In this document: positions 1 through 64,000 of the stretch, one piece after another
How positions within the stretch are numbered: position 1 is the stretch's first letter
Layout: each line of letters starts with the position of its first letter
Assembly: GCA_025041175.1 (NCBI GenBank)
Contig: JAKCFJ010000004.1
Coordinates: 558,001 to 622,000 of the forward strand
Direction: 5' to 3'
DNA from: Halobacteriales archaeon YIM A00010
GTDB taxonomy: Archaea > Halobacteriota > Halobacteria > Halobacteriales > Haloarculaceae
Length of the DNA: 64,000 nucleotides
Translations under genes and position numbers: made by a program
Notes under the pieces: generated by a model
What the model was told of the DNA's origin: nothing
The model's input: the letters and a program-made list of their open reading frames with translations, nothing else
Database searches by the model: none

Positions 1-866
1 TGGACGGGTGAACGAAAGCGAAGCACCTCCTCGACCGCCTGTTCGCGGTCGATGATCCCTGACGCAACGTCGTTGAGGATCCCCTGTTCGGCAAAACTCC
101 AGATCGCGTTCGTGATGAGGTTCGTCGTCGTGATGTTCCCCGCAATGAGTAGTAGAATACAGAACCCGAGCTGTTCGGTTGGTGTGAGTCTCTCGGCGTT
201 CGCGGCGAGCGTGACGAGATCGTCTCCATCGCCGCCACGGCGTTCCTTCAAGGCGTCTCGGAAGAACGACGCCATCTCCATCATCGACTGCTGTCGGCGC
301 TGTTCGTTCTCCCGAAGGGTTTCCTCGGTCTGTTCTCTCGGGGCGGCGACCAGCGCGTCGGACCACTGCTTGAACTCATCGCGGCGGTCGGTGGGAATAT
401 CTAGCAGTTCCGCGATGATGATGACCGGGAGCGGAAACGAGTACGCCGAGACGAGATTGAACGTCTCTCCCTCGATGTCGTCAAGCAACGATTCGGCGAC
501 TGTTTCGACGTACGGACGCCGGTCACGGATGGCGCCCGGACGGAACCGGTCGTCAACGAATTGGCGCAGTCGCTCGTGTTCCGGTGGATCGACGTTGAGC
601 ATCGATTCCGAAAGCGGGTTGGGACCATCCATTTCCGGAGCGTCTTGGGGTGTCGTGTCCGAGGAGAACGTCTCATGATCCGAGAGCACGGTCCGCACCT
701 CCTCATACCGGAAGACATCCCACGCACGTCGCTCTTCGTCGTATGAGATCGGCTTCTCGGCGCGCATCTCCCGGTACCAGTCGAAGGGATCGAGACGCCC
801 CGATCGATTCTGTAGTGGGGCAGGCTGACGGGCGAATACACCTGATATGTTCGATTCGTTGCTCAT
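1..866 (-). CDS. Cytochrome P450, C-terminus outside the window
   Basis: Reading the minus strand from an ATG at 866 gives 288 residues without a stop before the window edge. It is a soluble P450 monooxygenase. The I-helix carries AGNITTTN near residue 242, giving the oxygen-activating Thr, and the K-helix carries the ExxR pair in EEVLRFRSPV near residue 280. The haem Cys loop must lie beyond base 1. The substrate cannot be read from sequence; a terpenoid is possible because a terpene cluster lies 21 kb away, but that is only proximity. The start overlaps the stop of the upstream chimeric dehydrogenase remnant by four bases. Confidence 0.93.
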   Translation of the reverse strand, partial: MSNESNISGVFARQPAPLQNRSGRLDPFDWYREMRAEKPISYDEERRAWDVFRYEEVRTVLSDHETFSSDTTPQDAPEMDGPNPLSESMLNVDPPEHERLRQFVDDRFRPGAIRDRRPYVETVAESLLDDIEGETFNLVSAYSFPLPVIIIAELLDIPTDRRDEFKQWSDALVAAPREQTEETLRENEQRRQQSMMEMASFFRDALKERRGGDGDDLVTLAANAERLTPTEQLGFCILLLIAGNITTTNLITNAIWSFAEQGILNDVASGIIDREQAVEEVLRFRSPV

Positions 867-1276
867 CGTGAGAATGATTTTCCGTGGGCGTGTCCTTCCT
901 CGCTCAGTTCGTGTGCCTGCTGGGCTTCGGCCAGCGGAAACACCGTATCGAGCGTCGAAACGACGATGCCGTCTTCGAGGAGTTCGGAAATGTCTTTCAA
1001 CCATTCTAGTTCGGCAGTGTCCGCCTGTACCAACCGCCCCCGATTTCGGCCGATTATCGGAACGTTTGCTCCTGTCTCGGTGAGTTGAAAGCCGGTCGCT
1101 TTGTCGATTCCGCTATTTCCACTCGTGACGATGGCTCCCCGGCCATCGAGGTCGCCATTGATCGGTGGCCGTGTGTGCTTTCCGCCCGTAACGTTGGATT
1201 CGTAGTATCGTCGTCTAACCACACCGAACGCTACGTTTCGTATTCGGATGAGCTGATAACCCCAAAAATGGGGCAA
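863..1276 (-). pseudogene. Chimeric remnant: SDR N-terminus fused to zinc-type alcohol dehydrogenase C-terminus
   Basis: The open frame begins with a degraded short-chain dehydrogenase Rossmann start (GRGAIVTSGNSGIDKATGF, where the family usually reads TGANSGIG). After about 40 residues it switches to the C-terminal tail of a medium-chain dehydrogenase/quinone oxidoreductase (ELLEDGIVVSTLDTVFPL followed by AEAQQAHELSEEGHAHGK). Neither catalytic domain is present. The frame is open across the joint. A start near 1189 fits the SDR alignment better than 1276. It probably marks a deletion that fused two neighbouring genes upstream of the P450. Confidence 0.6.
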
Positions 1277-1347
1277 TATTTAAGCAGCCCCTTCGTGAGC
1301 CGTAGCACAATGCACCAGTCGAATCGGACACTACAGGACGGTACCTC

Positions 1348-2001
1348 ATGAGATCGATAACGTTCGTCGTAACTTGGACTGACGGGTTTCACCCCACTGC
1401 CCACGACCTGCACGATACCAAATCTGCCCCCACTAGGAAATCGATTCTCCATTTCAACGTGCTGGACGATGGGACGATAGTCTTGTTGTTCCGGGTCCAC
1501 TCCGATGCCGACCGCACGCGCCAGCTGATCGAGCAAAATCCGAACGTAATCGACTATAGCGTTTCAGACGAAGAAGATGGTACCGGACTCGTGTACGTAC
1601 ACAGTCAGCTTCCCGGTCCGACTCGTGGAATCATCCGACCCCTCGACGAACACGAGGTGTTTTTCGAGTCCATCGAATACATTCGCGCGGACGCAATCCG
1701 CGTGACCATGATCGGCGAGACCAACGATGTATTGCAGCGAGCACTCGCAGAGATTCCCAAGGAGGTTAACACCACCGTTGAACGGATCGGTGTGTACTCT
1801 CCGGGGACAAGCGACCTCTCAGTGCTGCTGACCGATCGCCAACGGGAGATCTTAGAGATCGCCATGGAGCTTGGCTATTACGAGAACCCGCGGCGTGCTA
1901 CTCACGGAGAGATCGCCGAGTGTGCTGGGATCGACGCGAGTACCGTCAGTGAACACATGCGCAAGATCGAAACCCACGCATTCGCTTTCCTTACTGAATA
2001 A
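1348..2001 (+). CDS. HTH_10 (Bat-like) transcriptional regulator
   Basis: This 217-residue protein has an unrecognised N-terminal sensor-like region and a C-terminal HTH_10 domain from about residue 155. The hallmark is LTDRQREILEIAMELGYYENPRR followed by a second helix pair (ECAGIDASTVSEHMRKIE); the run is split here for length. Haloarchaeal proteins of this class regulate nearby genes, often oxidoreductases. It is divergent from the P450/dehydrogenase genes, so it is a reasonable candidate regulator for them. A TATA-like ATATTTAAG lies near 1273. Confidence 0.85.
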   Translation: MRSITFVVTWTDGFHPTAHDLHDTKSAPTRKSILHFNVLDDGTIVLLFRVHSDADRTRQLIEQNPNVIDYSVSDEEDGTGLVYVHSQLPGPTRGIIRPLDEHEVFFESIEYIRADAIRVTMIGETNDVLQRALAEIPKEVNTTVERIGVYSPGTSDLSVLLTDRQREILEIAMELGYYENPRRATHGEIAECAGIDASTVSEHMRKIETHAFAFLTE

Positions 2002-2036
2002 CTAATCTTCACTTCGCCGATTCGAATTCTATCGTG

Positions 2037-2131
2037 TCAGAGGCCGACCAGGTGGATTTGTCATGCATAGCCACTGCCGATATAGATTTCGAGCCCAGTC
2101 GTGCATGAGCAATCCACCTGCCCGCCTTCAG
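2037..2131. repeat. Palindromic MITE-like repeat, copy A (diverged)
   Basis: The left arm has AGAGGCCGACCAGGTGGATT and the right arm has AATCCACCTGCCCGCCTTCAG, both diverged from the family ends TGAAGTCGGCTAGG and CCTAGCCGACTTCA. The inner marks TCATGCA and TGCATGA are kept. It lies between the regulator and the IS4-like transposase. Confidence 0.75.
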
Positions 2132-2299
2132 ATTAATGCACGGGTCAGGCGTTCATTTCCGTTATTCTCTCAGTATGATAAACAGCCGCTGGTCAATTTC
2201 GGATCGACATCTCGGAATCATCCGATCAGGCTGTGAAATGAGCGCCTGCTGAGTAGTGCCTCCGCTCACGAGTCGGGCGAACACGGAGGTGACCGGACG

Positions 2300-4324
2300 T
2301 CAATCAGGCGGGTCGAGACCGTAGAATTGCTTGGCGGCGGTCAGAAACTGGTTTGCATCGATGCGCGGTGCGTACGACTTGTTCTCACCGTCGATGGCGA
2401 GTTTCACCAGCAGGTCCACCAGCCGCCAGACGTTGTAGAGTACACACGCGAACGCGACGTTGAAGAACCGATAGTCGCGTTCGGTCGAAGTGGTTCGCAC
2501 CATGAAGTGTTTCTGCTTCTTGAAGCCGTTCTCAATACCCCAACGGCGGCGATACCACCGGATCAGTCGCTCGATCATGTGGATGAACGCCCTCTCGTCC
2601 ATCTGCTGATCGTCGGCGTTACTGGCGGTTACGTAGGAGTGATTCGTCTCGAATACCACGGTGTCGCCGGTGTCCACCTCTCCCTCCTGTGCTTTCTGTT
2701 TGCGCTCTTCGATGTCTTCTTCGCGCTGGATGTCCGCGAGCAGCCGCGAGAACGACATCCGCTCGCTCGGCTCACCTTCCACGTCTTCGAATTCCCACTC
2801 GCCGCACATCTCCTTCCACACCTCTGAGAGACTGCCGTCTTCGTCATCGTCGTCCGAATGCGACCGTTGCGGGAGGTAGATTTGCTTGCGTGACGACGTG
2901 TCGCCATCGGATTCCTCCTCGGTGACATAGAAGCGCTTGCCGTTGCGGTACATCCACGCGATGGTGTCGGCTTCGTCGCTGCGCTCGAAGATGCGCGTCG
3001 GGTTGAGGTAGTGGACGCTGTACTCCTCGCAGGTCTCCTTCACCGGATCGCTATCGAACTCGCGGTCCATTATCACCAGATCGAGATTCACCATCTCGAT
3101 CGTGTGTTCGAGCAGTTTCTCCACGATCTCATCTTTCGATTGGCCTCGTTCGCGCGGGATGGCGTCGAGGACGAGCGGCACGTCCATCCCGACGATCTTG
3201 AGCACCGCCCACTGGTAGTAGTCGCTGCCGTCTTTGTACCCGAGGATGTCGTCTTCGTGATCCTCTATGTCGCCAGTGAACGGAAATCCCTTGGTCACGT
3301 CGATGGCCGCCCAGAGTTTCCCGGTGAGTTCGCCGTTCTGTCGGGCGCGAGCGATGATCATTCGCGTCGTATTGCGAAGCATTTCCCGAATGTCGCCAAC
3401 CGAGAGCTTGCCGATCTGGTAGCGGTGGGTCGATCCCGTTGGGATACGTTCGCGCGTGGTATCGAGCGAGAACGAGGCTCGACCGCTGCGCGCGTACATG
3501 TCTTCACGCATCCCCATGTAGGCGTGCTGTTCCCAGAAGGCGTTCTCGTGAATCTCCCAGTTCTGACCACGGTTGAGCGCGAACGCATCGGTGACGAACG
3601 GTTTGGCCTGCTGCCACACCTCGTCGGTCTTCTGTGCGAGCAGTTGACGTTCCGGACAGTCAGAGGCGTCTGGTTCGCTCGCCTCGCTGGTGCTGACTCG
3701 CTCGGGTAATGAGACATCGCAGGCGCGTGCGGCTTTCACAATCGCCTCAGTACACGCCTGTACGGCGTCGCGTAGTGCCTCGCTGAAGCGGTGGTTCCAT
3801 GCCCGCCAGAACGTCGATTGGTTTGGGAGCGTCTCGAAGCCGAGACCGCGACGGAGCGACGGGTTTGCTCGTAGGTGGTCGTGGAGCGCGGTCTCGTCCC
3901 AGCCGTTGATTTCCTCGATGATGAACGCCCGGACCAGTAACGCCATCGGGTACGGTCCCGAGTACGGCGCTAACGAATCATGCGCGGCGAACGTGAGGTG
4001 GTCAATCGGGAGTCGAGAGACCAACGTCTCGATGTCGGCGTAGTCGGTAGCGCGTTCGCACTGCGACTGGACGATGGTTGTGACATCCGCAACGAAGCCG
4101 TCGAGAGCGTCGCCTACCCCGTCGGGTTCGTCCTCGAAAAACTGGGTCTGTCCGTGATAATCGGTAGCGTTAGCGACGAGAGCCGCTGCAACCATCTCCG
4201 CTGTGTCGTTCAGCCGGTTTGCGGCGGGTGATTTCGCGTCGATACGTGCGTCCGTGTCGGGTGAATCCGCGTCCGACTCTGAATGTGAGTTCGCTCCCAT
4301 GGCATCTGTTTCACCCGTCATCAC
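2300..4324 (-). CDS. IS4-superfamily transposase (long haloarchaeal type)
   Basis: A 674-residue DDE transposase. The first Asp lies in WAAIDVTKGFPF, the second in LVIMDREFDSDP, and the Glu in the Y-R-E signature WYRRRWGIENGFKKQK near residue 600. The N-terminal part contains FETLPNQSTFWRAWNHRF, which is shared in form with the transposase fragment at 14.1 kb. An acidic insertion sits before the final Glu. The frame is intact, so it may be active. I could not fix the terminal inverted repeats; the element probably spans about 2.25 to 4.45 kb. Confidence 0.88.
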   Translation of the reverse strand: MMTGETDAMGANSHSESDADSPDTDARIDAKSPAANRLNDTAEMVAAALVANATDYHGQTQFFEDEPDGVGDALDGFVADVTTIVQSQCERATDYADIETLVSRLPIDHLTFAAHDSLAPYSGPYPMALLVRAFIIEEINGWDETALHDHLRANPSLRRGLGFETLPNQSTFWRAWNHRFSEALRDAVQACTEAIVKAARACDVSLPERVSTSEASEPDASDCPERQLLAQKTDEVWQQAKPFVTDAFALNRGQNWEIHENAFWEQHAYMGMREDMYARSGRASFSLDTTRERIPTGSTHRYQIGKLSVGDIREMLRNTTRMIIARARQNGELTGKLWAAIDVTKGFPFTGDIEDHEDDILGYKDGSDYYQWAVLKIVGMDVPLVLDAIPRERGQSKDEIVEKLLEHTIEMVNLDLVIMDREFDSDPVKETCEEYSVHYLNPTRIFERSDEADTIAWMYRNGKRFYVTEEESDGDTSSRKQIYLPQRSHSDDDDEDGSLSEVWKEMCGEWEFEDVEGEPSERMSFSRLLADIQREEDIEERKQKAQEGEVDTGDTVVFETNHSYVTASNADDQQMDERAFIHMIERLIRWYRRRWGIENGFKKQKHFMVRTTSTERDYRFFNVAFACVLYNVWRLVDLLVKLAIDGENKSYAPRIDANQFLTAAKQFYGLDPPD

Positions 4325-4525
4325 GAGTCACCCGACAAGCAGACGGAAGGGTAGTGTCGCCCGTTCGATTACGTCCTGTGGTGCGGTGAGTGCTGTGCCA
4401 TAGGTTTTGTCGGGTATAACGACATATCGCTGACGGGCAGTTAACCGGTCCGGTTTCCACCCGTGCCTTCGTTGGGTCTGCGACTCAAACGAACGTTGTC
4501 GGTCACTGTCCGTTCATACTGCGGA

Positions 4526-5289
4526 TCACTCCGTTGGTATCCTCGCAGATGGAGTCTGGTGTTCGTTCCGCGCGTCAAGCGGCTGGAGTTCTTTCTCGCC
4601 GGCATCAACCTTCGCGCGTTCGAGTTGCCACTGGTCATTGTCGAACGGGATGTCATAGTTCGCTTCGGCTCGTGCGAGAATACTCCGAATCTTCGATGCC
4701 GGGATGTCAAAGAACGCAGCGGTGGCTTGCTTCTCACAGCCCTTGCGGACCTCGCGGATGAACGTCTGCGCGCGAACGTACTCCGGGGGAATTTGCTGGA
4801 GAAACCCGTCCTCGACGGTGTCGCCGAACGGCGGTCTCCCAACCCGCTTGCCGTCGGCGATAGCGGCGTCGATGCCCTCCTGCACGCGCGAGCGAATCAT
4901 CTTCCGTTCGGCGTCGGCGAACACCATCATCATGTTGAGCATCATCTCAGCCAGTCGTCTTCGCCGACCGTGCCGATGGGCTGGTTCACGAGGTCGATAT
5001 CGATATCTTTCTCGCGGAGATCCTCGACGAAGCCGGCAAGGTCGGCGAACGACCGCCCGAGGCGGTCGAGTTCGTGCGCGACCACCACGTCGTATTCGGA
5101 GACGTGCCCACGGAGGCGCTGGTATTCGTGCCGTGAGGTTGACGCGCCGCTCTCACCGATGTCGCAGTACCAGTCGATTTCATTCGGGGTATTTGCTTCG
5201 TTACTCTCGTACTTCTCACGGATGGCGTGCATCTGTCGTTGTTCGTTCTGGTCGTCAGTCGAGACGCGGACGTAGGCGGCGATATGCAT
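4526..5289 (-). pseudogene. Serine recombinase (resolvase), frameshifted
   Basis: The N-terminal half starts with ATG at 5289 (MHIAAYVRVSTDDQ, catalytic Ser) and carries AHELDRLGRSFADL. It stops at 4942 just after GEDDW. The next frame resumes at 4945 with MMLNMMMVFADAERKMIRSR and continues to VGRPPFGD and a C-terminal HTH region. One base is missing in a CTG-AG-ATG context where CTGGCCGAGATG would be expected. This is a recent-looking single-base lesion unless programmed frameshifting occurs. Confidence 0.85.
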
Positions 5290-5500
5290 GGGTGAATTCG
5301 GACACCCTAACGACACCGCCGAACAGTGTATAAAGAATAGGGGTTTTCTGGTTAGCCTCGAAAACTGGTGTTTCTGAGGACTCAAACACGATACACTCGT
5401 TATACATCGTTGATAATGATATTAGAATTATAAAATATTTATAGTAAAAATATACTAGATTATGTTTAAATAACATCATGGAGTTATACTATTTATATCC

Positions 5501-6370
5501 ATGAACGATAGTGATGATCAATTAATTCAAAATAGTTTGATTAAGTTCCAAACAGATGGCACATGGGATTGCGTGGAATGTCTGAGCAACTCGTTCCAGC
5601 GTATTCATGTACTTTCCGCACTCACAGACACCTCTGCTGATCTCCGTGACCTCAAGGATGAACTGGCCATTCCACGAACGTCGCTTCAACGCAATCTATC
5701 ACTGTTGGAACAGCAAGGCTGGATCAAACAAATTCCTTCCGGATATACCACGACTATCAGAGGAAAGCTCCTCACGAACGTCTTCATAGAGATGCTCAGA
5801 AGAGTGCAGCGAATTGAGACCCTGACCCCGTTTCTGGATGAGGTGGATCTGCCGACGGCTATCGACATCGATCAGTTAGATGAATTTCTCGTCACGGTCC
5901 CTGAACCTCATCGACCCCACGCCCCGATGATCCGACTGCTCAACATATTTGAGACGGCTGACCATATGCGGGCATTCTCACCGGTTGTCGCCGGATTGCT
6001 GGCCAAGCGCTATTACCGACTAAACGAGATCACGGGTGAACACGAATTCATTCTCTCGAAGAACGCGGTTGATACCCCGTACAGACCGGATACTGATGAC
6101 TGGAGTGACGAGAGGGAGACGGATCAGAGCACTCGCATTGATATCCGAGTCTATGACGGTGAGCTCCCCTACGGGCTGTTCGTTAGTGAGGACACGTTGG
6201 CACTCGCTGCGTACGATGACGACGGCCGAATACAGGCATTGGTCGAATCGGAGAGTGAGATGACCGTCAAGTGGGGTACGCGAATGTACGAGACCTACAG
6301 AGATCAGTCCCAACAACTGCAGGGGACGGATATACCGCACCTGATGTGCAACTCAGAAATAGTAGACTAA
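5501..6370 (+). CDS. Winged-helix transcriptional regulator with DUF1724/FilR1-type domain
   Basis: This 289-residue protein has an N-terminal winged helix (residues about 30-90, with PRTSLQRNLSLLEQQGWI as recognition helix and wing). A C-terminal domain follows, of the kind found in methanogen FilR1-like regulators and common in haloarchaea. An AT-rich stretch with ATGTTTAAATA at 5461-5471 lies about 30 bases before the ATG, which suggests a leaderless transcript. It sits beside the halocin-like locus, convergent with the 6382-7227 gene, and could regulate it. Confidence 0.8.
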   Translation: MNDSDDQLIQNSLIKFQTDGTWDCVECLSNSFQRIHVLSALTDTSADLRDLKDELAIPRTSLQRNLSLLEQQGWIKQIPSGYTTTIRGKLLTNVFIEMLRRVQRIETLTPFLDEVDLPTAIDIDQLDEFLVTVPEPHRPHAPMIRLLNIFETADHMRAFSPVVAGLLAKRYYRLNEITGEHEFILSKNAVDTPYRPDTDDWSDERETDQSTRIDIRVYDGELPYGLFVSEDTLALAAYDDDGRIQALVESESEMTVKWGTRMYETYRDQSQQLQGTDIPHLMCNSEIVD

Positions 6371-6381
6371 TCCTCACCTGT

Positions 6382-7227
6382 TTATACGTCTGCCTGAACG
6401 GGTTGAGGCGGCTGCGCATGGGTTTTGTCCGCGACGGAGTCGTCCCATTCCATCTCGAACAGACGAGTGCCACAGTCTTGGCAGGCGGAGGCAATCACAT
6501 CATACGACCGACAGCATGACTCGACGACCTCTTGCTCGACGTGAACAGGGCCCTCACATTCGGGACACCGTTCGATGAAGATTCGGAGGCTCATCAGCAC
6601 GCGCGCGATCTGGCCAGGAGTGAGGACTGCCCAGTTCGGAACACGCTCGGTCAGCTCAATGGCTGCGGCGACATCCGCGACGATGGCTGCCTGCGAACTC
6701 CACTGTCCGATCACGGTGTCGTCGGTGGACACGACGACCGCGTCATCAAGCTCGTCGAACGTAATAGCTTCAGACTGGATATTGAGGGTATCAGAGAGGT
6801 GGGACCTATCAAGGTCCTGGGCTGGGAGTGCACGTCTACGTTCGTGCCATGCTTCGCGGAACGCGGGCGTGAGACAGAAATCGGTGCCATTCTGGCACGG
6901 CGTCACTGCATTGGCAGTGAGAAGCACCCGCTCTGGATCAATCTCACTGCCCTCATCGGTCACCGTGACCGTGGCGTCCTTGTCAAACCATCGGAGGACA
7001 CGCTCGGGAAAATACTGTTTGGTGAGGGTCGGCGTGCCCGGCATGAGATACCCGCGCATGTAGATGATAGCGAGTAAGAGCGCGAACAGTCCGGCTCCGA
7101 GACCGACCGAAGCGATGGCAGCGAGCGCGCTCACGACGGCGGCGAGACCGATGTTCACGACAGTGCAGGGGAGACAGCGGTTCTCGCCGATGTAGTCGGG
7201 CTGACGAAGCCAATCGATGAGTGACAT
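6382..7227 (-). CDS. Membrane protein with C-terminal zinc-ribbon-like region, divergent from the halocin-like gene
   Basis: 281 residues. Two hydrophobic segments lie near residues 22-60. A soluble middle domain follows, and the C-terminus carries CPEC and, about 30 residues later, CQDC pairs likely to bind zinc. It is transcribed away from the halocin-like precursor, with a 182-base shared regulatory gap that contains inverted repeats. I do not recognise a named family. From context it may be the membrane or immunity partner of the halocin system, comparable in position to accessory genes near halocin C8; that role is inference. Confidence 0.6.
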   Translation of the reverse strand: MSLIDWLRQPDYIGENRCLPCTVVNIGLAAVVSALAAIASVGLGAGLFALLLAIIYMRGYLMPGTPTLTKQYFPERVLRWFDKDATVTVTDEGSEIDPERVLLTANAVTPCQNGTDFCLTPAFREAWHERRRALPAQDLDRSHLSDTLNIQSEAITFDELDDAVVVSTDDTVIGQWSSQAAIVADVAAAIELTERVPNWAVLTPGQIARVLMSLRIFIERCPECEGPVHVEQEVVESCCRSYDVIASACQDCGTRLFEMEWDDSVADKTHAQPPQPVQADV

Positions 7228-7253
7228 TGCGGTGGGCTATGTGTGGCTGTGGT

Positions 7254-7386
7254 GTTACCTTACGCGATGGTCAGTGCTCACGGTGTGGACAGTGACCGAG
7301 GTATGAGCATCTAACCAGAAGATGGTGAACCGCCCACGTTGTGAACGCTGTCCACAGCGTGGGCATTGTCCACAGGGTAAGGTAAC
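7254..7386. promoter_or_regulatory. Divergent promoter region with nested inverted repeats
   Basis: GTTACCTTAC at 7254-7263 is matched by its reverse complement GTAAGGTAAC at 7377-7386. Between and beyond them are GTGAACGCTGTCCACAGCGT near 7341 and a related GTGAACGCGGACAGCGTGGG near 7388. The arrangement between two divergent genes suggests operator sites for a shared regulator. Confidence 0.5.
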
Positions 7387-7409
7387 GGTGAACGCGGACA
7401 GCGTGGGAT

Positions 7410-8312
7410 ATGATGTCCGACGATCACAGCACGGACGAAATCAAAGAACGTTTCGACTCGTTCAATCGACGCAGCTTCGTTAAAGCACTCGGTACTGCCA
7501 GCGGTGCAGCGGTATTTGGAACGTCGAGTATTGGCACTGCGTTTGCGACTGAGGCCGAATCAAGTCCACTAGGGACAAACATCACTCGTAAGGAAGTATC
7601 TATTTCGGCCGCCGACGTCAAGAACGTCCTCGGACACGAAGAGTCCAAAATTGCCCTGCAAGAAGCATCGCTCACGTCTCTTAACAGGGATGAGGCAGAC
7701 GGCTATGAAATCAAAGTGACCGCTAACGGAACCACGAGAGTGTTCCAGGAGGTAGTGGCTCCTTCCACTGGTGGTGAGGCTACTTTCAGCTACGTGAAGA
7801 GCGACGATGCCAACAATGTGGCATCAATCAAGACGGAGACAGAAACAATCATCCGGGCCACAGCCAGAGACGACGACATCCAGACCGAAATCCTCGAATT
7901 CGGTGACGATGTAACCAACGAAGCATTCCAGATGTTGGAACAGAGTGGCAAAAAGACCGAAATCGAAAACAATGATGTCTCTACACTACACACTGACAAG
8001 GCTACTGCTTCTTTTGACAAGGTATCAGAAATAACCTACCTATCCATCCCTGCGACGATGGAGACGGACGAGAAAGCGTTGGTGTACGCCCAAATCCCTG
8101 CCTCAGGCGATCCAGACTCCGTCTATGTCATGCAACAGGGCTACTGGGAGTGCGTCTCGGGCTGTGTCGCACTTCATGCAGCGAGTATCGGACCGTACTG
8201 TTGGGGCGTAGCGTGTGGGTCATGTGCAGCTGGCATTCTCCCCTCCTGCGCTGCTTGCCTCGCCTGTGCCGGTGGAGTCGTGGGGTTCTGTGGGACAGTA
8301 GTGTGTGGTTGA
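7410..8312 (+). CDS. Halocin C8-like precursor (Tat signal, cysteine-rich C-terminal peptide)
   Basis: 300 residues. The N-terminus has a twin-arginine signal (NRRSFVKALG, residues about 24-33) followed by a hydrophobic stretch, so it is exported folded. A 200-residue hydrophilic pro-region without cysteine follows. The last 57 residues, from GYWECVSG, contain ten cysteines (CSGC, CGSC, CAAC and CLAC type spacings) in a Gly/Ala-rich hydrophobic frame. Halocin C8 has the same plan: Tat signal, immunity-bearing pro-region, ten-cysteine mature peptide. The peptide sequence itself differs from what I recall of HalC8, so it looks like a new member. ABC transporter genes lie downstream. Confidence 0.8.
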   Translation: MMSDDHSTDEIKERFDSFNRRSFVKALGTASGAAVFGTSSIGTAFATEAESSPLGTNITRKEVSISAADVKNVLGHEESKIALQEASLTSLNRDEADGYEIKVTANGTTRVFQEVVAPSTGGEATFSYVKSDDANNVASIKTETETIIRATARDDDIQTEILEFGDDVTNEAFQMLEQSGKKTEIENNDVSTLHTDKATASFDKVSEITYLSIPATMETDEKALVYAQIPASGDPDSVYVMQQGYWECVSGCVALHAASIGPYCWGVACGSCAAGILPSCAACLACAGGVVGFCGTVVCG

Positions 8313-8361
8313 GGAACTAAAACCTCTGTATATCTGTCACCATCTAGTTGAGGTCGTAGTG

Positions 8362-8460
8362 ATGAGTGGAGATCATCGAAAAGAGATCGTCCATCACTTA
8401 GCTGAAGATGATCTTAACCGTCTTCTCACCGAAACGGATGATGAGATGATCAGCAAGTGA
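8362..8460 (+). pseudogene. Short remnant, possible transposase N-terminus
   Basis: A 32-codon frame (MSGDHRKEIVHHLAEDDL..., ending DDEMISK) stops with TGA, and the same frame continues with LIFVKNQLC before another stop. It resembles the opening of haloarchaeal helix-turn-helix transposases, but the match is from memory and weak. The rest of the 8313-8594 gap holds no other gene that I can see. Confidence 0.3.
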
Positions 8461-8594
8461 CTCATCTTTGTGAAGAATCAGCTGTGTTAAAGCATTATAT
8501 GAGATTCTTATCCGTGGATGTGTTGAGTAGCCCATGCAGAGTGGAATATAAGTATCGCTTCTAGTAATACCATACTCAAAGAGGTCCTACCCAC

Positions 8595-10235
8595 ATGTAT
8601 CCCTTCCGTTGGTTCAGGCACAGTATCCAGATTGCGCGCATCGAACGGACACGACGACGCCGACAGTTCGACCACTCCACGGCGTGGCGAGCCGTCTTCG
8701 CTCTCGTGCTCGTGGCGCTCTCGATTGCCAGCGGGGTCAGTGCGTACGGTATCGGGAGGGGGCTCGATCGTGGAGAACTGATCCTGCCGCTCGGCGTCAT
8801 GCGGGCGACCATAACAGCCATCGTACTTATATCACTGGTCGTCGTCGCTCGGCGCGCGACCGTCCGATTCGAGCGTGTTGATTTCGACCACCTGCTAACG
8901 ACGGTGCCCGCACGCGATGTCGTCCTCGGCGTCGCTGGCTTCCTCTACGGTCGGTACGCCGTCCTGTTCGCACTCCCAACCGTCAGTCTCGCCGTTGGAT
9001 TCGCACTCGGCGTACACGCCCCGAGTAGCGCACTCACTATCGTGGTGACGATCAGCATGCTCCTCGCGTTCATCGTTGTAGCGAGCGTCACCCTCAGTCT
9101 CGTTGGAGCGTACCTGGAGATCCGCTCACCACACTTTCGCCGGTATCGAACCATCATCGTGTACGGCCCGCTTGTACTCGTGTGGGTGGTCGTAGCTGGG
9201 TCGTTGGTTCCGACCCCCCGGCTCGTTGCGTGGGTCCAGCTGGTGCCACTCGCGTGGGTCGTCGATCTGGCACTCCTCGGTGTCCCCGGGAGTCACGCTG
9301 GAGTGGGTCGGAGCGTGGCCGCGCTCTGTCTGCTCGCTGGGGGGCTCCCCATACTCGTGGTCACGGCGTCGGCACTCGGTGAGCGGGTCTGGGGGGCAGA
9401 GGGAACTAGTGAGACGTCAATCCACCGTTCACGGTCGCTCGTCGGGGACGGGCTCCCAGAACGTGTGTTCACCGGTCGCGTGTCACGGCCGGTGCTGACG
9501 GTCGCTCGCAAACGGTGGGTGCAAGAACGTCGCATCCCACGTGCATTCTGGTGGCTCATAGGATCACTGACTATCATTGGAAGCGGAGTGGGGATCGCGC
9601 ATACAACGATCGGCGTTCCGGCCGTGACGCCATTGCTGATCGCGTTCGCCAGCGCGGCTGGGAGCGGACTCGGGTTCGGGGAGGATGTGCTCGCTGCGGA
9701 GTATCCGTCGTTACCCATGACCTTGACGACCGTGGCGGGCCGGGACTTCATTCGCGGGACGCTGCTCGCCGGCAGCGGACTCGGCGTGCCACTCACGACC
9801 GTCCTCACAGTCGCCGTAGGGGTTGTCAGCCCCGTCGGTGTGCTCGAACTCCTGCTGGTTACCATCGTCGGCGTGCTCCTCTGTGGCTGTAGTGTTACGG
9901 TTGGTACCGCTCTCGGAATGCGGTTCGCGTACACCGAGTTTCTGCTGCTGCCGATTAAGTTTCCACTGAGCAGTGTTCGCCGGGTCTACGGACGGATGGG
10001 AAGAGCACCCATGCTCAGTGCTGGTGCTGCAGTTGGTGTGATTGGTCTCGTCAGCCTCCCCGCGTTCATGAGCTACCTCCCAGCCGTCGCTGACCCGCTA
10101 GCGACGACACTCGGAATGACACCGATCATCGTCCGGCTTGGGGCGCTCGTCGTGACGATGGTCCTCTCCGTCTCCGTCTCGGTGCTTGCCTATCGACGAG
10201 CAGTCTCCCGCTTCAATGAGTACAGCCTGCCATGA
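8595..10235 (+). CDS. ABC exporter permease (halocin locus)
   Basis: 546 residues with about 12 to 14 hydrophobic segments and no ATPase motifs. It belongs to the haloarchaeal large permeases that pair with the ATPase that follows 75 bases later. It resembles the permease at 41704-43410 in length and in the phrase SRPVLTVARKRWVQERRIPR (compare ARPTLRIAQKSWRRAYRVP there). Likely roles are export of, or self-protection against, the halocin-like peptide encoded upstream; the substrate is inferred from position only. Confidence 0.8.
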   Translation: MYPFRWFRHSIQIARIERTRRRRQFDHSTAWRAVFALVLVALSIASGVSAYGIGRGLDRGELILPLGVMRATITAIVLISLVVVARRATVRFERVDFDHLLTTVPARDVVLGVAGFLYGRYAVLFALPTVSLAVGFALGVHAPSSALTIVVTISMLLAFIVVASVTLSLVGAYLEIRSPHFRRYRTIIVYGPLVLVWVVVAGSLVPTPRLVAWVQLVPLAWVVDLALLGVPGSHAGVGRSVAALCLLAGGLPILVVTASALGERVWGAEGTSETSIHRSRSLVGDGLPERVFTGRVSRPVLTVARKRWVQERRIPRAFWWLIGSLTIIGSGVGIAHTTIGVPAVTPLLIAFASAAGSGLGFGEDVLAAEYPSLPMTLTTVAGRDFIRGTLLAGSGLGVPLTTVLTVAVGVVSPVGVLELLLVTIVGVLLCGCSVTVGTALGMRFAYTEFLLLPIKFPLSSVRRVYGRMGRAPMLSAGAAVGVIGLVSLPAFMSYLPAVADPLATTLGMTPIIVRLGALVVTMVLSVSVSVLAYRRAVSRFNEYSLP

Positions 10236-10310
10236 CCGCAGCAACATCCCTCTCGTGGCGGTCCCCTATGAGGGGCACGCACAAGAAGATCAACCACTAA
10301 TACTCACTCA

Positions 10311-11108
10311 ATGAACGATCAACTCGCCATTACCACGGACGCACTCACGAAAGAATACGGCAAGACGACAGCCGTTGCAGATCTCGACCTCGCCATTTCG
10401 GGCGGTTCGGTCTATGGATTTCTCGGCCCGAATGGGGCGGGGAAAACCACCACGATCCGCATGTTGACAGCGCTCACGCAACCAACAAGCGGGACCGGCC
10501 ATGTAGCTGGCCAGCCGATCACGGATCGAACGGCTGTGATTCAACACATCGGGTATCTCCCTGAGTCGCCACCGATCTATGACGAACTCACCGCCCGCGA
10601 ACAGCTCGAATACCACGGCGGGCTCCGTGACATGGAGCCATCCGACATCGAGGAGCGGATCGAGGAATTGCTCGACCGGTTCGATTTAGCCAGTGATGCC
10701 GACAACCGGATCTCGACGTACTCGAAAGGGATGAAACAGAAAACCGGCTTGATTCAGGCGTTGATGCATGACCCCGCCGTGCTGTTTCTCGACGAACCGA
10801 CAAGTGGCCTGGACCCACGGGCCGCCCGTACGGTCCGCGAAACTATCACTGAACTTGCTGCCAGCGACACAACCGTCTTCCTCTCGACGCACATCCTTCC
10901 CGTTGTCGAAGAACTCGCTACCGAGGTTGGTATCCTCTACGACGGGTCATTGGTCGCTGAAGGCCCCCCCGACGCACTCAAAGAGCGCATGGAAGCGGGT
11001 ACGGAACGTACCCTTGAGGACGTCTTCCTCGCTGTTACTACTGACGAGGAACGCGATGCCAAGGGTAAATCTGCGAATCAAGCAGGAGACTCTATTGAAT
11101 CGCCATAG
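10311..11108 (+). CDS. ABC transporter ATP-binding protein (halocin locus)
   Basis: 265 residues. Walker A is GPNGAGKTT near residue 40, the signature is YSKGMKQK near residue 137, and Walker B is VLFLDEPTSGLDPR near residue 157. A His-loop follows in FLSTHILPV. It energises the permease encoded just upstream. It is close to the ATPase at 40955-41707, which suggests duplication of a whole exporter cassette. Confidence 0.93.
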   Translation: MNDQLAITTDALTKEYGKTTAVADLDLAISGGSVYGFLGPNGAGKTTTIRMLTALTQPTSGTGHVAGQPITDRTAVIQHIGYLPESPPIYDELTAREQLEYHGGLRDMEPSDIEERIEELLDRFDLASDADNRISTYSKGMKQKTGLIQALMHDPAVLFLDEPTSGLDPRAARTVRETITELAASDTTVFLSTHILPVVEELATEVGILYDGSLVAEGPPDALKERMEAGTERTLEDVFLAVTTDEERDAKGKSANQAGDSIESP

Positions 11109-11187
11109 GGGATTGAGATTCACCGGATCATGTATCGTCTAATATTGTAAACAAGATGTATAAAGGAGATATCACGTAACTTACGGT

Positions 11188-11446
11188 GCTACTCACGCGC
11201 TGATCAACTGTGTGATCGGGTCGTGTTCATGATCGACGGGGAACTGCCAGTGATCGATGCGCCGAAAGCTCTCAAGAGGGCTCACGGCAAGCGACGTGTT
11301 CGCATCGAAGTGCGACGCAACGGTCAGCTCGAATCACAGGAGTTGGAACTCGACACCCTCGACGAGAATGAGTCATTTGAAGACCTACTTACCTCAGGTG
11401 ACATCGAAACCATCCATACTGAATTGAAGTCGGCTAGGTGGATTCG
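11188..11446 (+). pseudogene. ABC ATPase C-terminal fragment, truncated at a palindromic repeat
   Basis: From about 11197 the frame reads ADQLCDRVVFMIDGELPVID and continues to GDIETIHTE. It matches the C-terminal part of the intact ATPase at 33220-34131 nearly residue for residue (ADQLCDRVAFMIDGELPIID ... GNIETIHTE). The 5' part, with Walker A and B, is absent. The 3' end runs into repeat copy B, which replaces the EATLEDVF tail with LKSARWIRHA and a stop. Confidence 0.85.
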
Positions 11447-11532
11447 TCATGCATAGTTACCTGTGAACTTTAGACGTCCGGTGTTGATTTCGAGCCCAAT
11501 TGTGCATGAGCAATCTACCTAGCCGACCTCAG
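11425..11532. repeat. Palindromic MITE-like repeat, copy B
   Basis: 108 bases. It starts TGAAGTCGGCTAGGTGGATT, has inner TCATGCA and TGCATGA, and ends CCTAGCCGACCTCAG. It sits exactly at the join between two unrelated truncated genes, an ABC ATPase on the left and a PiT permease on the right, and supplies the last codons of both. Confidence 0.9.
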
Positions 11533-12057
11533 CTGGGTATCGATTGCAATCAACGGGTTCGTGAGGCGACCAAATGCGAATTTGGCGTCGAGATGCGGGT
11601 ACAGATATCTGCCGATAAACGCACCTGTGAAGACGGCGATCAGCGGGGCGACGATCCATGCCGACAGGATGGTAAACATCAGCGCCGCGTTGAGTGTCCC
11701 CGTTGCTAATCCGAGTCCGACGATTGCTCCGACGGCTGTCATCGAGGTTGACGCCGGGACACCGTAGAGGTTCGAGATCAGGAGTGCGAGCCCGGTAAAA
11801 AAGAGGACACCAACGCTCGCTGCGGGTGTAAAGGCTGCTGCATCGACGATTTCGGTACTCATTGTCGTGATGACCTTCCGCCCAATCGTCCACGCTCCGA
11901 GGAACGCGAACACGGTAAACAGTGCTCCGGCGGTGACTTTTCTGACGGCCCGGCTGCCGACCGCCGGACCGAAGGTAACACCGGTTGATGACCCTCCGAT
12001 ATTGTACCCGACGAACACTGCCACCAGCAACCCCAAGAGAATCAGTAATTCTGCCAC
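11515..12057 (-). pseudogene. PiT-family inorganic phosphate permease, 3' truncated
   Basis: 180 residues with five to six membrane segments. The PiT signature region reads FVGYNIGGSSTGVTFGPAVG at residues about 16-35, and LYGVPASTSMTAVGAIVG is found near residue 98. Family members are near 400 residues, so more than half is missing. The final LRSAR and stop are read from repeat copy B. The product is unlikely to transport phosphate. Confidence 0.85.
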
Positions 12058-12367
12058 GTGTCTGCGTTCGGTTCACACGCGAAAAATAGTGCCGTTTCAC
12101 TGCTGAACTGTTGGATACGACCGATAGACGCAGTAACACGGGAATCTAGTAATTCACAACTGAAGTCCCACTAGTCTCTACCGATTCGTCTCCACACGGG
12201 TTGCCCAAAGATCAGTGACCGATATGCGCTGTGTATGCAGCAGTGTCGTTTCGATCTACTCAGTGTCTGTCAATACCGGTGTGACCGATACAGAGGACGA
12301 ATTCAGCAAATCGGTAACGATAGGGTACAGCGTTAACGGTAGGATTCGTGGCCAACAATAATAACCT
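12058..12367. other. Gap without recognisable gene
   Basis: I see only the likely upstream region of the PiT fragment and no clear coding or structured element. Confidence 0.5.
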
Positions 12368-12660
12368 GTGTTCTTGTTACACTATACCATAGCCAAATGT
12401 GCTCGATGCGGCCGTGATGTGGATGAAGTTCAATGCATCTCGACAGATGTTATCACGAAAGAACTAATCGACTCAATTGATCACGGCGAAGAAGACTTTT
12501 CCGGGGAGGCTGATATAGAAGTTTGTGCCGAGTGTGACCAGACAAGCCATCACTACCGTAACCGCGCAGGCTACTCGTTCCAGTCGCTGAAGACGACCGT
12601 CTTGATTGATGTCAATACGCTAGCGATCAAGGACGTTCACAATAGGTCGCGAGCGAACGC
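12368..12660 (+). CDS. Small zinc-ribbon protein, probably broken at the 3' side
   Basis: The first 75 residues read as a zinc ribbon: CARC near residue 11 and CAEC near residue 55, with an acidic middle. The open frame runs on to 12787, but the later part is Arg/Ser-rich and is the antisense of a coding-like stretch on the other strand. The native 3' end has therefore probably been lost. Start choice is uncertain; function unknown. Confidence 0.4.
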
Positions 12661-12775
12661 CGACCGCCACTCATCGATTTTATCGGGACGGAGTTCGCGG
12701 TCGGCGAGTTCCTCTCGAACGAGGGTCGCAAGCGTCCGCTGGTCGAACATCGGGGACACCGGCCACCGCTCCATC
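12643..12775 (-). pseudogene. Short coding remnant of unknown family
   Basis: On the minus strand a 45-codon frame starts MERWPVSPMFDQRTL and ends KIDEWRSAFARDLL, with haloarchaeal codon use. It is probably the 3' end of a lost gene, facing the zinc-ribbon fragment. I do not recognise it. Confidence 0.35.
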
Positions 12776-12920
12776 CGGGGTCGATAAGTTGGCGATAGCC
12801 TCAAAGCGGCGAGATCACTGGATCGGGAAGACTCGCGGCGTTACTGCCATCGGTCGGGACGAGCACCGCGTCGTACACGTGGTGCTGTACGCGACACCAC
12901 CATGTAAGTCTCGGGCCGCG

Positions 12921-14012
12921 CTACTCACCCTCGTCGCCGACGTCCGCGCTCTCTCCGCTCTTCGTTTCGGTTTCGCCCCAGTCGAGGTCGCGGGACCGGT
13001 CGGTCTCCCGGAGGATAAACGGCCCGATGGAGAGCGTGCGCTTCGCCACGGTGACGATGCGGAGAATGTAGGAGAATAGGAATGCGAACGGCAGCAGGGA
13101 GACGGCGACGCCCGCGCTCACCACCACGACGAGCGTGCGCACGCCGAACACGGTCCCCGGGAACAGCGCCGGTTCGAGGTAGATGACGCCCGCGACCGCC
13201 GTGAGGAGCGCGGGTATGGACGCGTACAGCATCGTCCGGGAGAGATCGATGAGCGCCCACTGGAAGTATAGCGTCTTGAAGTGCTCACGCGCCGGCCCGA
13301 ACAGTTCGAGTGCGTTGATGAGTTCGTCGAACGCGTGGTGCGCTTCCTCGGTGAGCACATCCCCGTTCTCTGCGCGGATGCGGCGCGCCGCGTACAACTT
13401 CCACGAGTAGTTGTAGTTCAGCGCGGAGAAGACCACGTCGAACTCGCCGAACTGGGAGCCTTCGAGATTGCTCTGGACGGCGTCCGCGTTCCCCTTCACG
13501 TTCTCTGTGAACGTGGCCACCTGGTCGTTCAGGGTGCCGTCGTCGATGTCCGCGATGGCGTCCTGGAGGGCGTCCGTGTGGCGCTTCGTGAGTTTCACGA
13601 GCGATCGCAGGAACGCTGACGGCTGGGCGGGACTCACGGGCTCCTCGATGACGTCCTCGACGTCCTTCCGGAACGTCATCGCGCCCTCCATGCGCTCGCG
13701 CTGGTCCCCGACCGGCCCCTGCTCCTGGGAGAGCACGAGCTGGCTGAGCGTAAGCACGAGCGTGACGCCCGTGATGATGGATGTGAGCAGCCCCTGGAAT
13801 AGCGTCTCGATGGGGTCCGCCTGGCTGAACAGCGCCGGTGGCCCAATCGGGTGGAGTTGCCCGATGATGGCGAGCGCGAGGAACACGCCGCCCGAGATCC
13901 CGGCGGCGACCAGCCACCGGTTCGCGTTCAACAGTAGCCAGAACTTCCGACTGTTCTCCGGCACGCGCTCCCGCATCGTGTCGCTCGGGCGACTTCCCTC
14001 ACTGTCGCTCAT
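12921..14012 (-). CDS. Haloarchaeal four-TM membrane protein of unknown function
   Basis: 363 residues from ATG at 14012. Two membrane helices lie near residues 30-110, a long soluble segment with coiled-coil-like composition follows, and two more helices lie near residues 255-325, with an acidic tail. The open frame extends upstream to 14639, but that part is antisense to a transposase fragment, so I reject it as coding. The name and role are unknown; a structural or stress membrane function is possible. Confidence 0.75.
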   Translation of the reverse strand: MSDSEGSRPSDTMRERVPENSRKFWLLLNANRWLVAAGISGGVFLALAIIGQLHPIGPPALFSQADPIETLFQGLLTSIITGVTLVLTLSQLVLSQEQGPVGDQRERMEGAMTFRKDVEDVIEEPVSPAQPSAFLRSLVKLTKRHTDALQDAIADIDDGTLNDQVATFTENVKGNADAVQSNLEGSQFGEFDVVFSALNYNYSWKLYAARRIRAENGDVLTEEAHHAFDELINALELFGPAREHFKTLYFQWALIDLSRTMLYASIPALLTAVAGVIYLEPALFPGTVFGVRTLVVVVSAGVAVSLLPFAFLFSYILRIVTVAKRTLSIGPFILRETDRSRDLDWGETETKSGESADVGDEGE

Positions 14013-14114
14013 ACCAGCCGTATTCCGCTCACGATTGAAAATACTGACTGCTGAATTCGGGTGGCGAGACGGGAATAGTCGAATTCTTGGGTATGTTGAA
14101 CCCAGACTCACGTA

Positions 14115-14575
14115 GTGCCTCCGAGTCATGAATCTCGACGCACGGTGTTTCAGCAAATCGCGCGACAATCGTACGCTGATTGGCCCGCGTATGATTCGAC
14201 CCCGTTGTACGATCGAACCTCGCTCGCTGGGCTGGAATCGGATATTCGCGTTGTCTCGGAGACGTGGTTCAAACACGACGCTCATGACTCGGTCGAGCAG
14301 TTCGTCTGTTCGCTTCCACTGGCCTACTTCATTTTCGGCGCACACGACCGCTATGCGAGTTCCACACGCTACGGTATGGACACCCTCTTTCAGGTGTTCG
14401 TACTGAAAGAACTCCACGGGTGGGAGCATGAAACCGCACTCGTTGACTACTTCAACCACCGCTCTGAACTCTGCGAGCAACTGGGTTTCGAGACGATTCC
14501 AGACCAGTCGACGCTGTGGCGCAGCTGGCACGAGCGTTTCACCGCTGACCTCCGAGAGACAATCGAGGCGGCCGC
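14115..14575 (+). pseudogene. IS4-like transposase N-terminal fragment
   Basis: A GTG-started frame contains LAYFIFGAHDRYASSTRYGMD, read in pieces, and GFETIPDQSTLWRSWHERF, the N-terminal region of the long IS4-like transposases (compare the element at 2300-4324). It ends near residue 155 with no DDE residues. It meets a minus-strand fragment of another gene at about 14575. Confidence 0.8.
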
Positions 14576-14639
14576 TCGAACGATCCTCCTTAACGAACGC
14601 TCGATACTCCTGCGACGGGTTGCGATTAAAGCGGCTCAT
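14575..14639 (-). pseudogene. 5' fragment of the MSRFN-family gene
   Basis: The minus strand from 14639 reads MSRFNRNPSQEYRAFVKE, clearly related to the start of the intact protein at 49824 (MSRFNSNPSPEYRAFVET). Its ATG overlaps the TGA of the upstream serine recombinase, as the intact copy overlaps an integrase. The remainder was lost where the transposase fragment was joined. Confidence 0.7.
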
Positions 14640-15448
14640 ACGTGTTCATCTCGCTTCGTTTCGGTATCGACCTCTTCGCGGACGACAGTCCGAATACGCT
14701 CCTCGAAGCCCTCGGGGAGATCGACAGCATCGATGTCAGCCTCCTCGAGTGCGTCGGCCACCCGGTCGTCGTCCGTTTCCACGTCGACGTAGAGGGCGAG
14801 TCGATCATCATCGTCGAGGATGCGGGTGAGCGTCCATCGACTGATTCCGGTGCTCTGAGCGACGGCATACGCGGACTCGCCGTCGAGGACCCGCTCGATG
14901 GCGGCTTGGACCTGAAGGAACTCCCCGATGTTCGGGACGAGATAGCCGTCATCGTCGGTGGTGAAGCCTTTCGGCGGTCGGGTTGTCCATTTGCCCGACC
15001 GTTGCGCTTGCTTAATCCCGGATTTGATTCGGCGGATCGTTTGTTTACGTTCTTCTTCGTACCAGAGGGCGAGCTGCTTGGCGAAGAACGAGGACATGGG
15101 GTTGTCGGGATCGATCGCGTCGATCATGTCGTCAACGATGTAGATGGGGATCTCCTGGTCTTCGATACAGACATCGATGAACTCCGCAGCGACTGCTGTC
15201 CGGCGAGCGAGCCGTGAAATCTCGCTCATGCAGATGCAATCGTACTGGCCGTCTTTCACCGTCGTGAGCAGCTTCTGTAGCCCCTTCCGGCCGCCATTGG
15301 ACCCAGATCCCCGCTCGGAGTAGATGTCGATGTCATCGATCCCTGCGTCTTCGAGCCGGTCCCGACAGTCGTGGAGCTGTCGGGAGGGGTCTTGGAGATC
15401 CTCGGCTTCATCCGTACTCACTCTCGCGTAGATCGCTCCAGTAGCCAT
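14636..15448 (-). CDS. Serine recombinase (resolvase/invertase family)
   Basis: 270 residues. The N-terminal catalytic domain starts MATGAIYARVSTDEAEDLQD (Ser in YARVST) and has SEISRLARRTAVAAEF, with the catalytic Arg pair. The mid helix has EEERKQTIRRIKSGIKQAQR, followed by a GKWTTRPPKGF linker and a C-terminal HTH (AYAVAQSTGISRWTL). A perfect palindrome about 50 bases upstream could be its resolution site or operator. It is followed with ATGA overlap by the MSRFN gene fragment. Confidence 0.9.
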   Translation of the reverse strand: MATGAIYARVSTDEAEDLQDPSRQLHDCRDRLEDAGIDDIDIYSERGSGSNGGRKGLQKLLTTVKDGQYDCICMSEISRLARRTAVAAEFIDVCIEDQEIPIYIVDDMIDAIDPDNPMSSFFAKQLALWYEEERKQTIRRIKSGIKQAQRSGKWTTRPPKGFTTDDDGYLVPNIGEFLQVQAAIERVLDGESAYAVAQSTGISRWTLTRILDDDDRLALYVDVETDDDRVADALEEADIDAVDLPEGFEERIRTVVREEVDTETKRDEHV

Positions 15449-16068
15449 ACTATTTCACATCCTCCACTAACGTATGAAGAAGAGGGCTTTTGCACGGTCT
15501 GTGCAGAAGGAAATCCTTCTGCACCGTCGGAGGGGCGGTCGAGATCGTGGCCATTCGTGGGTCCGTTGCTCGTCACTCACTGAATGTTCGACTGGGGAGC
15601 GAGGGGTGCGCTGCTCATTTAAGTAGTTCTGGCGATAAGGTAGAGATATAGACGAGGTTTCGTGCGTGTTCTCCGTTGATAGGCTTCGAGCCAGATGATG
15701 TGTCTCACAGGGACGGATCTAGTATCTTCGAGACTCAGCCACCCGTTGTCGGTTCTGTCCTGATTTTGTTCCGTTCGTATGTTGCATGATTCTCTTATGG
15801 ATAGCACGCAATATCGATGCATCAGCCGATCGATCGATGCTGGGAGAGTGTCGAAATGGGGCGCTTCAGGACGGTGATTTGGGTGGGGTTGCGTATTTAT
15901 AGACAAACACGCAATCCGTGGATTCTGTTCAGGGAATCTATCGAGAGGTGATGAATCGGATGAGCTGAGTTCGCAAAAATGACTACGCCTCAACGGAATC
16001 TATCCTCGACGCAGGTGAGTGACTGCCAACTGACTAACGCGGACAAATTACACTGACTGGATGGAGGC
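15449..16068. other. Gene-free stretch with one palindrome
   Basis: Apart from the 15501-15524 palindrome I see no convincing gene in these 620 bases. The longest open frames have no family resemblance and poor composition. Confidence 0.5.
15501..15524. promoter_or_regulatory. 24-base perfect palindrome upstream of the serine recombinase
   Basis: GTGCAGAAGGA, AA, TCCTTCTGCAC: two 11-base arms with a 2-base centre. Further half-matches (TGCACGGTC at 15491 and TGCACCGTC at 15520) flank it. Position suggests a recombination (res) or operator site. Confidence 0.45.
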
Positions 16069-16506
16069 TCACGGGGCTCGAATAATGTCATCGCCGTCAT
16101 CGATAGGATCGTCCCAGTCCGTATCATCACCGACCAGTAGCAGGACATTCTGTTCGGCTGCCGTGGCCAACGCGAACGCATCGCCGAGTGGAAAGTTCGG
16201 CGTGTATTCGTCCTTGTACACGGCCGCCTGCTTCCATGTCGCCGACGTGGATACAACTTGCACGCCAAATTGGTGTAACTGTCGCACCTTTGTGTCCGCG
16301 TACGCTCGGCTCTTTCGACCGGCACAGTTGTAGTGAACCTCGGCCAAGTTCACCTCCGACATGTACGTCTCAATGTGGTTGTAATAAGTATCCGACAGAT
16401 GTTGCTCAACCACGTCCGCGCCGGCGTCATCGTCGATCCAGATGATGATGGGTTCAGCGTCGAAAACGACCGGTTGTGTCCCCTGGTGTGGTGAGGGGCT
16501 ACTCAT
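16069..16506 (-). CDS. vapC: VapC-like PIN-domain toxin
   Basis: 146 residues from ATG at 16506. PIN acidic residues are visible in VVFDAEPIIIW (first Asp), VNLAEVHYN (Glu), NFPLGDAFALATA (Asp) and LLLVGDDTDWDD (last Asp pair), in the right order. PIN toxins are metal-dependent ribonucleases. The start overlaps the antitoxin stop by eight bases, the usual antitoxin-first arrangement of VapBC operons. Confidence 0.88.
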   Translation of the reverse strand: MSSPSPHQGTQPVVFDAEPIIIWIDDDAGADVVEQHLSDTYYNHIETYMSEVNLAEVHYNCAGRKSRAYADTKVRQLHQFGVQVVSTSATWKQAAVYKDEYTPNFPLGDAFALATAAEQNVLLLVGDDTDWDDPIDDGDDIIRAP

Positions 16507-16771
16507 AGATCCCGCGTGGCTGCTCTTCTGCGCGGGCGTCAGCTCGGCGTTCCTCACGAAGGGCCTCGACACCACTGCGGCCCTCGTCGTCGGTGACGCT
16601 TGCGAGTTCGCCCGTCAACTCGGCTGGCGTCGGCACGCGCTTGATGAGAATCCCCTCGTCGGTCGCCTCCATCGTGACCCGCCCCGGTGCATCGATTTCG
16701 AAGGCGTCGCGGAGGTCCTTCGGAATGGTTGTCTGTCCTTTCTGCGTCACTTTCATGAGCCTCTCATCCTC
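16499..16771 (-). CDS. vapB: AbrB/VapB-like antitoxin
   Basis: 90 residues from ATG at 16771 (MEDERLMKVTQKGQTTIPKD). The KVTQKGQTTIPKDLRDAF stretch is the swapped-hairpin AbrB DNA-binding motif. An acidic/charged C-terminal tail fits toxin binding. A second ATG (MKVTQ) six codons later could also be the start. It is first in the VapBC operon and probably autoregulates it. Confidence 0.88.
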   Translation of the reverse strand, partial: EDERLMKVTQKGQTTIPKDLRDAFEIDAPGRVTMEATDEGILIKRVPTPAELTGELASVTDDEGRSGVEALREERRADARAEEQPRGIYE

Positions 16772-16828
16772 CATGATATCTATTATGTAATACGGACTCT
16801 TTAGTCTTACTGGCGGTGAGACCTGAAC

Positions 16829-16942
16829 ATGAGTCAGTCCCCCGCCGAGGACGACGATCTCGAAGAACCCCGCGAACGAATCCGTACGTTGATCGAGGAC
16901 CCCCGCGAGACGTTCGACGCGCCCGCGGACCGCCATCTGTCC
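16829..16942 (+). pseudogene. 5' coding fragment, unknown
   Basis: MSQSPAEDDDLEEPRERIRT and the following DPRETFDAPADRHL have haloarchaeal acidic composition, divergent from vapB. After about 38 codons the composition changes abruptly (CPVFCWIRFRNSPG), which suggests a truncation. I cannot name the family. Confidence 0.4.
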
Positions 16943-17028
16943 TGTCCTGTTTTCTGTTGGATACGCTTCCGAAACTCACCCGGTCTACGGCTGGCACAAC
17001 ACTCAGTCCCTGGGGAGCTGCTGGCCGT

Positions 17029-17727
17029 TCATCGCCAGTTCGTCAGCAGGGGTTGTCGTGGCCGTGGCTGAGGGCTAACCGCTCCCAGTTGTCCGAGGGT
17101 AGTCTCAATGAGCGTATGGTGGGCCCGCCGGAGACGTTCTGAGGCCGCCTGATGAGAGACATCCAAGCTCTCGGCGACCGATACGAGGTTAACCTTCCGC
17201 GGCACGGCGAAATATCCCATGTAATGAGCCTGAACAAGAGCGGTGTGTTGGGCGTCGGTGAGGCCGTGGTGGGTAGACTGCTCACCGTCAACGTCTCGAA
17301 TCGCGTCGACGGTGAGACCGAGGTTGTGCTCGTCGCAAACCGTGTGGATCTCCGAGCAGATCTCCCGCGACGGATAGAGGACCCGCAGCGACCATTCCCT
17401 ACCACTCCCGGTCGCCGAGAGCACCATTGCCCTCTCGCCGGCCAGCAGCCGGTGGACCAACGATACTCTCGTGGCCCACTCCATCCGATAGAGCCCCCCG
17501 GAGTCCCCATCCAGCACGCACGTCCACGCGGCGACGGACGCATCGCTCGTGAATGCGGTCTCCAGCTGCTGGCGAGCGGGGGCGTGAGCGCGGATGAGCG
17601 GCATACTCTCAGTGGGATTGCTAGCGGCGATGGGTTCACAGGCAACTTGCGCGTCGGACAGCGTCTGGAGCGTCTCCGCGAGCCCGAATTCCTCTGCGGG
17701 GACGGATAGGTCACAGATGGTTGTCAT
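17029..17727 (-). CDS. HTH_10 (Bat-like) regulator, member of a divergent pair
   Basis: 232 residues. The N-terminal domain starts after FGLAETLQTLSDAQVACEPI, the middle has REWSLRVLYPSREICSEI, and the C-terminal HTH_10 runs from LTDAQHTALVQAHYMGYFAV to SLDVSHQAASERLRRAHH. It aligns along its length with the protein at 17991-18650 on the other strand (FALAETLATLSD..., YWSLRVLYPTREAL..., FDVSHQALSERLRRAVD). Target genes are unknown. Confidence 0.85.
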   Translation of the reverse strand: MTTICDLSVPAEEFGLAETLQTLSDAQVACEPIAASNPTESMPLIRAHAPARQQLETAFTSDASVAAWTCVLDGDSGGLYRMEWATRVSLVHRLLAGERAMVLSATGSGREWSLRVLYPSREICSEIHTVCDEHNLGLTVDAIRDVDGEQSTHHGLTDAQHTALVQAHYMGYFAVPRKVNLVSVAESLDVSHQAASERLRRAHHTLIETTLGQLGAVSPQPRPRQPLLTNWR

Positions 17728-17990
17728 TGGTCACTTCCGGGCCGTGGATGGCTGTCATCGGTGATCGGTATCTCGATACTAAGTGTTCCTCCCACGCCTG
17801 GTAGGTGACGCCGACTGTGCGTGTAACTGAGCGCCGGACGCTCGGTATGCAACTGCTCAGCGGACCACAATACACGGATCGGTATGTTCTCCGGACGCCG
17901 AATAATGACACGTAAAAAATACGTGCTCGTATTGTCTGAAGCCTGCGCTTGCGAGGTAAGACGTAAGCCAGATCCGTGATATATAGAGGC

Positions 17991-18650
17991 ATGGCGACTA
18001 TTGTCAGGGGGTATGTGACGGCGACCGAGTTCGCGCTGGCGGAGACGCTTGCAACGCTGTCGGACGTGGCGTTCGAGGTCGAGCGGATCGTCGCCAGCGG
18101 CGAAGATGCCGTTATGCCGCTATTGTGGATGTATGGAGCCGATCACGACGCGATTGCGCCAGTGTTCGAGGACGATCCGAGCGTTCGGGGGGCGGAGTTG
18201 CTATCGGTCTTCGAGGACGAGTACTTATATCGAATGGAATGGATCTCCGAGATCGAGCTTGTTGTTCAGATGTTGACGACCCCGGAGACGACGATCATGG
18301 AGGCCGTCAGCGAACACGAGTACTGGTCGCTGCGGGTGCTCTATCCGACGCGGGAGGCGTTGACAGAGACGGTCGAGTACTGTAAGACGAAGGGGTTGAC
18401 ATTCGACATCGAGTCGATTCAGGAGATGGAAGGGGACCCGTCTGGCCGCTATGGGTTAAGTGAGGTCCAGTACAGAGCGCTCACGGCGGCCGTCGAGGCA
18501 GGCTACTATCAGGTCCCACGTGAGATCACCATGGAAGAATTAGCTGCCGAGTTCGATGTGTCCCATCAGGCGCTCTCCGAGCGCCTTCGGCGCGCGGTTG
18601 ATACCCTCGTTGCACATACCGTGCTGGTAGGCCCGCCCTCGGATGAGTAA
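17991..18650 (+). CDS. HTH_10 (Bat-like) regulator, second member of the divergent pair
   Basis: 219 residues from ATG at 17991 (MATIVRGYVTATEF). It has the same domain plan as its neighbour at 17029-17727, with the C-terminal HTH_10 beginning GLSEVQYRALTAAVEAGYYQ. The 260-base gap between the two genes must hold both promoters. The pair probably arose by inverted duplication. Confidence 0.87.
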   Translation: MATIVRGYVTATEFALAETLATLSDVAFEVERIVASGEDAVMPLLWMYGADHDAIAPVFEDDPSVRGAELLSVFEDEYLYRMEWISEIELVVQMLTTPETTIMEAVSEHEYWSLRVLYPTREALTETVEYCKTKGLTFDIESIQEMEGDPSGRYGLSEVQYRALTAAVEAGYYQVPREITMEELAAEFDVSHQALSERLRRAVDTLVAHTVLVGPPSDE

Positions 18651-18725
18651 TTGCTGGGCGTGACGGTCCCAGTGGGGCAGTGGAGGGTACAGAGAACTGC
18701 TCCCCTGGACGAGGAGAACACAGGT

Positions 18726-18896
18726 GTACTTCGGGCGGTCGGCATCGAAGCCAGACGCTCGCTTTCCTTCGTTGTAGATCTCCACTAGGGCGAATCCGTT
18801 CGTGTTCGCATAGGCTTCAACATCGTGGCGTTGTCGCTCGATCGAGTGTCCGTCTTGAGAGAGTCGGAGGTACCCAACGGCAGTGTCAGTCGTCAT
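18726..18896 (-). pseudogene. Serine recombinase N-terminal fragment
   Basis: MTTDTAVGYLRLSQDGHSIE and the following RQRHDVEAYANTNGF are the start of a resolvase catalytic domain (Ser in YLRLSQD). The match ends near FDADRPKY at about 18726; the remaining frame (TCVLLVQGSSSLYPP...) is unrelated. The start overlaps the AbrB-like gene stop by 11 bases. Confidence 0.8.
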
Positions 18897-19044
18897 CGTC
18901 GATCACTCGCAGTTCGAAGGTGTTGCCGGATTTGACGGTCCACTCGAAGCGTTTCCCCTCAAGGTCGAACCCTTCGACAAAATCGAGAGGAACGGTTGTT
19001 TTGTAGTGACGATCTCCGGCTTTGGAGATGGATGTAGTTGGCAT
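18886..19044 (-). CDS. AbrB/SpoVT-like small DNA-binding protein
   Basis: 52 residues, not much longer than the domain itself. MPTTSISKAGDRHYKTTVPL followed by DFVEGFDLEGKRFEWTV is an AbrB-fold hairpin protein. It overlaps the recombinase fragment and lies just downstream of three regularly spaced TTAGTAC motifs that look like its operator. It could be an antitoxin or a regulator of the recombinase. Confidence 0.7.
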   Translation of the reverse strand: MPTTSISKAGDRHYKTTVPLDFVEGFDLEGKRFEWTVKSGNTFELRVIDDDD

Positions 19045-19050
19045 CGGTAG

Positions 19051-19084
19051 TTAGTACTATAATTAGTACGCTACTTAGTACTAA
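19051..19084. promoter_or_regulatory. Three TTAGTAC boxes at 12-base spacing
   Basis: TTAGTAC occurs at 19051, 19063 and 19075; the outer two are within palindromes (TTAGTACTA and TTAGTACTAA). They lie immediately upstream of the AbrB-like start at 19044, where a repressor or the promoter would sit. Confidence 0.55.
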
Positions 19085-19085
19085 T

Positions 19086-19121
19086 GGGGTGTCTCAGAAA
19101 GGTGGGTTTCTGAGACACCCC
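19086..19121. repeat. Perfect 15-bp stem hairpin
   Basis: GGGGTGTCTCAGAAA at 19086-19100 pairs perfectly with TTTCTGAGACACCCC at 19107-19121 around a six-base loop. It could be an insertion-element end pair or an RNA hairpin. Confidence 0.6.
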
Positions 19122-19171
19122 TAGGAGTAGAGTGGTCGGTGCGGAGCACGGGTCGGTTCGCTGGTGCTCCG

Positions 19172-19223
19172 AGCCTTAGTCAACAAAATCCCCTCGATCA
19201 TCTATCGATTGTTGACTAAGGCT
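19172..19223. repeat. Perfect 15-bp inverted repeat with 22-base centre
   Basis: AGCCTTAGTCAACAA at 19172-19186 matches TTGTTGACTAAGGCT at 19209-19223. It abuts the truncated end of the ISH3-like transposase and may be the terminal repeats of a minimal mobile element. Confidence 0.6.
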
Positions 19224-20162
19224 GAAACCCTGCTCCCGCACCGTCGATGGCGTAGCCGTGACGCGCCACACCTTTCTCGTCGTACTTCCCTTGCTGGTAC
19301 GTACAGTCGATGTAGACCGGGAAATCGATGGTCCACGTGTGACCGTCGATTTCCCCGTGGAGGTCGTGCTCGATCACGCGACCCAGCCCTCGCTCAGTTC
19401 GGTCTGGATCTTCTCGCCCCACTTCACGATCGGCATGACGAAAGCGTAGTTGTGGGCGGCGAGCAGCGTCAAACAGTACGTATCGTAGAACTCACGGTCG
19501 AGGTAGACGGCCTTGACCTCGCGGTCAAGGCCTTCGAGCACGCCGAGCAGTTCCGCGAGGATCGAGCTGACGGTGTCGCCGTCGGTGAGACGGCGTACAG
19601 CCAGCGTGTAGCGTTTGTTACGTACGCGGGCGTAGAGCGTGGCGTACCCGTGGAACGTGGTCGTTCCGGCTTTGGCGAGTGACTCGTAGAGTTCTTCCTT
19701 GGAGTCGTACTCCTCGCCGTAGTACGGACGGAGGTGGAGGTCGGCGACGACCTCCACCGACCGATCCGGAAGCAGTTCAAGGATGTCTTACTGGATGAGC
19801 GTCTTACCGACTCGTTCGAGCTCTGCGAGTTCGAACTTCGTCCGGAGGTGGTGGAGAACCGTGTTGCTGTGCGGTGATTCCTCTGAAATCTCGCAGAGGT
19901 GACTGACCGAGTCCTCGTCGCCGTAGTAGGGATCGAAGTGGAGGTCGGCGACGATCTCCACCGGTCGATCGGGAAGCGTCTCGAGGACGTCCCGCTGGAG
20001 GAGCGCATTTCCAACTGCCTCGACAGCCTCCAGATCGAACTCATCGGCGGTGACCTCCACGTTCTCACCGAAGTCAATCGGCAGGTCGTCTCCGAGGCTG
20101 TTGACGACAAAATTAAGCAGATGCTCTTCCTCTAACTCACTGTCTGCTTGGCTGGGCTTCAC
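19216..20162 (-). pseudogene. ISH3-family transposase, broken and internally duplicated
   Basis: The minus strand starts MKPSQADSELEEEHLLNFVV at 20162. ISH3 landmarks include SPHSNTVLHHLRTKFELAEL, VADLHLRPYYGEEYDSKEEL, HGYATLYARVRNKRYTLAVR, KAVYLDREFYDT and TWTIDFPVYIDCTY. A stop follows VGKTLIQ near 19788. The segment with LPDRPVEIVADLHFDPYYGD occurs once before the SPHSNTVL block and again after it (LPDRSVEVVADLHLRPYYGE). The protein is therefore a mosaic with a duplicated block. The C-terminal third is missing beyond GVARHGYAIDG. Confidence 0.85.
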
Positions 20163-20265
20163 ACCACATCCAAGCAGACACTTGCTCTAACCCGATGTGA
20201 TCGACTAAATATAGTAACGTCTATAGAATTATTTATAATAATAGGTATTTAATTAGTATCGTAGT

Positions 20266-21336
20266 GGAGCGTGTCATAGAAAGCGTCACGTACGAGGTTG
20301 CAGGGCGTGGGGATTGTGTCCAACAACACCCAAACCCTGCAAAACGTCACTTCTGCCGACGACTTCTTGAATGTCGCGGCGACCGAGACAGTACCGCTGT
20401 TTGAGTACCTCTCCTTCGGATTTCTGCTGGAATACGATGTGTTCGCCTCCTGCAAGCGGGGGCGAACACGAGTTCATGAGCCACCAGAACTCTTCCGAGG
20501 CTTTCTCCACTGCTACTACGAGGACGTCTACGGCACTCGTCCTGTCGCACGGGAACTCCAGAAGCCGCTGGTCTGGCTGAGCTGTGGCTTCGATCGACCG
20601 CCGTCGCGAGACGCGGTCGATCGCTTCCTCACCGACCTCGAACACGTCGTTGACGATGCGTTTGACCACCTCGTCGAGCAGGCCGCCGTTCGGGGCCTGC
20701 TCGACTCTACGTACCGAATCGATTCGACTCACGTCGAAGCGATTCCGTGAAACGACGATGCCTCGTGGAACTACGACTCAACCGCTGAAGAGCACTACTA
20801 CGGCTTCGGCTGTACGATCGTCTCGTCGGGAGCAAAGATTCCCATCGCAGCGGAGTTCACGCCAGCAAAGCAAGCACCAGAGGAGACGGCGATGCGCGTC
20901 ACGCGTGACGCGCTCGCCGTCGATGTCCCGATCTGGATGATCGGCGACAGTGCGTACGACACGCTGGACTGGCACGACCACCTGCTGAACGCAGGGGTCG
21001 TGCCAATCGCGCCGTACAACCCGCGAAACACGGACGATCCGCTTGACATCGAGTACCGGGTCGAAGACCGCATCGAAAACCACAGCGAGGACGTTCAGCT
21101 CAAACGCTCGGTCTTAGACGAGACATACAACCGCTGGACACAGGTCGAACGGACCAACGATGCAGTCAAGAACTGCGGCCTCGGGCCCGTCCGCGCCCGA
21201 GGCCGCGTCCACGCACGGGCGCAGGTGTTCCTTGCGCTGTGCCTCCGAGTAGTCGTCGCGATCACCAACGACGAACGAGGAGACAACCCTGGCCGCGAGA
21301 TTTTCACGGCATGAGACGGATTCTATGACACGCTCC
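20266..21336. mobile_element. Insertion sequence with 16-bp terminal inverted repeats
   Basis: GGAGCGTGTCATAGAA at 20266-20281 is matched exactly by TTCTATGACACGCTCC at 21321-21336, defining a 1071-bp element that holds one transposase gene. No target duplication could be fixed by eye. Confidence 0.88.
20298..21314 (+). pseudogene. DDE transposase of the insertion sequence, interrupted by one TGA
   Basis: 339 codons in one frame. A single TGA at 20748-20750 follows YRIDSTHVEAIP and is followed by NDDASWNYDSTAEEHYYGFG. DDE features are IDSTHV (first Asp), PIWMIGDSAYDTLDWHDHLL (second Asp) and QVERTNDAVKNCGLG (Glu). Except for the TGA the gene looks whole, so a single base change would restore it. 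It belongs to a haloarchaeal IS4/IS5-like group; the exact ISH name is not certain. Confidence 0.85.
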
Positions 21337-22275
21337 TTAGAGGTTGGTGGTGCCAGCTCCTGACGAGGGGACGAGATGAGGCAGGAGCGAGCTGATTGCT
21401 CTGACACAGGGTTGTCTATGAATCAGTGCCGGCCGTGATTAAGTGGTTAAAAGACCCTCTATTACCGAACGACGATATGGAAGACCCCAGCTAGTAGTAA
21501 TCTCCCTCAAGAGTCCCGACAGACAACAGGTATCGCTCGATAGAAAGCGGTTGAAGAGTCTGTATAAGGGAGACATTCCCGTTACCTCTTCATCACGCCC
21601 CAATTCCTCCTTTCAACCCCTATTGACACCGCATTATTTTATCCCATCCATATCGAATAAACTTATGTGAGGATCAAATGATGAGTGTTTCTATCGTATG
21701 CTATAAATGCACACTATATAGATAAGAACAGCCATAGCGTTGCTCTGTTTCGTTCTCCGCTTTCTTGTTCGATCAGACGCCCTGGCAGGCCGTCATCCCG
21801 TGCAGTGCTAATCGGCGTACAACCGCCAGCAACACGACCTGTGTGACCGTGCTCTATCCAACGTCAACGAGGGATAGTACTCTTCTATCAGAGAGAAGTA
21901 ATGATAACCCGCTACGCGGAAGACCATATACATCCCCTGAAACTGCCGGAGCTGACACGCGTTAGACGCCAGGCGTCAGTGACCCTCAGTACTGATACGA
22001 CGTACTCGTTCACCACCGCCGCTGGTGACAGTGCCGCCTTGGTGCATGCGTGGCCAACATGCGATCGGCTTGGTCCTCGATTGTCGAGTGAGGCGTCCCA
22101 GGAACTCCCACCTCTGAGATACGTCTCGATAGGTACCTCCTCAAACGGTTCATACTATCGACACGGAGTCGATTGTGCGTTTGGGGGCACGAAATCCATT
22201 ACCACGCACGTGCCTCATCGCCGGGGGCATGACCATGTTGCCACGGGCCCTCCGTTCTCGTGGTGCTGAGCCAGG
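21337..22275. other. 940-base stretch without recognisable gene
   Basis: Short open frames here have no family resemblance or haloarchaeal protein composition. An AT-rich patch lies at 21640-21730. I see no clear repeats or RNA gene. Confidence 0.5.
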
Positions 22276-22944
22276 CTACTGCTGCCAGGGTTCAGCCAGC
22301 AGCGCGCGGAGGGACTGGAGGACGGGATCAGCCGTTGGGGCGGCCTGGTGATCGGCCGGAGAGCAGGGGACCCACACGGTCGTCATCCCCAGGGCGTGGG
22401 GAGGTTCGATGTCAGCTGTATACGAATCGCCGATGGTGACAGCGTCACATGGAGTCGTCTTGAGGGCGGCGAGGGTGTCTCAAAGGGCGCGACGGCCGCT
22501 TGAGCCCGCGTTCGGCCGGCCAAACACCATCGTGTCGAAGAATTCGTCGAGGGCCACCTGCCGCAATTTCGCGCGTTGGAGCGGTTCAGGCCCATTGGTC
22601 ACCACCCCCTAGGTGTCCCAACGCTCCTGAAGGGTGGTGAGGACCTCGCGGGCCGCGTCGACGGGCTCGACCGCCGACGCGTCGGACAGCTCGACGGCGT
22701 GAGCCACTTGCTCGGCCGCCGCCGAATACCTCCGCGCGGCGGCCAGCGTCCGAAAACACGCGACCTTGAGTTCGTCGAGGCTTTCGCCCTCGACGCAGGG
22801 GAGCACGCCCCACAGCTCCTCGATCGTACAGAACGGCTCCATCCCCACAGCCGCAAACGCGGCCGCAAGCCGCTCGTCACTGGCGATTGCCGCGTGTACC
22901 AGCGTCCCGTCCACATCGAAGAGCAGGGTCGTCGGTGAGGGCAT
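22276..22944 (-). pseudogene. HAD-superfamily hydrolase with two in-frame stops
   Basis: From ATG at 22944 the frame has HAD motif I (LLFDVDGTLVHAA). It continues to a TAG right before VVTNGPEPLQRAKLRQ (motif II, T/N), then a TGA before DTLAALKTTP, and ends with VTIGDSYTADI (motif IV acids). About 222 codons remain collinear in a single frame. It sits seven bases downstream of the prenyl synthase. It could once have been a prenyl-diphosphate phosphatase of the terpene cluster; that role is inference. The stops make it a pseudogene unless read through. Confidence 0.8.
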
Positions 22945-22950
22945 AGGGGC

Positions 22951-23886
22951 TTAGTGGTCTCTGTCGGTGCAGTATCGGCCCAGCGCGATCAAGCGGTGCC
23001 GTTGGGGTGAGTCGGGCAGCGTTTCCAGGGCAGCCAGCGCCTCGTCGACGAGGGTGTGCATGCGATGGCGAGCATAGTCGAAGCTCCCTGTTTCCTCGAA
23101 GATCTCCTGAACGGTGTCGACATCCTCGGCAGTCGTTTGTTCGGCGGGTTTGTCGAGGATATCGTAGACGCGCTCATCATCGGCATGGATGACCATGAGG
23201 GTGTGTTTGCCCGCACGCACGTCGTTGCCGATCGTTTTGCGACCTTTTCCAGCCTCGAAATCAAGGAGATCATCGCGGATCTGGAACGCCGGCCACAGCG
23301 CACTGTAGCCGTCGATGTCCAGGTCGGTGTCGGTCAGCGTCTGGGGTAATTCCACACAGAGATCGAACAGTGCGCCGGTTTTCTTCTCGACCATGTCGAG
23401 GTACTCAGCTTCGGTGATATCCCGGCGATCGGCCAACGCGAAGTCCACCTGTTGACCGACGGTCATCTCCCGGACCGCTTCGGCTGCGAGCGTCGTTCCC
23501 TCATCGGGGATGAGCGTTAGGGCGTGCGCCAGCAGCATATCCCCGACGTTGATCGCCTCAGCAGTACCGTATTCGACCCAGAACGCGGGGTCGTCGCGGC
23601 GGTGTCGATCCCCGTCGACGAGATCGTCGTGGATGAGTGAGAACGTATGGATCAGTTCGACACCAACGGCGCTGTCAAGCAAGGGCTGCTGGTCGCAGCC
23701 ACACAGCTCTCCGACGAGCAACACAAGTCCGGGCCGGAGGCGCTTTCCGCCAGTCCCGACCTGATACCGGAGGCGATCCTGGTAGCGCCGATCACGGATC
23801 GAGCGCTCGATTCGGTCATCGACCATTGGCTGTACCTCCTGAGCCAGCCAGGTGGCGAGATCGTCGGATGCGTGGTTTGGCATCAT
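22951..23886 (-). CDS. Polyprenyl diphosphate synthase (GGPP/FPP synthase type)
   Basis: About 311 residues from the MMPNHASDD start at 23886. GTGGKRLRPGLVLLVGELCG binds isopentenyl diphosphate. The first aspartate-rich motif is SLIHDDLVDGDRHRR and the second is FQIRDDLLDFEAGKGRKTIG. This trans-prenyltransferase condenses IPP with allylic diphosphates to C15 or C20 chains. Upstream in-frame codons to 23952 overlap the terpene cyclase gene and are less likely. It lies five bases after the cyclase gene and would supply its substrate. Confidence 0.93.
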   Translation of the reverse strand: MMPNHASDDLATWLAQEVQPMVDDRIERSIRDRRYQDRLRYQVGTGGKRLRPGLVLLVGELCGCDQQPLLDSAVGVELIHTFSLIHDDLVDGDRHRRDDPAFWVEYGTAEAINVGDMLLAHALTLIPDEGTTLAAEAVREMTVGQQVDFALADRRDITEAEYLDMVEKKTGALFDLCVELPQTLTDTDLDIDGYSALWPAFQIRDDLLDFEAGKGRKTIGNDVRAGKHTLMVIHADDERVYDILDKPAEQTTAEDVDTVQEIFEETGSFDYARHRMHTLVDEALAALETLPDSPQRHRLIALGRYCTDRDH

Positions 23887-23891
23887 AGAGA

Positions 23892-25334
23892 CTAGTCTGG
23901 GGTCCCATACCGTGCCGTCTCCTTCGACCACTCCAGATTGCCCCGTATCCATCGCTCAAGCGCCGCCTGATAGGCCTGAAGGTCACCGTTCCCGTCGGCG
24001 TCAGTGGGAAGGCGCTGGGAGAGCTCCGTGAACCGGTGAATTTCGTCCTCGATCAGCTCACAGACCTCAAAAACGGCTTCTTGGAGCGAACAGCCCTGGT
24101 CGTGTCGCACGACCACGACGAAGTTATTCACCTCCCCATGTGATAGTTCCTTCCGGGGGGAATACACATCGTTAGTCCACGCGATGACGTTGCCTGCCGC
24201 CATACGGAGAGCTGTGACGGCCTCGCGTTGATAGATGTCAGGAGGAAGGGTAATGTCTTTCGCCAGCTCAGCGAGGGCAAAGGCCGGGTCCGTACCGGCT
24301 GCAAGCCGCCGTTTTTTGATGTAGGTAGACCGAGCAGGAATATGATCAGGCCCCCGGTTGTGCGCTTCCCACAGAGTGCCGGCAAAGTACTCGCGATGAT
24401 GTCGGGCGAAGCGTTCTTGCCACGTCGGTGGCATCCAGGCTGACGCCCGCTGCCAGATGTCAGCGAACGCTCGCACCAACGGTTTCTCGTGCCCCCTGAG
24501 CGACTCCCCCTCGAGGACCGCGAGTAATGGCTGGAGGAACCGCATCATATCCGCAGGGTCGGTCCCTCGCTCAGTGGGATCAAGATAGTCGTCAAAGAGA
24601 AATACCCAGCTGTACCAGTCGCTGCAGAGACAGAGCGCCTCCAGCGGGGCATATGGGTGGACCCGGCAGGTAAGGCGTGGGAGTTCGGCGAGCCCGGCTG
24701 GCGGATCCTCGATCTCTGCCACCCCCAGCTGCTGAGCCCAGTCGCGAGTGTGGGCGATGACCGCCTCGAGATGCGGACTGATTTCACTGGGAAACGGACA
24801 GTCGATGGCCGGAATCTCGCCCCGCGCCATGCTGACCGGCGGAGGGTGCTGTTCGCTGAGCGTCTGTAGGCTCGTTAGGACGTCATTGAGGCCTGCCTGG
24901 ATCGTGGCCACGAAGGCAGACTGGGACACATCACCAGCCCTGTCCGCTTCAGCCACCATCTCCCCTCCGACAGCTTCGATGGTCTGTGCGGGTAGAGGTG
25001 AGGAGAGGGTGGCAGTGACGAGCGTGCTACCATCGCGGGATTGGAACGTCCACTCAACAGTGCCTTGGATCGAGCCATCGAGTGCCATGGTGAGTCCCGT
25101 TGGCTCCTCCACATCGGTCACGCGCGGCTGAACGCGGAGTGTGACCGACGGGTCGCTCCCACCATCATTCCATGTATAGATGACCACAATTCCCTCCTCA
25201 GTAGATGTCACAGTTGTGTGAGGGCAGGCGTCCAGAATGGGCTCCAGCTCTGCCAGAAGGGCGAAAATGTCGGCTGGGGGCGCGTCGATAGAGACATCCT
25301 GGTCTATAGTTGTCGGGTCGATATCCGCCGTCAT
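23892..25334 (-). CDS. Fusion of SRPBCC domain and class I terpene cyclase
   Basis: 480 residues. Residues 12-160 form an SRPBCC/START-like hydrophobic-pocket domain (VSIDAPPADIFALLAELEPI opening, EWTFQSRDGSTLVTATLSS strands). Residues 175-480 form a bacterial-type terpene cyclase. The metal motif DDYLD is at 248-252 in WVFLFDDYLDPTE, the NSE triad is N388-S392-E396 in WTNDVYSPRKE, and the C-terminal RY follows GNLEWSKETA. The cyclase would ionise and cyclise FPP or GGPP from the next gene. I know of no standard family with this SRPBCC fusion. It is the first gene of the operon. Confidence 0.9.
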   Translation of the reverse strand: MTADIDPTTIDQDVSIDAPPADIFALLAELEPILDACPHTTVTSTEEGIVVIYTWNDGGSDPSVTLRVQPRVTDVEEPTGLTMALDGSIQGTVEWTFQSRDGSTLVTATLSSPLPAQTIEAVGGEMVAEADRAGDVSQSAFVATIQAGLNDVLTSLQTLSEQHPPPVSMARGEIPAIDCPFPSEISPHLEAVIAHTRDWAQQLGVAEIEDPPAGLAELPRLTCRVHPYAPLEALCLCSDWYSWVFLFDDYLDPTERGTDPADMMRFLQPLLAVLEGESLRGHEKPLVRAFADIWQRASAWMPPTWQERFARHHREYFAGTLWEAHNRGPDHIPARSTYIKKRRLAAGTDPAFALAELAKDITLPPDIYQREAVTALRMAAGNVIAWTNDVYSPRKELSHGEVNNFVVVVRHDQGCSLQEAVFEVCELIEDEIHRFTELSQRLPTDADGNGDLQAYQAALERWIRGNLEWSKETARYGTPD

Positions 25335-25917
25335 TGGTCGTCTCCATGGCTGTACCGCTCGGTGGTCGATTCAACCATTGTATCTAGTTCCATCTGAATA
25401 CATCCAAACCGAGTTTTGTCTATCTTAACCACATATATATCTTCGATTTTTGTATATATAAAATTTCACTAGAGGGGATTTTTTAGAGTATAATTGCCAT
25501 ATTTTTATTTGGTATAATTATATTCAGATTATAATATATGGTATATAGCGGGTTAAGATGGTCGACGGTCATAACAACAGTTCATCACTGCCTTGACCGG
25601 TGCGCGGTCGATGAATGACGCCTCGTATTGGTCGTGGGGCAACCGATCGGATCGAAATCGCCGGGCTGCCAGGTCTTCACGCGGGACACCTCTCGAGGGA
25701 GTTCATAGGCGGTGCCGTTTTTATTAAATGTTTCATACATCGAGTATGTTGTAGATGTTTACAGAACAAATCATAAATTCGATATATGGTATAGCTGCTG
25801 GTTAATAATCCGCTCATCTCGATAAGTCGTCACGCGTGAACTCAGCTCCTGAAATACACAATTGAAGCGTTAAGGTAACCATACACCGGGTGCATAGCTA
25901 TCTTAGAAGGATCAATC
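25335..25917. other. AT-rich divergent intergenic region with direct repeats
   Basis: ATATATGGTATATAGCGGGT at 25534 (followed by TAA) and ATATATGGTATAGCTGCTGG at 25782 (followed by TTAA) form an imperfect direct repeat about 248 bases apart. Several TATA-like stretches lie at 25430-25530. The region separates the two divergent terpene loci. Confidence 0.5.
25885..25900. promoter_or_regulatory. Putative RHH operator
   Basis: ACACCGGGTGCAT upstream of the RHH gene shares the CACC-N-GGTG/AGTG core with a site at about 26137 and with GTGCACCAGGTGCAC near 28031. The two flanking sites suggest autoregulation. Confidence 0.4.
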
Positions 25918-26118
25918 ATGGGACGAGAGAAATTCGGCGTGGCTGTTTCGGAAGAGCTTGTAGACGAACTTGAAGGATTGGTCGATGAATGTGCTGATCT
26001 CGGAGCCTCTCGCTCCGAGATCGTGGAAGCCATCCTCACTGCGTACTTTCAATCAGACGTTGATCACGTAGCACGCGTTCGAGAGCTCATTATACGCCGT
26101 CGCGAAGAGGATCTCTAA
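25918..26118 (+). CDS. Ribbon-helix-helix DNA-binding protein
   Basis: 66 residues. FGVAVSEELVDELEGLVDEC followed by SRSEIVEAILTAYFQ is a classic CopG/NikR-type RHH fold covering most of the protein. A palindrome-like ACACCGGGTGCAT lies about 25 bases upstream of the ATG, and ACACCGAGTGCAC lies just after the stop near 26137. It probably represses itself and the terpene-synthase-like gene that follows. Confidence 0.85.
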   Translation: MGREKFGVAVSEELVDELEGLVDECADLGASRSEIVEAILTAYFQSDVDHVARVRELIIRRREEDL

Positions 26119-26188
26119 CTGATTGTATGCCTCGTACACCGAGTGCACGGAGTTCTCTAAGCTTATCGGTACAAACTCCACTCGTGAT

Positions 26189-27238
26189 ATGGCAGGTTAT
26201 GGTTTGTCGGTGATGGGCGAAAAAATTTTACATGGAGGACTAATTAAAACACACATGAGACAAAATAGAAAGGCCATTTTTGAGAAGCTAACTGAAGATA
26301 CTGAGCCCCCCAACATCGTTGAAGAAGTCAAGCAAACAGAGCTGCCGCCTTCTGTAAAAAGATTGTCGGATAAATATAATAGCGAAATTGGACATCGTCG
26401 CGAATTTTTATGGAGTTGGGTATTCAATGTGTATGATCATTTCACGTTAGACTCAGTACCCGATAGACATATCGAGGCGACAAAAACTCGAAAAACGTTA
26501 ATGACTATATTTATTAGTATTGTAGACGACATTGCCGAAGTAAACAACGACCGGGAAACCTTTGAGCAAGCAAGAAAGATTCCATTTCCCAACGCGACCA
26601 TCAACAGAACAGAGGAGATGGATTTGGCGGCCCTGTCAATAGCTGAAGACGGATGGGACGAACTCATCAATCAACTTTCAGATGCGCCCCGATATGACGA
26701 ATTTCTTAGTCAGTTTCGATACGATATACGACAGGGGCTCAACTCTATTGATTACTCTCTCTTAGTGAACGAGACTCCTGACATAGCTACTCAAACAGGG
26801 GCCTTGCAATATATCTCTCACAATATGGTCTTCTTCTCCTTCATGAATATCGACCTGATGGCGTCCCCAGAGTTTTCACGGGAAGATTTAGCAACAGTGC
26901 GGGAGCTTTTCTGGAAAGCTCAAGAGATGGGGCGAGTTTGTAATTGGATTGCAACTTGGGAACGAGAAGTTCATGAAGGAGATTATTCATCGGGTGTTAT
27001 CATAAGAGCCATTCAAGAGGGTGTAATCGAACCAGGTGACATTGAAGATCATCCTGAAGCTGTGATAGAGACAATTAAAAGAAGTAACATAGAAGAAAGA
27101 TTCATCGATGAATGGTTTGAGTTGTACAACCAAGTAGATGAATTTGATGAGAACACAGAAAACCTCATGTTAGAAAGAACAACAGAAACATTAAAAATTA
27201 TAATGGTTTATCATCTTATGGGTGAAGAATATATATAA
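26189..27238 (+). CDS. Divergent class I terpene synthase-like protein
   Basis: About 349 residues from ATG at 26189; a TTG at 26123 would add 22 residues. Almost entirely helical in composition. It carries a DDxxE motif in ISIVDDIAEVNND (residues 113-117) and an NSE-like triad in CNWIATWEREVHEGDYSS (N252, T256, E260), at the spacing expected for class I terpene cyclases. Asp is replaced by Trp after the Asn. Base composition is AT-richer than neighbours, suggesting acquisition. It follows the RHH gene and is divergent from the main cyclase operon. Substrate unknown. Confidence 0.65.
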   Translation: MAGYGLSVMGEKILHGGLIKTHMRQNRKAIFEKLTEDTEPPNIVEEVKQTELPPSVKRLSDKYNSEIGHRREFLWSWVFNVYDHFTLDSVPDRHIEATKTRKTLMTIFISIVDDIAEVNNDRETFEQARKIPFPNATINRTEEMDLAALSIAEDGWDELINQLSDAPRYDEFLSQFRYDIRQGLNSIDYSLLVNETPDIATQTGALQYISHNMVFFSFMNIDLMASPEFSREDLATVRELFWKAQEMGRVCNWIATWEREVHEGDYSSGVIIRAIQEGVIEPGDIEDHPEAVIETIKRSNIEERFIDEWFELYNQVDEFDENTENLMLERTTETLKIIMVYHLMGEEYI

Positions 27239-27258
27239 AACGCTCATCCCGATACATC

Positions 27259-27366
27259 TGAAGTCAGGCAGGTAGGTTGCTTATGCACAGCTGAGCTCGA
27301 AATCTATACCGGTTGTCTAAATTTCGCAGATAGCCATGTATGACGAATCCACCTAGCCGACTTCTG
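27259..27366. repeat. Palindromic MITE-like repeat, copy C
   Basis: Starts TGAAGTCAGGCAGGTAGGTT and ends CCACCTAGCCGACTTCTG. The right end overlaps the last codons of the IS1595-type transposase remnant and supplies its stop. Confidence 0.88.
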
Positions 27367-27990
27367 ATACATCGTAACACAGCAGTTTCTCGAACCAGTC
27401 GTCCGGTGAGTTGAGTTTCAGTCCGAGGAAGCCGAGGTATTTCTGGAGGTGATGCTTCGAGACACCTCGAAACTTCGCCAGCCACTGGCGAAGGAAGCTA
27501 TGGCGGTTCTCACACGTGTTTGTGTGGGCGTCACCGATCACGTAGGTGTCGGAGTGGGTGACGGCCAGATGGCCGTCCACCCCCTCCTTCTCCTTGATGT
27601 CATCGTAGATCGTGTAGCCATCAGTGCAAAGGTTGACGCTTCCATCGCCGTACTCGGCGATGTCCTCGTCGGCGTCTTGCAGATCCTCACGGACGAGAAA
27701 CTGAACTCGTCCGTCATCCCGACGGACGAGTGTCAACACTGGTGGTTTGTCTGATTCGAAAGTTCCGCGTCCTTTTTTGAGAATCCGCGCTCGCGCGGAC
27801 TCCCGTTCTCGTCTTCGAGTCCTTTCTCACCGGCTGTGACGTAGACCTCGTCAGCTTCGCACACGCCGTAGAGGTCGAACTCGTCGATATCACCGCTGAC
27901 GTCCTGGACTTTGTGAACGAAGTTGAGAACCGCTTCGTAGTCTCGATCGAGGTCCCGAGCGATCTGAGCGGTAATGGCTTAGAGAAGGTG
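27353..27990 (-). pseudogene. IS1595-family transposase, frameshifted and truncated
   Basis: The minus strand reads ITAQIARDLDRDYEAVLNFV and VCEADEVYVTAGEKG, then shifts frame in a run of six A at about 27775. It continues GRGTFESDKPPVLTLVRRDD, DGYTIYDDIKEKEG, HTNTCENRHSFLRQWLAKFR and FLGLKLNSPDDWFEKLLCY. The N-terminus beyond about 27965 has a stop and decays. The last residues (SEVG) and stop come from repeat copy C. Confidence 0.85.
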
Positions 27991-28526
27991 AAAGCTACTT
28001 CGAGTATATAACATAACGGGCTAAGAGACCCGTGCACCAGGTGCACGACGATCTAAAGCTGTTTCTATGAGACAGTATGATTTCTGGTGGTTCGCTCGAC
28101 TGATGAACTTGGTGCTGAAAATAGGAAGTACATGCGCTTTGACGGGCGTTTTATCCATCATCATATAAACCCGGAATCACTGTGGATACCTTGCTTGAGA
28201 TCTGCCTGGAAAAGACTTCTACGCCACACATTCTGAGCTAGCTTTCGAAGCGCGTCTGAATCATTACGGGCGTCGCCGTCCGCTCGTTCTCCCAAGTTTC
28301 TTCAAAATCAGCGTCATAGCTCTCACTGAGCAGGTCTGCGAGCATCTGTGGACAAGACACTCAACGACCTGCTCACTTCTCAAACTCACTCAACTAGACA
28401 GTGCCCCAAGGAAAGTCGTGACAGTCACTGTATCTATTTTCTACAGTTTTTAGCTATTTTATAGTGTGAAAGGAATGAGATAGAAAGTATTTATAGCTCG
28501 AACCGAACAAGAGATGTGAACTTTCC
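27991..28526. other. Gap with coding remnant, palindrome and CBASS promoter
   Basis: GTGCACCAGGTGCAC lies near 28031. On the minus strand about 28245-28352 reads MLADLLSESYDADFEETWEN and ERTATPVMIQTRFES before a stop, the tail of an unrecognised gene. GTATTTATAG at 28486-28495 is a TATA box about 32 bases before the CD-NTase ATG. Confidence 0.5.
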
Positions 28527-29408
28527 ATGGCAATAGATACCGAAACACTAGAATCATGGGCCAAATATGAAAGTGGCCCCATCGATTCCGCACAGCGGAC
28601 GCATAACCGAATCCAGAACGAGTTGAAGTCGAGTAACGAGCTTTCCGAGGTGAACTTCGATCCATATCTGCAGGGCTCCTACGCCAACTACACTATTGTA
28701 CGATCGAGTAGCGATGTCGATATCGTTGCCCAGCTCGAGGATATGTACTATTCTGATCTGTCCGATCTTAGTGGCAGTGAACAAAATAGGTGGCGTAGCA
28801 ACTCTAGTGATCCGGCCTATGGATTTCACGAATTTCGAGCGGATGTTGTTGACGTACTTGAGTCGCAGTTTGGGTCATCGGCTATCGACCCGGACGGGAA
28901 GGCTATCGAAGTTAATACTTCAAAGCTACCACTCAACGCCGATGTGCTCGTTTGTGCGAATCATCGAGATTATTATCACTATCCAAACGGTTACCACGAG
29001 GGTATCGCGTTTTTTGATCGCAGCGGCACGAAGATTGTTAACTACCCGAAGAAGCATATCAATAAGGGAAGTGACAGACAAGCAAGCACCAGAGACCGTT
29101 TTAAGGAGACTGTCCGGATCTTCAAGCGAGCCCGGAACTACCTTGTCGACAACAACGAGCTAGACAAGAAGAACATCCCCTCGTACTTCATCGAGAATCT
29201 GCTCTATAACGTTCCGGATGGACGCTACACCCACGATAAGCAGGACCGCGTCGCGAAGATCCTGGAATATCTAAACAGGACCGATTACAGCGATTGGAGC
29301 TGCCAGAATGGAATTACAGATATGTTCGGCTCGGGTCCCGCAGAGTGGAACACTCGATACGCGGACCAGTACGTCAACGCCATGGTCGATCTCTGGAACG
29401 ACTGGTAA
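28527..29408 (+). CDS. CD-NTase (cGAS/DncV-like nucleotidyltransferase) of a CBASS-like system
   Basis: 293 residues. The nucleotidyltransferase core has LQGSYANYTIVRSSSDVDIV: G50-S51 and the metal-binding D63 and D65. A third Asp lies at 139 (LPLNADVLVCANH). The C-terminal helical part contains IPSYFIENLLYNVPDGRY, typical of CD-NTases. Such enzymes sense infection and make cyclic oligonucleotides that activate a partner effector. The next gene starts four bases after its stop and encodes a Cap15-like membrane effector. Product chemistry cannot be predicted. Confidence 0.88.
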   Translation: MAIDTETLESWAKYESGPIDSAQRTHNRIQNELKSSNELSEVNFDPYLQGSYANYTIVRSSSDVDIVAQLEDMYYSDLSDLSGSEQNRWRSNSSDPAYGFHEFRADVVDVLESQFGSSAIDPDGKAIEVNTSKLPLNADVLVCANHRDYYHYPNGYHEGIAFFDRSGTKIVNYPKKHINKGSDRQASTRDRFKETVRIFKRARNYLVDNNELDKKNIPSYFIENLLYNVPDGRYTHDKQDRVAKILEYLNRTDYSDWSCQNGITDMFGSGPAEWNTRYADQYVNAMVDLWNDW

Positions 29409-29411
29409 GCA

Positions 29412-30056
29412 ATGCACACATACTCTACAGACAACGATCTTCGCCCGAAAGTCTACGGCGTTCTGGCGCTACTCGCCTACGGAATTACGATCGTCGTCGA
29501 GTTTCTGACCACCGCCCTCTCAATTATCCTTCCATTCGCGGCAGGGTTCGTTATCTCATGGGGGCTCGCATTCGCTATCGTCTGGAAAGCCCACAGCCAT
29601 GGAGTCTGGAAGACATGGCCTGTACAAGCGCTCGGAATCACGCGCGTCCCGGATCTGAATGGAAAATGGGAAGGTTGGATCATCACCTCGTACCAAGGGG
29701 ACATTCCCGATGAGGCACTCCATTCCGATAATGACCCAAGCGAAGATGGTCAGAAGATGATAGCCTCACTCGACATCGACCAGACGTGGCGCAAGATCAA
29801 CATCCACTTCGAGACAACGCAAACCCAATCGGACAGTAACGGGGCGACGATGCTAACCGAGGAAGGAAAGTGGCCGAACATCAGTTATCAGTATGAGAAT
29901 CCCGGTTCCTCACTGGTAGAGGGCCTAGGCATGCACTTCGGGACTGCCTCTCTGGAGTACCGTGATGAGAACGATACAGAGACGCTCGAAGGCCTCTACT
30001 ACACCGGCCCAGGTCGCGACAATAACGGGCTCATGTACTTCGAGCAGGTCGATTGA
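29412..30056 (+). CDS. Cap15-like CBASS effector (two TM helices plus beta-rich domain)
   Basis: 214 residues. Two hydrophobic helices lie at about residues 14-35 and 37-58. The rest is beta-rich, starting at VPDLNGKWEGWIITSYQGD, the way the SMODS-associated 2TM-beta (Cap15) barrel begins. It continues through ASLDIDQTWRKINIHFETT to GLYYTGPGRDNNGLMYFEQ. Known Cap15 proteins bind the cyclic nucleotide and damage the inner membrane, causing abortive infection. Here it would act on the archaeal cell membrane. Placement four bases after the CD-NTase gene supports the call. Confidence 0.82.
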   Translation: MHTYSTDNDLRPKVYGVLALLAYGITIVVEFLTTALSIILPFAAGFVISWGLAFAIVWKAHSHGVWKTWPVQALGITRVPDLNGKWEGWIITSYQGDIPDEALHSDNDPSEDGQKMIASLDIDQTWRKINIHFETTQTQSDSNGATMLTEEGKWPNISYQYENPGSSLVEGLGMHFGTASLEYRDENDTETLEGLYYTGPGRDNNGLMYFEQVD

Positions 30057-30344
30057 TTAGAATTCCGTTGTTTCCATGGCAGACACAATCAACTGTGAAG
30101 TTGCACTGATGTGTGTTGTTCACAATATCAAGCAAGTAATAACACATGAATCCACCACTGTATAGTGATTTACCAAGGCTGCTCCAATAGAAGACGCGAC
30201 TGCGGAATCGAGCTAGCCGACCTCTGCTCTGTATTGAATGACGTAGGCCACCGACAGACTGTCAGTAGTCATGTGGCTGCTGACAGCCTGTCAACAACTA
30301 CTATTCTTTATATAGTTGGCACCTGGTCAGTTGCTCGTCCAAAA
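30057..30344. other. Gap with a partial repeat end and an inverted repeat
   Basis: GCTAGCCGACCTCTG at 30212-30226 is an isolated right end of the palindromic repeat family. GACAGACTGTCAG near 30253 and CTGACAGCCTGTC near 30278 form an inverted repeat. CTTTATATAG near 30308 is TATA-like. No gene seen. Confidence 0.55.
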
Positions 30345-30453
30345 CAGAGGTCGGCTAGGTAGATTTCTAATGCACATCTATTCTCGAAATTTAGACTGCT
30401 AAGGTAGATTTCAAGATCAATCGTGCATTAGAAATCTACCTAGCCGACCTCTG
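30345..30453. repeat. Palindromic MITE-like repeat, copy D
   Basis: Nearly perfect arms: AGAGGTCGGCTAGGTAGATT with TCTAATGCA inside, and TGCATTAGA followed by AATCTACCTAGCCGACCTCTG. It lies just downstream of the acyl-CoA synthetase fragment. Confidence 0.92.
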
Positions 30454-30486
30454 TTGCATCAAATGCATTCCCATCAATCCAAGCGA

Positions 30487-30893
30487 TTATACCCGATCTC
30501 TGAGCTTATAGCGCATGATTTTCCCGCTCGGGTTCCGGGGGATTTCGTCGACGAACTCGTAGGCCCGCGGCCGGGTGAAGTCCGGCATGTCCTCGTCGGC
30601 CTGGTACCACTCGGCGAGATCCGCTTCGGTGACCTCGCCGTCGGCTCGGACGAACGCGAAGACGATCTCGCCCCACTCCTCGTCGGGCACGCCGATCACG
30701 CCGACGTCCTCGACGGTCGGGTAGCCCGCGAGCACGTCCTCGACGGTCGCGGGGTGGATGTTCTCGCCGCCGGAGATGATGACGTCGTCGGCACGACCGG
30801 TGATGACGACGTTGCCGTCGTCTTGTTCGTAGACCGCATCGCCGGTGAAGAACCAGCCGTCGTGAATAGCCTCGGCGGTGTGTTCAGGCTTGT
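30487..30893 (-). pseudogene. AMP-dependent acyl-CoA synthetase, C-terminal fragment
   Basis: The minus strand reads KPEHTAEAIHDGWFFTGDAV, then GRADDVIISGGENIHPATVE (ANL motif A8 hinge) and RNPSGKIMRYKLRDRV (A10 Lys). About 135 of the usual 500-plus residues remain. The 5' side is cut by repeat copy E, and copy D lies just past the 3' end, so the fragment is boxed between two repeats. Confidence 0.9.
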
Positions 30894-30894
30894 C

Positions 30895-31002
30895 TGATGC
30901 CGGCTAGGTAGATTGCTCATGCGCAACTAAGCTCGAAATCTATACCGGTTGTCTAAATGTCGCAGATAGCTATGCATGACAAATCCGACTAGCCGACTTC
31001 TA
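30895..31002. repeat. Palindromic MITE-like repeat, copy E
   Basis: Begins CTGATGCCGGCTAGGTAGAT and ends ACTAGCCGACTTCT. The centre (CTCGAAATCTATACCGGTTG) is nearly identical to that of copy C, so these two are close relatives. Confidence 0.9.
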
Positions 31003-31039
31003 AGATGATCACGGTGAGGCCCCGTGTTCGGTGTGCCGA

Positions 31040-31957
31040 TCAAGAGTGATCATTTTTGGAACACCTCTCTCGCTCGTGCTCTGTTCGATCGGCAATAGAG
31101 CCATCTATAATTGACTGGGAGACAGGAGCCAGCTGTGCAGGCCCGTAGTGGACGAGTAAGACAAGTGCAACGGTGCCGAAGATGGCAAGCAGCAGACTAC
31201 CACCCGTCAGTGACATTGTTGCGCCCTCACTCCCGCCGACCAGGTAGTATGATGTACTCACGTTATAGCTAGCGTGAAAGAAGATCGCTGGGAGAATACT
31301 GCCTTTGACAGCGTTCGTAAGCCACGTCAAAATGACCGAGAGAGCTATCACACCCGGTAGATAGATCCCCGGATTAACGCCGGTTAAGCTGTGGCCTGGG
31401 AGTACCAACAGCGGCAGATGCCACACTCCCCATACAATACCGATCAGAAGACTTGCGGTGAGCGCACTCTGGGTTGCCTGCAGGCGCGGAAGTAGAAATC
31501 CGCGCCACCCTGGCTCCTCGGCTATCCCGTTGAACAACAGAACAATCCCGATGTAGAAGGGAAATACTACCACGGATGGGATGGCAGCGGGAGTTACCGT
31601 CCCCCCAAACAGCCAGACATGGGCTGCTCCAGCGAGAACGATCACAATAATGGGAATCAGGAGGGCTGCGAGATAATAGCGCGCAGTGACGCGGATTCGG
31701 AATATATCCGAGAGCCATGCCCGGAGGCTCTGACCCCTCGTTTTGATCAGTAGCGCTCCACTGATGAACGGACCAAATCCGCCGATAGTGGTCAGTATGA
31801 ACACATCAGCCCAAGCACTTAGTCCCCAGCATGACCATGAAATGGCATATACCAGTACAGTGAACGTCGCAAGCGGATAGCGGTCAATCAATCGGCGAAC
31901 AAGATGGTGTCCATCAGATATCGCATCTGACAATCGATGAGGAGGTGTCTCGGACAT
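31040..31957 (-). CDS. CPBP-family intramembrane metalloprotease
   Basis: 305 residues with about eight membrane helices. The glutamate motif is FNGIAEEPGWRGFLLPRLQA (EExxxR, near residue 165) and the first histidine motif is GVWHLPLLVLPG; a further His lies in IFFHASYNV. This is the CAAX-protease/Abi-type fold. In bacteriocin loci such proteases process leaders or give self-immunity, and here three peptide-exporter-like ABC cassettes lie in the same region, but a direct link is not shown. Confidence 0.9.
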   Translation of the reverse strand: MSETPPHRLSDAISDGHHLVRRLIDRYPLATFTVLVYAISWSCWGLSAWADVFILTTIGGFGPFISGALLIKTRGQSLRAWLSDIFRIRVTARYYLAALLIPIIVIVLAGAAHVWLFGGTVTPAAIPSVVVFPFYIGIVLLFNGIAEEPGWRGFLLPRLQATQSALTASLLIGIVWGVWHLPLLVLPGHSLTGVNPGIYLPGVIALSVILTWLTNAVKGSILPAIFFHASYNVSTSYYLVGGSEGATMSLTGGSLLLAIFGTVALVLLVHYGPAQLAPVSQSIIDGSIADRTEHERERCSKNDHS

Positions 31958-32006
31958 CGTTCAGTTCATTCGGAGAGACGCTGGCAGGGAGGCTAACTCC
32001 AGTAGC

Positions 32007-32114
32007 TGAAGTCGACTAGGTATATTTCTAATGTACAATTGATCTTGAAATTCATCCCGGCAGTCTATGTTTCGCGAGTAGCCGTGCATGATGAATCCAC
32101 CTAGCCGACCTCAG
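32007..32114. repeat. Palindromic MITE-like repeat, copy F
   Basis: Starts TGAAGTCGACTAGGTATATT and ends CCACCTAGCCGACCTCAG. On its right a minus-strand frame (MMSTEAEATETMSTE) runs into its right arm and stops at VG-TAG. Confidence 0.9.
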
Positions 32115-32398
32115 TACTCATAGTTTCCGTCGCTTCAGCTTCTGTGCTCATCATTTCATCAGTACTAGCACTTACATTCTTCTTTGGAAATATCCCGGTG
32201 TCTGGTTCTGGGGTCTGATTGCTGGGCCCGTCGACCGAGTAGCGTGACAACGTCCGCCGAAAAGCATGTTAACACTTTAAGTATAATTTTTCGAAAGAGG
32301 GCGCTTCCGAGATTTGCCACTCGCCAGTTCAGGAAGCTCCAGCAGACACCCCTAGAATCTCATTTATCGAGTCGACTGCTCATCAGTAGCCCAGCCGG
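32115..32398. other. Gap with possible gene-start remnant
   Basis: Minus-strand codons from about 32157 give MMSTEAEATETMSTE, read directly into repeat copy F. This may be the cut-off start of a lost gene. Nothing else is recognisable. Confidence 0.4.
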
Positions 32399-33037
32399 TC
32401 ACTCCTCGACTGTTAGTCCGCGAGCCAGCGACGAAATGAGTACCTCCTGCAACCGGTTATACGTCCCTTCGTCGTATTCTGTGAGCGCTTCTTCGTATTC
32501 CTCGAAGTCCGCTCTGTGAACGGCGAGAAGACCAATTGATCCTCCCATAAGCCCCAAGAGAGTGGACACATCGACGTTCGAAAGCGGACCGTTACTCCGA
32601 GTTCGGAGGTCTTCGATAAGTGGCACCAGTGCTGCCATTTCTTCCTGTTGGACATCTTCTAGCGTTCTTGTTGACACGTCACGGAAAAACTCCTGATGAT
32701 CGTTCTGGATAACCGTCTGTTGGATGAACAGGTTTTCCTCGGCAAACTCGGCGTAACACCAGAACAGCCGTTCGAGCCCTAGACGTGGGTCGTCCGTCTC
32801 TGCCAGTTCCGAGCGGACGTGCTCGACGAACTCCTCCAGTTCCTGCTGAAGGATCACGAGATAGAGGTCGGCTTTGGCGTCGAAAAATCGATAGAACGTC
32901 GGTTTGGCGATGCCGACTGGATCGGTGATATCCTTGACAGTCGTTTTCTGTGGACCATAGGTGAGCACCAACTCGCGCCCGGTCTGGATGAGCTGCTCTC
33001 TGATGCGGTCACGTTCCTCGTCGCTGAAAGCACGCAT
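32399..33037 (-). CDS. TetR/AcrR-family transcriptional regulator
   Basis: 212 residues. N-terminal HTH: QLIQTGRELVLTYGPQKTTV, then DITDPVGIAKPTFYRFFDAKADLY as three helices (split for length). The C-terminal ligand-binding domain is helical. It is divergent from the ABC exporter at 33220, with two palindromes containing ATAACC in the 96-base gap. It almost certainly represses that exporter and itself until a ligand is sensed. Confidence 0.92.
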   Translation of the reverse strand: MRAFSDEERDRIREQLIQTGRELVLTYGPQKTTVKDITDPVGIAKPTFYRFFDAKADLYLVILQQELEEFVEHVRSELAETDDPRLGLERLFWCYAEFAEENLFIQQTVIQNDHQEFFRDVSTRTLEDVQQEEMAALVPLIEDLRTRSNGPLSNVDVSTLLGLMGGSIGLLAVHRADFEEYEEALTEYDEGTYNRLQEVLISSLARGLTVEE

Positions 33038-33061
33038 ACGTTCCGGTTGGTCTGTGACTAT

Positions 33062-33120
33062 ATAACCAAATTGGTTATCGGTTATAACTCTATAACCAAA
33101 AAAGACATACGGTTATAGAG
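33062..33120. promoter_or_regulatory. TetR operator region
   Basis: ATAACCAA-A-TTGGTTAT at 33062-33078 is a perfect palindrome. GGTTATA-ACTC-TATAACC at 33080-33097 is a second one, and a further half-site GGTTATAGAG lies at 33111. They occupy the gap between the tetR-like start and the exporter. Confidence 0.75.
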
Positions 33121-33133
33121 TTAAAGGACAGGT

Positions 33134-33223
33134 ATGGCACCGAGAGAAGTGACTAACCTCGCCAAAGACTACGGAAACGTCGTTGGCATCGATCAACGTT
33201 CGGTGACAGGAGCGGGCCGATGA
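33134..33223 (+). CDS. 29-codon leader frame resembling an ABC ATPase N-terminus
   Basis: ATG at 33134 gives MAPREVTNLAKDYGNVVGID and a further nine residues, with a TGA overlapping the ATG of the ATPase (ATGA). It looks like the first strand of an ABC ATPase (compare MTAINATNLTKRYGETIAVD at 40955). It may be a vestige of a former gene start or a translationally coupled leader. Confidence 0.45.
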   Translation: MAPREVTNLAKDYGNVVGIDQRSVTGAGR

Positions 33224-34131
33224 GTTCCGATCACGGCAGCCCTGATGTGGATACCCCCGAAGTTGCGGGAGGAGCCGTCATCGACGTGGCCAACCTCACC
33301 TACACATACCCGGGGGCCGCTGCTCCGGCCGTGCGGGATATCTCCTTCAGCGTGCGCGAGGGAGAGATCTTCGGCTTTCTCGGTCCGAGCGGAGCCGGCA
33401 AGAGTACAACACAGAAAGTGCTTACCGGATTGCTCGACGACTACACGGGCCATGCGGCTGTGCTGGGGGGCGAGGTAGCCGATCATACTAGCGCGTACTA
33501 CGAACGGATTGGTATCTCTTGGGAAGCACCGAACCACTACCTCAAGTTGACCGGCCGAGAGAACCTCGAACTGTTCGGGTCGCTCTACGAAGGGGAGATG
33601 CGTGAGCCGATGGAGGTACTCGATCTCGTCGGGCTCGCTGACGATGCCGACGAGAGCGTTGGCGACTACTCGAAGGGCATGAAGGGCCGGCTCAATGTCG
33701 CCCGCGCGCTACTCCACGATCCTGACCTGCTGTTTCTCGATGAACCGACGAGCGGACTCGACCCCATGAACGCCCGCAATATCAAAGACATCGTGCTTGA
33801 CCTTCAGACCGCAGGCAAGACCGTGTTCGTTACAACCCACAACATGACGGTCGCCGATCAACTGTGTGATCGGGTCGCGTTCATGATCGACGGTGAACTC
33901 CCGATAATCGACGTGCCGAAGGCACTGAAAATGTCCCACGGGAAGCGGCTCGTCCGTGTTGAAGTACGGCGGAACGGCCAACTCAACTCACAGGAATTCG
34001 CCCTCGACACCCTTGATGAGGACGAGTCGTTTGACGCGCTGGTCGATTCCGGCAACATCGAGACCATCCATACTGAAGAGGCTACCCTTGAGGATGTGTT
34101 CCTTGCGGTCACTGGGGAGGAACTCCAATGA
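33220..34131 (+). CDS. ABC exporter ATP-binding protein under TetR control
   Basis: 303 residues. Walker A is GPSGAGKSTTQK near residue 55, the signature is YSKGMKGRLNVARAL near residue 150, Walker B is LLFLDEPTSGLDP near residue 170, and the His-loop is FVTTHNMTVADQL. An extra C-terminal domain of about 75 residues (IDVPKALKMSHGKRLVRVEV on) is of the type seen in antibiotic exporters. The fragment at 11188 is a diverged copy of this part. The stop overlaps the permease start (ATGA). Confidence 0.94.
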   Translation: MSSDHGSPDVDTPEVAGGAVIDVANLTYTYPGAAAPAVRDISFSVREGEIFGFLGPSGAGKSTTQKVLTGLLDDYTGHAAVLGGEVADHTSAYYERIGISWEAPNHYLKLTGRENLELFGSLYEGEMREPMEVLDLVGLADDADESVGDYSKGMKGRLNVARALLHDPDLLFLDEPTSGLDPMNARNIKDIVLDLQTAGKTVFVTTHNMTVADQLCDRVAFMIDGELPIIDVPKALKMSHGKRLVRVEVRRNGQLNSQEFALDTLDEDESFDALVDSGNIETIHTEEATLEDVFLAVTGEELQ

Positions 34132-35684
34132 GCCGCGCCATTCTACCCGAGACAGCGGTGTCCGTACGCAACTGGTTACCATCGGTGTCGGGGCGTCGGC
34201 TCATCTCGATGCTTCGGTGGGACATTCAGCTACAAATCCGCTACGGGTTGTACACCCTCTACGCCGCCATCGTAACGCTGTACGCGATTGGCTTGGTGAG
34301 CCTCCCCACTGCTGTTCGGCCTGCTGTCGTCACGGTCGTCGTGTTCAGTGATCCAGTGTTTCTCGGCCTGCTGTTCACCGGTGCACTCGTCCTCTTCGAG
34401 AAGGGAGATGGCGTGCTCAATGCACTGACCCTCTCGCCGCTACGTCGTCGGGAGTACCTCCTCTCAAAGACGCTCTCGCTCACGCTGTTGGGCGTGCTTA
34501 CGAGCCTCGTCATCGTCGTGTTTGGCTACGGTCTTCAGTTCGATCTCGGGGTGTTCCTACTCGGTGTCATCCTTTCGTCCGTCCTGTTCGTGTTGATCGG
34601 CGTTGTCGCTGTGGCGCGGTTTGACACCGTCAACACATACATAATGGCGGCAGTGGTGTACTTGCTACCGACCGTGGTTCCTTTGGTGGGGTTGATCGGA
34701 ATCGACCATCCACTGTTGTACCTCATCCCGACGAAAGCGACGCTGCTCCTTCTTGGTGGGGCTCTCGGAGTCGGTAGCCCACTGGCGGGGTGGGAACTCG
34801 TATACAGCGTCGGCTACCTCACTCTCTGGATTGGGACCGCTGCTGTACTCGCAGACCGAGCGTTCGAGCGACATATCGTTCGGGGTATCAACTCCGGTGG
34901 GGGCGGCGGGAGCACTATCACCGTCCCGGACATCACGCGTGTGTTCGAGGGCCAGCAGTTCGGGCCTGTCGGGACACTCGCTCTTTCGAATCTCCGCACC
35001 TGGCTCAGAGATCCGTTACTCACGTACCTCTTCCTCCTTCCGTTTGTTTATGCACTTCTCGCCCGTCTGACAGTCCCGGTCATCACGACCTGGCTCGCTC
35101 CTGGATTCGACCTTCTTCCCTACTATCCCTTGGTGCTCGGTCTGTTTGCCGTCATGTCGCCGTTCGTGATTGGGATCGCAACCGGTCTCCTCATCCTTGA
35201 GGAAAAAGAAGAAAATGTTCTGGCGGCACTATGGACCACGCCGTTGACTGGCTGGGGGTACCTCGGCTACCGGGGGATTTCGGTCATGGTAGTCAGTTTC
35301 ATCTCGATGGTGCTGGTGATCCCGCTGATCGGACTGGTGGCTGTTCCTCTTCCCATAGTGCTTTTGGCCGCTGCGGTTGGATCGCTCTGGGCGATCGGGA
35401 CCGCCTTCATCATCTCGTCATTCGCCGCAAACACCATTGAAGGGCTTGCCGTCAGCAAATTCGTCTCATTCTCGCTCCTGATCCCCATGTTCGCCATTGC
35501 GCTCGTTCCCGAACCACTTCAGTTCCTCGCTGGTCTCGTTCCCGTCTACTGGCCGCTTAAGGCGCTCGTCAGTGGGGCGGTTGGCACGCCATTCCAGACG
35601 ATCCTGGTCTACCTTGCGATCGGTGTCGTGGCCCATGCCCTCTTTATTGGGGCATTTGTCCGACAATTTGATCCATCCGCCTGA
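34128..35684 (+). CDS. ABC exporter permease under TetR control
   Basis: 518 residues with about 12 membrane helices. It starts MSRAILPETAVSVRNWLPSV and pairs with the ATPase upstream by a four-base overlap. With the divergent TetR gene it forms a drug- or peptide-type exporter operon; the substrate is unknown. A Gly-rich loop (SGGGGGSTITVPD) sits mid-protein between the two halves. Confidence 0.9.
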   Translation: MSRAILPETAVSVRNWLPSVSGRRLISMLRWDIQLQIRYGLYTLYAAIVTLYAIGLVSLPTAVRPAVVTVVVFSDPVFLGLLFTGALVLFEKGDGVLNALTLSPLRRREYLLSKTLSLTLLGVLTSLVIVVFGYGLQFDLGVFLLGVILSSVLFVLIGVVAVARFDTVNTYIMAAVVYLLPTVVPLVGLIGIDHPLLYLIPTKATLLLLGGALGVGSPLAGWELVYSVGYLTLWIGTAAVLADRAFERHIVRGINSGGGGGSTITVPDITRVFEGQQFGPVGTLALSNLRTWLRDPLLTYLFLLPFVYALLARLTVPVITTWLAPGFDLLPYYPLVLGLFAVMSPFVIGIATGLLILEEKEENVLAALWTTPLTGWGYLGYRGISVMVVSFISMVLVIPLIGLVAVPLPIVLLAAAVGSLWAIGTAFIISSFAANTIEGLAVSKFVSFSLLIPMFAIALVPEPLQFLAGLVPVYWPLKALVSGAVGTPFQTILVYLAIGVVAHALFIGAFVRQFDPSA

Positions 35685-35731
35685 TCGGCCGAGGTCGAGC
35701 GCTCACACCTACCGATCGAGCAAGGCGACCT

Positions 35732-35970
35732 GTGCGCATCGACCGGGTGGAATACGATGAGGACTATCTGCTGCCGCTGCTGCACGACGGGAGCGCGGTC
35801 CCACCGGATCGGGATCCACTCGCCGCACTCCTCGACACGCCGACCGACACCCATGCCCAGCGCGTCACGACGTACACGACTGGGACGACGAACGACACGT
35901 ACACGGCCCATCTGCCCCACGTCGCCGCCGAGGTCGGCGTGGTCCACTCGGGAGCGTCGTTTTCTGACGG
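35732..35970 (+). pseudogene. Coding fragment of unknown family
   Basis: VRIDRVEYDEDYLLPLLHDG and the following PPDRDPLAALLDTPTDTHAQ use GC-rich haloarchaeal codons up to about 35970. The frame then becomes the antisense of the next gene. It is likely a truncated gene; I do not recognise it. Confidence 0.35.
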
Positions 35971-35986
35971 TCCGATGACTCGGTCA

Positions 35987-36538
35987 TCACCGACTCGAGT
36001 TCCCGCAGGCATCCCTGCTCCGCCGCCAATAGACCACGGCTGTCGCGATCCACACCATCCCACCACCGATGCAGATGAACTGGTTCACCACCGGCCAGGA
36101 AAAGCCATCGTGCAGGCTTACCCCCGGCAGGAGGCCTAAGGGAACACCGACCAGAAAGATGGGCGTCTCGGCCGCTGTTTGAAGCACGCGGTAGTCTGGG
36201 ATCACCAGTGCTAACATCACGGCGACGGTCAACGCGAACGCAAGATACACCAGTCGTGAACGTTCTCGATCACGCGACCAGGTCATTACAAGCGCCACTA
36301 CTGCACCCACCAATCCTAACGTAGCAATCACCGGTGCGGCGGTCTCCGCGTGCATCCCGGCGAGAATTGATAATCCAGCAGCCGAGTCATTCTCATACCC
36401 GAATGGGAATCCTGCACCTCCCAACGTCCAGTACAGCCCGAGTATGCCATACATCAGTGACCAGAGAAATGCTGTGTATCCAACCCACGTCGGCCACCGC
36501 GCCACAGTACTGGATAGTGCTCTCGCAGTAGCTGTCAC
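35987..36538 (-). CDS. Membrane protein, four to five TM segments, unknown
   Basis: 183 residues. Hydrophobic segments lie near residues 18-40, 65-85, 100-115, 125-140 and 150-170. A YGILGLYWTLGGAGFPFGYE phrase follows the first helix, as in a group of multi-pass membrane proteins of unknown function. It may be complete or shortened at the C-terminus. Confidence 0.65.
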   Translation of the reverse strand: MTATARALSSTVARWPTWVGYTAFLWSLMYGILGLYWTLGGAGFPFGYENDSAAGLSILAGMHAETAAPVIATLGLVGAVVALVMTWSRDRERSRLVYLAFALTVAVMLALVIPDYRVLQTAAETPIFLVGVPLGLLPGVSLHDGFSWPVVNQFICIGGGMVWIATAVVYWRRSRDACGNSSR

Positions 36539-36561
36539 CGTGTTGTGGGTGAGTTCAGTTA

Positions 36562-36790
36562 TGGTCGGTCCCGCTCCTTGGTCCTCCCCGAGCGCCAGGT
36601 CCAGTTAGACCATCGGTAGCTGGCGAGCGTTCGTGGTCCCCAAACGAGAGTGACGATGACGGCCACGATGACAATAATCGGAGCGTCGATAGCAATGAGC
36701 GTATCACAACTCTCAGGAAAAATGTTCTTCGGACTGTTCAGGAGGGCGTGAAACAGAGCGACCGCGAAGATGCTCTTTCCCGTGTTGTTG
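36562..36790 (-). pseudogene. CPBP protease C-terminal fragment
   Basis: The minus strand reads GKSIFAVALFHALLNSPKNI and IIVIVAVIVTLVWGPRTLAS before the stop. FHALLNS is the C-terminal His/Asn motif of CPBP proteases. The 5' part is missing where the IS6-like remnant begins. Confidence 0.65.
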
Positions 36791-36808
36791 TGGTAGTGTT
36801 CAGATTAG

Positions 36809-37519
36809 CTGATTCCATGCAAAGGCGAATGATCTGAGCCACTCGTTTGCAGTTTCTGCGTGGGTATTACTGAAACAGTTTGAGAATGAGGATGTTCTCC
36901 GTTTTACCTCACGAAAGATACGTTCGACGCTGTTCCGATTTCCATGCTGTTCGTATCTGACATCGAAGCCGTGTCGACGACCCGCGTGTTGTAATGAATG
37001 CGAGCCATCAACGAGAAACACAGCGTTCACAAGACGCATGCGTCTTGTGTGCCCACGAGAACTGCATGCAGTTCTCGGGACATCGTCAACATCATGTTTC
37101 TCAGCAATCTCGATGAGAAATGATTGAGCGAGAACCTTGTTTGTCGTCGGTTTACGTGTTGTGTGAAGCAATTCGTTCGTGTCAGGAGCAACAGCTGCGT
37201 ACAGCCACTACTGCTCGTCGTTGAGTCGGACCACGGTCTCGTCAACTGCAACGTGATCCGGGCTTCGTCCATCCTCGGACTGTAGATCAGCCTTGTGAAT
37301 CCAGTTATGAACGGTCGAACGCGTCCGTTCAACACCAAATATCTCAAGAATAGTAACGGTATTGAAAGCAATAATCCAGCAAGGTGGAGCTGAATACCGA
37401 GCTTCATCAACAGTTGTGGTGTTGCTTCTCGCTCCACAAAACCTCACTCGATCTCGCTCAAACAACCGTTGAGGCGGTCGTTTTCGGGCATAGATCACGC
37501 AGAAAACGAACCGCCTCAC
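36809..37519 (-). pseudogene. IS6-family transposase remnant
   Basis: The minus strand carries RTRSTVHNWIHKADLQSEDG, DHVAVDETVVRLNDEQ then a stop, and WLYAAVAPDTNELL. HDVDD is followed by a 19-residue insertion, and then come AVFLVDG, HGNRNSVERIFREVKRRTSS and AFAWNQLI. The order matches IS6 (ISH15/ISH29-like) DDE transposases, with several lesions. The 19-residue insertion is made of two perfect palindromes. Confidence 0.85.
37028..37077. repeat. Twin perfect 22-bp palindromes inserted in the IS6 remnant
   Basis: CACAAGACGCA/TGCGTCTTGTG at 37028-37049 and CGAGAACTGCA/TGCAGTTCTCG at 37056-37077 are both perfect with a GCATGC core, separated by six bases. The insertion is 57 bases and keeps the transposase frame. 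Confidence 0.85.
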
Positions 37520-37599
37520 ACTTCATCCGTATCTGAACACCGCCAGTGCCACAGACCGAACTCGAAATCACGCTGCTGTCTCGCCATCCTATAGAGCAC

Positions 37600-38628
37600 T
37601 TATGTTGAATTGCGCGGCTCCCAGACGACATTTTTGAGACGCGTACCACGCGCAATTCGAGTGATATTCTCACCAATAACGGACCATCTGTGGGTTGTCG
37701 TGCCGTCGCTCCACCCAGCGACGTGAGGTGTCATGAGAATATTGTCAAGATCGCTTAGCGGAGTTCTCGATGGGAGTACTGTTTCTCCTCCCGTGGTGGG
37801 ATACTGATACCACGTGTCGATTCCTGCACCTCTAATCTTGTCGTTTGAGAGGGCGTCATACAGGCTGTCTTCCTCTACGACGGGGCCACGGGCGACGTTA
37901 ATTAAGAGAGCGTTATCACCCATCATTGTGAATTCTGACGCACCGATCAGTCCTCTTGTTTCATCTGTGAGCGGGACAGTCAGCACAATCGCATCAGCCT
38001 CTTGCAATATGTACTCAAGATCGTCTGGACCGCCGATAAACTCGACACCCTCTGGCGGTGATCTAGTTGGTTTGTGGCTTCGATTTGCGATGACATCCAT
38101 TCCAAACGCTCGGGCTAATGGAACCATTGCTTGTCCAATTTCTCCGAAGCCGATGAGACCGAGGGTCTGACCACGGAGCTCTTGGAATCGCCCGGCTGGA
38201 TCTCGCTCCGGGAAGCTTTCGCCCCAGTTACCGCTGCGAAATGCTGAATCCATCTGTCGGAGGTCGCGCTCGAGTGCCAGGAGGAGCATAAACGTGTGTT
38301 CTGCCACGGCGTGGCCGTGACCGTAGAGGTTACAGAGATACGCCTGTGGTGGGAACCGGTCGCGTTTGAATGGCTCGACACCTGCTCCCATACTTTGGAC
38401 GAGACGAATCGATGTGTTGTCGCTGGCATCAATGGGGAGCCGGCCAACAACGACGGTTGTTTCAGCCGCTGCTGTAATGAGCTCCGATTCGTCAATAGGA
38501 TCTCTCAATGACGTATACTTTATTTGAATGTCGACATTGGCCTCGATCCGCGATGCAGCATCTGCTGGAGTTGATCCCACAAAGAGGACGTTGACCTGTG
38601 AGGGTTGCTCTGTGGAGTTCGTAGTCAT
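37600..38628 (-). CDS. D-2-hydroxyacid dehydrogenase family protein
   Basis: 342 residues. The NAD-binding motif is TLGLIGFGEIGQAMVPLARA near residue 160. The catalytic Arg lies in LLINVARGPVVEEDSLY and the His in ILMTPHVAGWSDG. Where the family usually has the catalytic Glu (D-V-F-x-x-E-P), this reads GAGIDTWYQYP, with Tyr at that place. It probably reduces or oxidises a 2-keto/2-hydroxy acid; the substrate is unknown. It stands alone, with an AT-rich promoter upstream (TATTTAAAT near 38652). Confidence 0.9.
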   Translation of the reverse strand: MTTNSTEQPSQVNVLFVGSTPADAASRIEANVDIQIKYTSLRDPIDESELITAAAETTVVVGRLPIDASDNTSIRLVQSMGAGVEPFKRDRFPPQAYLCNLYGHGHAVAEHTFMLLLALERDLRQMDSAFRSGNWGESFPERDPAGRFQELRGQTLGLIGFGEIGQAMVPLARAFGMDVIANRSHKPTRSPPEGVEFIGGPDDLEYILQEADAIVLTVPLTDETRGLIGASEFTMMGDNALLINVARGPVVEEDSLYDALSNDKIRGAGIDTWYQYPTTGGETVLPSRTPLSDLDNILMTPHVAGWSDGTTTHRWSVIGENITRIARGTRLKNVVWEPRNST

Positions 38629-38847
38629 GTACCTCCTTATGTATTATACATATTTAAATCATCGGAATTGAAGTATATGATGGAGTTACTATTTATGTGG
38701 ATATTGTGTATATTGCCTTAAACACACCCGCCGGGAGCACCCTCGAATCATGGTGTGGAAAAGACTGTCGCGTGCCGTCCCGGTTACGCTGTTGTCCAGC
38801 AGAGTGAGGAACACAAATGGAGGTACTGACGATCTATCGAATAATTA

Positions 38848-39190
38848 ATGGCTGTGACAACGAGCTCGAAACGCGCCGTCTTCCGGGCAATCGCCGAGCA
38901 CCTCTTCTATCACCAGCCGTACTATCGTATGCCGGACACAGAGTACACGGCTGGAGATCTGGATGCGTTCGAACACGACGCTCATCGCCTCGCCAGTGCG
39001 TGGTTCAAGCAGAACGACCATGCTGACGTGGAAGCGTTCATCTGCTGGTGTCCACTCCATCATCTTGATTTCACCCTCCATGACGCTCATCCAACATGGT
39101 ACGCCCAATCGAAGCCAGTCACTCCCGGTGGTGCGCGCGCTCATGCTCATGGATCTCCATGACTGGGCACACGAGACCGTGTTCGTCTGA
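38848..39190 (+). pseudogene. IS4-like transposase N-terminal fragment, frameshifted, ended by repeat G
   Basis: MAVTTSSKRAVFRAIAEHLF, HRLASAWFKQNDHADVEAFI and HLDFTLHDAHPTWYAQ match the region upstream of the 14.1 kb fragment's DRYASSTRYGMD. A frameshift near 39120 moves to LPVVRALMLMDLHDWAHETV. The frame then stops at the first bases of repeat copy G. Confidence 0.8.
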
Positions 39191-39296
39191 AGTCGGCTAG
39201 GTGAGATTTCTCATGTACGATCTACCTCGAAATCTAGCTCGTCAGCCCAAATTTCGTAAGTGACTGTGCATTAGGGATCTTATCTGCTCATCATCA
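39188..39296. repeat. Palindromic MITE-like repeat, copy G
   Basis: The left arm TGAAGTCGGCTAGGTGAGAT is well kept; the right arm (ATCTTATCTGCTCATCATCAG) is diverged. It truncates the transposase fragment and borders the cupin gene. Confidence 0.82.
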
Positions 39297-39656
39297 GTCA
39301 TCAACGACGTACGCACCGAAGTCGTCGAGAGTTCCGACAGGGGGAGCGCCGAAGGCGAGCCAGAGGTGCGTCGCGTCCTCAGTTCGGTTAAGGAGATTTC
39401 GAACTGTCTCCGGGTGGACGCGAACGATTCCACCCTCTGGGATATCGTGAACGTTACCTTCGATAGCGATCTGGCCATCCGTTATCGCTACGAAGACCTC
39501 CTCTTGGCCCTCATGAGTATGCGGTGTGGTCACTTCGCCAGATTCGACGATGACTTGATTCACTCGCATTTCGGTGCATCCCAGTAGTTCCGTTAGTTTT
39601 CGAACTGACGTTTCGCAGGTGTTGAATTGCTCTGTGGATACCTCGTCTGGCTGCAC
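39294..39656 (-). CDS. Small cupin-domain protein
   Basis: 120 residues. Cupin motif 1 is visible as TTPHTHEGQEEVFVAITDG (HxH...E), and motif 2 is near RVHPETVRNLLNRTEDATHL. It is a single-domain beta-barrel that binds a metal. Role unknown; possibly a small-molecule isomerase or sensor. Its stop lies at the edge of repeat copy G. Confidence 0.85.
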   Translation of the reverse strand: MQPDEVSTEQFNTCETSVRKLTELLGCTEMRVNQVIVESGEVTTPHTHEGQEEVFVAITDGQIAIEGNVHDIPEGGIVRVHPETVRNLLNRTEDATHLWLAFGAPPVGTLDDFGAYVVDD

Positions 39657-39839
39657 GATCTCGAATCCTTTTCACACTCATATATAGTAATATTACTTTC
39701 TACCTTTGGAAAATAAGTTCGATTATAATATGTATGATATTATTACTTTGGCGAATACAATGACCGGATGGGAATAGTGAAACATTTCCTCTGATATTTT
39801 TAGAATGAATAATTCGGGACGCATATTTATCATCGTTGC

Positions 39840-39944
39840 TGAACTCGGCTAGGTGAGTTTGTCATGTACAAGCGATGAGACGTGGACTGATGAGCTAGAG
39901 TTCAAGGGTGACCGTGCATGAAGAACCGTACCTAGCTGGAGTCA
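39840..39944. repeat. Palindromic MITE-like repeat, copy H (diverged)
   Basis: TGAACTCGGCTAGGTGAGTT on the left and CGTACCTAGCTGGAGTCA on the right, with TCATGTA and TGCATGA inside. The centre is unlike other copies. Confidence 0.75.
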
Positions 39945-40053
39945 TGCAGATGATTTTATTATGCACATTGAGGGCTGAAACATATAAAGTCAGTATGAAT
40001 GTCGTGGAAACTCTGCATGATACATCTGCTTAGACGTAGAAATGTATTATACA

Positions 40054-40734
40054 TCACATCTTCTCTGATGTTCCGGAAAGGTTCGCAACGAACTCTTTGA
40101 CTATTTGTTCCTCAGCGCGATGGAGGAGGCCGCTCGCGGCTCCTTTGGTAACATTCAGTGACTCTGCCAACTCGGTGAGGGTACAGCGCCGTGGTGTGTC
40201 GTAGTACCCACGCGTGACCGCTTCAAGGATGAACTGTTGTTGACGCTCCGTAAGTAGGTCATCCACGTCAGGTGATGGTTTGATCGTATCCACGTTGGGA
40301 GGTTGTTTGATCAAACGGATGTCACACGGAGCGTCAATCTCTTCTAACACTTCTTTAAACCGTGAGAGGCGTTCATGTGACATAAATCCTTCAATCAACA
40401 ACTGTCCGTTGCGAAGTTCCACCGGAAAGACCGGTGTCGCTCCGGCGTCAAGTGCCGCAACGTAAATCATGGGTTCCTCTCGCGTCGTATATTGAACCAG
40501 GCCGATGTCCGTGTCGGCATATAACACCTTTGCCGAGACGATTGCTTCACACGATTCAAGGAACTGAACCACAGACTGTATTTCCTCGTCTGGTGGTCGA
40601 AGTGCTAAGACACCGCGTGCCTTGGTGTCGAGATTGCATAAGGCTAAGATGCGCACTGTGGTTGTGGAGCTATCGACAGGAAGGTCGGTGAGGTACGATT
40701 CAGGCGGGGTGACTGTTATTCGGATGGCGGGCAT
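40054..40734 (-). CDS. HTH_10 (Bat-like) transcriptional regulator
   Basis: 226 residues from MPAIRITV at 40734; the frame opens at 40785. The C-terminal HTH_10 is LLTERQQQFILEAVTRGYYD, followed by TELAESLNVTKGAASGLLHR. The N-terminal sensor-like domain is unassigned. It is divergent from the ABC exporter at 40955 and is the obvious candidate for its regulator. Confidence 0.87.
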   Translation of the reverse strand: MPAIRITVTPPESYLTDLPVDSSTTTVRILALCNLDTKARGVLALRPPDEEIQSVVQFLESCEAIVSAKVLYADTDIGLVQYTTREEPMIYVAALDAGATPVFPVELRNGQLLIEGFMSHERLSRFKEVLEEIDAPCDIRLIKQPPNVDTIKPSPDVDDLLTERQQQFILEAVTRGYYDTPRRCTLTELAESLNVTKGAASGLLHRAEEQIVKEFVANLSGTSEKM

Positions 40735-40954
40735 GACACCGATTAGGTAGCAGACTGTATCAACTATTCGATATAGTGTGAACATGTTTAGATATGAGTT
40801 AATGGAGTCGCACGTCCTCCATCACAGTATGAACCAACGATCCTCGACTGAAGTCATCCAGATGGTCGCTGTCACCGGTGTGATTGGCATGATCGGCAGC
40901 CCTCTCGTGGTACGCTACTTGTACATACTCTTTTCGTGGGGGCGTGAAGTTCCA

Positions 40955-41707
40955 ATGACTGCAATAAACGCGACCAACTTGACGAAACGCTACGGAGAGA
41001 CGATCGCCGTCGATGGGCTTGATCTCACCGTTCCCGAGGGGTTCGTCTATGGCTTCCTTGGCCCGAATGGAGCGGGAAAGACAACCACGATGCGGATGCT
41101 AACAACTCTCATGACACCAACAGATGGCACCGCACGGATCGCCGGACACCCGATCACCGAGCGCGAGGCCGTGGCTCCTCATGTCGGATATCTGCCCGAT
41201 GTGCCACCGTTGTACGACGAACTCACTGGACGCGAACAGCTCGAATACGCCGCGGGGTTGCGCGATATATCCGATGCTCACAGTCAGGAACGGATTGGGA
41301 CGTTGCTCGATCGGTTCGACCTGACCGAAGACGCTGATAAGCGCATCTCAACGTACTCGAAAGGCATGAAACAGAAAGCCGGACTCATCCAAGCGTTGTT
41401 ACACGATCCTGAGGTCGTGTTTCTCGATGAGCCAACGAGCGGACTCGACCCACGGGCCGCACACACCGTTCGGGAGATGATTGTTGAGTTAGCCGCGAGC
41501 GACGCTACGGTATTCCTCTCGACACACATTCTTCCCGTCGTCGAGGAGGTCGCCGATAGGGTCGGTGTGCTCTACGATGGCACGCTGATCGCCGAAGGCC
41601 CGCCTGGCGCGCTCGCCGAGCAGGCCGACAGTGATTTGGAAGATATCTTCTTGGAACTTACCGAGGAACGGGAGGCCGGGCCTGTAGCTACCGAGGGAAA
41701 TACATGA
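40955..41707 (+). CDS. ABC exporter ATP-binding protein
   Basis: 250 residues from MTAINATNLTKRYGETIAVD; the upstream in-frame stretch to 40778 is not ATPase-like. Walker A is GPNGAGKTTTMR, the signature is YSKGMKQKAGLIQAL, and Walker B is VVFLDEPTSGLDPR. It is very close to the halocin-locus ATPase at 10311. It overlaps the permease gene by four bases. Confidence 0.94.
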   Translation: MTAINATNLTKRYGETIAVDGLDLTVPEGFVYGFLGPNGAGKTTTMRMLTTLMTPTDGTARIAGHPITEREAVAPHVGYLPDVPPLYDELTGREQLEYAAGLRDISDAHSQERIGTLLDRFDLTEDADKRISTYSKGMKQKAGLIQALLHDPEVVFLDEPTSGLDPRAAHTVREMIVELAASDATVFLSTHILPVVEEVADRVGVLYDGTLIAEGPPGALAEQADSDLEDIFLELTEEREAGPVATEGNT

Positions 41708-43410
41708 TGGCATCAACAGCCGAAGACACGACTTCGGCCGGCAGGCTCGGGCAGTCACTTGGGCATGCATGGCTGATCACTCGGGTCAAACATCGTCGTG
41801 TTTATCGCCGTCTCTATCGCCAGATGGCAGATAATCACCGCACTCTTATCGTCGGAGGGGTGCTCACCGGGCTGTTTTACCTGTTCTTGATCGCTGGGGC
41901 AGTCAGAGGAGCCTACGTCCTCGGCACAGCGGTTGGAACCGATATGTTCACTGAGCAACTCTTGCTCGCGCGCACCATCGTCGCGGGGATGGCGATCGGT
42001 GTGGCGTTCATGGTCACTCTGAGGACGGTACAGGAGTACGGTGACCTTGACGAACCCGCACCGGTGTTGACAGCGATACCCTACCAAGAGGCCGTCTGGG
42101 GACTCTTGTTAATGGCGTACATTGAGTTTGTGGAACTGGCGGTGGTTCCGATCCTCGCAGTGGCAGTCGCGTTCGCAGTCGGCGCTGGCTCGGTAGCGAG
42201 CGCCCCGGTTATTACCGTTGTGTTGCTCGCGGTGGTGGCGCTTTCGACCACTGCTGGGTTCGTCCTCGGCCAACTCCTCATGCTCAGTAGTATCCGAGTT
42301 GCGTTTGTCGCGCGCTATAAGACACTAATCGGGGTACTCGCGTTCGTTGCCTACTTCATCGTGGCGGCGACTGGCGCATTGGCAGACCTCTTCAGGGTGG
42401 ACTGGACCGTATTCGGAGCGACCCCGCTCGGGTGGGTGGCCGACCTCGCGCTCGTCGCCGCCCCCACTCCTTCGATCGGCATCGCTCGGCCAGCCGCCGC
42501 GGCTGTGACCCTGCTCGCCGGACCCATCTTTCTGACGTGGCTCGCAGCCCGTCTCACCGGCGCAGTCTGGTATGCCGATCCTGTACAGCCCGTCGACGAC
42601 ACAGACGACCGCAATACTGCGAGCGCTGTCGGGACGGGCGGCCTGTCGTCAGGACTTTCGGAACGACTGTTCGGTGGGCGTCTGGCCCGTCCAACGCTAC
42701 GGATCGCCCAGAAGAGCTGGCGGCGAGCCTATCGCGTACCATTAAAGCTTCAGTTCGCGATGTGGCCAGTGTTTTTTCTGATCGTGCCGATCCAACAGAG
42801 CATCGAGGCGGGTGAAATCACGACACTGCTGCCGATATCGATTGCAATCTACGGCGCGTGGGCGACAGGTGCAGCGTTCACGCTCAACCCACTTGGCGAC
42901 GAGGGGGCGGTGTTACCGCTCACGCTTACTTCCGGGATACGGGGCATACAGTTTCTGCGCGGGCTGCTGTTCGCTGGTATCGCCATCGGCGGGCCACTCA
43001 CGGTGGTCCTCGCTATGGCTGTCGGTTTCGCAAGCCCGATGGATGTGTTCTCTGCCGTTGTGACTGGTATGCTTGGGGGAATACTCTGTGTGAGCGCCTG
43101 CGCGATCGGTGTTGGCGTCGGAACAGCGTTCCCGAAGTTCGATCCTCTCTCGCACAACAACAAGGTGGTCGTCCCGGGGATGTTGGCATTCGCTGTCTAC
43201 TCGCTCGTCTTCTTTCTCGTGTTGCTCCCCGGCCTGTTTGGTAGTTTCCCACCGCTGACCCAGTGGCTTAGTGGAGAGGTCGATGTCTCCACACAGACAC
43301 TCACGCTTGCCGGAATCGCTGGCACGACACTACTCGCGGGTGGGGCTGGCTGGGTCGGTCTCCGGGCAGCAGGGAGGACGATCGATGACTATACACCTGA
43401 TGATGGCTAG
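41704..43410 (+). CDS. ABC exporter permease, 3' end within repeat copy I
   Basis: 568 residues with about 12 to 14 membrane helices. It pairs with the ATPase at 40955. It is homologous in plan to the permease at 8595. The last codons (ending TIDDYTPDDG) and the TAG stop lie at the left arm of repeat I, so a few native residues may have been replaced. Function as exporter is inferred. Confidence 0.88.
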   Translation: MMASTAEDTTSAGRLGQSLGHAWLITRVKHRRVYRRLYRQMADNHRTLIVGGVLTGLFYLFLIAGAVRGAYVLGTAVGTDMFTEQLLLARTIVAGMAIGVAFMVTLRTVQEYGDLDEPAPVLTAIPYQEAVWGLLLMAYIEFVELAVVPILAVAVAFAVGAGSVASAPVITVVLLAVVALSTTAGFVLGQLLMLSSIRVAFVARYKTLIGVLAFVAYFIVAATGALADLFRVDWTVFGATPLGWVADLALVAAPTPSIGIARPAAAAVTLLAGPIFLTWLAARLTGAVWYADPVQPVDDTDDRNTASAVGTGGLSSGLSERLFGGRLARPTLRIAQKSWRRAYRVPLKLQFAMWPVFFLIVPIQQSIEAGEITTLLPISIAIYGAWATGAAFTLNPLGDEGAVLPLTLTSGIRGIQFLRGLLFAGIAIGGPLTVVLAMAVGFASPMDVFSAVVTGMLGGILCVSACAIGVGVGTAFPKFDPLSHNNKVVVPGMLAFAVYSLVFFLVLLPGLFGSFPPLTQWLSGEVDVSTQTLTLAGIAGTTLLAGGAGWVGLRAAGRTIDDYTPDDG

Positions 43411-43507
43411 GTAAGATTCCTAATGCACGGTTTGCTGTGAAATTTGGACAGCTGGGCTAAATTTCGCGGGTGGCCATGCATGACGAATGCTATCTAGCCG
43501 ACTTCAG
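43398..43507. repeat. Palindromic MITE-like repeat, copy I
   Basis: TGATGATGGCTAGGTAAGAT on the left and TCTAGCCGACTTCAG on the right. It supplies the permease stop and ends 12 bases before the recombinase stop. Confidence 0.88.
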
Positions 43508-43518
43508 CGAAGAACGAT

Positions 43519-44181
43519 CTACTGAGCTGTGTATCGCTCGCGGTTCTCCGCGATCGTCCGCACCGTCGAGCGCGAAATCCCGAGCGACCGAGCGAGTTGC
43601 CGCTTACTCGCGCCTTTGTCGAGTTCATCGAGCACCACGACCGCTTTCTCGTAGTCGTCGTTCGGCGTGAGATACCCTTCGGACCCAACGTCGAAGCCGA
43701 ACGGTGGCCGCCCATGCCATTTGCCCTGCTCTCGCGCTGCAGCAATCCCTTCGCGGACGTTCTCCCGTTTGATCTCCGCTTCCAGCTCGGCAAACGTCGC
43801 GGCCACAGTCAAGAACGCGCGCGTGTAGGGATCAGAGTCGGTGGGATCGAGCGCGATGCCCATATCGAGGATGTGCAGCCCAACGCCGTGCTCGTCAACG
43901 ATGCGCTCGACAGTCGCGGAGAAGTCACGGACCGATCGGGAGATCCGGCTGACTTCCGACGCGATCACCTGTGAGATCTCCCCGTCCTCAATCGCAGTCA
44001 TGAGATCGCGGTAGCCCTCCCGGTCGGTGTTCGTCCCGCTCTGTTTATCGACGAACATCTCGATCTCGGCTGGCTCCACACCGAGCCGATCGGTGGCGTA
44101 TTCGCTAGTGAGCTGGCGCTGGCAAGAGAGATCCTGATCGGCTGTCGAAACCCGACAATAGAGTGCAGTTGTTTCGCTCAT
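43519..44181 (-). CDS. Serine recombinase (resolvase)
   Basis: 220 residues from MSETTALYCRVSTADQDLSC (catalytic Ser in CRVST) at 44181. ASEVSRISRSVRDFSATVER holds the catalytic Arg residues, GKWHGRPPFGFDVG is the linker, and the C-terminal HTH is KRQLARSLGISRSTVRTI. The family is short resolvases of transposons and plasmids. Palindrome CGCCAG-A-CTGGCG lies 52 bases upstream. A second truncated copy of its start and upstream region is at 48.3 kb. Confidence 0.92.
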   Translation of the reverse strand: MSETTALYCRVSTADQDLSCQRQLTSEYATDRLGVEPAEIEMFVDKQSGTNTDREGYRDLMTAIEDGEISQVIASEVSRISRSVRDFSATVERIVDEHGVGLHILDMGIALDPTDSDPYTRAFLTVAATFAELEAEIKRENVREGIAAAREQGKWHGRPPFGFDVGSEGYLTPNDDYEKAVVVLDELDKGASKRQLARSLGISRSTVRTIAENRERYTAQ

Positions 44182-44232
44182 TCGTCCCACTTTGTACCAC
44201 CCCCTTGATTGACTTAAAGTCATCCCACTTCT

Positions 44233-44245
44233 CGCCAGACTGGCG
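44233..44245. promoter_or_regulatory. Palindromic site upstream of the resolvase
   Basis: CGCCAG-A-CTGGCG followed by TAAAACTA. The same block recurs at 48403-48415. Likely resolvase recombination site or operator. Confidence 0.5.
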
Positions 44246-44334
44246 TAAAACTATACTATTACGCCATGGCAATAACTCACAATCATGTGAAGCAGAGCCA
44301 AATGTGATGGTTCTGCACTACGATAAGGAGACAC

Positions 44335-44616
44335 ATGGATCGTGAAGACTCCGAGGTTCCCCTTACCCTTCAACATGCTATCGAAAACGCCGAGAGCGAC
44401 GGAGAGCAGTCGGCTATGGATCTCCATCCTCCATCTGAGTGGCACGACTGCCCGAACTGCGGACGACGACTCCACGTACAGTCTGTCATCCATGACGAGA
44501 AGAGCAATCTCATTGCTGTCGAGTACTCCTGTAAATGCCTCTCTCTGTGGACCTGGGAGCCGAACACGGACGAACTGTATTATCGCGGGGAGAGTGAACT
44601 CGTCGATGACGTCTAA
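44335..44616 (+). CDS. Small zinc-ribbon protein
   Basis: 93 residues. HDCPNCGRRLHVQSVIHDEK and the later SCKCLSLWTWEP give the C-P-N-C and C-K-C pairs. It is divergent from the resolvase. Acidic, probably a single-domain nucleic-acid or protein adaptor; function unknown. Confidence 0.65.
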   Translation: MDREDSEVPLTLQHAIENAESDGEQSAMDLHPPSEWHDCPNCGRRLHVQSVIHDEKSNLIAVEYSCKCLSLWTWEPNTDELYYRGESELVDDV

Positions 44617-44988
44617 GCGACCGGGAGTTACCCCACAGCGTCGAATTGAGTCCAATTCGTTCGGTTCTCTTGTGTTCTTCAAGTGTCTATTGCTAACAAG
44701 TATCGCAGTCTTTATCAGGAGGGCGGTAAACACTCCACACGGGGGACTGAACGGAAGAGATTGGATACCGGAGGCGACTGGCATTGCGTTCATCCCCTTG
44801 CGCTCACCCTTCCCTACCCAACTCCGACGAGTCTTTTCTGTGCCACGTTCGTACAACGTAGTATCTCCACAAGAAATCCTGAACACAGGGATGAGGAATG
44901 AGTACAGGGGGAGGTGGCGCTTTTCCTCACCCCCGCTTGTATGTTGCGCTCAGTTTCACGATGCAATATTTTGGCTGAGCCAGAATAG
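44617..44988. other. Gene-free stretch with a sequence shared inverted at 48.5 kb
   Basis: GTTACCCCACAGCGTCGAAT at 44630 continues TGAGTCCAAT. It matches the reverse complement of 48535-48571 with few mismatches. No gene is evident. Confidence 0.5.
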
Positions 44989-45333
44989 ACGACCGTTGCG
45001 AGTGTTGAGTACGAGGCAATCGGGCAGGCCAATCGATCGGTCGCCGCCGAGCTGGGACTAGCGATGGAGCCGACCGATTACCTCCCACGGTGTACCTCCG
45101 AGCTGGATTGTTCGGAGACGGTCTACCGACAGGCTCACGAATTCCGCAACAAGATCGCTGACACCACGTATCCGAGCGGCAAGCATCCGGCGGGGCTCGC
45201 GGCCGCTGCACTGTACGCGGCGACCTGTGAGACCGGCGACCGAGTCACCCAACAAAAGATTAGCAAGGTCACAGATATCACGTGCATGACGATCCGCACC
45301 CATTATCGAAACTTTCTTGACTACGATGAATAA
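44989..45333 (+). pseudogene. tfb: TFB (transcription factor B) C-terminal fragment
   Basis: The frame reads VEYEAIGQANRSVAAELGLA, TVYRQAHEFRNKIADTTYPS, HPAGLAAAALYAATCETGDR and VTQQKISKVTDITCMTIRTH. This is the second cyclin-like repeat of archaeal TFB. The zinc ribbon and first repeat are missing, and no start precedes it apart from ATG at 45064. An N-terminal TFB piece lies 2.5 kb downstream at 47463. Confidence 0.88.
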
Positions 45334-45832
45334 CCACACAACATCAATTCCAAGAACAACTAGTCCAATCGACTGGGATTACACCTGTCCGAACTGCCAG
45401 CGAGGCTGCAACATTGCGATGGCCTACGAGATCAATATCGTGGACGAGACCGACGCCGAGCTGGTGTGTCCGTGGTGTAGACACACGGCCATCTACGTAC
45501 TGCCAGAGATAGACGACATCGAGCGCCCGCCAGCGATCGTCGATCACACGATCGTGACAGACGACCAAGGCCTGACAACCGCATGGCTGTACTTCGAGGG
45601 CGGCGCATGGCTGCAGTACCGCAGAGCGCCGGATGAGTGGGTGTACGAGGAGCTATTCACCGCAGATGGGGAAGAGGTCGCCTCGTTCACCACTGAGTTC
45701 GAACGGGACGACTGTGAGACACCCCGAACGTATCTCCATCGAGAGATGGATCGCTACGAGGCATACACTGTGGGGGGGCTGACGATCCAACGGCCTCACA
45801 TCGCCGATCTCCTAAATATGATAAATAGTTGA
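45326..45832 (+). CDS. Zinc-ribbon hypothetical protein
   Basis: About 168 residues from MNNHTTSIPRTTSPIDWDYT, overlapping the end of the TFB fragment. CPNCQRGCN and CPWCRHTA form a four-cysteine zinc site in the first 50 residues. The rest is a beta-rich acidic domain (TTAWLYFEGGAWLQYRRAPD). Not recognised. Confidence 0.7.
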   Translation: MNNHTTSIPRTTSPIDWDYTCPNCQRGCNIAMAYEINIVDETDAELVCPWCRHTAIYVLPEIDDIERPPAIVDHTIVTDDQGLTTAWLYFEGGAWLQYRRAPDEWVYEELFTADGEEVASFTTEFERDDCETPRTYLHREMDRYEAYTVGGLTIQRPHIADLLNMINS

Positions 45833-46223
45833 AACTAGCTACTATGACGATGTATGCACCACATAGACAGTTAAATCTGTATAGAAATAAAATAATATCG
45901 TAAATACTTTAAAATACGCATACAGCTGTTTCGGTGGGGCGAGTCCCAGTGGCTTTTGCCCCTGTCGTATTGGAAGCCCTTTCCAAGCGACGTCTGGGGC
46001 GGAATCGGGCTTCTCCCCAGACCCACCGAGATCTCTCTGGAGGGGAATCCGGAGTCTCGGTGGCTCGTTGCCGGATCGTCAGAGGCAGTGTATATTCACC
46101 CTGGAAGCGGACAGTCCCAACTGTCTGTCATTCGGGTATAAACCATGGACTGCTCGCTTCCGCAGTTCCACCCTCTCGCTGTACTCCGTTGGAGCAGCGC
46201 GGTTCGACTCCGTGCCGGAGCAT
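45833..46223. other. Gap with a possible coding remnant
   Basis: AT-rich to about 45915. From there to 46141 an open frame reads LFRWGESQWLLPLSYWKPFP and IGLLPRPTEISLEGNPESRW before TAA, with fair codon use. It may be the 3' end of a lost gene; not recognised. Confidence 0.35.
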
Positions 46224-46685
46224 ATGGCTCGCTCACAACTAACTGCCACGATCGTTGATCAAGCCGACGTTCTCGGGTGGTGTTTCGAGCACTACTCTGT
46301 CCAGGCCGACGAGTGGGTGTCTGTCGCGTTGCTGACCCCCGAAGCCACGACGGTGACCCTTCGTCAGCAGTACGGCGAGATCCACAATGTCTCCGAGCTG
46401 ATCGCGCTTGATCCATCGATCGACGAGATTGCCGCTGTTCGTGACCAGCTCGAGCCGCTCGGCTGGCGCTTTGAAACCTGTAGCGAGCAGACCGAGGAAT
46501 GGACCGAGCTGATCGAACTCGATCCGGATCTCATCGAGGACCAGCTCCGTGACCAGTACGAGCCGATCCGGAACCTCTGTCCTCTTGGAGATGCGATGAC
46601 GGTCGCGCAGGCTGTCTACGACAACGGAGAGGAGATGCCTCCAGAGCAGACTGAGACCACTGGAAGTGATGGAGATGCGCGTTGA
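46224..46685 (+). CDS. Acidic protein with two tandem repeats, unknown
   Basis: 153 residues from MARSQLTATIVDQADVLGWC. Two repeats of about 45 residues share the form LGWxFE...Q..EW.......LR.QY..I.N...L (residues about 16-60 and 75-119). It overlaps the start of the aspartoacylase-like gene by 20 bases, so the two are probably cotranscribed. Function unknown. Confidence 0.65.
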   Translation: MARSQLTATIVDQADVLGWCFEHYSVQADEWVSVALLTPEATTVTLRQQYGEIHNVSELIALDPSIDEIAAVRDQLEPLGWRFETCSEQTEEWTELIELDPDLIEDQLRDQYEPIRNLCPLGDAMTVAQAVYDNGEEMPPEQTETTGSDGDAR

Positions 46686-47463
46686 GACGCTCGGGCAGGA
46701 TGAGCCACGGCTGGCAATCGTCGGCGCGATTCACGGCGACGAACCGTGTGGCGCACACGCGATCGAAACCCTGCTCGACGCGGACCCGGATGTTACCCGG
46801 CCGGTGAAATGCATCACGGTCAACGAGCGGGCGCTCGCCCGGAACATGCGCTACACCGAGAGGGATCTGAACCGGGTGTTTCCCGGCGATCCCGACGCCG
46901 ACGCCTATGAAACGCGGCTGGCCCACGAACTGTTGGAAGAGCTACACGGGTGTATAACGCTCTCGATGCATTCGACCCAATCGGACGAGCGACCGTTCGC
47001 CCTTGTCAACACGGTTGGGTCGCTTGCGATGGGGATCTGTCCGTATCTCTCAGTGGTGGGGGTTATCGAGACGGGCGAGCTCATCGGGCAGTCGTTAGTC
47101 GATCACACCCCCGTGATCGACGTTGAATGTGGGCTGCAAGGGACTGACCAGGCGGCGGCAAACGCAGTGCAGCTTGTGCGGGAATTCCTTGCTGTTACGG
47201 GCGCACTCCCGGACATGTCTGTCGAACAGCACCGACTCCATGTCTATCGGTTGTGTGAACGCATCCCGAAGCAGAGACCGGGGGACTGTGACGTGCTCGT
47301 TAAGAATTTCGAACCCGTGCCTGCTGGGACGCCGTATGCATCCATCGACAACCACGTGTTGGTCGCAGAGGACTCGTTTCATCCGGTGTTGCTGTCGGCC
47401 TCCGGCTATGAATCACAGTTTGGCTATGCTGCCGAATTGATCGGCACCCTTGGTCACGACTGA
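46666..47463 (+). CDS. Succinylglutamate desuccinylase/aspartoacylase family protein
   Basis: 265 residues. The zinc site is visible as VGAIHGDEPCGAHAIE (HxxE) and LSMHSTQSDERPF (third His). RDLNRVFPGDP is the substrate-binding N-R pair. It would deacylate an N-acyl amino acid or a similar small molecule. It overlaps both neighbours: the tandem-repeat gene upstream and, by one base, the TFB fragment downstream. Confidence 0.9.
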   Translation: MMEMRVETLGQDEPRLAIVGAIHGDEPCGAHAIETLLDADPDVTRPVKCITVNERALARNMRYTERDLNRVFPGDPDADAYETRLAHELLEELHGCITLSMHSTQSDERPFALVNTVGSLAMGICPYLSVVGVIETGELIGQSLVDHTPVIDVECGLQGTDQAAANAVQLVREFLAVTGALPDMSVEQHRLHVYRLCERIPKQRPGDCDVLVKNFEPVPAGTPYASIDNHVLVAEDSFHPVLLSASGYESQFGYAAELIGTLGHD

Positions 47464-47662
47464 TGTCCCGACAAACTACACTTGCTCAGACCGACCGCCT
47501 GCTGGATGGATATCCGGAGTGCAACGGTCGGATCAAGCACGATCCGAAACGCGGTGAGAGGACGTGTGGAGAATGTGGGATGGTTCTCTCCGAAGAGGCG
47601 ATCGATCACGGGCCGGAATGGCGAGCGTTCGACGCCCAGGAACAAGAGGAGAAGAGCAGGCG
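47463..47662 (+). pseudogene. tfb: TFB N-terminal zinc-ribbon fragment
   Basis: MSRQTTLAQTDRLLDGYPEC, NGRIKHDPKRGERTCGECGM and EEAIDHGPEWRAFDAQEQEE form the TFB zinc ribbon and B-finger region. The first Cys pair reads YPEC rather than CPEC, so one ligand may be missing. The frame leaves TFB sequence after KSRR, where an IS630 fragment begins. Confidence 0.88.
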
Positions 47663-47842
47663 AAGCGTCCAGCAGTGTCGGCCGTCAGGCGGGTCGCTAC
47701 AGGCGAGTGCGATGAGGTGGGCTTCATCGTCGCCGTCGAGTTTGCGTTCGTAATCTCGGTCGGGGTTGCGGCGGTGAACCGCCCAATCCCTTGCTCAGCG
47801 TAGCGTTTCCGTGCGCGATAGGATGTCGAGATACTACACTCA
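47662..47842 (-). pseudogene. IS630-family transposase fragment
   Basis: The minus strand reads CSISTSYRARKRYAEQGIGR then, after a frameshift, HRRNPDRDYERKLDGDDEAH and LIALACSDPPDGRHCWT. This is the N-terminal/linker part of haloarchaeal IS630 transposases. It is bounded by the TFB break on one side and repeat J on the other. Confidence 0.75.
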
Positions 47843-47844
47843 AC

Positions 47845-47952
47845 TGAGGTCAGCTAGGTCGATTCGTCATGCACAACCCCCTGCGAAATTTAGACTATCG
47901 ATATAGATTTCGATATCAGTCGCGCATGAACAATCTACTTGCCTGACTTCAG
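47845..47952. repeat. Palindromic MITE-like repeat, copy J
   Basis: TGAGGTCAGCTAGGTCGATT on the left and ATCTACTTGCCTGACTTCAG on the right. It lies next to the IS630 fragment. Confidence 0.88.
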
Positions 47953-48012
47953 TACCATAAGAATATGATGAATTATTGGGTGTTAGATACTGTTATCGAA
48001 CATCAAGGGCAG

Positions 48013-48265
48013 TTATCGGCATCCTGTTTCTGGTCAGTCAAATCGGTGTCACCGGACTCGTCCGATGGGAATGATTTCTCATCGTCCTCCTCGGCGTCCG
48101 TTTCCTCGCTGGTATCGTCGGTATCACTGGATCCATCAGATTCATTCTCGTCAGGAACGGAGCCGTCCTGGGATTCATCGTCCCCCGGTTCGGTCTCCTC
48201 AAGTTCGTCCGATCCTGGTGGACAGAGGTACAGCTCGAGGGACGTATCCGCCTCGTCAATCGGAG
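48013..48265 (-). pseudogene. Ser/Asp/Glu-rich C-terminal fragment
   Basis: The minus strand reads APIDEADTSLELYLCPPGSD, then a run of acidic and Ser/Thr residues (DDTSEETDAEEDDEKSF) to a stop at DADNCP. This is a halophilic low-complexity tail. It is joined upstream to a resolvase fragment, so it has lost its own start. Native protein unknown. Confidence 0.5.
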
Positions 48266-48440
48266 CTGACGAGACAGATCCTGATCAGCGGTCGAAACCC
48301 GACAATAGAGTGAAGTTATTCTGATGTTTGTCCCACTTTGTGGCACCCCCAATGACTTAAAGTCACCCCCTTTGAGCAGTCTGCTCAGAACCGATAGTTT
48401 TCCGCCAGACTGGCGTAAAACTACACCTTCTCACCATGGG
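48266..48440 (-). pseudogene. Resolvase start and upstream site, duplicate of 44.1-44.3 kb
   Basis: SLYCRVSTADQDLSRQ on the minus strand matches the resolvase at 44181. Its upstream DNA, including CGCCAG-A-CTGGCG at 48403, copies the 44233 site, and a second palindrome GAGCAG-T-CTGCTC lies at 48374. Only about 20 codons of the gene remain. Confidence 0.8.
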
Positions 48441-48893
48441 AATAGTCAACAAGGCCGGAACTGATATCTGCCGAGTGAACATCATCAGTGAATATCCGCC
48501 CCTCATTTCACCACCGGCTGTTATCCCACGTATTGGAATCAATTCGAATCTGTGGAGTAACGACGAAATCCCCCGAGCGAGCCGTCTCCCGCTCGAGACA
48601 GCGAGGAGACCAGCATCCAGTTGTCTCACACAGTCCCAGCCCCCCAACAGTGATCACATATAAATGTATTGTTTCAAATATAAACAGAACATGTCTATAT
48701 AAATATACGATAAACATGTGAGACAGCTATCCATTCGAACTGAAATGGAAATGTTTAAATCATATATCGCTGAATTGTGTCTTGCTGCGATGGGTTCGCG
48801 CCACCGACAGCTTCCCTAGGGAGGACACGTGGCTGGCGGTGATGGTCCATGCTCCCATCTAGCACGACAACGACACAAAATACACACATACAC
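48441..48893. other. Gap without recognisable gene
   Basis: It holds the 48535-48571 block that is inverted relative to 44630, and AT-rich sequence at 48655-48770. I see no gene. Confidence 0.5.
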
Positions 48894-49127
48894 ATGGCAC
48901 GATCACTACAGATTGCGATGGCGGCTCTTATGCTCCTGAGCGTCACGCTGGCTGGCGCAGGCACCGTAGCAGCGACCTGTACAGACGACACCTGTGAGAA
49001 ACACACCGACATTGATAACGATGGGATTGACATCGATGACTCCTCCAACACCGTCATCGATGACAGTGAGGACAACGACGTTGTCGATATGAGCGACTTC
49101 CTCACCCTCGGTCTGGATCTCCAGTAA
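48894..49127 (+). CDS. Small secreted acidic protein
   Basis: 77 residues from MARSLQIAMAALMLLSVTLA. A Sec-type signal peptide ends near TVAATC. The mature part is about 49 residues, with two Cys (CTDDTC) and many Asp, including DNDGIDIDD and DDSEDNDVVD. A T-run follows the stop. It resembles no family I know; a secreted peptide or metal binder is possible. Confidence 0.6.
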   Translation: MARSLQIAMAALMLLSVTLAGAGTVAATCTDDTCEKHTDIDNDGIDIDDSSNTVIDDSEDNDVVDMSDFLTLGLDLQ

Positions 49128-49142
49128 CGACAACCGACACAC

Positions 49143-49160
49143 ACGTACTCTTTTTTTTGT
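49143..49160 (+). terminator. T-rich transcription terminator
   Basis: CGTACTCTTTTTTTTGTGG, with eight T, lies about 20 bases after the secreted-protein stop, as expected for archaeal termination. Confidence 0.5.
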
Positions 49161-49339
49161 GGACGGTGAGTGTCGCACGTTTGGTACCGAGCAGTGAGAT
49201 AGATCGAGACAGGAGGGCAAGAGAGAGGATGAAGTTGGTAACCCCAGCCTCCCACATACCAATACCCATCACTGAGTACCGACGACTCGACACCGATCTG
49301 TCGATCCCCACACACCCACGACGACCAGGAGCGATAAAA

Positions 49340-49827
49340 CCGTATGGGAAGATCTAATCCTGATATGAGCGATTCATTGAGCCGCGACATATCTCGCGCA
49401 TGAACGACGGCACCCACCACTCGCTGGAGGTCGTCGGGGCACGGACACGACCGGCGAGCACACAGATGGGAAACATCGCGAGACCTGGCTCCCCGTCGAG
49501 CTCGAACGAACCATCAACCGGTACGTGCAGCACGAGGCGATCGAGCGGGACGAGCCGCTCATCGATCGATCGAAGCGAACGCTGCAGTACTGGGTCGAAC
49601 ACGCAGCCGAGGCGGCGGCTTCGGAAACCGGCGATGGCGACTATCGACGCGTCACGTCGCACGATCTCCGGCGCTGCTGGGCCAATCACTTACTCGTCGA
49701 GGAGGGGATCAGCCCGCGGATCGTCATGGCGCTCGGTGGGTGGAGCTCCTATGACGCGATCGAGCCGTATCTCGCGGCACCCACCGAGGAGAACATCATC
49801 GATTCCATGAGCAATATCGCCCTATGA
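49340..49827 (+). pseudogene. Tyrosine recombinase (integrase) C-terminal part, 5' degraded
   Basis: The intact frame from about 49525 reads DEPLIDRSKRTLQYWVEHAA, RRVTSHDLRRCWANHLLVEE and PRIVMALGGWSSYDAIEPYL. It includes the HxxR pair and the C-terminal Tyr of XerC/D-type enzymes. Upstream DNA (49400-49520) is homologous to the integrase piece at 55.4 kb but out of frame. The stop overlaps the MSRFN gene start (ATGA). Confidence 0.82.
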
Positions 49828-50366
49828 GCCGATTTAACTCCAACCCGTCACCCGAGTATCGTGCCTTCGTTGAGACCGTCCGAGAGTACGCCGACGGCGA
49901 CCAGGAGCCTGGAGAGGGGGTTCGTCGGGCGATTGCTGATGCGCTCTCCGATGAGCTGCGCGAGCGATTCAAGGCTGCATGGAAGGTCGATAGAACAGTC
50001 GACACCGTATGCGTTCGAAGGCTGATCACTGGGGAAGACGAGTGCAATTGCGATCGGTCATGGATCGATGGTGAGCGCGAAACAGTGGGAGAGGGCGATA
50101 AACTACCACACAAACCACCTCACGCCGTCCATTCGACGCTCTGGCTTGACGAGGACGACGAACCCGCCGTCTATTCGATGCACGTGTATCATCCCGAGAT
50201 TCAGATGGTCTCGGAGACAGCAGACCCAGACCAGCGCCAGCGAAACGGCTGGTTCGACATCGTTCGCTGTGCTGAACATTGGGGGCTTGAAATCGCCGTC
50301 ATGCCGACCTCGTGGCACATCGCTTTCTCAACCATCAACATCGTTGTCTATCCGCCTGAACAGTGA
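49824..50366 (+). CDS. MSRFN-family protein, recombinase-linked, unknown
   Basis: 180 residues. It starts MSRFNSNPSPEYRAFVETVR and has a middle CNCDRSWIDGE and a C-terminal DIVRCAEHWGLEIAVMPTSW. No known domain recognised. Its start overlaps an integrase stop. The truncated relative at 14639 overlaps a serine recombinase stop in the same ATGA way, so the family seems to travel with recombinases. Confidence 0.7.
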   Translation: MSRFNSNPSPEYRAFVETVREYADGDQEPGEGVRRAIADALSDELRERFKAAWKVDRTVDTVCVRRLITGEDECNCDRSWIDGERETVGEGDKLPHKPPHAVHSTLWLDEDDEPAVYSMHVYHPEIQMVSETADPDQRQRNGWFDIVRCAEHWGLEIAVMPTSWHIAFSTINIVVYPPEQ

Positions 50367-50498
50367 CCCACTACCGCGTCCGATGCTATTGGAGATATGC
50401 AACCCCGACACCCCATCTGCGAAATGAAAATCCAGCCGGCGTGCGTTGTGAGGGTGGCCATCTATAGGTGCTGAACACGAGAAAGAACATAGCATCCC

Positions 50499-51230
50499 AT
50501 GGCTGTCGGTCACCCCTCTACATTTCCGGTCGAAACGATCACGGCAGACCAACGACAGGCGTTGCGACAGTATATCACAGAACGCCAAGAGAGCGAGATG
50601 GGATTACGTGAACCAGTGTGGCTGGCTCTCGTCATCAACGGCGAGAAACCGGCGTGTTACGCCAATCAAGGGCTTGGCTCATCCCCATTGATCACGGATG
50701 GATGGACGGACGAGCTCGCCGGGCAAGCCGTCCCCCCAGAGATGGAGATCGACGTGGTACCCCTGGAAGAAACAACCCCAGACATCACTGTCGCGGACGT
50801 ACTCGATGCGTTCGGTCTCTCCTATCGGGGGTTGGGCGGCGCAGGCTGGTACGTCGCCCGGACCGCGTGGCGATTGGAGCTGCTCCCGACAGTTCGCAAT
50901 GGCGCGACAGCGGCCTATCATCGCCGACTGGGCGCGTTCTTTGGCTATGCACGAGCCGATATCAACTACTTCATCACGTCAGAGCCACCACGACCGCAAC
51001 CGGCGGCCCTCGTTGCTGACGGCCACTATACGCCCGAGGAGATCGCGTACACCACGTTCGTGCCTGAGATCTTCGAGCCGGAGCCTGAGCGGGTGGCGCG
51101 GGCCACACGAACTGGCCGCACGATCCGCGACCGGATGGCGCAGCTAGCCCGCCAGTGGGAGCTTCCTGCCCTTGAGGATCTCGCTGCAACGGTCTACGAG
51201 GAGGCCGTCAGCGACTGCCGGGACGACTGA
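50499..51230 (+). CDS. 240-aa protein of unknown family, paralogue 1
   Basis: 243 residues. Its landmarks, shared with 54058-54777, are TADQRQALRQYITERQESEM, WLALVINGEKPACY, AAYHRRLGAFFGYARADINY, YTPEEIAYTTFVPEIF and LARQWELPALEDLAATVYEE. It is predicted alpha/beta and soluble. A small zinc-ribbon gene lies convergent with overlapping 3' end, as for the other paralogue. Function unknown. Confidence 0.75.
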   Translation: MAVGHPSTFPVETITADQRQALRQYITERQESEMGLREPVWLALVINGEKPACYANQGLGSSPLITDGWTDELAGQAVPPEMEIDVVPLEETTPDITVADVLDAFGLSYRGLGGAGWYVARTAWRLELLPTVRNGATAAYHRRLGAFFGYARADINYFITSEPPRPQPAALVADGHYTPEEIAYTTFVPEIFEPEPERVARATRTGRTIRDRMAQLARQWELPALEDLAATVYEEAVSDCRDD

Positions 51231-51344
51231 CCACAAGTCCATCTGGTGCCCGCACACCGGACAGACCGTCTCGCCGTTCTTCGCAAGGTCGACTGGCCCC
51301 TCAAACGGCCAATTATCACAATCGTTGTACATCCGTTTGACCAT
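51144..51344 (-). CDS. Small zinc-ribbon protein, convergent with paralogue 1
   Basis: From MVKRMYNDCDNWPFEGPVDL it continues NGETVCPVCGHQMDLWS. The form MVK...C..C......C.VCG..... parallels the 35-residue protein at 54774. Codons after about 51225 overlap the other gene's 3' end and may not be native. An ATG at 51383 would add 13 residues. Confidence 0.55.
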   Translation of the reverse strand: MVKRMYNDCDNWPFEGPVDLAKNGETVCPVCGHQMDLWSVVPAVADGLLVDRCSEILKGRKLPLAG

Positions 51345-51474
51345 GTACGATGGCTCATCCACCACAACAGGACGATCAACCATAAAATTTCCACCGTCAG
51401 GTGTGCTATGAAAAACATCCGCGGCCGAATCCCTCCGTTATCGATTTGTACATCGACAGAGTGCGCCGGGACCA

Positions 51475-51774
51475 CTACACGTGCGCTGGATGTGTTTCGT
51501 CCCGATCGACGTACTGCGCTTCCCACTCGGTGCGGGCGTCGATCTCGCGCTGGCCACGCCGCGTGAGCGCGTAGTAGTTCGTCCGCCGGTCCTGTGTGCC
51601 CTTCTCGACCAGTCCTTTCTCGACCAGCGTGTCGAGGTTCGGGTACAGCCGTCCGTGGTGAACCTCTTTCTCGTAGTAGTCTTCGAGGTCGTCTTTGATC
51701 GCCAGCCCGTGTGGTTCGCCACTGCCCGCGATCACATACAACAGATCGCGCTGAAAACCAGTCAAATCGTGCAT
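51475..51774 (-). CDS. PadR-family transcriptional regulator
   Basis: 99 residues from MHDLTGFQRDLLYVIAGSGE at 51774. The winged helix is GLAIKDDLEDYYEKEVHHGR, then LYPNLDTLVEKGLVEKGTQD, typical of PadR. Haloarchaeal PadR proteins often control membrane or export genes. It stands alone here, so the target is unknown. Confidence 0.92.
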   Translation of the reverse strand: MHDLTGFQRDLLYVIAGSGEPHGLAIKDDLEDYYEKEVHHGRLYPNLDTLVEKGLVEKGTQDRRTNYYALTRRGQREIDARTEWEAQYVDRDETHPAHV

Positions 51775-51825
51775 TCCTCTCTGAGAATAAGATATTTCGT
51801 TGGATATCCCTTGTGGATCGGGCAA

Positions 51826-52239
51826 TCGATACAGAAGCAGTCAGCTGCCCGACTGCTATCGTCGAGGATATCGCTCGGTTGTGTGAGAGACCAATACTGA
51901 CCGGCGAGCGAGTGGAGGATCATCGTAGAACGCCGAATCACCCAGATTTCGCCCTCATAGCATCCATTTGAGTGCCAACTCCGACCCATTGCCCCGGAAG
52001 AAAAGAATCGCTTCAGAAGCGAATATGAGCCTCTCAGAGGAATCCTGATGAAACACCACAAAAACAGCCGTTTCTGGCTGTCTATCATCCCCGATTTCGA
52101 TACTTCACTCGCCACTGAACCCCGAGCACGCGCTGCGATGTGTAGTGGCCGTGTGCTGTCCGTGCTGAGAGAGGAGACATTTCCTCACCCACCTCATCTA
52201 TTCATTCATTACCATCGGAATTGAATGATAATCAAGAGA
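51826..52239. other. Gap without recognisable gene
   Basis: A minus-strand frame at 51762-52115 has no haloarchaeal protein composition and overlaps the PadR upstream region. I see nothing else of note. Confidence 0.45.
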
Positions 52240-52640
52240 TGAATAAACGAGATCATATCATCAACGGTGTCCTGGTGGGCATCGGCGTCGGGAGTATCCT
52301 CTCGCCAACATGAGATACGTAGATGATCCACTCGATCGTCGCGGTCACCGTCCCCGTCACGTTGGGCGTGCTTGTTTCCGATGTCGCCAGCGATTTCGGA
52401 CGACATCGCAACACGCTACACAACGGCGTTCTTCTCGGGAGCTTCGTTGTGTTCCCGTTCGTCTTCGGTACCCTCCAATACGTCTGGATCGGCGTGGGGA
52501 CCCATTTCATTCTCGACCGCTCCGGAGCAAAACGCGGGTTTGCCTCCTTCTATCCATTCAACCACCCACTCATTATCATCGATCACCGTCTCGCGTGCGC
52601 TACAGCATCTACTATAGAGAACGCTATAGCCCCTGTGTGA
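52240..52640 (+). pseudogene. DUF457-type membrane hydrolase with two in-frame stops
   Basis: MNKRDHIINGVLVGIGVGSI starts the frame at 52240. TGA and TAG follow SILSPT within three codons. The same frame goes on with MIHSIVAVTVPVTLGVLVSD, HRNTLHNGVLLGSFVVFPFV and IGVGTHFILDRSGAKRGFAS. This matches YdjM-like membrane-bound metal-dependent hydrolases. A shortened product could start at 52323. Confidence 0.75.
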
Positions 52641-52694
52641 CATGCTCTTGGACGCTCTCGTTCAGCAATTCGAAGTTCGTTGGCTCGGCCACCC

Positions 52695-53582
52695 TCAGTA
52701 GGATTTGCTCGTCACGAGCGTTCCGGAGCCATCTTCGACCGTCACCGTATCGCCGCCGTTATTCCAAATTGGCTGACTGGAGCCCCAGTAGCGGTCTGTC
52801 TGTGTATCCTCTCCACTGCCAGTATGGAGCGTCACCGTCGCCTCAGCTGCGAGTGAGGCCCCGCTCGGAAACGTGTACGTGTGACCTGCATCGTCCGATA
52901 CCGTCCATCCGGAGAGATCAAGCGTCTCAGAGCCAGTGTTCGAAAACTCCACGTATTCGTCGTTGAGATTGTCTCGATCATCGCCCTCTGCGTCGGCGTG
53001 GATTTCAGTGATCGAGAGGGCGCTCCCGCTACTCGGATCCCGGCAGTGCCAGAGGCCCCGCTCAGCCGCCTGGGCATCCGATTCGGCGGCGTAAAACCGG
53101 TCGCTCTGACCGAATGAACTATCGTACACACGCGCATGGCCAGTCTGGATGAGGTCGTAATTGAGGTTCTGGCCATCGTCATGGATGTATGCGAGGAGGC
53201 GACCGTAGTCGCCACGGCCATCACTTTGCTCATCCAGCTCGAGCGTGATCTGCTCACCCGTCTGGAGCTCGTCTTTCATATATGCACTCGCAGCATCCCC
53301 TGCCTCAGCGAGACACTGTTCACCTGCCTCCGTGTCCGGCACGCCTTCGAACTCCGTCGGGTCGTTTTCACCGTAGATTTCCGGCGTATCGACTCCGAGC
53401 AGCCGCACGGTGTCGGTCGTGCCATTCGAGTACTCGACATCAACCGTATCACCGTCCGTTACCGACGTGACCGTCGCGGTCAGCTCGCTCGTCGTCGAGG
53501 GACTGCCCACGACGCCCGCAGGGATCGCAACGGCAAGCACTGTCATCACCACAACTATGTGAGATGTTCGTATCACATCCAT
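52695..53582 (-). CDS. Secreted thermonuclease (SNase) with lamin-tail domain
   Basis: 295 residues from MDVIRTSHIVVVMTVLAVAI, a signal peptide ending near GVVGSP. The SNase domain has TSVTDGDTVDVEYSNGTTDT, VRLLGVDTPEIYG (catalytic Arg and Glu), GDYGRLLAYIHDD (second Arg) and FYAAESDAQAAERGLWHCRD. A C-terminal lamin-tail domain starts LSITEIHADAEGDDRDN and includes EYVEFSNTGSETLDLSGWTV. It probably degrades extracellular DNA or RNA. It is a standalone gene. Confidence 0.9.
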   Translation of the reverse strand: MDVIRTSHIVVVMTVLAVAIPAGVVGSPSTTSELTATVTSVTDGDTVDVEYSNGTTDTVRLLGVDTPEIYGENDPTEFEGVPDTEAGEQCLAEAGDAASAYMKDELQTGEQITLELDEQSDGRGDYGRLLAYIHDDGQNLNYDLIQTGHARVYDSSFGQSDRFYAAESDAQAAERGLWHCRDPSSGSALSITEIHADAEGDDRDNLNDEYVEFSNTGSETLDLSGWTVSDDAGHTYTFPSGASLAAEATVTLHTGSGEDTQTDRYWGSSQPIWNNGGDTVTVEDGSGTLVTSKSY

Positions 53583-54057
53583 ACATTTTGAATAATAACA
53601 TATTAACATTGGTTACGAAATGTATATAGGGCTGCACGGAGAGGCCCTGCTGGACAGTCCCGAACGACGCCCGGCAGACGATCACTACTCGCGATCCATG
53701 ACCGTGCAGACAGCGCCGATATTGCACCCGCCTGCCTCCCTGGTGGGTCTGCTACTCGGACGGTTCCGCGTCCTCTTCATCAGCCGTCAGACGCTTGTGC
53801 GACTCGTTTCCACTGGAGGTGTTGCACATCGCCTCGGAACTGTGGGCGCACCCGCCGTACTCAATGGGCATGCAACGCACTACTCACCACCTCTGAGTCA
53901 GTGATAAAGCAACCACTCTTCCCGCCAGTCTGCTCAGAAACGATATCTTTCGAACATGATAATAAATACCAAAGAATCTCGTGGTGAGCGCTGAGAACTG
54001 CGATTGACGCGTTCACCAGCCATATTTTCAATATGATGGAGCGCGAAGGATGTGATA
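53583..54057. other. Gap with a third resolvase-site-like block
   Basis: CGCCAGTCTGCTCAGAAACG at 53931-53950 followed by ATATC resembles the fused palindromes at 48374 and 48403 (GCAGTCTGCTCAGAACCGAT). The open frame at 53620-53904 looks non-coding. Confidence 0.4.
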
Positions 54058-54777
54058 ATGCTTCTCCCATCGTCTGTCCGCGATGACGACGCACTCACGC
54101 CGACTCAGAGACAGGCGCTTCGGGAGTGGCTCCGCGTGCATGAAGACCACGAGAGCCGTGAAGACCCGCTGAAGATGGCGCTCGTCATTGCCGGAGACAA
54201 ACCCGCGATGTATCTCCAGCCGTCGGAGTGGGCGTATCCTGGCACGCGGTTCGGCTTCGACACGAATGAGCAGTTTAGAGAATTGATTGACGCACTCGAG
54301 TTGGTCGCCCACCAGATAGAGGGGATGAATGGATGGTTTGTCGCTCCCGCGCATGGGCGGCTCGATCTTCTACCGTCAACGGTTCGTGCACCGACGGACA
54401 CAGCATGGCATCGGCGGCTCGGAGTGGTGCTCGGCTATCCCCCCGAAGCGATCGAGTTTTTCATCGACACCACCGGAGCAAAGCGAACCCAACCGCGTGA
54501 GCTCGTCGAACGCGGCGTACTCAGTCCGGACGAACTGGCGTACACACAATTCGTCTTCTACATCCACGACGATTCGAGCGACGGCTACGAGCGAGCCATC
54601 GAAACGGGCCGAGCCGTTCGAGCGCGATTCACGGAGCTGGCCGAAAAGTGGGAGCTGCCGATTCTCGAAACCATTGCCGAGGAGCAGTATCAACTTGCAG
54701 TAGCAGTCTACAGCGGCGAACGCAGGGGATTCCCTGGCGAAACAGTCGATTTCAAAATGATTGCTCGTAGAGATTAA
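54058..54777 (+). CDS. 240-aa protein of unknown family, paralogue 2
   Basis: 239 residues from MLLPSSVRDDDALTPTQRQA. It shares QRQALREWL, MALVIAGDKPAMYL, TAWHRRLGVVLGYPPEAIEF, LSPDELAYTQFVFYI and LAEKWELPILETIAEEQYQL with paralogue 1. Its TAA lies inside the convergent zinc-ribbon gene's stop region. Function unknown. Confidence 0.75.
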   Translation: MLLPSSVRDDDALTPTQRQALREWLRVHEDHESREDPLKMALVIAGDKPAMYLQPSEWAYPGTRFGFDTNEQFRELIDALELVAHQIEGMNGWFVAPAHGRLDLLPSTVRAPTDTAWHRRLGVVLGYPPEAIEFFIDTTGAKRTQPRELVERGVLSPDELAYTQFVFYIHDDSSDGYERAIETGRAVRARFTELAEKWELPILETIAEEQYQLAVAVYSGERRGFPGETVDFKMIARRD

Positions 54778-54881
54778 TATTTCGGACTATCCACGTGCTG
54801 GCCGCACACTTCGCACTTTCCTCCATTCCGTTCTTTGAAGTCATTCTCATGGCCGCAATTGTTACATTTCATCTTGACCAT
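54774..54881 (-). CDS. 35-residue zinc-ribbon protein, convergent with paralogue 2
   Basis: MVKMKCNNCGHENDFKERNG then GKCEVCGQHVDSPKY and TAA. Four cysteines in two CxxC pairs form a complete small zinc ribbon. It overlaps paralogue 2 by four bases tail to tail. It is too short for most gene finders. Confidence 0.7.
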   Translation of the reverse strand: MVKMKCNNCGHENDFKERNGGKCEVCGQHVDSPKY

Positions 54882-54970
54882 GCGATTCTAATAAATAGGA
54901 AACAATAACAAAAATATTGCGGCGGTAAATGAGATGATCCTATTTAGCGTGCAACTGCTTGCTAGGAGAA

Positions 54971-55222
54971 ATGGAAACGTGTGTGAAACTGATCGGTCCC
55001 AGCCCGATAACCAAGAGTATCCAACCGATAGCCTTCGCTACCAGCGAGGTCACCAAAGCCATTCGGGAGGCTTCAATCGAGGAGATTCCATCTAGCGACG
55101 GGCACACCGAATTGCGAGTGACACATCGACAGACAGCACGGCGACACACCAGTACGTCCGAGACGTTCTATGGCTGGGGAGAGGGTTCACAGCCTCGTTC
55201 GCAAGGGCCTCTGGATGCGTGA
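54971..55222 (+). CDS. Small hypothetical protein, perhaps truncated
   Basis: METCVKLIGPSPITKSIQPI and the following FATSEVTKAIREASIEEIPS have real-protein composition for about 55 residues. The tail (TSTSETFYGWGEGSQPRS) is less convincing. Not recognised. Confidence 0.35.
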   Translation: METCVKLIGPSPITKSIQPIAFATSEVTKAIREASIEEIPSSDGHTELRVTHRQTARRHTSTSETFYGWGEGSQPRSQGPLDA

Positions 55223-55339
55223 CGACCGCTTCTCCGAGAGCAAACACGTAGCCGTTCGATCACCTAGGGCGGGATAGAGCCATGTCACGCACCGCCAACA
55301 CCGACATCTGCCACGGACTGCCAGCTCGTGGGACCGCGA

Positions 55340-55673
55340 GATCGCCATTCGATTAATGGGCGACTGTGGGCTCCGCGTCGCTGAGGTCCTCGATGTCTGT
55401 CCTGACCACATCTCACGGAGGAGTGACGGGCGGCACTACCGGCTGGAAGTCGTTGGCGGGAAGGACACCACCGGCGAGTACCTCGACGGCAAGCATCGAG
55501 AGACGTGGCTCCCGGTCGAGCTCGAACGAACCATCAATCGCTACATCCAGCACGAAGACATCAAGAGGGACGAGCCGCTCATCGATCGGTCGAAACGCAC
55601 GCTACAGCACTGAATCGAGGACGCGGCCGACGCGGCGGCTGAGGCGACCGGTGACGAGGACTATCGACGTTTC
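55340..55673 (+). pseudogene. Tyrosine recombinase N/mid fragment
   Basis: The frame reads WDREIAIRLMGDCGLRVAEV (first catalytic Arg region), YRLEVVGGKDTTGEYLDGKH, ETWLPVELERTINRYIQHED and DEPLIDRSKRTLQH, then TGA, then IEDAADAAAEATGDEDYRR. The C-terminal catalytic part is missing. It is a diverged copy of the 49.4 kb integrase, which keeps the opposite end. Confidence 0.82.
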
Positions 55674-55748
55674 CTCGCGGAGTTTCGAGGCTTTCCCCGC
55701 AAGGATGACGGCCAATATCTCGTCGTCCATATCCTTCGTTTCGACCAT
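55673..55748 (-). pseudogene. 5' fragment of a small gene
   Basis: The minus strand from ATG 55748 reads MVETKDMDDEILAVILAGKA and SKLREE, then runs into the integrase fragment. It starts two bases after the stop of the upstream gene, so it was the next gene of that operon. Not recognised. Confidence 0.5.
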
Positions 55749-55750
55749 CG

Positions 55751-56130
55751 TTAGTCCTCCTCGTAGCGAATCTCGACTGGGATTTCGATATTCTGGTCCT
55801 CTGACCGGAACGCCAGCGTTGCCTCATTGACCAAGTTGTGGCGCATCTCGTCCACCCATACTTCGAGTTCAGCAGTCCACCACTCATCCCATTCTGCCAG
55901 TTCTTCGTCCGTCAGCTCGTGCGGGTAATCGTTCCCTCTCGGAACCGCGCCCACGAGTCATTCCGCGACAGATAGCGGCAGATGTCTGGCACGCGCGTCG
56001 GATCCATGCTGTGCCCGCCGAGCAATATCTTCTCATCGAGATGGATCGGTGTCGCGTCCATCTCGGAGGGATAGAACGTCTCGACTTCTGCGACATGGGG
56101 CGTCGCTTGGATCTTCCCCTCAAACGGTGG
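55751..56130 (-). pseudogene. Hypothetical gene, probably frameshifted
   Basis: The first part reads PHVAEVETFYPSEMDATPIH, EKILLGGHSMDPTRVPDICR and LSRNDSWARFREG. Around 55944 the coherent sequence moves to another frame: NDYPHELTDEELAEWDEWWT, LEVWVDEMRHNLVNEATLAF and EDQNIEIPVEIRYEED. The last 67 codons have their own ATG and might be a gene alone. Unknown family. Confidence 0.5.
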
Positions 56131-56328
56131 GGAGATTCGCAGACAGTGAGACCGACGCTCGGTTCGATCATGATTGTTTTATATCGGGAAAACAAGATGG
56201 TTCTTATCCCCCATAACCAATAATTATGTTTATATATCATAATATCCATATACCACCAGTGAGAGTAGCCAAAGCCAAATGGCCAACAGCTTTATCAACT
56301 CGAAATATCATATGACTATTGTATTGGT
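56131..56328 (+). promoter_or_regulatory. AT-rich leader of the cas operon
   Basis: Sequence is AT-rich at 56165-56245 with TTTATATATCATAATAT near 56229. CAGCTTTATCAACTCG lies near 56287, about 40 bases before the cas6 ATG, and holds a possible TATA element. No repeats of CRISPR type are present. Confidence 0.4.
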
Positions 56329-57072
56329 ATGAGAACACTCGTCACGTTAACAGCTCGAAATGACTTTTCATATTATAATAAATACAATCATAAATTACAG
56401 GGCCGATTGTACAATGATATAGAACGAACAGGTTACAAGAACATCCATAGCAGTCAGGGGCTCACGGGTTTCAGTTTCTCTAACATCTTTCCACCTCGGA
56501 ACGCGGAAGAAGGTGATACGCGTCGCTTCATCTTTGCAGCACCAGACGAACAGTTAGTGGCAGATGTGGCCTATGGCTTCTGTTCAGAACCCGAAGTCAA
56601 CATTGGACCGATGGCCTTAGAGGCCAAAGAAGCCTTTACGCTAGATCCTGCCGTCGAAGAGCAAGGAACGCTCACCACAGGAACGCCGATCGTCCTCCGG
56701 ATGGATGCTGAAAACGCTCGTGAGAAGGGGATCGACCCAGGAGATTATGACCGACTCTACTGGCGACCAGAACACGGCATGGACTGCTTCTTCGATCGCC
56801 TCTACGCTAACTTACAGTCGAAGTATCAGCTGGTCTACGACGATGAACCCCCTGAACCACCGTACTTTTCGGGCTACTCGTTGGACCGATCAATCGCCAA
56901 GCCGGTGTCATTCGCTGACGGTGATGTCCAGTTCATCGGCGGGGAATGGACCTTCGAATACGAGCTCCAGGGACAAAAGCATCGGCAGATACTTGACTTG
57001 GCACTTGATGTCGGTCTTGGGGAGCTGAATGGACTAGGCTTCGGGTTTGTGAACCGTGGGGCGGACGTCTGA
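56329..57072 (+). CDS. cas6: Cas6 CRISPR RNA endoribonuclease (type I-B)
   Basis: 247 residues. It opens MRTLVTLTARNDFSYYNKYN, the haloarchaeal Cas6 start, with TGFSFSNIFPPRN in the first ferredoxin fold. The C-terminal Gly-rich loop is ELNGLGFGFVNRG. It cleaves pre-crRNA within repeats. It is first of a tightly packed operon; its last base region overlaps the cas8b start (57072). Confidence 0.94.
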   Translation: MRTLVTLTARNDFSYYNKYNHKLQGRLYNDIERTGYKNIHSSQGLTGFSFSNIFPPRNAEEGDTRRFIFAAPDEQLVADVAYGFCSEPEVNIGPMALEAKEAFTLDPAVEEQGTLTTGTPIVLRMDAENAREKGIDPGDYDRLYWRPEHGMDCFFDRLYANLQSKYQLVYDDEPPEPPYFSGYSLDRSIAKPVSFADGDVQFIGGEWTFEYELQGQKHRQILDLALDVGLGELNGLGFGFVNRGADV

Positions 57073-59045
57073 TGCTGCTCGATGCACTGGCCACGATCGG
57101 TGACGAACTCGCCAAGCAGCATTTCGAGTCGAAGTACCTCGCATGTTGTTCTCCGGACGCTCTGCGTGGCAATCAGGCCATCGAGACAGTCATAGAACTC
57201 GAGTTCAAGCGAACTGAAGAAGGGTTAACATACCGAGGAACGAGAATCGTCGATCCGATCGATCCACTGGAGATGGCTATCAAGTACGGGTACGCTAACC
57301 GGTATAACCACCTTGATCACAGTCTCACCCAGCGGGCCAGTAGCAGTATTCTCACAGAGTTCGATCGGATGATAGACTGGCCGCAGGACAACGCCATCGG
57401 TGATGTCGTTGATGATCCATTCGTCGAAGAGTTAGCGGACGCGTTCGATACCTACGCCTCGAGAATCCGTGATGATCTCGAACAGTACGACGAATCCATC
57501 GATTACAAGGTTCTTCTGACAATTCGGTTCCAAGAAGATGGATCAATCCAGTATCCTGGTGAGATAGAGGCACTTGCTCGTGGGGCCTTCAATGCCTACA
57601 AAGGGTCGCTCGAAACATTCTCAAATGCGACGGGAAGTAGCGGTATCACTCGGTGTGCCATCTGCGACGAGGAAGGTGAAACTTTCGGACTCGGTGCAGG
57701 GTTAGACGCCATGTATACCTTCAAGAAGCAATGGCCGTTCCCGAAGTACAATGCCTCTAACGCGTGGCAGTCTCGCCCCCTCTGTGCAGAGTGTATCAGA
57801 AACCTCGAGGCGGTGTCAAAGCTCTTCTTGGACAAGCAAGATCACGGAGCCCCGGGCGTACGGTGTCGAGTTGTCCCCTATGCACTCCCGATTGATGGTG
57901 CCGATGATCGTCTCCGAAGTCTTATTCGAGGAGGGTACAAGAACCTGACCGACGACGAGAGCGAACGGCCACTGTCAAACGCTTGGGCCCAGTACCAAAG
58001 TGAAGCGGAAATACTGAACGAAGCGGAAGTGCTCCGTCTTTCTTTCGTTCATTACATCAGAGACAGTAACAAAACACACGGTGTGGCGACGATCGACGGC
58101 GTCTCTATCGATCACGTCAACAGTATCATAGAGACGTTCGAAACCGTCCTCGACACGCACCCGTTCTTCCAGATCGAACCATTCTCAAATCTCACATCAC
58201 CCAGTGAGAAGCAGGTCTTCACTGGGATGTGGCTCTATGATCTGCTGTGCGACATCTCAGATAGCGATCACGAAAGCAATCCGATCGGCGACGACAATCG
58301 GTGGGCAAACTATACGGAAGCCCTCCTCACGGCGTCGTCGATCCGATACGGAGAGTTCGTCAATGGGCTCACGCGCGAAGCAATCGTACGTTACCGCGAG
58401 CGCCTCTCGAATGACGACGAAGAAGATTATCCCTACGATGGCTTTCACGTCGCTCGCGCGTTCGCCTTCCAACGAACCTGCGCTCGGCTCGACCTGCTCA
58501 CTGACGACCATACCGACCATACCATGAATCTGGACAGCATTACAGGCGATTACGTGACGCTTGGCGATGGACTCGCCGAGTTCATCGACGCCCACGATAG
58601 TATCGACCAGTCGCCCGGTAGAAGTGCCGCCTTCATCCTCGGTGCCGTGGCAGCGCAGCTCTCGGCCTGGCAAATGAACCGGAATCTCAACCGAACCTTC
58701 GTCCAGAATCGCGACGCTGCCCATCTATCAACGGAAAATCTACCGAAGTGGGAGACTGCGATCTGGGAGAAGGCCAAGACCTACAACGCCCAGAACGGAA
58801 ACTACGGGATTCCGTGGCGTACAGCTCATGAACTGTTCCACAAAGCGGTCCTTCGAGGCGAAAACGAAGGGTGGAACGCATCCAAAGACGAGCTGCAGTA
58901 TCACTACATCCTTGGTGTCACGTTCGGCCCGAAGATAGCTACTCGAGCCTCTGAAAATTGGGAACTGTACGCCGAGGACGACGAAGAGACGAGCGACATG
59001 CGAGAGGTACAGAGCGTCGCAACCGAACACGAAGTAGAAAACTAA
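57072..59045 (+). CDS. cas8b: Cas8b/Csh1 large subunit of type I-B Cascade
   Basis: 657 residues. A zinc-finger-like region lies near residues 195-245 (RCAICDEEGETFGLG and RPLCAECIRNLE). Length and position between cas6 and cas7 fit Cas8b of haloarchaea, which recognises the PAM. The C-terminal part is helical. The gene is intact. Confidence 0.9.
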   Translation: MLLDALATIGDELAKQHFESKYLACCSPDALRGNQAIETVIELEFKRTEEGLTYRGTRIVDPIDPLEMAIKYGYANRYNHLDHSLTQRASSSILTEFDRMIDWPQDNAIGDVVDDPFVEELADAFDTYASRIRDDLEQYDESIDYKVLLTIRFQEDGSIQYPGEIEALARGAFNAYKGSLETFSNATGSSGITRCAICDEEGETFGLGAGLDAMYTFKKQWPFPKYNASNAWQSRPLCAECIRNLEAVSKLFLDKQDHGAPGVRCRVVPYALPIDGADDRLRSLIRGGYKNLTDDESERPLSNAWAQYQSEAEILNEAEVLRLSFVHYIRDSNKTHGVATIDGVSIDHVNSIIETFETVLDTHPFFQIEPFSNLTSPSEKQVFTGMWLYDLLCDISDSDHESNPIGDDNRWANYTEALLTASSIRYGEFVNGLTREAIVRYRERLSNDDEEDYPYDGFHVARAFAFQRTCARLDLLTDDHTDHTMNLDSITGDYVTLGDGLAEFIDAHDSIDQSPGRSAAFILGAVAAQLSAWQMNRNLNRTFVQNRDAAHLSTENLPKWETAIWEKAKTYNAQNGNYGIPWRTAHELFHKAVLRGENEGWNASKDELQYHYILGVTFGPKIATRASENWELYAEDDEETSDMREVQSVATEHEVEN

Positions 59046-59051
59046 CCCACT

Positions 59052-60029
59052 ATGTCAGCTGACAATACCACTGTGCAAAATCGCTCAGAAATCGTTTTCC
59101 TGTACGACGCCGTCGACACCAACCCGAACGGGGATCCACTGACCGAAGAGAATCGCCCCCGAGTCGACGACTACACCGAAGAGGCGATCGTCACCGACGT
59201 TCGGCTCAAACGGGTGGTCCGAGACTACCTCGACCGGGAGGGACACTCGATACTCGTCAAAGCGTCAGGCGGCGAGGCACGAGATGACAAAAACGATAGG
59301 TACGCCGAGCTTTTCGAGCAGATCGACGAGGATAACGAGGAAGACGTAATCGATACCTTCCTGGATCTTGCCGCTGACGTTCGATTGTTCGGCGACAGCA
59401 TGGCGTTCGAGGACGCACCCACGGAACAATCGTTCACCGGCCCGGTCCAGTTTAACTTCGGCCGATCGATGCATCCTGTTCACGAAGTGACTCATGGCAA
59501 GACATCGGTGCTCGCTGCCGATAGCGAAGATGGCGGTGCGGGTGGGAATATGTTCTCGGAACACAGGGTTGCGTACGCAATGCTGCGGTTCCACGGCGTT
59601 GTCGACGAGAACGCCGCAACCACAACCAATCTCACCGAAAACGATGTGGATCTGCTTGAAGACGGGCTGTGGTACGGGACGAGAGAGCTGACGAACACCT
59701 CATCCAAGCGTGGGCACGAACCTCGACTGCTACTGCGGGTTGAGTACACTGACGACGAGTATCATGTTGGTGACCTCCATCGTTCGATCAGCTTAACCCC
59801 ACAAACGGATGGTCCAAAGGCAATGCGAGACGTCTCGCATGCCACGATCGAATGCGACGATATGCTAGGTCTGTTAGATGATCACCGAGACCGGATCGAG
59901 CATGTCGATGTTCGCGCCAGCCGACGCCTGCAGATCAGCGCCCACAATGAAGAAGGTGGTCCAGAGAGACTCGAGGCAACACTAAAGGCTACTCTCGGAG
60001 CCGAGGCCGTCACTGTCCAGTATGACTGA
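59052..60029 (+). CDS. cas7: Cas7/Csh2 backbone subunit
   Basis: 325 residues. EIVFLYDAVDTNPNGDPLTE followed by ENRPRVD is the Cas7 (DevR/Csh2) signature. PVQFNFGRSMHPVHEVTHGK and HRVAYAMLRFHGVVDENAAT follow. It polymerises along crRNA in Cascade. It overlaps cas5 by eight bases. Confidence 0.95.
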   Translation: MSADNTTVQNRSEIVFLYDAVDTNPNGDPLTEENRPRVDDYTEEAIVTDVRLKRVVRDYLDREGHSILVKASGGEARDDKNDRYAELFEQIDEDNEEDVIDTFLDLAADVRLFGDSMAFEDAPTEQSFTGPVQFNFGRSMHPVHEVTHGKTSVLAADSEDGGAGGNMFSEHRVAYAMLRFHGVVDENAATTTNLTENDVDLLEDGLWYGTRELTNTSSKRGHEPRLLLRVEYTDDEYHVGDLHRSISLTPQTDGPKAMRDVSHATIECDDMLGLLDDHRDRIEHVDVRASRRLQISAHNEEGGPERLEATLKATLGAEAVTVQYD

Positions 60030-60750
60030 CGACTGCATCGTCTTCGACGTGGCCGGAGAACATGCCCACTTTCGGAAGCCTCACACCACGTCACCAGCGA
60101 TGACGTTCGGACTCCCACCACGGACGACCGTTGCTGGGATGGTCGCTGCTATACTCGGACTCCCTCGGGACTCGTACTACGATTCCTTCGGTCGCGAGTC
60201 GAGTCGAATTGCTATCTCGCTCGAATCACCCATCCGGCGACTGTCGATGGCGGTCAACATCCTCAACACGGAAGGGAGCGATGGCAAAACAAAAGGGGCA
60301 ACCCCAGGCAAGTTCTTCCGCAGCCATCGACAACAGAATGTCTTCGAATACCTCTGTGACCCGGCGTACCGACTGTACGTCTCACTCGACAACGAGGGGC
60401 TGATGGATCGCCTTGAGTCGAAGTTATCCGCTGGGAAGAGCGCATATGCACTGTCGCTTGGACTCAGTGAACACCTGGCCTGGTACGATTACGTGGGACG
60501 TTTCGAAATCGAGTCTAGGGAGGGAAAGGCATCGGTTCGATCGGCACTCCCTGGCGAAAGCCTGACCATCATTCCCGATTCCGGGGCGGAATATGTGTCT
60601 GAGCGTATGCCCGCATTCATGCGCTCGGATGGAGACGGTCGCATTGCCGACGGTTCACAGAACGTGACGTACGACCGTTCAGGCGAGCCGATCGCTGTTC
60701 GAGACGAGCCCTATTCGATCGTCGGAGGCGATACAGTTGTCTTCTCGTAA
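60022..60750 (+). CDS. cas5: Cas5 (type I-B)
   Basis: 242 residues. CIVFDVAGEHAHFRKPHTTS and AMTFGLPPRTTVAGMVAAIL are the Cas5 N-terminal signature, holding the crRNA 5' handle. It overlaps cas7 and cas3, so is translated in a coupled way. Confidence 0.94.
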   Translation: MTDDCIVFDVAGEHAHFRKPHTTSPAMTFGLPPRTTVAGMVAAILGLPRDSYYDSFGRESSRIAISLESPIRRLSMAVNILNTEGSDGKTKGATPGKFFRSHRQQNVFEYLCDPAYRLYVSLDNEGLMDRLESKLSAGKSAYALSLGLSEHLAWYDYVGRFEIESREGKASVRSALPGESLTIIPDSGAEYVSERMPAFMRSDGDGRIADGSQNVTYDRSGEPIAVRDEPYSIVGGDTVVFS

Positions 60751-63193
60751 TATTATCTCACACCCAGATACAGACGCTGACAATCGTACGCTTGACGATC
60801 AGTTTCCAAATGATCGGCCACTCCAAAACCATCTGAAAGGAGTCACCAGCCGGTGTTCACGGGGGAGCCATGGCGACAAACGTCGCTTCCTCGAAACTAT
60901 CGCCTCAACACACGATCTGGGCAAAGCAACATCGTTCTTTCAAGCGTACATCAGAGGTATCGAATCACGCAGTCAAAAAACATCACACGCACCTATTTCA
61001 GGACTTGCCTGTTACCGAGCCCTTCGAAACCACGGCTTCTGCCGACGTCAATCGTTCGCAGGGCTTCTCGCCGTCGACAAACACCACTCTCGTCTGGGAA
61101 ACGTTACTGGGAATGGCTCCTTGTTCGAACGCCTTGTCGATGATTCACGGCGGGACATACTGGAAGAACAGGCTACTGACCTACAATCGCACGCAGAATC
61201 AGTCCAGTTGATGTGTGATGCTCTTAAGATCCCACTGGATATCAAGGAATTCGCGAGCTGGGTGTCCGACGAAGAATACCTCAAAGAATTTTTACGGACC
61301 ATCTATCGAGATGGGCAATTGAACCTCGAAACTAGCAGCGAGGATGCCTATGGAGTAGTCGAAGGGTACTCTCGACTGGTCTCCGCTGACAAAATCGACG
61401 CTGCCCAGTACGAACAGCCTGATCGACGACCGATCCCTGTCAATGCCGTTGCATCATATGTCGAGCAGGAGTTTGGCGAACCAGCACCCAATTCTATCGA
61501 TGAGCTTCGAGAGCGCGCTAGAACTGAAGTCCGAGCTGCGGTCCAAGAGATCGATCTCTCACAGTCTATCTTCGAGCTGACGCTTCCGACAGGAATCGGC
61601 AAAACACTCACGAGTCTCGACGCGGCACTGATCCTTCGGAACCGGATCGAACAGGAACGCGGCGTACAGCCACGGATCGTTTATACAGTCCCGTACACCT
61701 CGATCATCGATCAGAATTTTACCGTCTTCGAAACAGTGCTCGCCAATGCCACAGGTGAACAGATCACCCCCGAACTCCTCCTGAAACACCACTATCTGTC
61801 GGACTCGACGTACGTAACGAACGATACGAGAGACCCAGACCAAGACGCTGACCGAGCAATGATGCTGACAGAACGCTGGGAGAGTGAGTTCGTTGCGACG
61901 ACGTTCGTCCAGTTCTTGGAAAGCCTCATCGTACCATCGAACGCTCAGTCGATGAAACTCCCGAACCTAGAGGATGCCATCGTGTTGTTGGACGAAGTTC
62001 AGGCAGTTCCCGCTCGATATTGGGATGTCGTCCGCGAAGTCCTCGAGCTCGTCTCAGATCGACTCAATTGCACCTTCATCGCAATGTCGGCTACACAGCC
62101 CGCACTGTTCGACGACGCAATACCACTCATCGATACTCAAAACGATGATAAAACGAATACCAGCAACCAGAACCGATATTTCGAGCGCCTCGACAGGGTC
62201 ACGTTTCAGTTCGATCAGAGCATCAACAATGAACCGTTGAGTCATGCTGCCCTCGCCGACCGCGTAGCAACGTATGCGCGATCGAATCCAGACGAAGACC
62301 TCCTCGTCGTGTGTAACACGATCAGATCGGCCACAACTCTCTTCGAGGAGCTAATGGACAGATCTACAACAGGAGATACATCGTTCATATACCTATCGAG
62401 TGCCGTCCGACCGAAGGATCGCCAACGCCGGATCCAGCGGCTCCGATCGTCAGACAAAGAGCAGTTCGTCGTCGTCAGTACCCAGGTCGTCGAAGCTGGC
62501 GTCGATATCGACATGGATGCTGTCTGGAGGGACTTCGCTCCGTTCGACTCGATCGTCCAGGCTGCCGGCCGGTGTAATCGAGATTGGAACTCTCAAGCGA
62601 GAGGGATCGTTACAGTCGTGTCGATCGCCGACGACGGCGATCACCCTGCGCGGGCAATCTACGATGATCCACGGCTACATGCAACACGTCGAATAATCAC
62701 AGAAAACGCCGATATCCCGTATGAAACCCCCGAATACGAGGTAACCAGCGATCTTGTCGATCGATACTTCGACATCGTTGAAGAGGTGAAACAGACGAAT
62801 GACTCGCTCACAGAGCTTCGTTCGTGGCAATTTGAGGACGCCGAAATCTCTCTCATCGAAAACACGCTCTCAGCCGAAGTCTTCGTAATGACCGGACAGA
62901 AGACGAGCACCGGTGAAAGGCCAGCAACGTTTACTGCGATGCAGAAGGCTGTCGAAACGGGTGATCGGGCGGCAATTGCCCGGACCAAACCCGCCTTCTA
63001 CGAAAACGTCGTGACAGTCAATCTCTATTCGGAGACCTCCGACCGAGCAACAGACCTCCGGTCACTCCCCCTTCCCGATACTGATCTCGGCGTGTACTTT
63101 CTCAACGCTGATTCCCGTCGGTACGGGAAGTGGTACGATGAGGATACAGGGTTCTCGATTCCGGACAACACCGTCGATGCGAGGTTGATCTGA
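60737..63193 (+). CDS. cas3: Cas3 nuclease-helicase
   Basis: 818 residues, probably from TTG at 60737, inside cas5. HD nuclease motifs: IASTHDLGKATSF, SHAPISGLACYR and LLAVDKHHSRLGN. Helicase motifs: Walker A TLPTGIGKTLTS near residue 290, DEVQ in IVLLDEVQAVPAR, SAT in FIAMSATQPALF, and motif VI SIVQAAGRCNRDW. It unwinds and degrades target DNA. All key residues appear present. Confidence 0.94.
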   Translation: MSSRNIISHPDTDADNRTLDDQFPNDRPLQNHLKGVTSRCSRGSHGDKRRFLETIASTHDLGKATSFFQAYIRGIESRSQKTSHAPISGLACYRALRNHGFCRRQSFAGLLAVDKHHSRLGNVTGNGSLFERLVDDSRRDILEEQATDLQSHAESVQLMCDALKIPLDIKEFASWVSDEEYLKEFLRTIYRDGQLNLETSSEDAYGVVEGYSRLVSADKIDAAQYEQPDRRPIPVNAVASYVEQEFGEPAPNSIDELRERARTEVRAAVQEIDLSQSIFELTLPTGIGKTLTSLDAALILRNRIEQERGVQPRIVYTVPYTSIIDQNFTVFETVLANATGEQITPELLLKHHYLSDSTYVTNDTRDPDQDADRAMMLTERWESEFVATTFVQFLESLIVPSNAQSMKLPNLEDAIVLLDEVQAVPARYWDVVREVLELVSDRLNCTFIAMSATQPALFDDAIPLIDTQNDDKTNTSNQNRYFERLDRVTFQFDQSINNEPLSHAALADRVATYARSNPDEDLLVVCNTIRSATTLFEELMDRSTTGDTSFIYLSSAVRPKDRQRRIQRLRSSDKEQFVVVSTQVVEAGVDIDMDAVWRDFAPFDSIVQAAGRCNRDWNSQARGIVTVVSIADDGDHPARAIYDDPRLHATRRIITENADIPYETPEYEVTSDLVDRYFDIVEEVKQTNDSLTELRSWQFEDAEISLIENTLSAEVFVMTGQKTSTGERPATFTAMQKAVETGDRAAIARTKPAFYENVVTVNLYSETSDRATDLRSLPLPDTDLGVYFLNADSRRYGKWYDEDTGFSIPDNTVDARLI

Positions 63194-63194
63194 C

Positions 63195-63680
63195 ATGGAC
63201 GTCACAGGGCTCATGGTAAAGTACTACCACACCTGTCACCGAGAACTGTGGTTCTACGCAAACAATATTGATGTCGACCGAGAGAACGTTGGGATCCGCC
63301 ACGGGTCGGCAGTGGATGACTCTTCGTATGAGGACAAGAAACGCTCGGTGTTCGTCGACGGTCGGATTCAGCTTGACGTACTGGACAATGGGAATATCGT
63401 CGAGGTCAAACGATCGAGCGCGCTCGAAGAGCCGGGTGAAATGCAACTAAAGTTCTACCTCTGGTATCTGAAGACTAAGAAAGACATCGACGTCACCGGG
63501 GAACTAGCGTACCCCACAGAACGCAAACGGGAGTCGATCGAGCTAACACACGAAGACGAACAGGAGATGGAACGGATCGTCGATGCCATTCAGGAGATTA
63601 TCTCCGAACCAACGCCGCCGGAAGCCGAACGAAAGCCGATCTGCGACGCTTGTGCGTACCACGACCTCTGTTGGGTGTAA
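63195..63680 (+). CDS. cas4: Cas4 nuclease
   Basis: 161 residues, two bases after cas3. KYYHTCHRELWFYANNIDVD gives the first Cys and ICDACAYHDLCWV the last three, forming the Fe-S site. RecB-like motifs are GRIQLDVLDNGNIVEVKRSS (Asp and ExK) and MQLKFYLWYL (Q). It trims spacers for integration with Cas1-Cas2. Confidence 0.94.
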   Translation: MDVTGLMVKYYHTCHRELWFYANNIDVDRENVGIRHGSAVDDSSYEDKKRSVFVDGRIQLDVLDNGNIVEVKRSSALEEPGEMQLKFYLWYLKTKKDIDVTGELAYPTERKRESIELTHEDEQEMERIVDAIQEIISEPTPPEAERKPICDACAYHDLCWV

Positions 63681-63687
63681 CTCACGA

Positions 63688-64000
63688 ATGGACGAAAACT
63701 ACCATCTGTTCACAAACGGTCGCCTCAAGCGAGAAAACGATACCCTAGTAGTGCGAACCGAAGACGACGATATCCACCACTTACCCGTAGAAAACGTCCG
63801 TGCCCTGTTCTTCCATGGACAGATAGATTTCAATACGCGAGTACTCGACTTCTTGACACAGAACGAAATCCCCGCGCACGTGTTCAACTGGAATGAATAC
63901 TACGCGGGGACATACGTCCCTCGCCGATCGCTCGTATCGGGAAATTCACTGGTGAAACAGGTCGAACACTACAGCGATCCTACCGATCGCCTCTGGATTG
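63688..64000 (+). CDS. cas1: Cas1 integrase, C-terminus outside the window
   Basis: The first 104 residues (MDENYHLFTNGRLKRENDTL, ENVRALFFHGQIDFNTRVLD, FNWNEYYAGTYVPRRSLVSG) are the N-terminal beta domain of Cas1. The catalytic helical domain lies beyond base 64000. cas2 and the array are expected there. Confidence 0.92.
   Translation, partial: MDENYHLFTNGRLKRENDTLVVRTEDDDIHHLPVENVRALFFHGQIDFNTRVLDFLTQNEIPAHVFNWNEYYAGTYVPRRSLVSGNSLVKQVEHYSDPTDRLWI

Follow-up and report, generated by a model that had tools for sequence, protein, structure and literature searches.

The window analyzed here, a 64,000-nucleotide stretch of the 5,969,888-base genome of the haloarchaeon YIM A00010, carries a gene predicted to join an SRPBCC-type, START-like domain to a class I terpene cyclase within one reading frame. 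Each half of the encoded protein is of a known kind; their combination was absent from the catalogues searched and was seen in haloarchaea alone. No model for the whole fusion was returned by Pfam and NCBIfam scans, RefSeq names its homologs "SRPBCC family protein" or hypothetical, and no paper naming an SRPBCC-terpene cyclase fusion was found in a library of 5.39 million papers. What is new here is that, among three of the copies, similarity is much higher between the SRPBCC halves than between the cyclase halves. Together with a polyprenyl diphosphate synthase gene, the fusion gene may form a two-gene haloarchaeal terpene pathway in which the SRPBCC domain would serve as a generic hydrophobic pocket, or solubilizing module, beside the cyclase, a reading of the sequences that we hold with moderate confidence.

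Translation of the minus strand gives an open reading frame without internal stop or frame break (Table 1); the plus-strand reading of the same interval contains many stops. This frame and the Pfam profiles for both halves bear out the 480-residue, two-domain protein described in an earlier note on this DNA, and the window ORF holds no undetected frameshift or stop that would separate the two domains. Since the frame is also unbroken in five further copies from three other genomes, with one more copy interrupted by a stop, the fusion is neither an assembly error nor a chance arrangement. A frame break or misassembly was accordingly ruled out by the intact frames of several independent genomes.

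Table 1. Features of the fusion locus, with positions in the window and the basis of each assignment
Feature	Residues	Positions	Strand	Basis
SRPBCC-terpene cyclase fusion gene	480 aa	23892..25334	-	Single ORF from ATG
SRPBCC domain (predicted)	8-165	24840..25313	-	Polyketide_cyc2 (Pfam), hhalign, predicted secondary structure, composition
Junction	161-172	24819..24854	-	(S/C)EQxxPPxxM, alignment of fused copies
Class I terpene cyclase domain (predicted)	173-477	23904..24818	-	PF19086, E value of 2e-50
DDYLD metal-binding motif	248-252	24579..24593	-	D248, D249, and D252 invariant in six fusions
Candidate pyrophosphate-sensor arginine	R342	24309..24311	-	Invariant in six fusions
NSE triad, NDVYSPRKE	388-396	24147..24173	-	N388, D389, S392, and E396 invariant
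RY pair	475-476	23907..23912	-	R475 invariant; Y476 replaced by F in one of six
Polyprenyl diphosphate synthase	311 aa	22951..23886	-	PF00348, E value of 2.6e-46; DDLVD and DDLLD motifs
HAD hydrolase gene		22609-22944	-	Starts 6 nt behind polyprenyl synthase
Second terpene-synthase-like gene		26123..27238	+	Weak PF19086 match, 24.5 bits (cut-off, 23.7); DDIAE, NWIATWERE

The C-terminal half is very probably a catalytic class I terpene cyclase. Its match to Terpene_syn_C_2 (PF19086) covers residues 239 to 433 with 171.7 bits against a cut-off of 23.7, and the key motif residues, Y476 excepted, are invariant across the six intact fusions despite cyclase-half identities of 39 to 56%. The intact DDYLD, the N388/S392/E396 triad, and the RY tail were found at the positions previously claimed for them. 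R342, a candidate pyrophosphate-sensor arginine, lies exactly 46 residues before N388, where bacterial enzymes carry that sensor (about 46 residues ahead of the NSE triad). The best solved relatives are 9m25, 9hqd, and 7zrn (E values of 3e-49 to 5e-47, end-to-end alignment), and the best match, 9m25, is titled "Type I diterpene synthase from Streptomyces." These bacterial PF19086 enzymes, which include T-muurolol synthase (9hqd) and 10-epi-cubebol synthase (7zrn), share both the motifs and the whole half with the window protein but have no SRPBCC domain, whereas the host of the window gene is an archaeon. The best NCBIfam match is isoafricanol synthase (NF041624), a sesquiterpene enzyme, with 212 bits against an equivalog cut-off of 500; as the window protein falls far below every equivalog cut-off, its product is not readable from the match. 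Two low-confidence AlphaFold models were built from just 4 and 3 sequences (mean pLDDT of 44 and 46). For the alpha-helical terpenoid fold, Foldseek with the first of these (mean pLDDT of 44) gave a probability of 1.00 to 7zrn and others (E value of 1e-12), but at an rmsd of 15 to 17.

For the N-terminal half, SRPBCC membership is supported by profiles and by the predicted order of secondary-structure elements. Polyketide_cyc2 (PF10604, SRPBCC clan) matches residues 9 to 119 of the window protein with 26.2 bits, slightly below the 27.4 cut-off; of the five remaining intact fusions, three pass it (35.5, 28.7, and 27.8 bits). In hhalign, a profile built from six N-terminal halves aligns with an SRPBCC protein that stands alone in haloarchaea (probability of 93%, E value of 2.7e-7), and the N-terminal profile yielded a single weak SRPBCC-type match among solved structures (1xn5, E value of 0.028). 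The predicted elements (E8-17, H20-36, E40-45, E48-55, E64-72, E80-89, E92-100, E103-111, and H138-162; mean pLDDT of 46.5) follow the b-a-b6-a order of the helix-grip SRPBCC fold, as read from low-confidence models. The SRPBCC nature attributed earlier to this region is thus upheld by Pfam in three homologs, by hhalign, and by the predicted element order. With the low-confidence model itself, SRPBCC folds are frequent among the weak Foldseek ranks (E values of 0.008 and worse), and VIA-align returns phosphomannomutase C-terminal domains along with START-like proteins (Z of 5 to 7). Profile match and predicted element order are common to the window N terminus and PF10604 proteins; SRPBCC proteins normally stand alone or join other partners. 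The half is strongly acidic (15.8% D+E versus 2.4% K+R), and the cyclase half is less extreme (15.6% acidic versus 9.7% basic). In all intact copies, 22 positions of the SRPBCC domain are invariant, and no catalytic signature was noted among them. The junction motif is kept in every fused copy, with E161, Q162, P165, and P166 invariant, and, in the split copy described below, it remains in the ORF beyond the stop.

A search for the same fusion in other genomes, as the earlier note had proposed, found five further intact copies in three genomes and one broken copy. Halocatena marina carries a fusion 55% identical to that of the window on a 474-kb plasmid, with a synthase 6 nt behind; Actinarchaeum halophilum YIM 93972 carries two on a 99.7-kb plasmid, where they point away from each other and each has a synthase of its own; and G302, a genome of another haloarchaeal family, also carries two (copies a and b). 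The six intact fusions have frames of 463 to 480 codons and are about 40 to 55% identical, and full-length identity of the homologs to the window protein is 46 to 55%. In YIM A00013, an in-frame TAG lies inside the SRPBCC part, the cyclase ORF keeps its motifs, and no synthase lies behind the split copy. This split gene was rejected as the ancestral state because its stop interrupts the SRPBCC part, and the ORF beyond that stop opens, in the same frame, with the C-terminal helix of the SRPBCC domain and the conserved junction.

Intact or split fusions occur in 4 of 7 genomes of the window's genus, where the gene is therefore not universal, in 4 of 146 of its family, and in 1 of 125 of the family of G302. 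All strong PF19086 matches in 392 Halobacteriales genomes are fused or split copies. In the plasmid collection, 85 records contain a cyclase relative (73 of them from Streptomyces), and the whole fusion is present only in three haloarchaeal records; a close-relatives scan of bacterial and archaeal contigs returned two haloarchaeal loci. No fusion was found outside Halobacteriales in the plasmid collection or, for bacterial chromosomes, by the close-relatives scan, and viral contigs and PHROGs yielded no relative. The earlier statement that terpene cyclases are rare in archaea therefore holds for the canonical, Streptomyces-type enzymes across the 392 Halobacteriales genomes, but not for a divergent terpene-synthase-like family, which accounts for most of the weak matches in 67 of them.

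The two halves of the fusion have diverged unequally. Comparison of A. halophilum copy 1 with G302 copies a and b gives 62 to 69% identity for the SRPBCC halves and 44 to 47% for the cyclase halves, whereas the order is reversed between the window protein and A. halophilum copy 1 (SRPBCC, 43%; cyclase, 51%). The contrast extends to synonymous codon differences at identical residues, which amount to 28/100 in the SRPBCC half versus 75/127 in the cyclase half (p of 4e-6) and, in a second comparison, to 19/81 versus 78/131 (p of 3e-7); the control pair, window and H. marina, had no such contrast (p of 0.69). Furthermore, copy 1 of A. halophilum and copy a of G302 share a 78%-identical DNA block that spans approximately residues 9 to 166 and ends at the domain junction. 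SRPBCC halves so much closer than the cyclase halves, synonymous sites included, suggest separate histories of the two modules. The topology conflict between the halves is not significant (AU test, p of 0.235), a common tree not being rejected because the cyclase tree is star-like; taken by itself, the divergence contrast makes an exchange of domain-sized pieces likely.

The synthase gene follows the fusion gene on the same strand after a gap of 5 nt (23887-23891), and both these coordinates and the PF00348 match confirm the operon previously noticed. With a start at the upstream in-frame ATG (23952), the synthase gene would extend into that of the cyclase; as homologs start near 23886, the start was placed there. 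The synthase keeps both aspartate-rich motifs, with F five residues before the first and no aromatic residue at the fourth position, which is the archaeal GGPP-type arrangement. A synthase lies directly behind the fusion at five loci, one of these synthases being broken (G302 copy a), and the four intact synthases share 66 to 77% identity. The HAD-like frame behind the window synthase runs on through in-frame stops and appears broken; for this reason, and because no HAD gene lies behind the synthase at the homologous loci examined, it was left out of the pathway.

Regarding origin, the cyclase half is closest to bacterial enzymes. Its nearest plasmid relative, from Streptomyces durmitorensis (35.7%), has a P450 before it and, as in the window, a polyprenyl synthase directly behind, yet the haloarchaeal synthase is just 31 to 33% identical, approximately, to that of S. 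durmitorensis. Synthase relatives of 54 to 57% identity sit in other haloarchaea: beside squalene-hopene-cyclase-like and MMPL genes in Halorussus and in another genome of the window's genus, and in apparent lipid-synthesis loci in a third genus. In the simplest account, a bacterial-type cyclase would have been acquired and then combined, within haloarchaea, with an SRPBCC domain and a synthase that were both haloarchaeal. As a separate observation, a squalene-hopene-cyclase-like gene, an MMPL transporter, and a synthase relative (54 to 55%) stand in a row at L063:4035-9921 and L078:7581-13659, loci that belong to Halorussus caseinilyticus and G002, of the window's genus; these rows may represent a haloarchaeal class II pathway for cyclic isoprenoids. 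A cytochrome P450 is also encoded near the G302 copy b fusion, beyond a transposase piece (L047:3521-4675), and another near a relative of the synthase in G005 (L079:11009-12229), both of them possible tailoring enzymes.

We infer enzyme activity, chain length, and pocket function as follows. The synthase (22951-23886) would make a C20 (or C15) prenyl diphosphate, and the position of its F residue together with the diterpene relative 9m25 makes us lean to a C20 substrate. Using Mg2+ bound at DDYLD and at the NSE triad, the cyclase half would ionize this prenyl diphosphate; cyclization would then, judging from the invariant motifs, yield a terpene hydrocarbon or alcohol. The acidic, covalently attached SRPBCC domain would most likely take up the insoluble product (or present the substrate) at molar salt and could then pass the product to the membrane or to a tailoring enzyme. 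The helix-grip fold in general binds hydrophobic ligands.

Alternatively, the SRPBCC domain may be purely structural and bind no isoprenoid, dimerizing or stabilizing the cyclase in molar salt as a halophilic solubility tag. Its acidity, far beyond that of the cyclase half, fits such a role, as do similar SRPBCC domains on different cyclases, and the split copy of YIM A00013, which keeps its cyclase motifs although its SRPBCC part is cut, suggests that the domain may be dispensable. However, the usual ligand-binding character of the fold and the 22 invariant positions argue for more than a tag, and other haloarchaeal enzymes adapt to salt without an added domain, so we regard this explanation as somewhat unlikely. 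It is quite unlikely that the domain acts as a second catalyst that converts the cyclase product, in the manner of aromatase/cyclases or norcoclaurine synthase, within a bifunctional protein. ZhuI and StfQ aromatase/cyclases and norcoclaurine synthase do appear among the weak Foldseek ranks (E values of 0.008 and worse), but these stem from a low-confidence model and mirror the shared fold. The invariant positions, as noted, include no apparent catalytic signature, and the joining of like SRPBCC halves to very different cyclases speaks against product-specific chemistry; the domain is probably not a second, product-specific catalyst.

That the copies, which several carriers bear on plasmids, are decaying genes without function is very unlikely. 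A stop cuts one copy, G302 copy a is followed by a broken synthase, and the window operon is followed by the HAD gene with its in-frame stops and has transposase pieces nearby, but six intact frames with motifs invariant after divergence to about 40 to 55% identity, and four intact synthases, are hard to reconcile with decay. Finally, the cyclase and synthase resemble the cargo models of family 2B encapsulin terpene loci, and the best NCBIfam hits for the two genes include NF041168 (165 bits) and NF041169 (173.8 bits), yet these scores are far under the cut-offs of 1200 and 450 bits, and the window's genome contains no match to the shell that such loci have (NF041163, family 2B, at that model's sensitivity), so that an encapsulin cargo akin to bacterial terpene cyclases and polyprenyl transferases is extremely improbable and was rejected.

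The protein differs from known multidomain terpene synthases, such as geosmin synthase, the plant alpha-beta-gamma enzymes, and the fungal prenyltransferase-cyclase chimeras. In these enzymes, as in the window protein, a class I cyclase domain is covalently tied to a partner, but their partners are other terpene or prenyltransferase domains, whereas here the partner is a predicted START-like pocket and the prenyl synthase is encoded by a separate neighboring gene. A recurrent fusion of a lipid pocket and a terpene cyclase offers a test case of how enzymes release highly hydrophobic products and, for the engineering of product export, a design taken from nature.

YIM A00010 is one of the haloarchaea that form hyphae and spores (PMC10067837), so the canonical terpene cyclase occurs in an archaeal lineage noted for its Streptomyces-like development; terpenes and geosmin are both absent from the main text of that report. 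As of 2023, halocin and bacterioruberin were the only secondary metabolites to which archaeal gene clusters had been tied with confidence (PMC10105419), and given this scarcity a two-gene pathway in cultivated strains offers a tractable entry point. A more specific version, in which the START-like domain catches the leaving terpene and hands it on to the membrane or a tailoring enzyme, and in which the terpenoid made is tied to development in haloarchaea with hyphae and spores, is unlikely; if true, it would be a functional parallel to the geosmin-type volatiles of Streptomyces.

The second terpene-synthase-like gene of the window (Table 1) lies 788 bp from the fusion gene, is divergently transcribed, and is a possible partner of the fusion. 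It was not found in the other genomes of the window's genus, and no solved structure related by sequence was found. Relatives of this weak PF19086 type, at most about 40% identical and mostly of about 320 to 370 aa, account for most of the weak matches counted above and possibly represent an uncharacterized haloarchaeal terpene synthase family. Judging from ORFs, transposase-like pieces flank the locus at 19374-21314 and 27353-27739, which fits a mobile region. Farther along on the plus strand, positions 28527-30056 encode a two-gene CBASS defense system that pairs a SMODS oligonucleotide cyclase with a 2TM Cap15-type effector, and ORFs at 56329-63680 resemble a type I CRISPR-cas operon with Cas6-, Cas8-, Cas7-, Cas5-, Cas3-, and Cas4-like proteins.

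Follow-up and report, generated by a model that had tools for sequence, protein, structure and literature searches.

X, a protein family of haloarchaeal plasmids recurrently encoded behind tyrosine recombinases and a possible accessory of plasmid resolution or inheritance

Small genes that act beside an integrase are known in haloarchaea from the Natrinema virus SNJ2. In the available parts of the published accounts, IntSNJ2, Orf2 and Orf3 are described as co-transcribed, the small genes as raising recombination in vivo, and Orf2 (111 aa, with a coiled coil) and Orf3 (140 aa, MarR-like) as both encoded upstream of the integrase gene (PMC8371274, PMC13107129). One of these accounts also states, in the portion available, that archaea are without FtsK and that the control of their dimer resolution is open (PMC8371274).

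The protein family dealt with here, called X, resembles Orf2 and Orf3 in its apparent operon layout with a haloarchaeal tyrosine recombinase, as judged from stop-start overlaps, but differs from them in its length (180-200 aa) and in the lack of any Pfam match to a MarR-like or coiled-coil domain; Orf2 and Orf3 are not reported, in the available parts of those accounts, to resemble X. The archaeal XerA/dif system of chromosome dimer resolution is comparable as regards recombinase homology and a presumed maintenance role, whereas the plasmid recombinases associated with X reach 33.3 bits or give no match with the XerA model, the cut-off of which is 220 bits, and no dif site has been identified for them. 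Finally, X adjoins a recombinase as the lambda Xis-type factors do, but it is larger, no DNA-binding domain is recognised in it, and many copies have no recombinase beside them. Two things make the system of interest, namely (i) X itself, as a protein family that is uncharacterised, under selection and linked, on the plasmids of haloarchaea, to tyrosine recombinases; and (ii) a small DUF5805/RHH-like partner, which is kept beside the recombinase of essentially all haloarchaeal genomes.

The X copies of the window

The window, i.e. the whole stretch of 64,000 nucleotides that was analysed, corresponds to positions 558001-622000 of contig C4 of a 5.97-Mb haloarchaeal genome. Its X gene (MSRFN/DEYR family; 49824..50366, + strand) is an open frame of 180 aa with no match in Pfam, NCBIfam or PADLOC, and its ATG at 49824 sits within the stop of a tyrosine-recombinase frame ending at 49827 (ATGA), so that an overlap pointed out in an earlier note on this DNA is confirmed in the sequence. 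The identification of the upstream frame as a tyrosine recombinase was also borne out (Phage_integrase, E 5.7e-8, and DNA homology), but the gene (49382..49827, +) is a decayed copy of a single-domain recombinase, here termed TyrX, with the N-terminus missing and one frameshift, its stop overlapping the start of X by 4 nt. With respect to an intact homologue of 201 aa on contig C7, the in-frame alignment is limited to residues 73-201; DNA homology begins at approximately 49382, and earlier residues (MNDGTHHSLEVVG) are found further upstream in another frame. The unit in the window has probably decayed to the point of no longer being a working recombination unit.

Both the TyrX remnant and X are carried by a segment (48252..50359, +) that duplicates C4:211187-213228 with 88.7% identity and, therefore, the X loci of these two segments count as one event. 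The dN/dS of the window X is 0.19 with respect to its duplicate and 0.09 with respect to a copy on contig C6. Selection on it may be relaxing, since the Asp that nearly all copies have ahead of H103 is missing from it and the usual final Arg is replaced by Gln. An adjoining stretch (50292-51300, +) is 94% identical to C4:413098-414106, a place other than that duplicated in 48252-50359, which makes the X locus a mosaic of two repeats. A second decayed TyrX-type recombinase is found at 55284-55667 (+), where it matches residues 16-141, contains an internal stop and is not followed by X. A short, apparently truncated frame at 47463-47753 (+) has a start resembling, by eye, the zinc ribbon of archaeal transcription factor B. 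In genome G000, 16 matches to X are present, just 4 of which span at least 179 of the 180 residues, and the mostly fragmentary state of these matches indicates heavy decay of plasmid-derived DNA.

A truncated X of approximately 21 codons, recognised by sequence comparison, lies at 14577..14639 (-). Its ATG at 14639 is within the stop of a serine recombinase of 270 aa (14636..15448, -; Resolvase, E 9.3e-28), with a 4-nt overlap again of the form ATGA, as the earlier note had read it and as the sequence confirms; the N-termini of X and of the stub, MSRFNSNPSPEYRAFVE and MSRFNRNPSQEYRAFVKE, are homologous. The stub breaks off at an antisense, IS5-like transposase remnant that abuts it (14115..14580, +, right end approximate; DUF772, E 2.3e-4, below the cut-off). 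The serine recombinase looks intact and has close homologues at G000:C4 and G004:C36; because its tail, beside the stub, is unlike the tails of these two, the junction may be recent and accidental. On balance, an accidental junction produced by rearrangement is the probable explanation of this overlap, and it is compatible with any other reading of X: the tail differs among the three close copies, nothing but a stub of X remains, and no intact serine recombinase-X pair is found across 7 genomes of the genus, although the overlap does share its 4-nt ATGA form with the tyrosine cases. The claim that recombinases of unrelated chemistry share the gene comes down to this single serine recombinase, the X of which is truncated and which is the sole one of its kind seen in ATGA overlap with X. 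A 572-aa open frame (12921-14639, -) runs from the start of the stub, antisense through the IS5-like remnant, into what appears to be a separate membrane protein, and could be annotated as one chimeric gene.

The X family and its neighbourhoods

Of the 146 genomes searched in the family, 19 contain relatives of X, as do 14 of 170 and 4 of 125 genomes of two further families, 29 of the 392 genomes of the order sample, and 22/292 of a class sample that overlaps all of these sets; 11 of 72,556 plasmid records also contain one. On sequence grounds, X is an undescribed haloarchaeal plasmid family under purifying selection, with dN/dS values of 0.04-0.32 in all 13 pairs compared. None of 19 aligned sequences gives a convincing match in Pfam, NCBIfam, PADLOC or the PDB, and no title or abstract opening describing the family was found in the literature, which does not prove absence. 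Weak matches taken as chance are those to a HicB-like PHROG (E 0.0025, 2/19 sequences), to DUF2267 (3/19 sequences) and to troponin C in the PDB (E 0.14 and worse). Among the positions conserved in X are C63, C74, H96, H120, W143/W153 and, nearly so, H103, and X may be a metal-binding protein, the conserved Cys and His forming the putative site. An AlphaFold model made from 3 sequences reached a pLDDT of 41.5. A viral origin was considered and rejected, given 0 matches in a phage collection and, in IMG/VR, a single contig with no recombinase adjoining X.

How regularly X accompanies recombinases was counted over 59 places retaining its N-terminus, an upstream recombinase being defined as a match on the same strand ending from -30 to 260 nt before X. 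Such a recombinase precedes 20 of the 59 places, as opposed to 7 of 714 other genes of the same loci, predicted by an ORF heuristic, so that the rate for X is about 33 times that of its neighbours; the X side of this comparison drops just L065, and the Fisher test treats as independent loci on related plasmids, which are not. Counted among the 59 places are L065, which duplicates L064 on one contig, and L068, which comes from a different genome than the identical L067; L090 and L092-L094 are omitted as repeats. Fifteen of the 20 recombinases are of the TyrA type described below (one a same-contig copy and one, L102, a remnant), 3 are TyrX and 2 are serine recombinases, namely that of the window stub (gap 0) and that of L073 (gap of 186 nt, in which a short TyrX tail lies).

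The earlier note had taken as refuting a survey in which the family usually lies away from recombinases. By number this is partly the case, no recombinase being detected within 260 nt upstream in 39 of the 59 places, but the association is clearly in excess of background. The tblastn references were drawn from these loci themselves, a design that may overlook recombinases of unrelated type, and the class of 39 includes L071, the short TyrX tail of which is visible in DNA only. Eleven of the 39 belong to the Haloarcula lineage, where PCNA_N scores above its cut-off and 10 loci have the order PCNA, 87-aa gene, X and ArdC-like gene, the eleventh (L074) being broken. The position of X between PCNA and ArdC-like genes on plasmids of Haloarcula, near RelE/ParE-VapB in Halocatena and near ParA in Natrinema agrees with X being an independent gene for plasmid maintenance or establishment (e.g. 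in anti-restriction, copy control or as a partition aid), a reading to which we give tentative credit; the 33-fold excess of recombinases over neighbouring genes argues against it. In Halocatena and Salinibaculum, a fifth tyrosine recombinase, of small size, is represented at X by remnants of its tail.

The plasmid operon and its exchangeable recombinases

X can be viewed as a candidate backbone gene of haloarchaeal plasmids, and the recurrent third gene of an operon with the order small DUF5805/RHH-like gene, tyrosine recombinase and X, often then followed by ParA. The recombinases, called TyrA, form four subfamilies, mostly 25-30% (24-32%) identical to one another; in 7 TyrA sequences the columns of R161, K224, H299, R302 and Y346, which we take to be the catalytic residues, are invariant and conform to the R...K...HxxR...Y pattern, and 1 of 4 scanned recombinases passes the Pfam Phage_integrase cut-off. 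That different recombinases share X, as earlier proposed, therefore holds among tyrosine recombinases, four subfamilies being found in intact operons of other genera and the fifth as tail remnants. A small gene precedes most TyrA recombinases; before TyrA1 it encodes a DUF5805 protein (E 3.1e-9), a family on which a literature search found no paper, and before the other subfamilies its product is RHH-like by eye only. Stop-start overlaps of the form ATGA or ATGACTGA occur in seven loci, the recombinase and X overlapping by 8 nt in L051, L053, L101, L129 and L135 and by 4 nt in L052 and L103; in L100 the overlap is of 13 nt, with an alternative start that would give ATGA, and in L064 there is a gap of 38 nt. 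A ParA gene is found a short way downstream of X in L096, L100 and L101 and at a greater distance in L099, L103 and L129, and in L180 it directly follows the recombinase, with no X. Among the 15 best TyrA places in 392 genomes (at least 15 exist, up to four candidates having been scored per genome), X follows 10, two of which are copies on one contig, and 5 are without it; the cut of E 1e-98 was chosen after viewing the list, and adding the next place (G429, E 2.3e-83, no X) would give 10 of 16.

On the TyrA profile these 15 places (E <= 6.4e-99) stand apart from a wider class with E values from 2.3e-83 upwards, here called the broad class, and matches, the 15 included, are present in 378 of the 392 genomes and in 345/345 good ones. 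All 17 loci inspected, 16 of the broad class together with L152 (L152-L168), have upstream a small gene that is a relative of the DUF5805/RHH-like one; X was not detected in any of these 17, and the C-termini of the broad-class recombinases are plainly alike. Because their closest kin are present throughout essentially all haloarchaeal genomes and have a related small gene as partner, we infer from homology a Xer-like maintenance role, the resolution of plasmid multimers, for the TyrA recombinases. With the XerA model NF040815, the widespread haloarchaeal homologue scores 113.4 bits, TyrA1 33.3 and TyrX 29.8, TyrA2 giving no match, so that all recombinases scored stay below the 220-bit threshold. 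Seven of 8 stretches scanned upstream of operons contain no dif-like site, and the eighth, that of L129, holds an inverted repeat.

At the DNA level, the small gene-recombinase pair is shown to have been exchanged upstream of near-identical X. Between L103 (TyrA2) and L129 (TyrA1), identity is 88-92% over a stretch that begins at base 15 of X and extends almost 3 kb downstream, and approximately 77% ahead of the small gene, whereas blastn gives no match across the recombinases; L052 and L053, from one genome, give the same pattern (88% from base 6 of X). The X tree of the family omits L071 and L135 (X <150 aa) and L105 (X broken). On a tree of the 12 rows with a TyrA label, L105 and L135 again missing, a minimum of 7 changes of recombinase subfamily is required. 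Constraint to one clade is rejected in AU tests on these 12 rows, with p values of 1.7e-4 for TyrA1, 2.0e-5 for TyrA2 and 2.9e-3 for TyrA3, the groups being named by recombinase and not taken from the tree. Two histories fit, namely (i) repeated recruitment of recombinases before X; or (ii) an old operon in which recombination kept X homogeneous as the recombinases drifted apart. Under either history the link between X and the recombinase would be a lasting one, and neither proves a joint function.

The finding of close copies of X behind strongly differing recombinases suggests that X helps plasmid upkeep. The mechanism we tentatively favour on the comparative evidence, with somewhat less than even confidence, is that X, linked to the recombinase, is an accessory in the resolution or inheritance of plasmids: X would be co-translated with a recombinase that would resolve plasmid multimers in the manner of Xer, and would assist resolution or segregation independently of the recombinase's own DNA specificity. 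Nearly as likely, X is the independent maintenance gene introduced above, and its place behind recombinases would then reflect modular plasmid evolution, homologous recombination inside X swapping the upstream genes, as near-identical X with unrelated genes upstream would lead one to expect; yet each neighbour that has been swapped in is again a small gene with a tyrosine recombinase, in a coupled position. A more specific form of the accessory proposal, in which X is a recombinase-generic cofactor that is kept while the recombinase is swapped and that licenses or orients multimer resolution by tyrosine recombinases of widely differing sequence, as an archaeal counterpart of FtsK for Xer, we consider unlikely. 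That X is cargo tied to integration is possible.

A break of DNA homology at the start of X, seen in several pairs, could also arise if the att site of the recombinase were at or just past its 3' end, X being then the gene met first beyond the junction and sharing a transcript with the recombinase only when the plasmid is circular; a precedent is offered by SNJ2, for which the available part of one account describes excision as forming an operon that contains the integrase gene (PMC13107129). This arrangement is improbable, being weakened by the adjacency of recombinase and X on a single 3.3-Mb contig of G296 (L105); a recombinase remnant and X are likewise adjacent on a 3.0-Mb contig of G148 (L102), and none of 13 loci has a tRNA near the operon, so that no tRNA attachment site is seen there.

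Recombination directionality factors are small DNA-binding proteins, usually of the HTH type, and the coupling of X to recombinases had led the earlier note to suggest such a function. The suggestion fares poorly and we regard it as very improbable: no DNA-binding family is recognisable in the 180-200 aa of the 19 X proteins, the recombinase is often absent, and the small upstream gene, which is retained beside the widespread homologue, is a better candidate. According to the available part of one account, the archaeal integrases described to date function with no such factor (PMC8371274).

In L130, the RHH-like gene, TyrA2 and X are carried by a sequence that closes, through a terminal overlap of 55 nt, into a circle of 6,730 bp, the large protein of which is rolling-circle Rep-like by eye and has no Pfam match; a plasmid of 6.7 kb with the operon makes the question of X testable in a haloarchaeal laboratory host. 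A second small circular plasmid, that of L134 in G469 (8,284 bp), carries an X-like gene overlapping an 86-aa gene by 8 nt, with a tyrosine recombinase elsewhere on the same plasmid.
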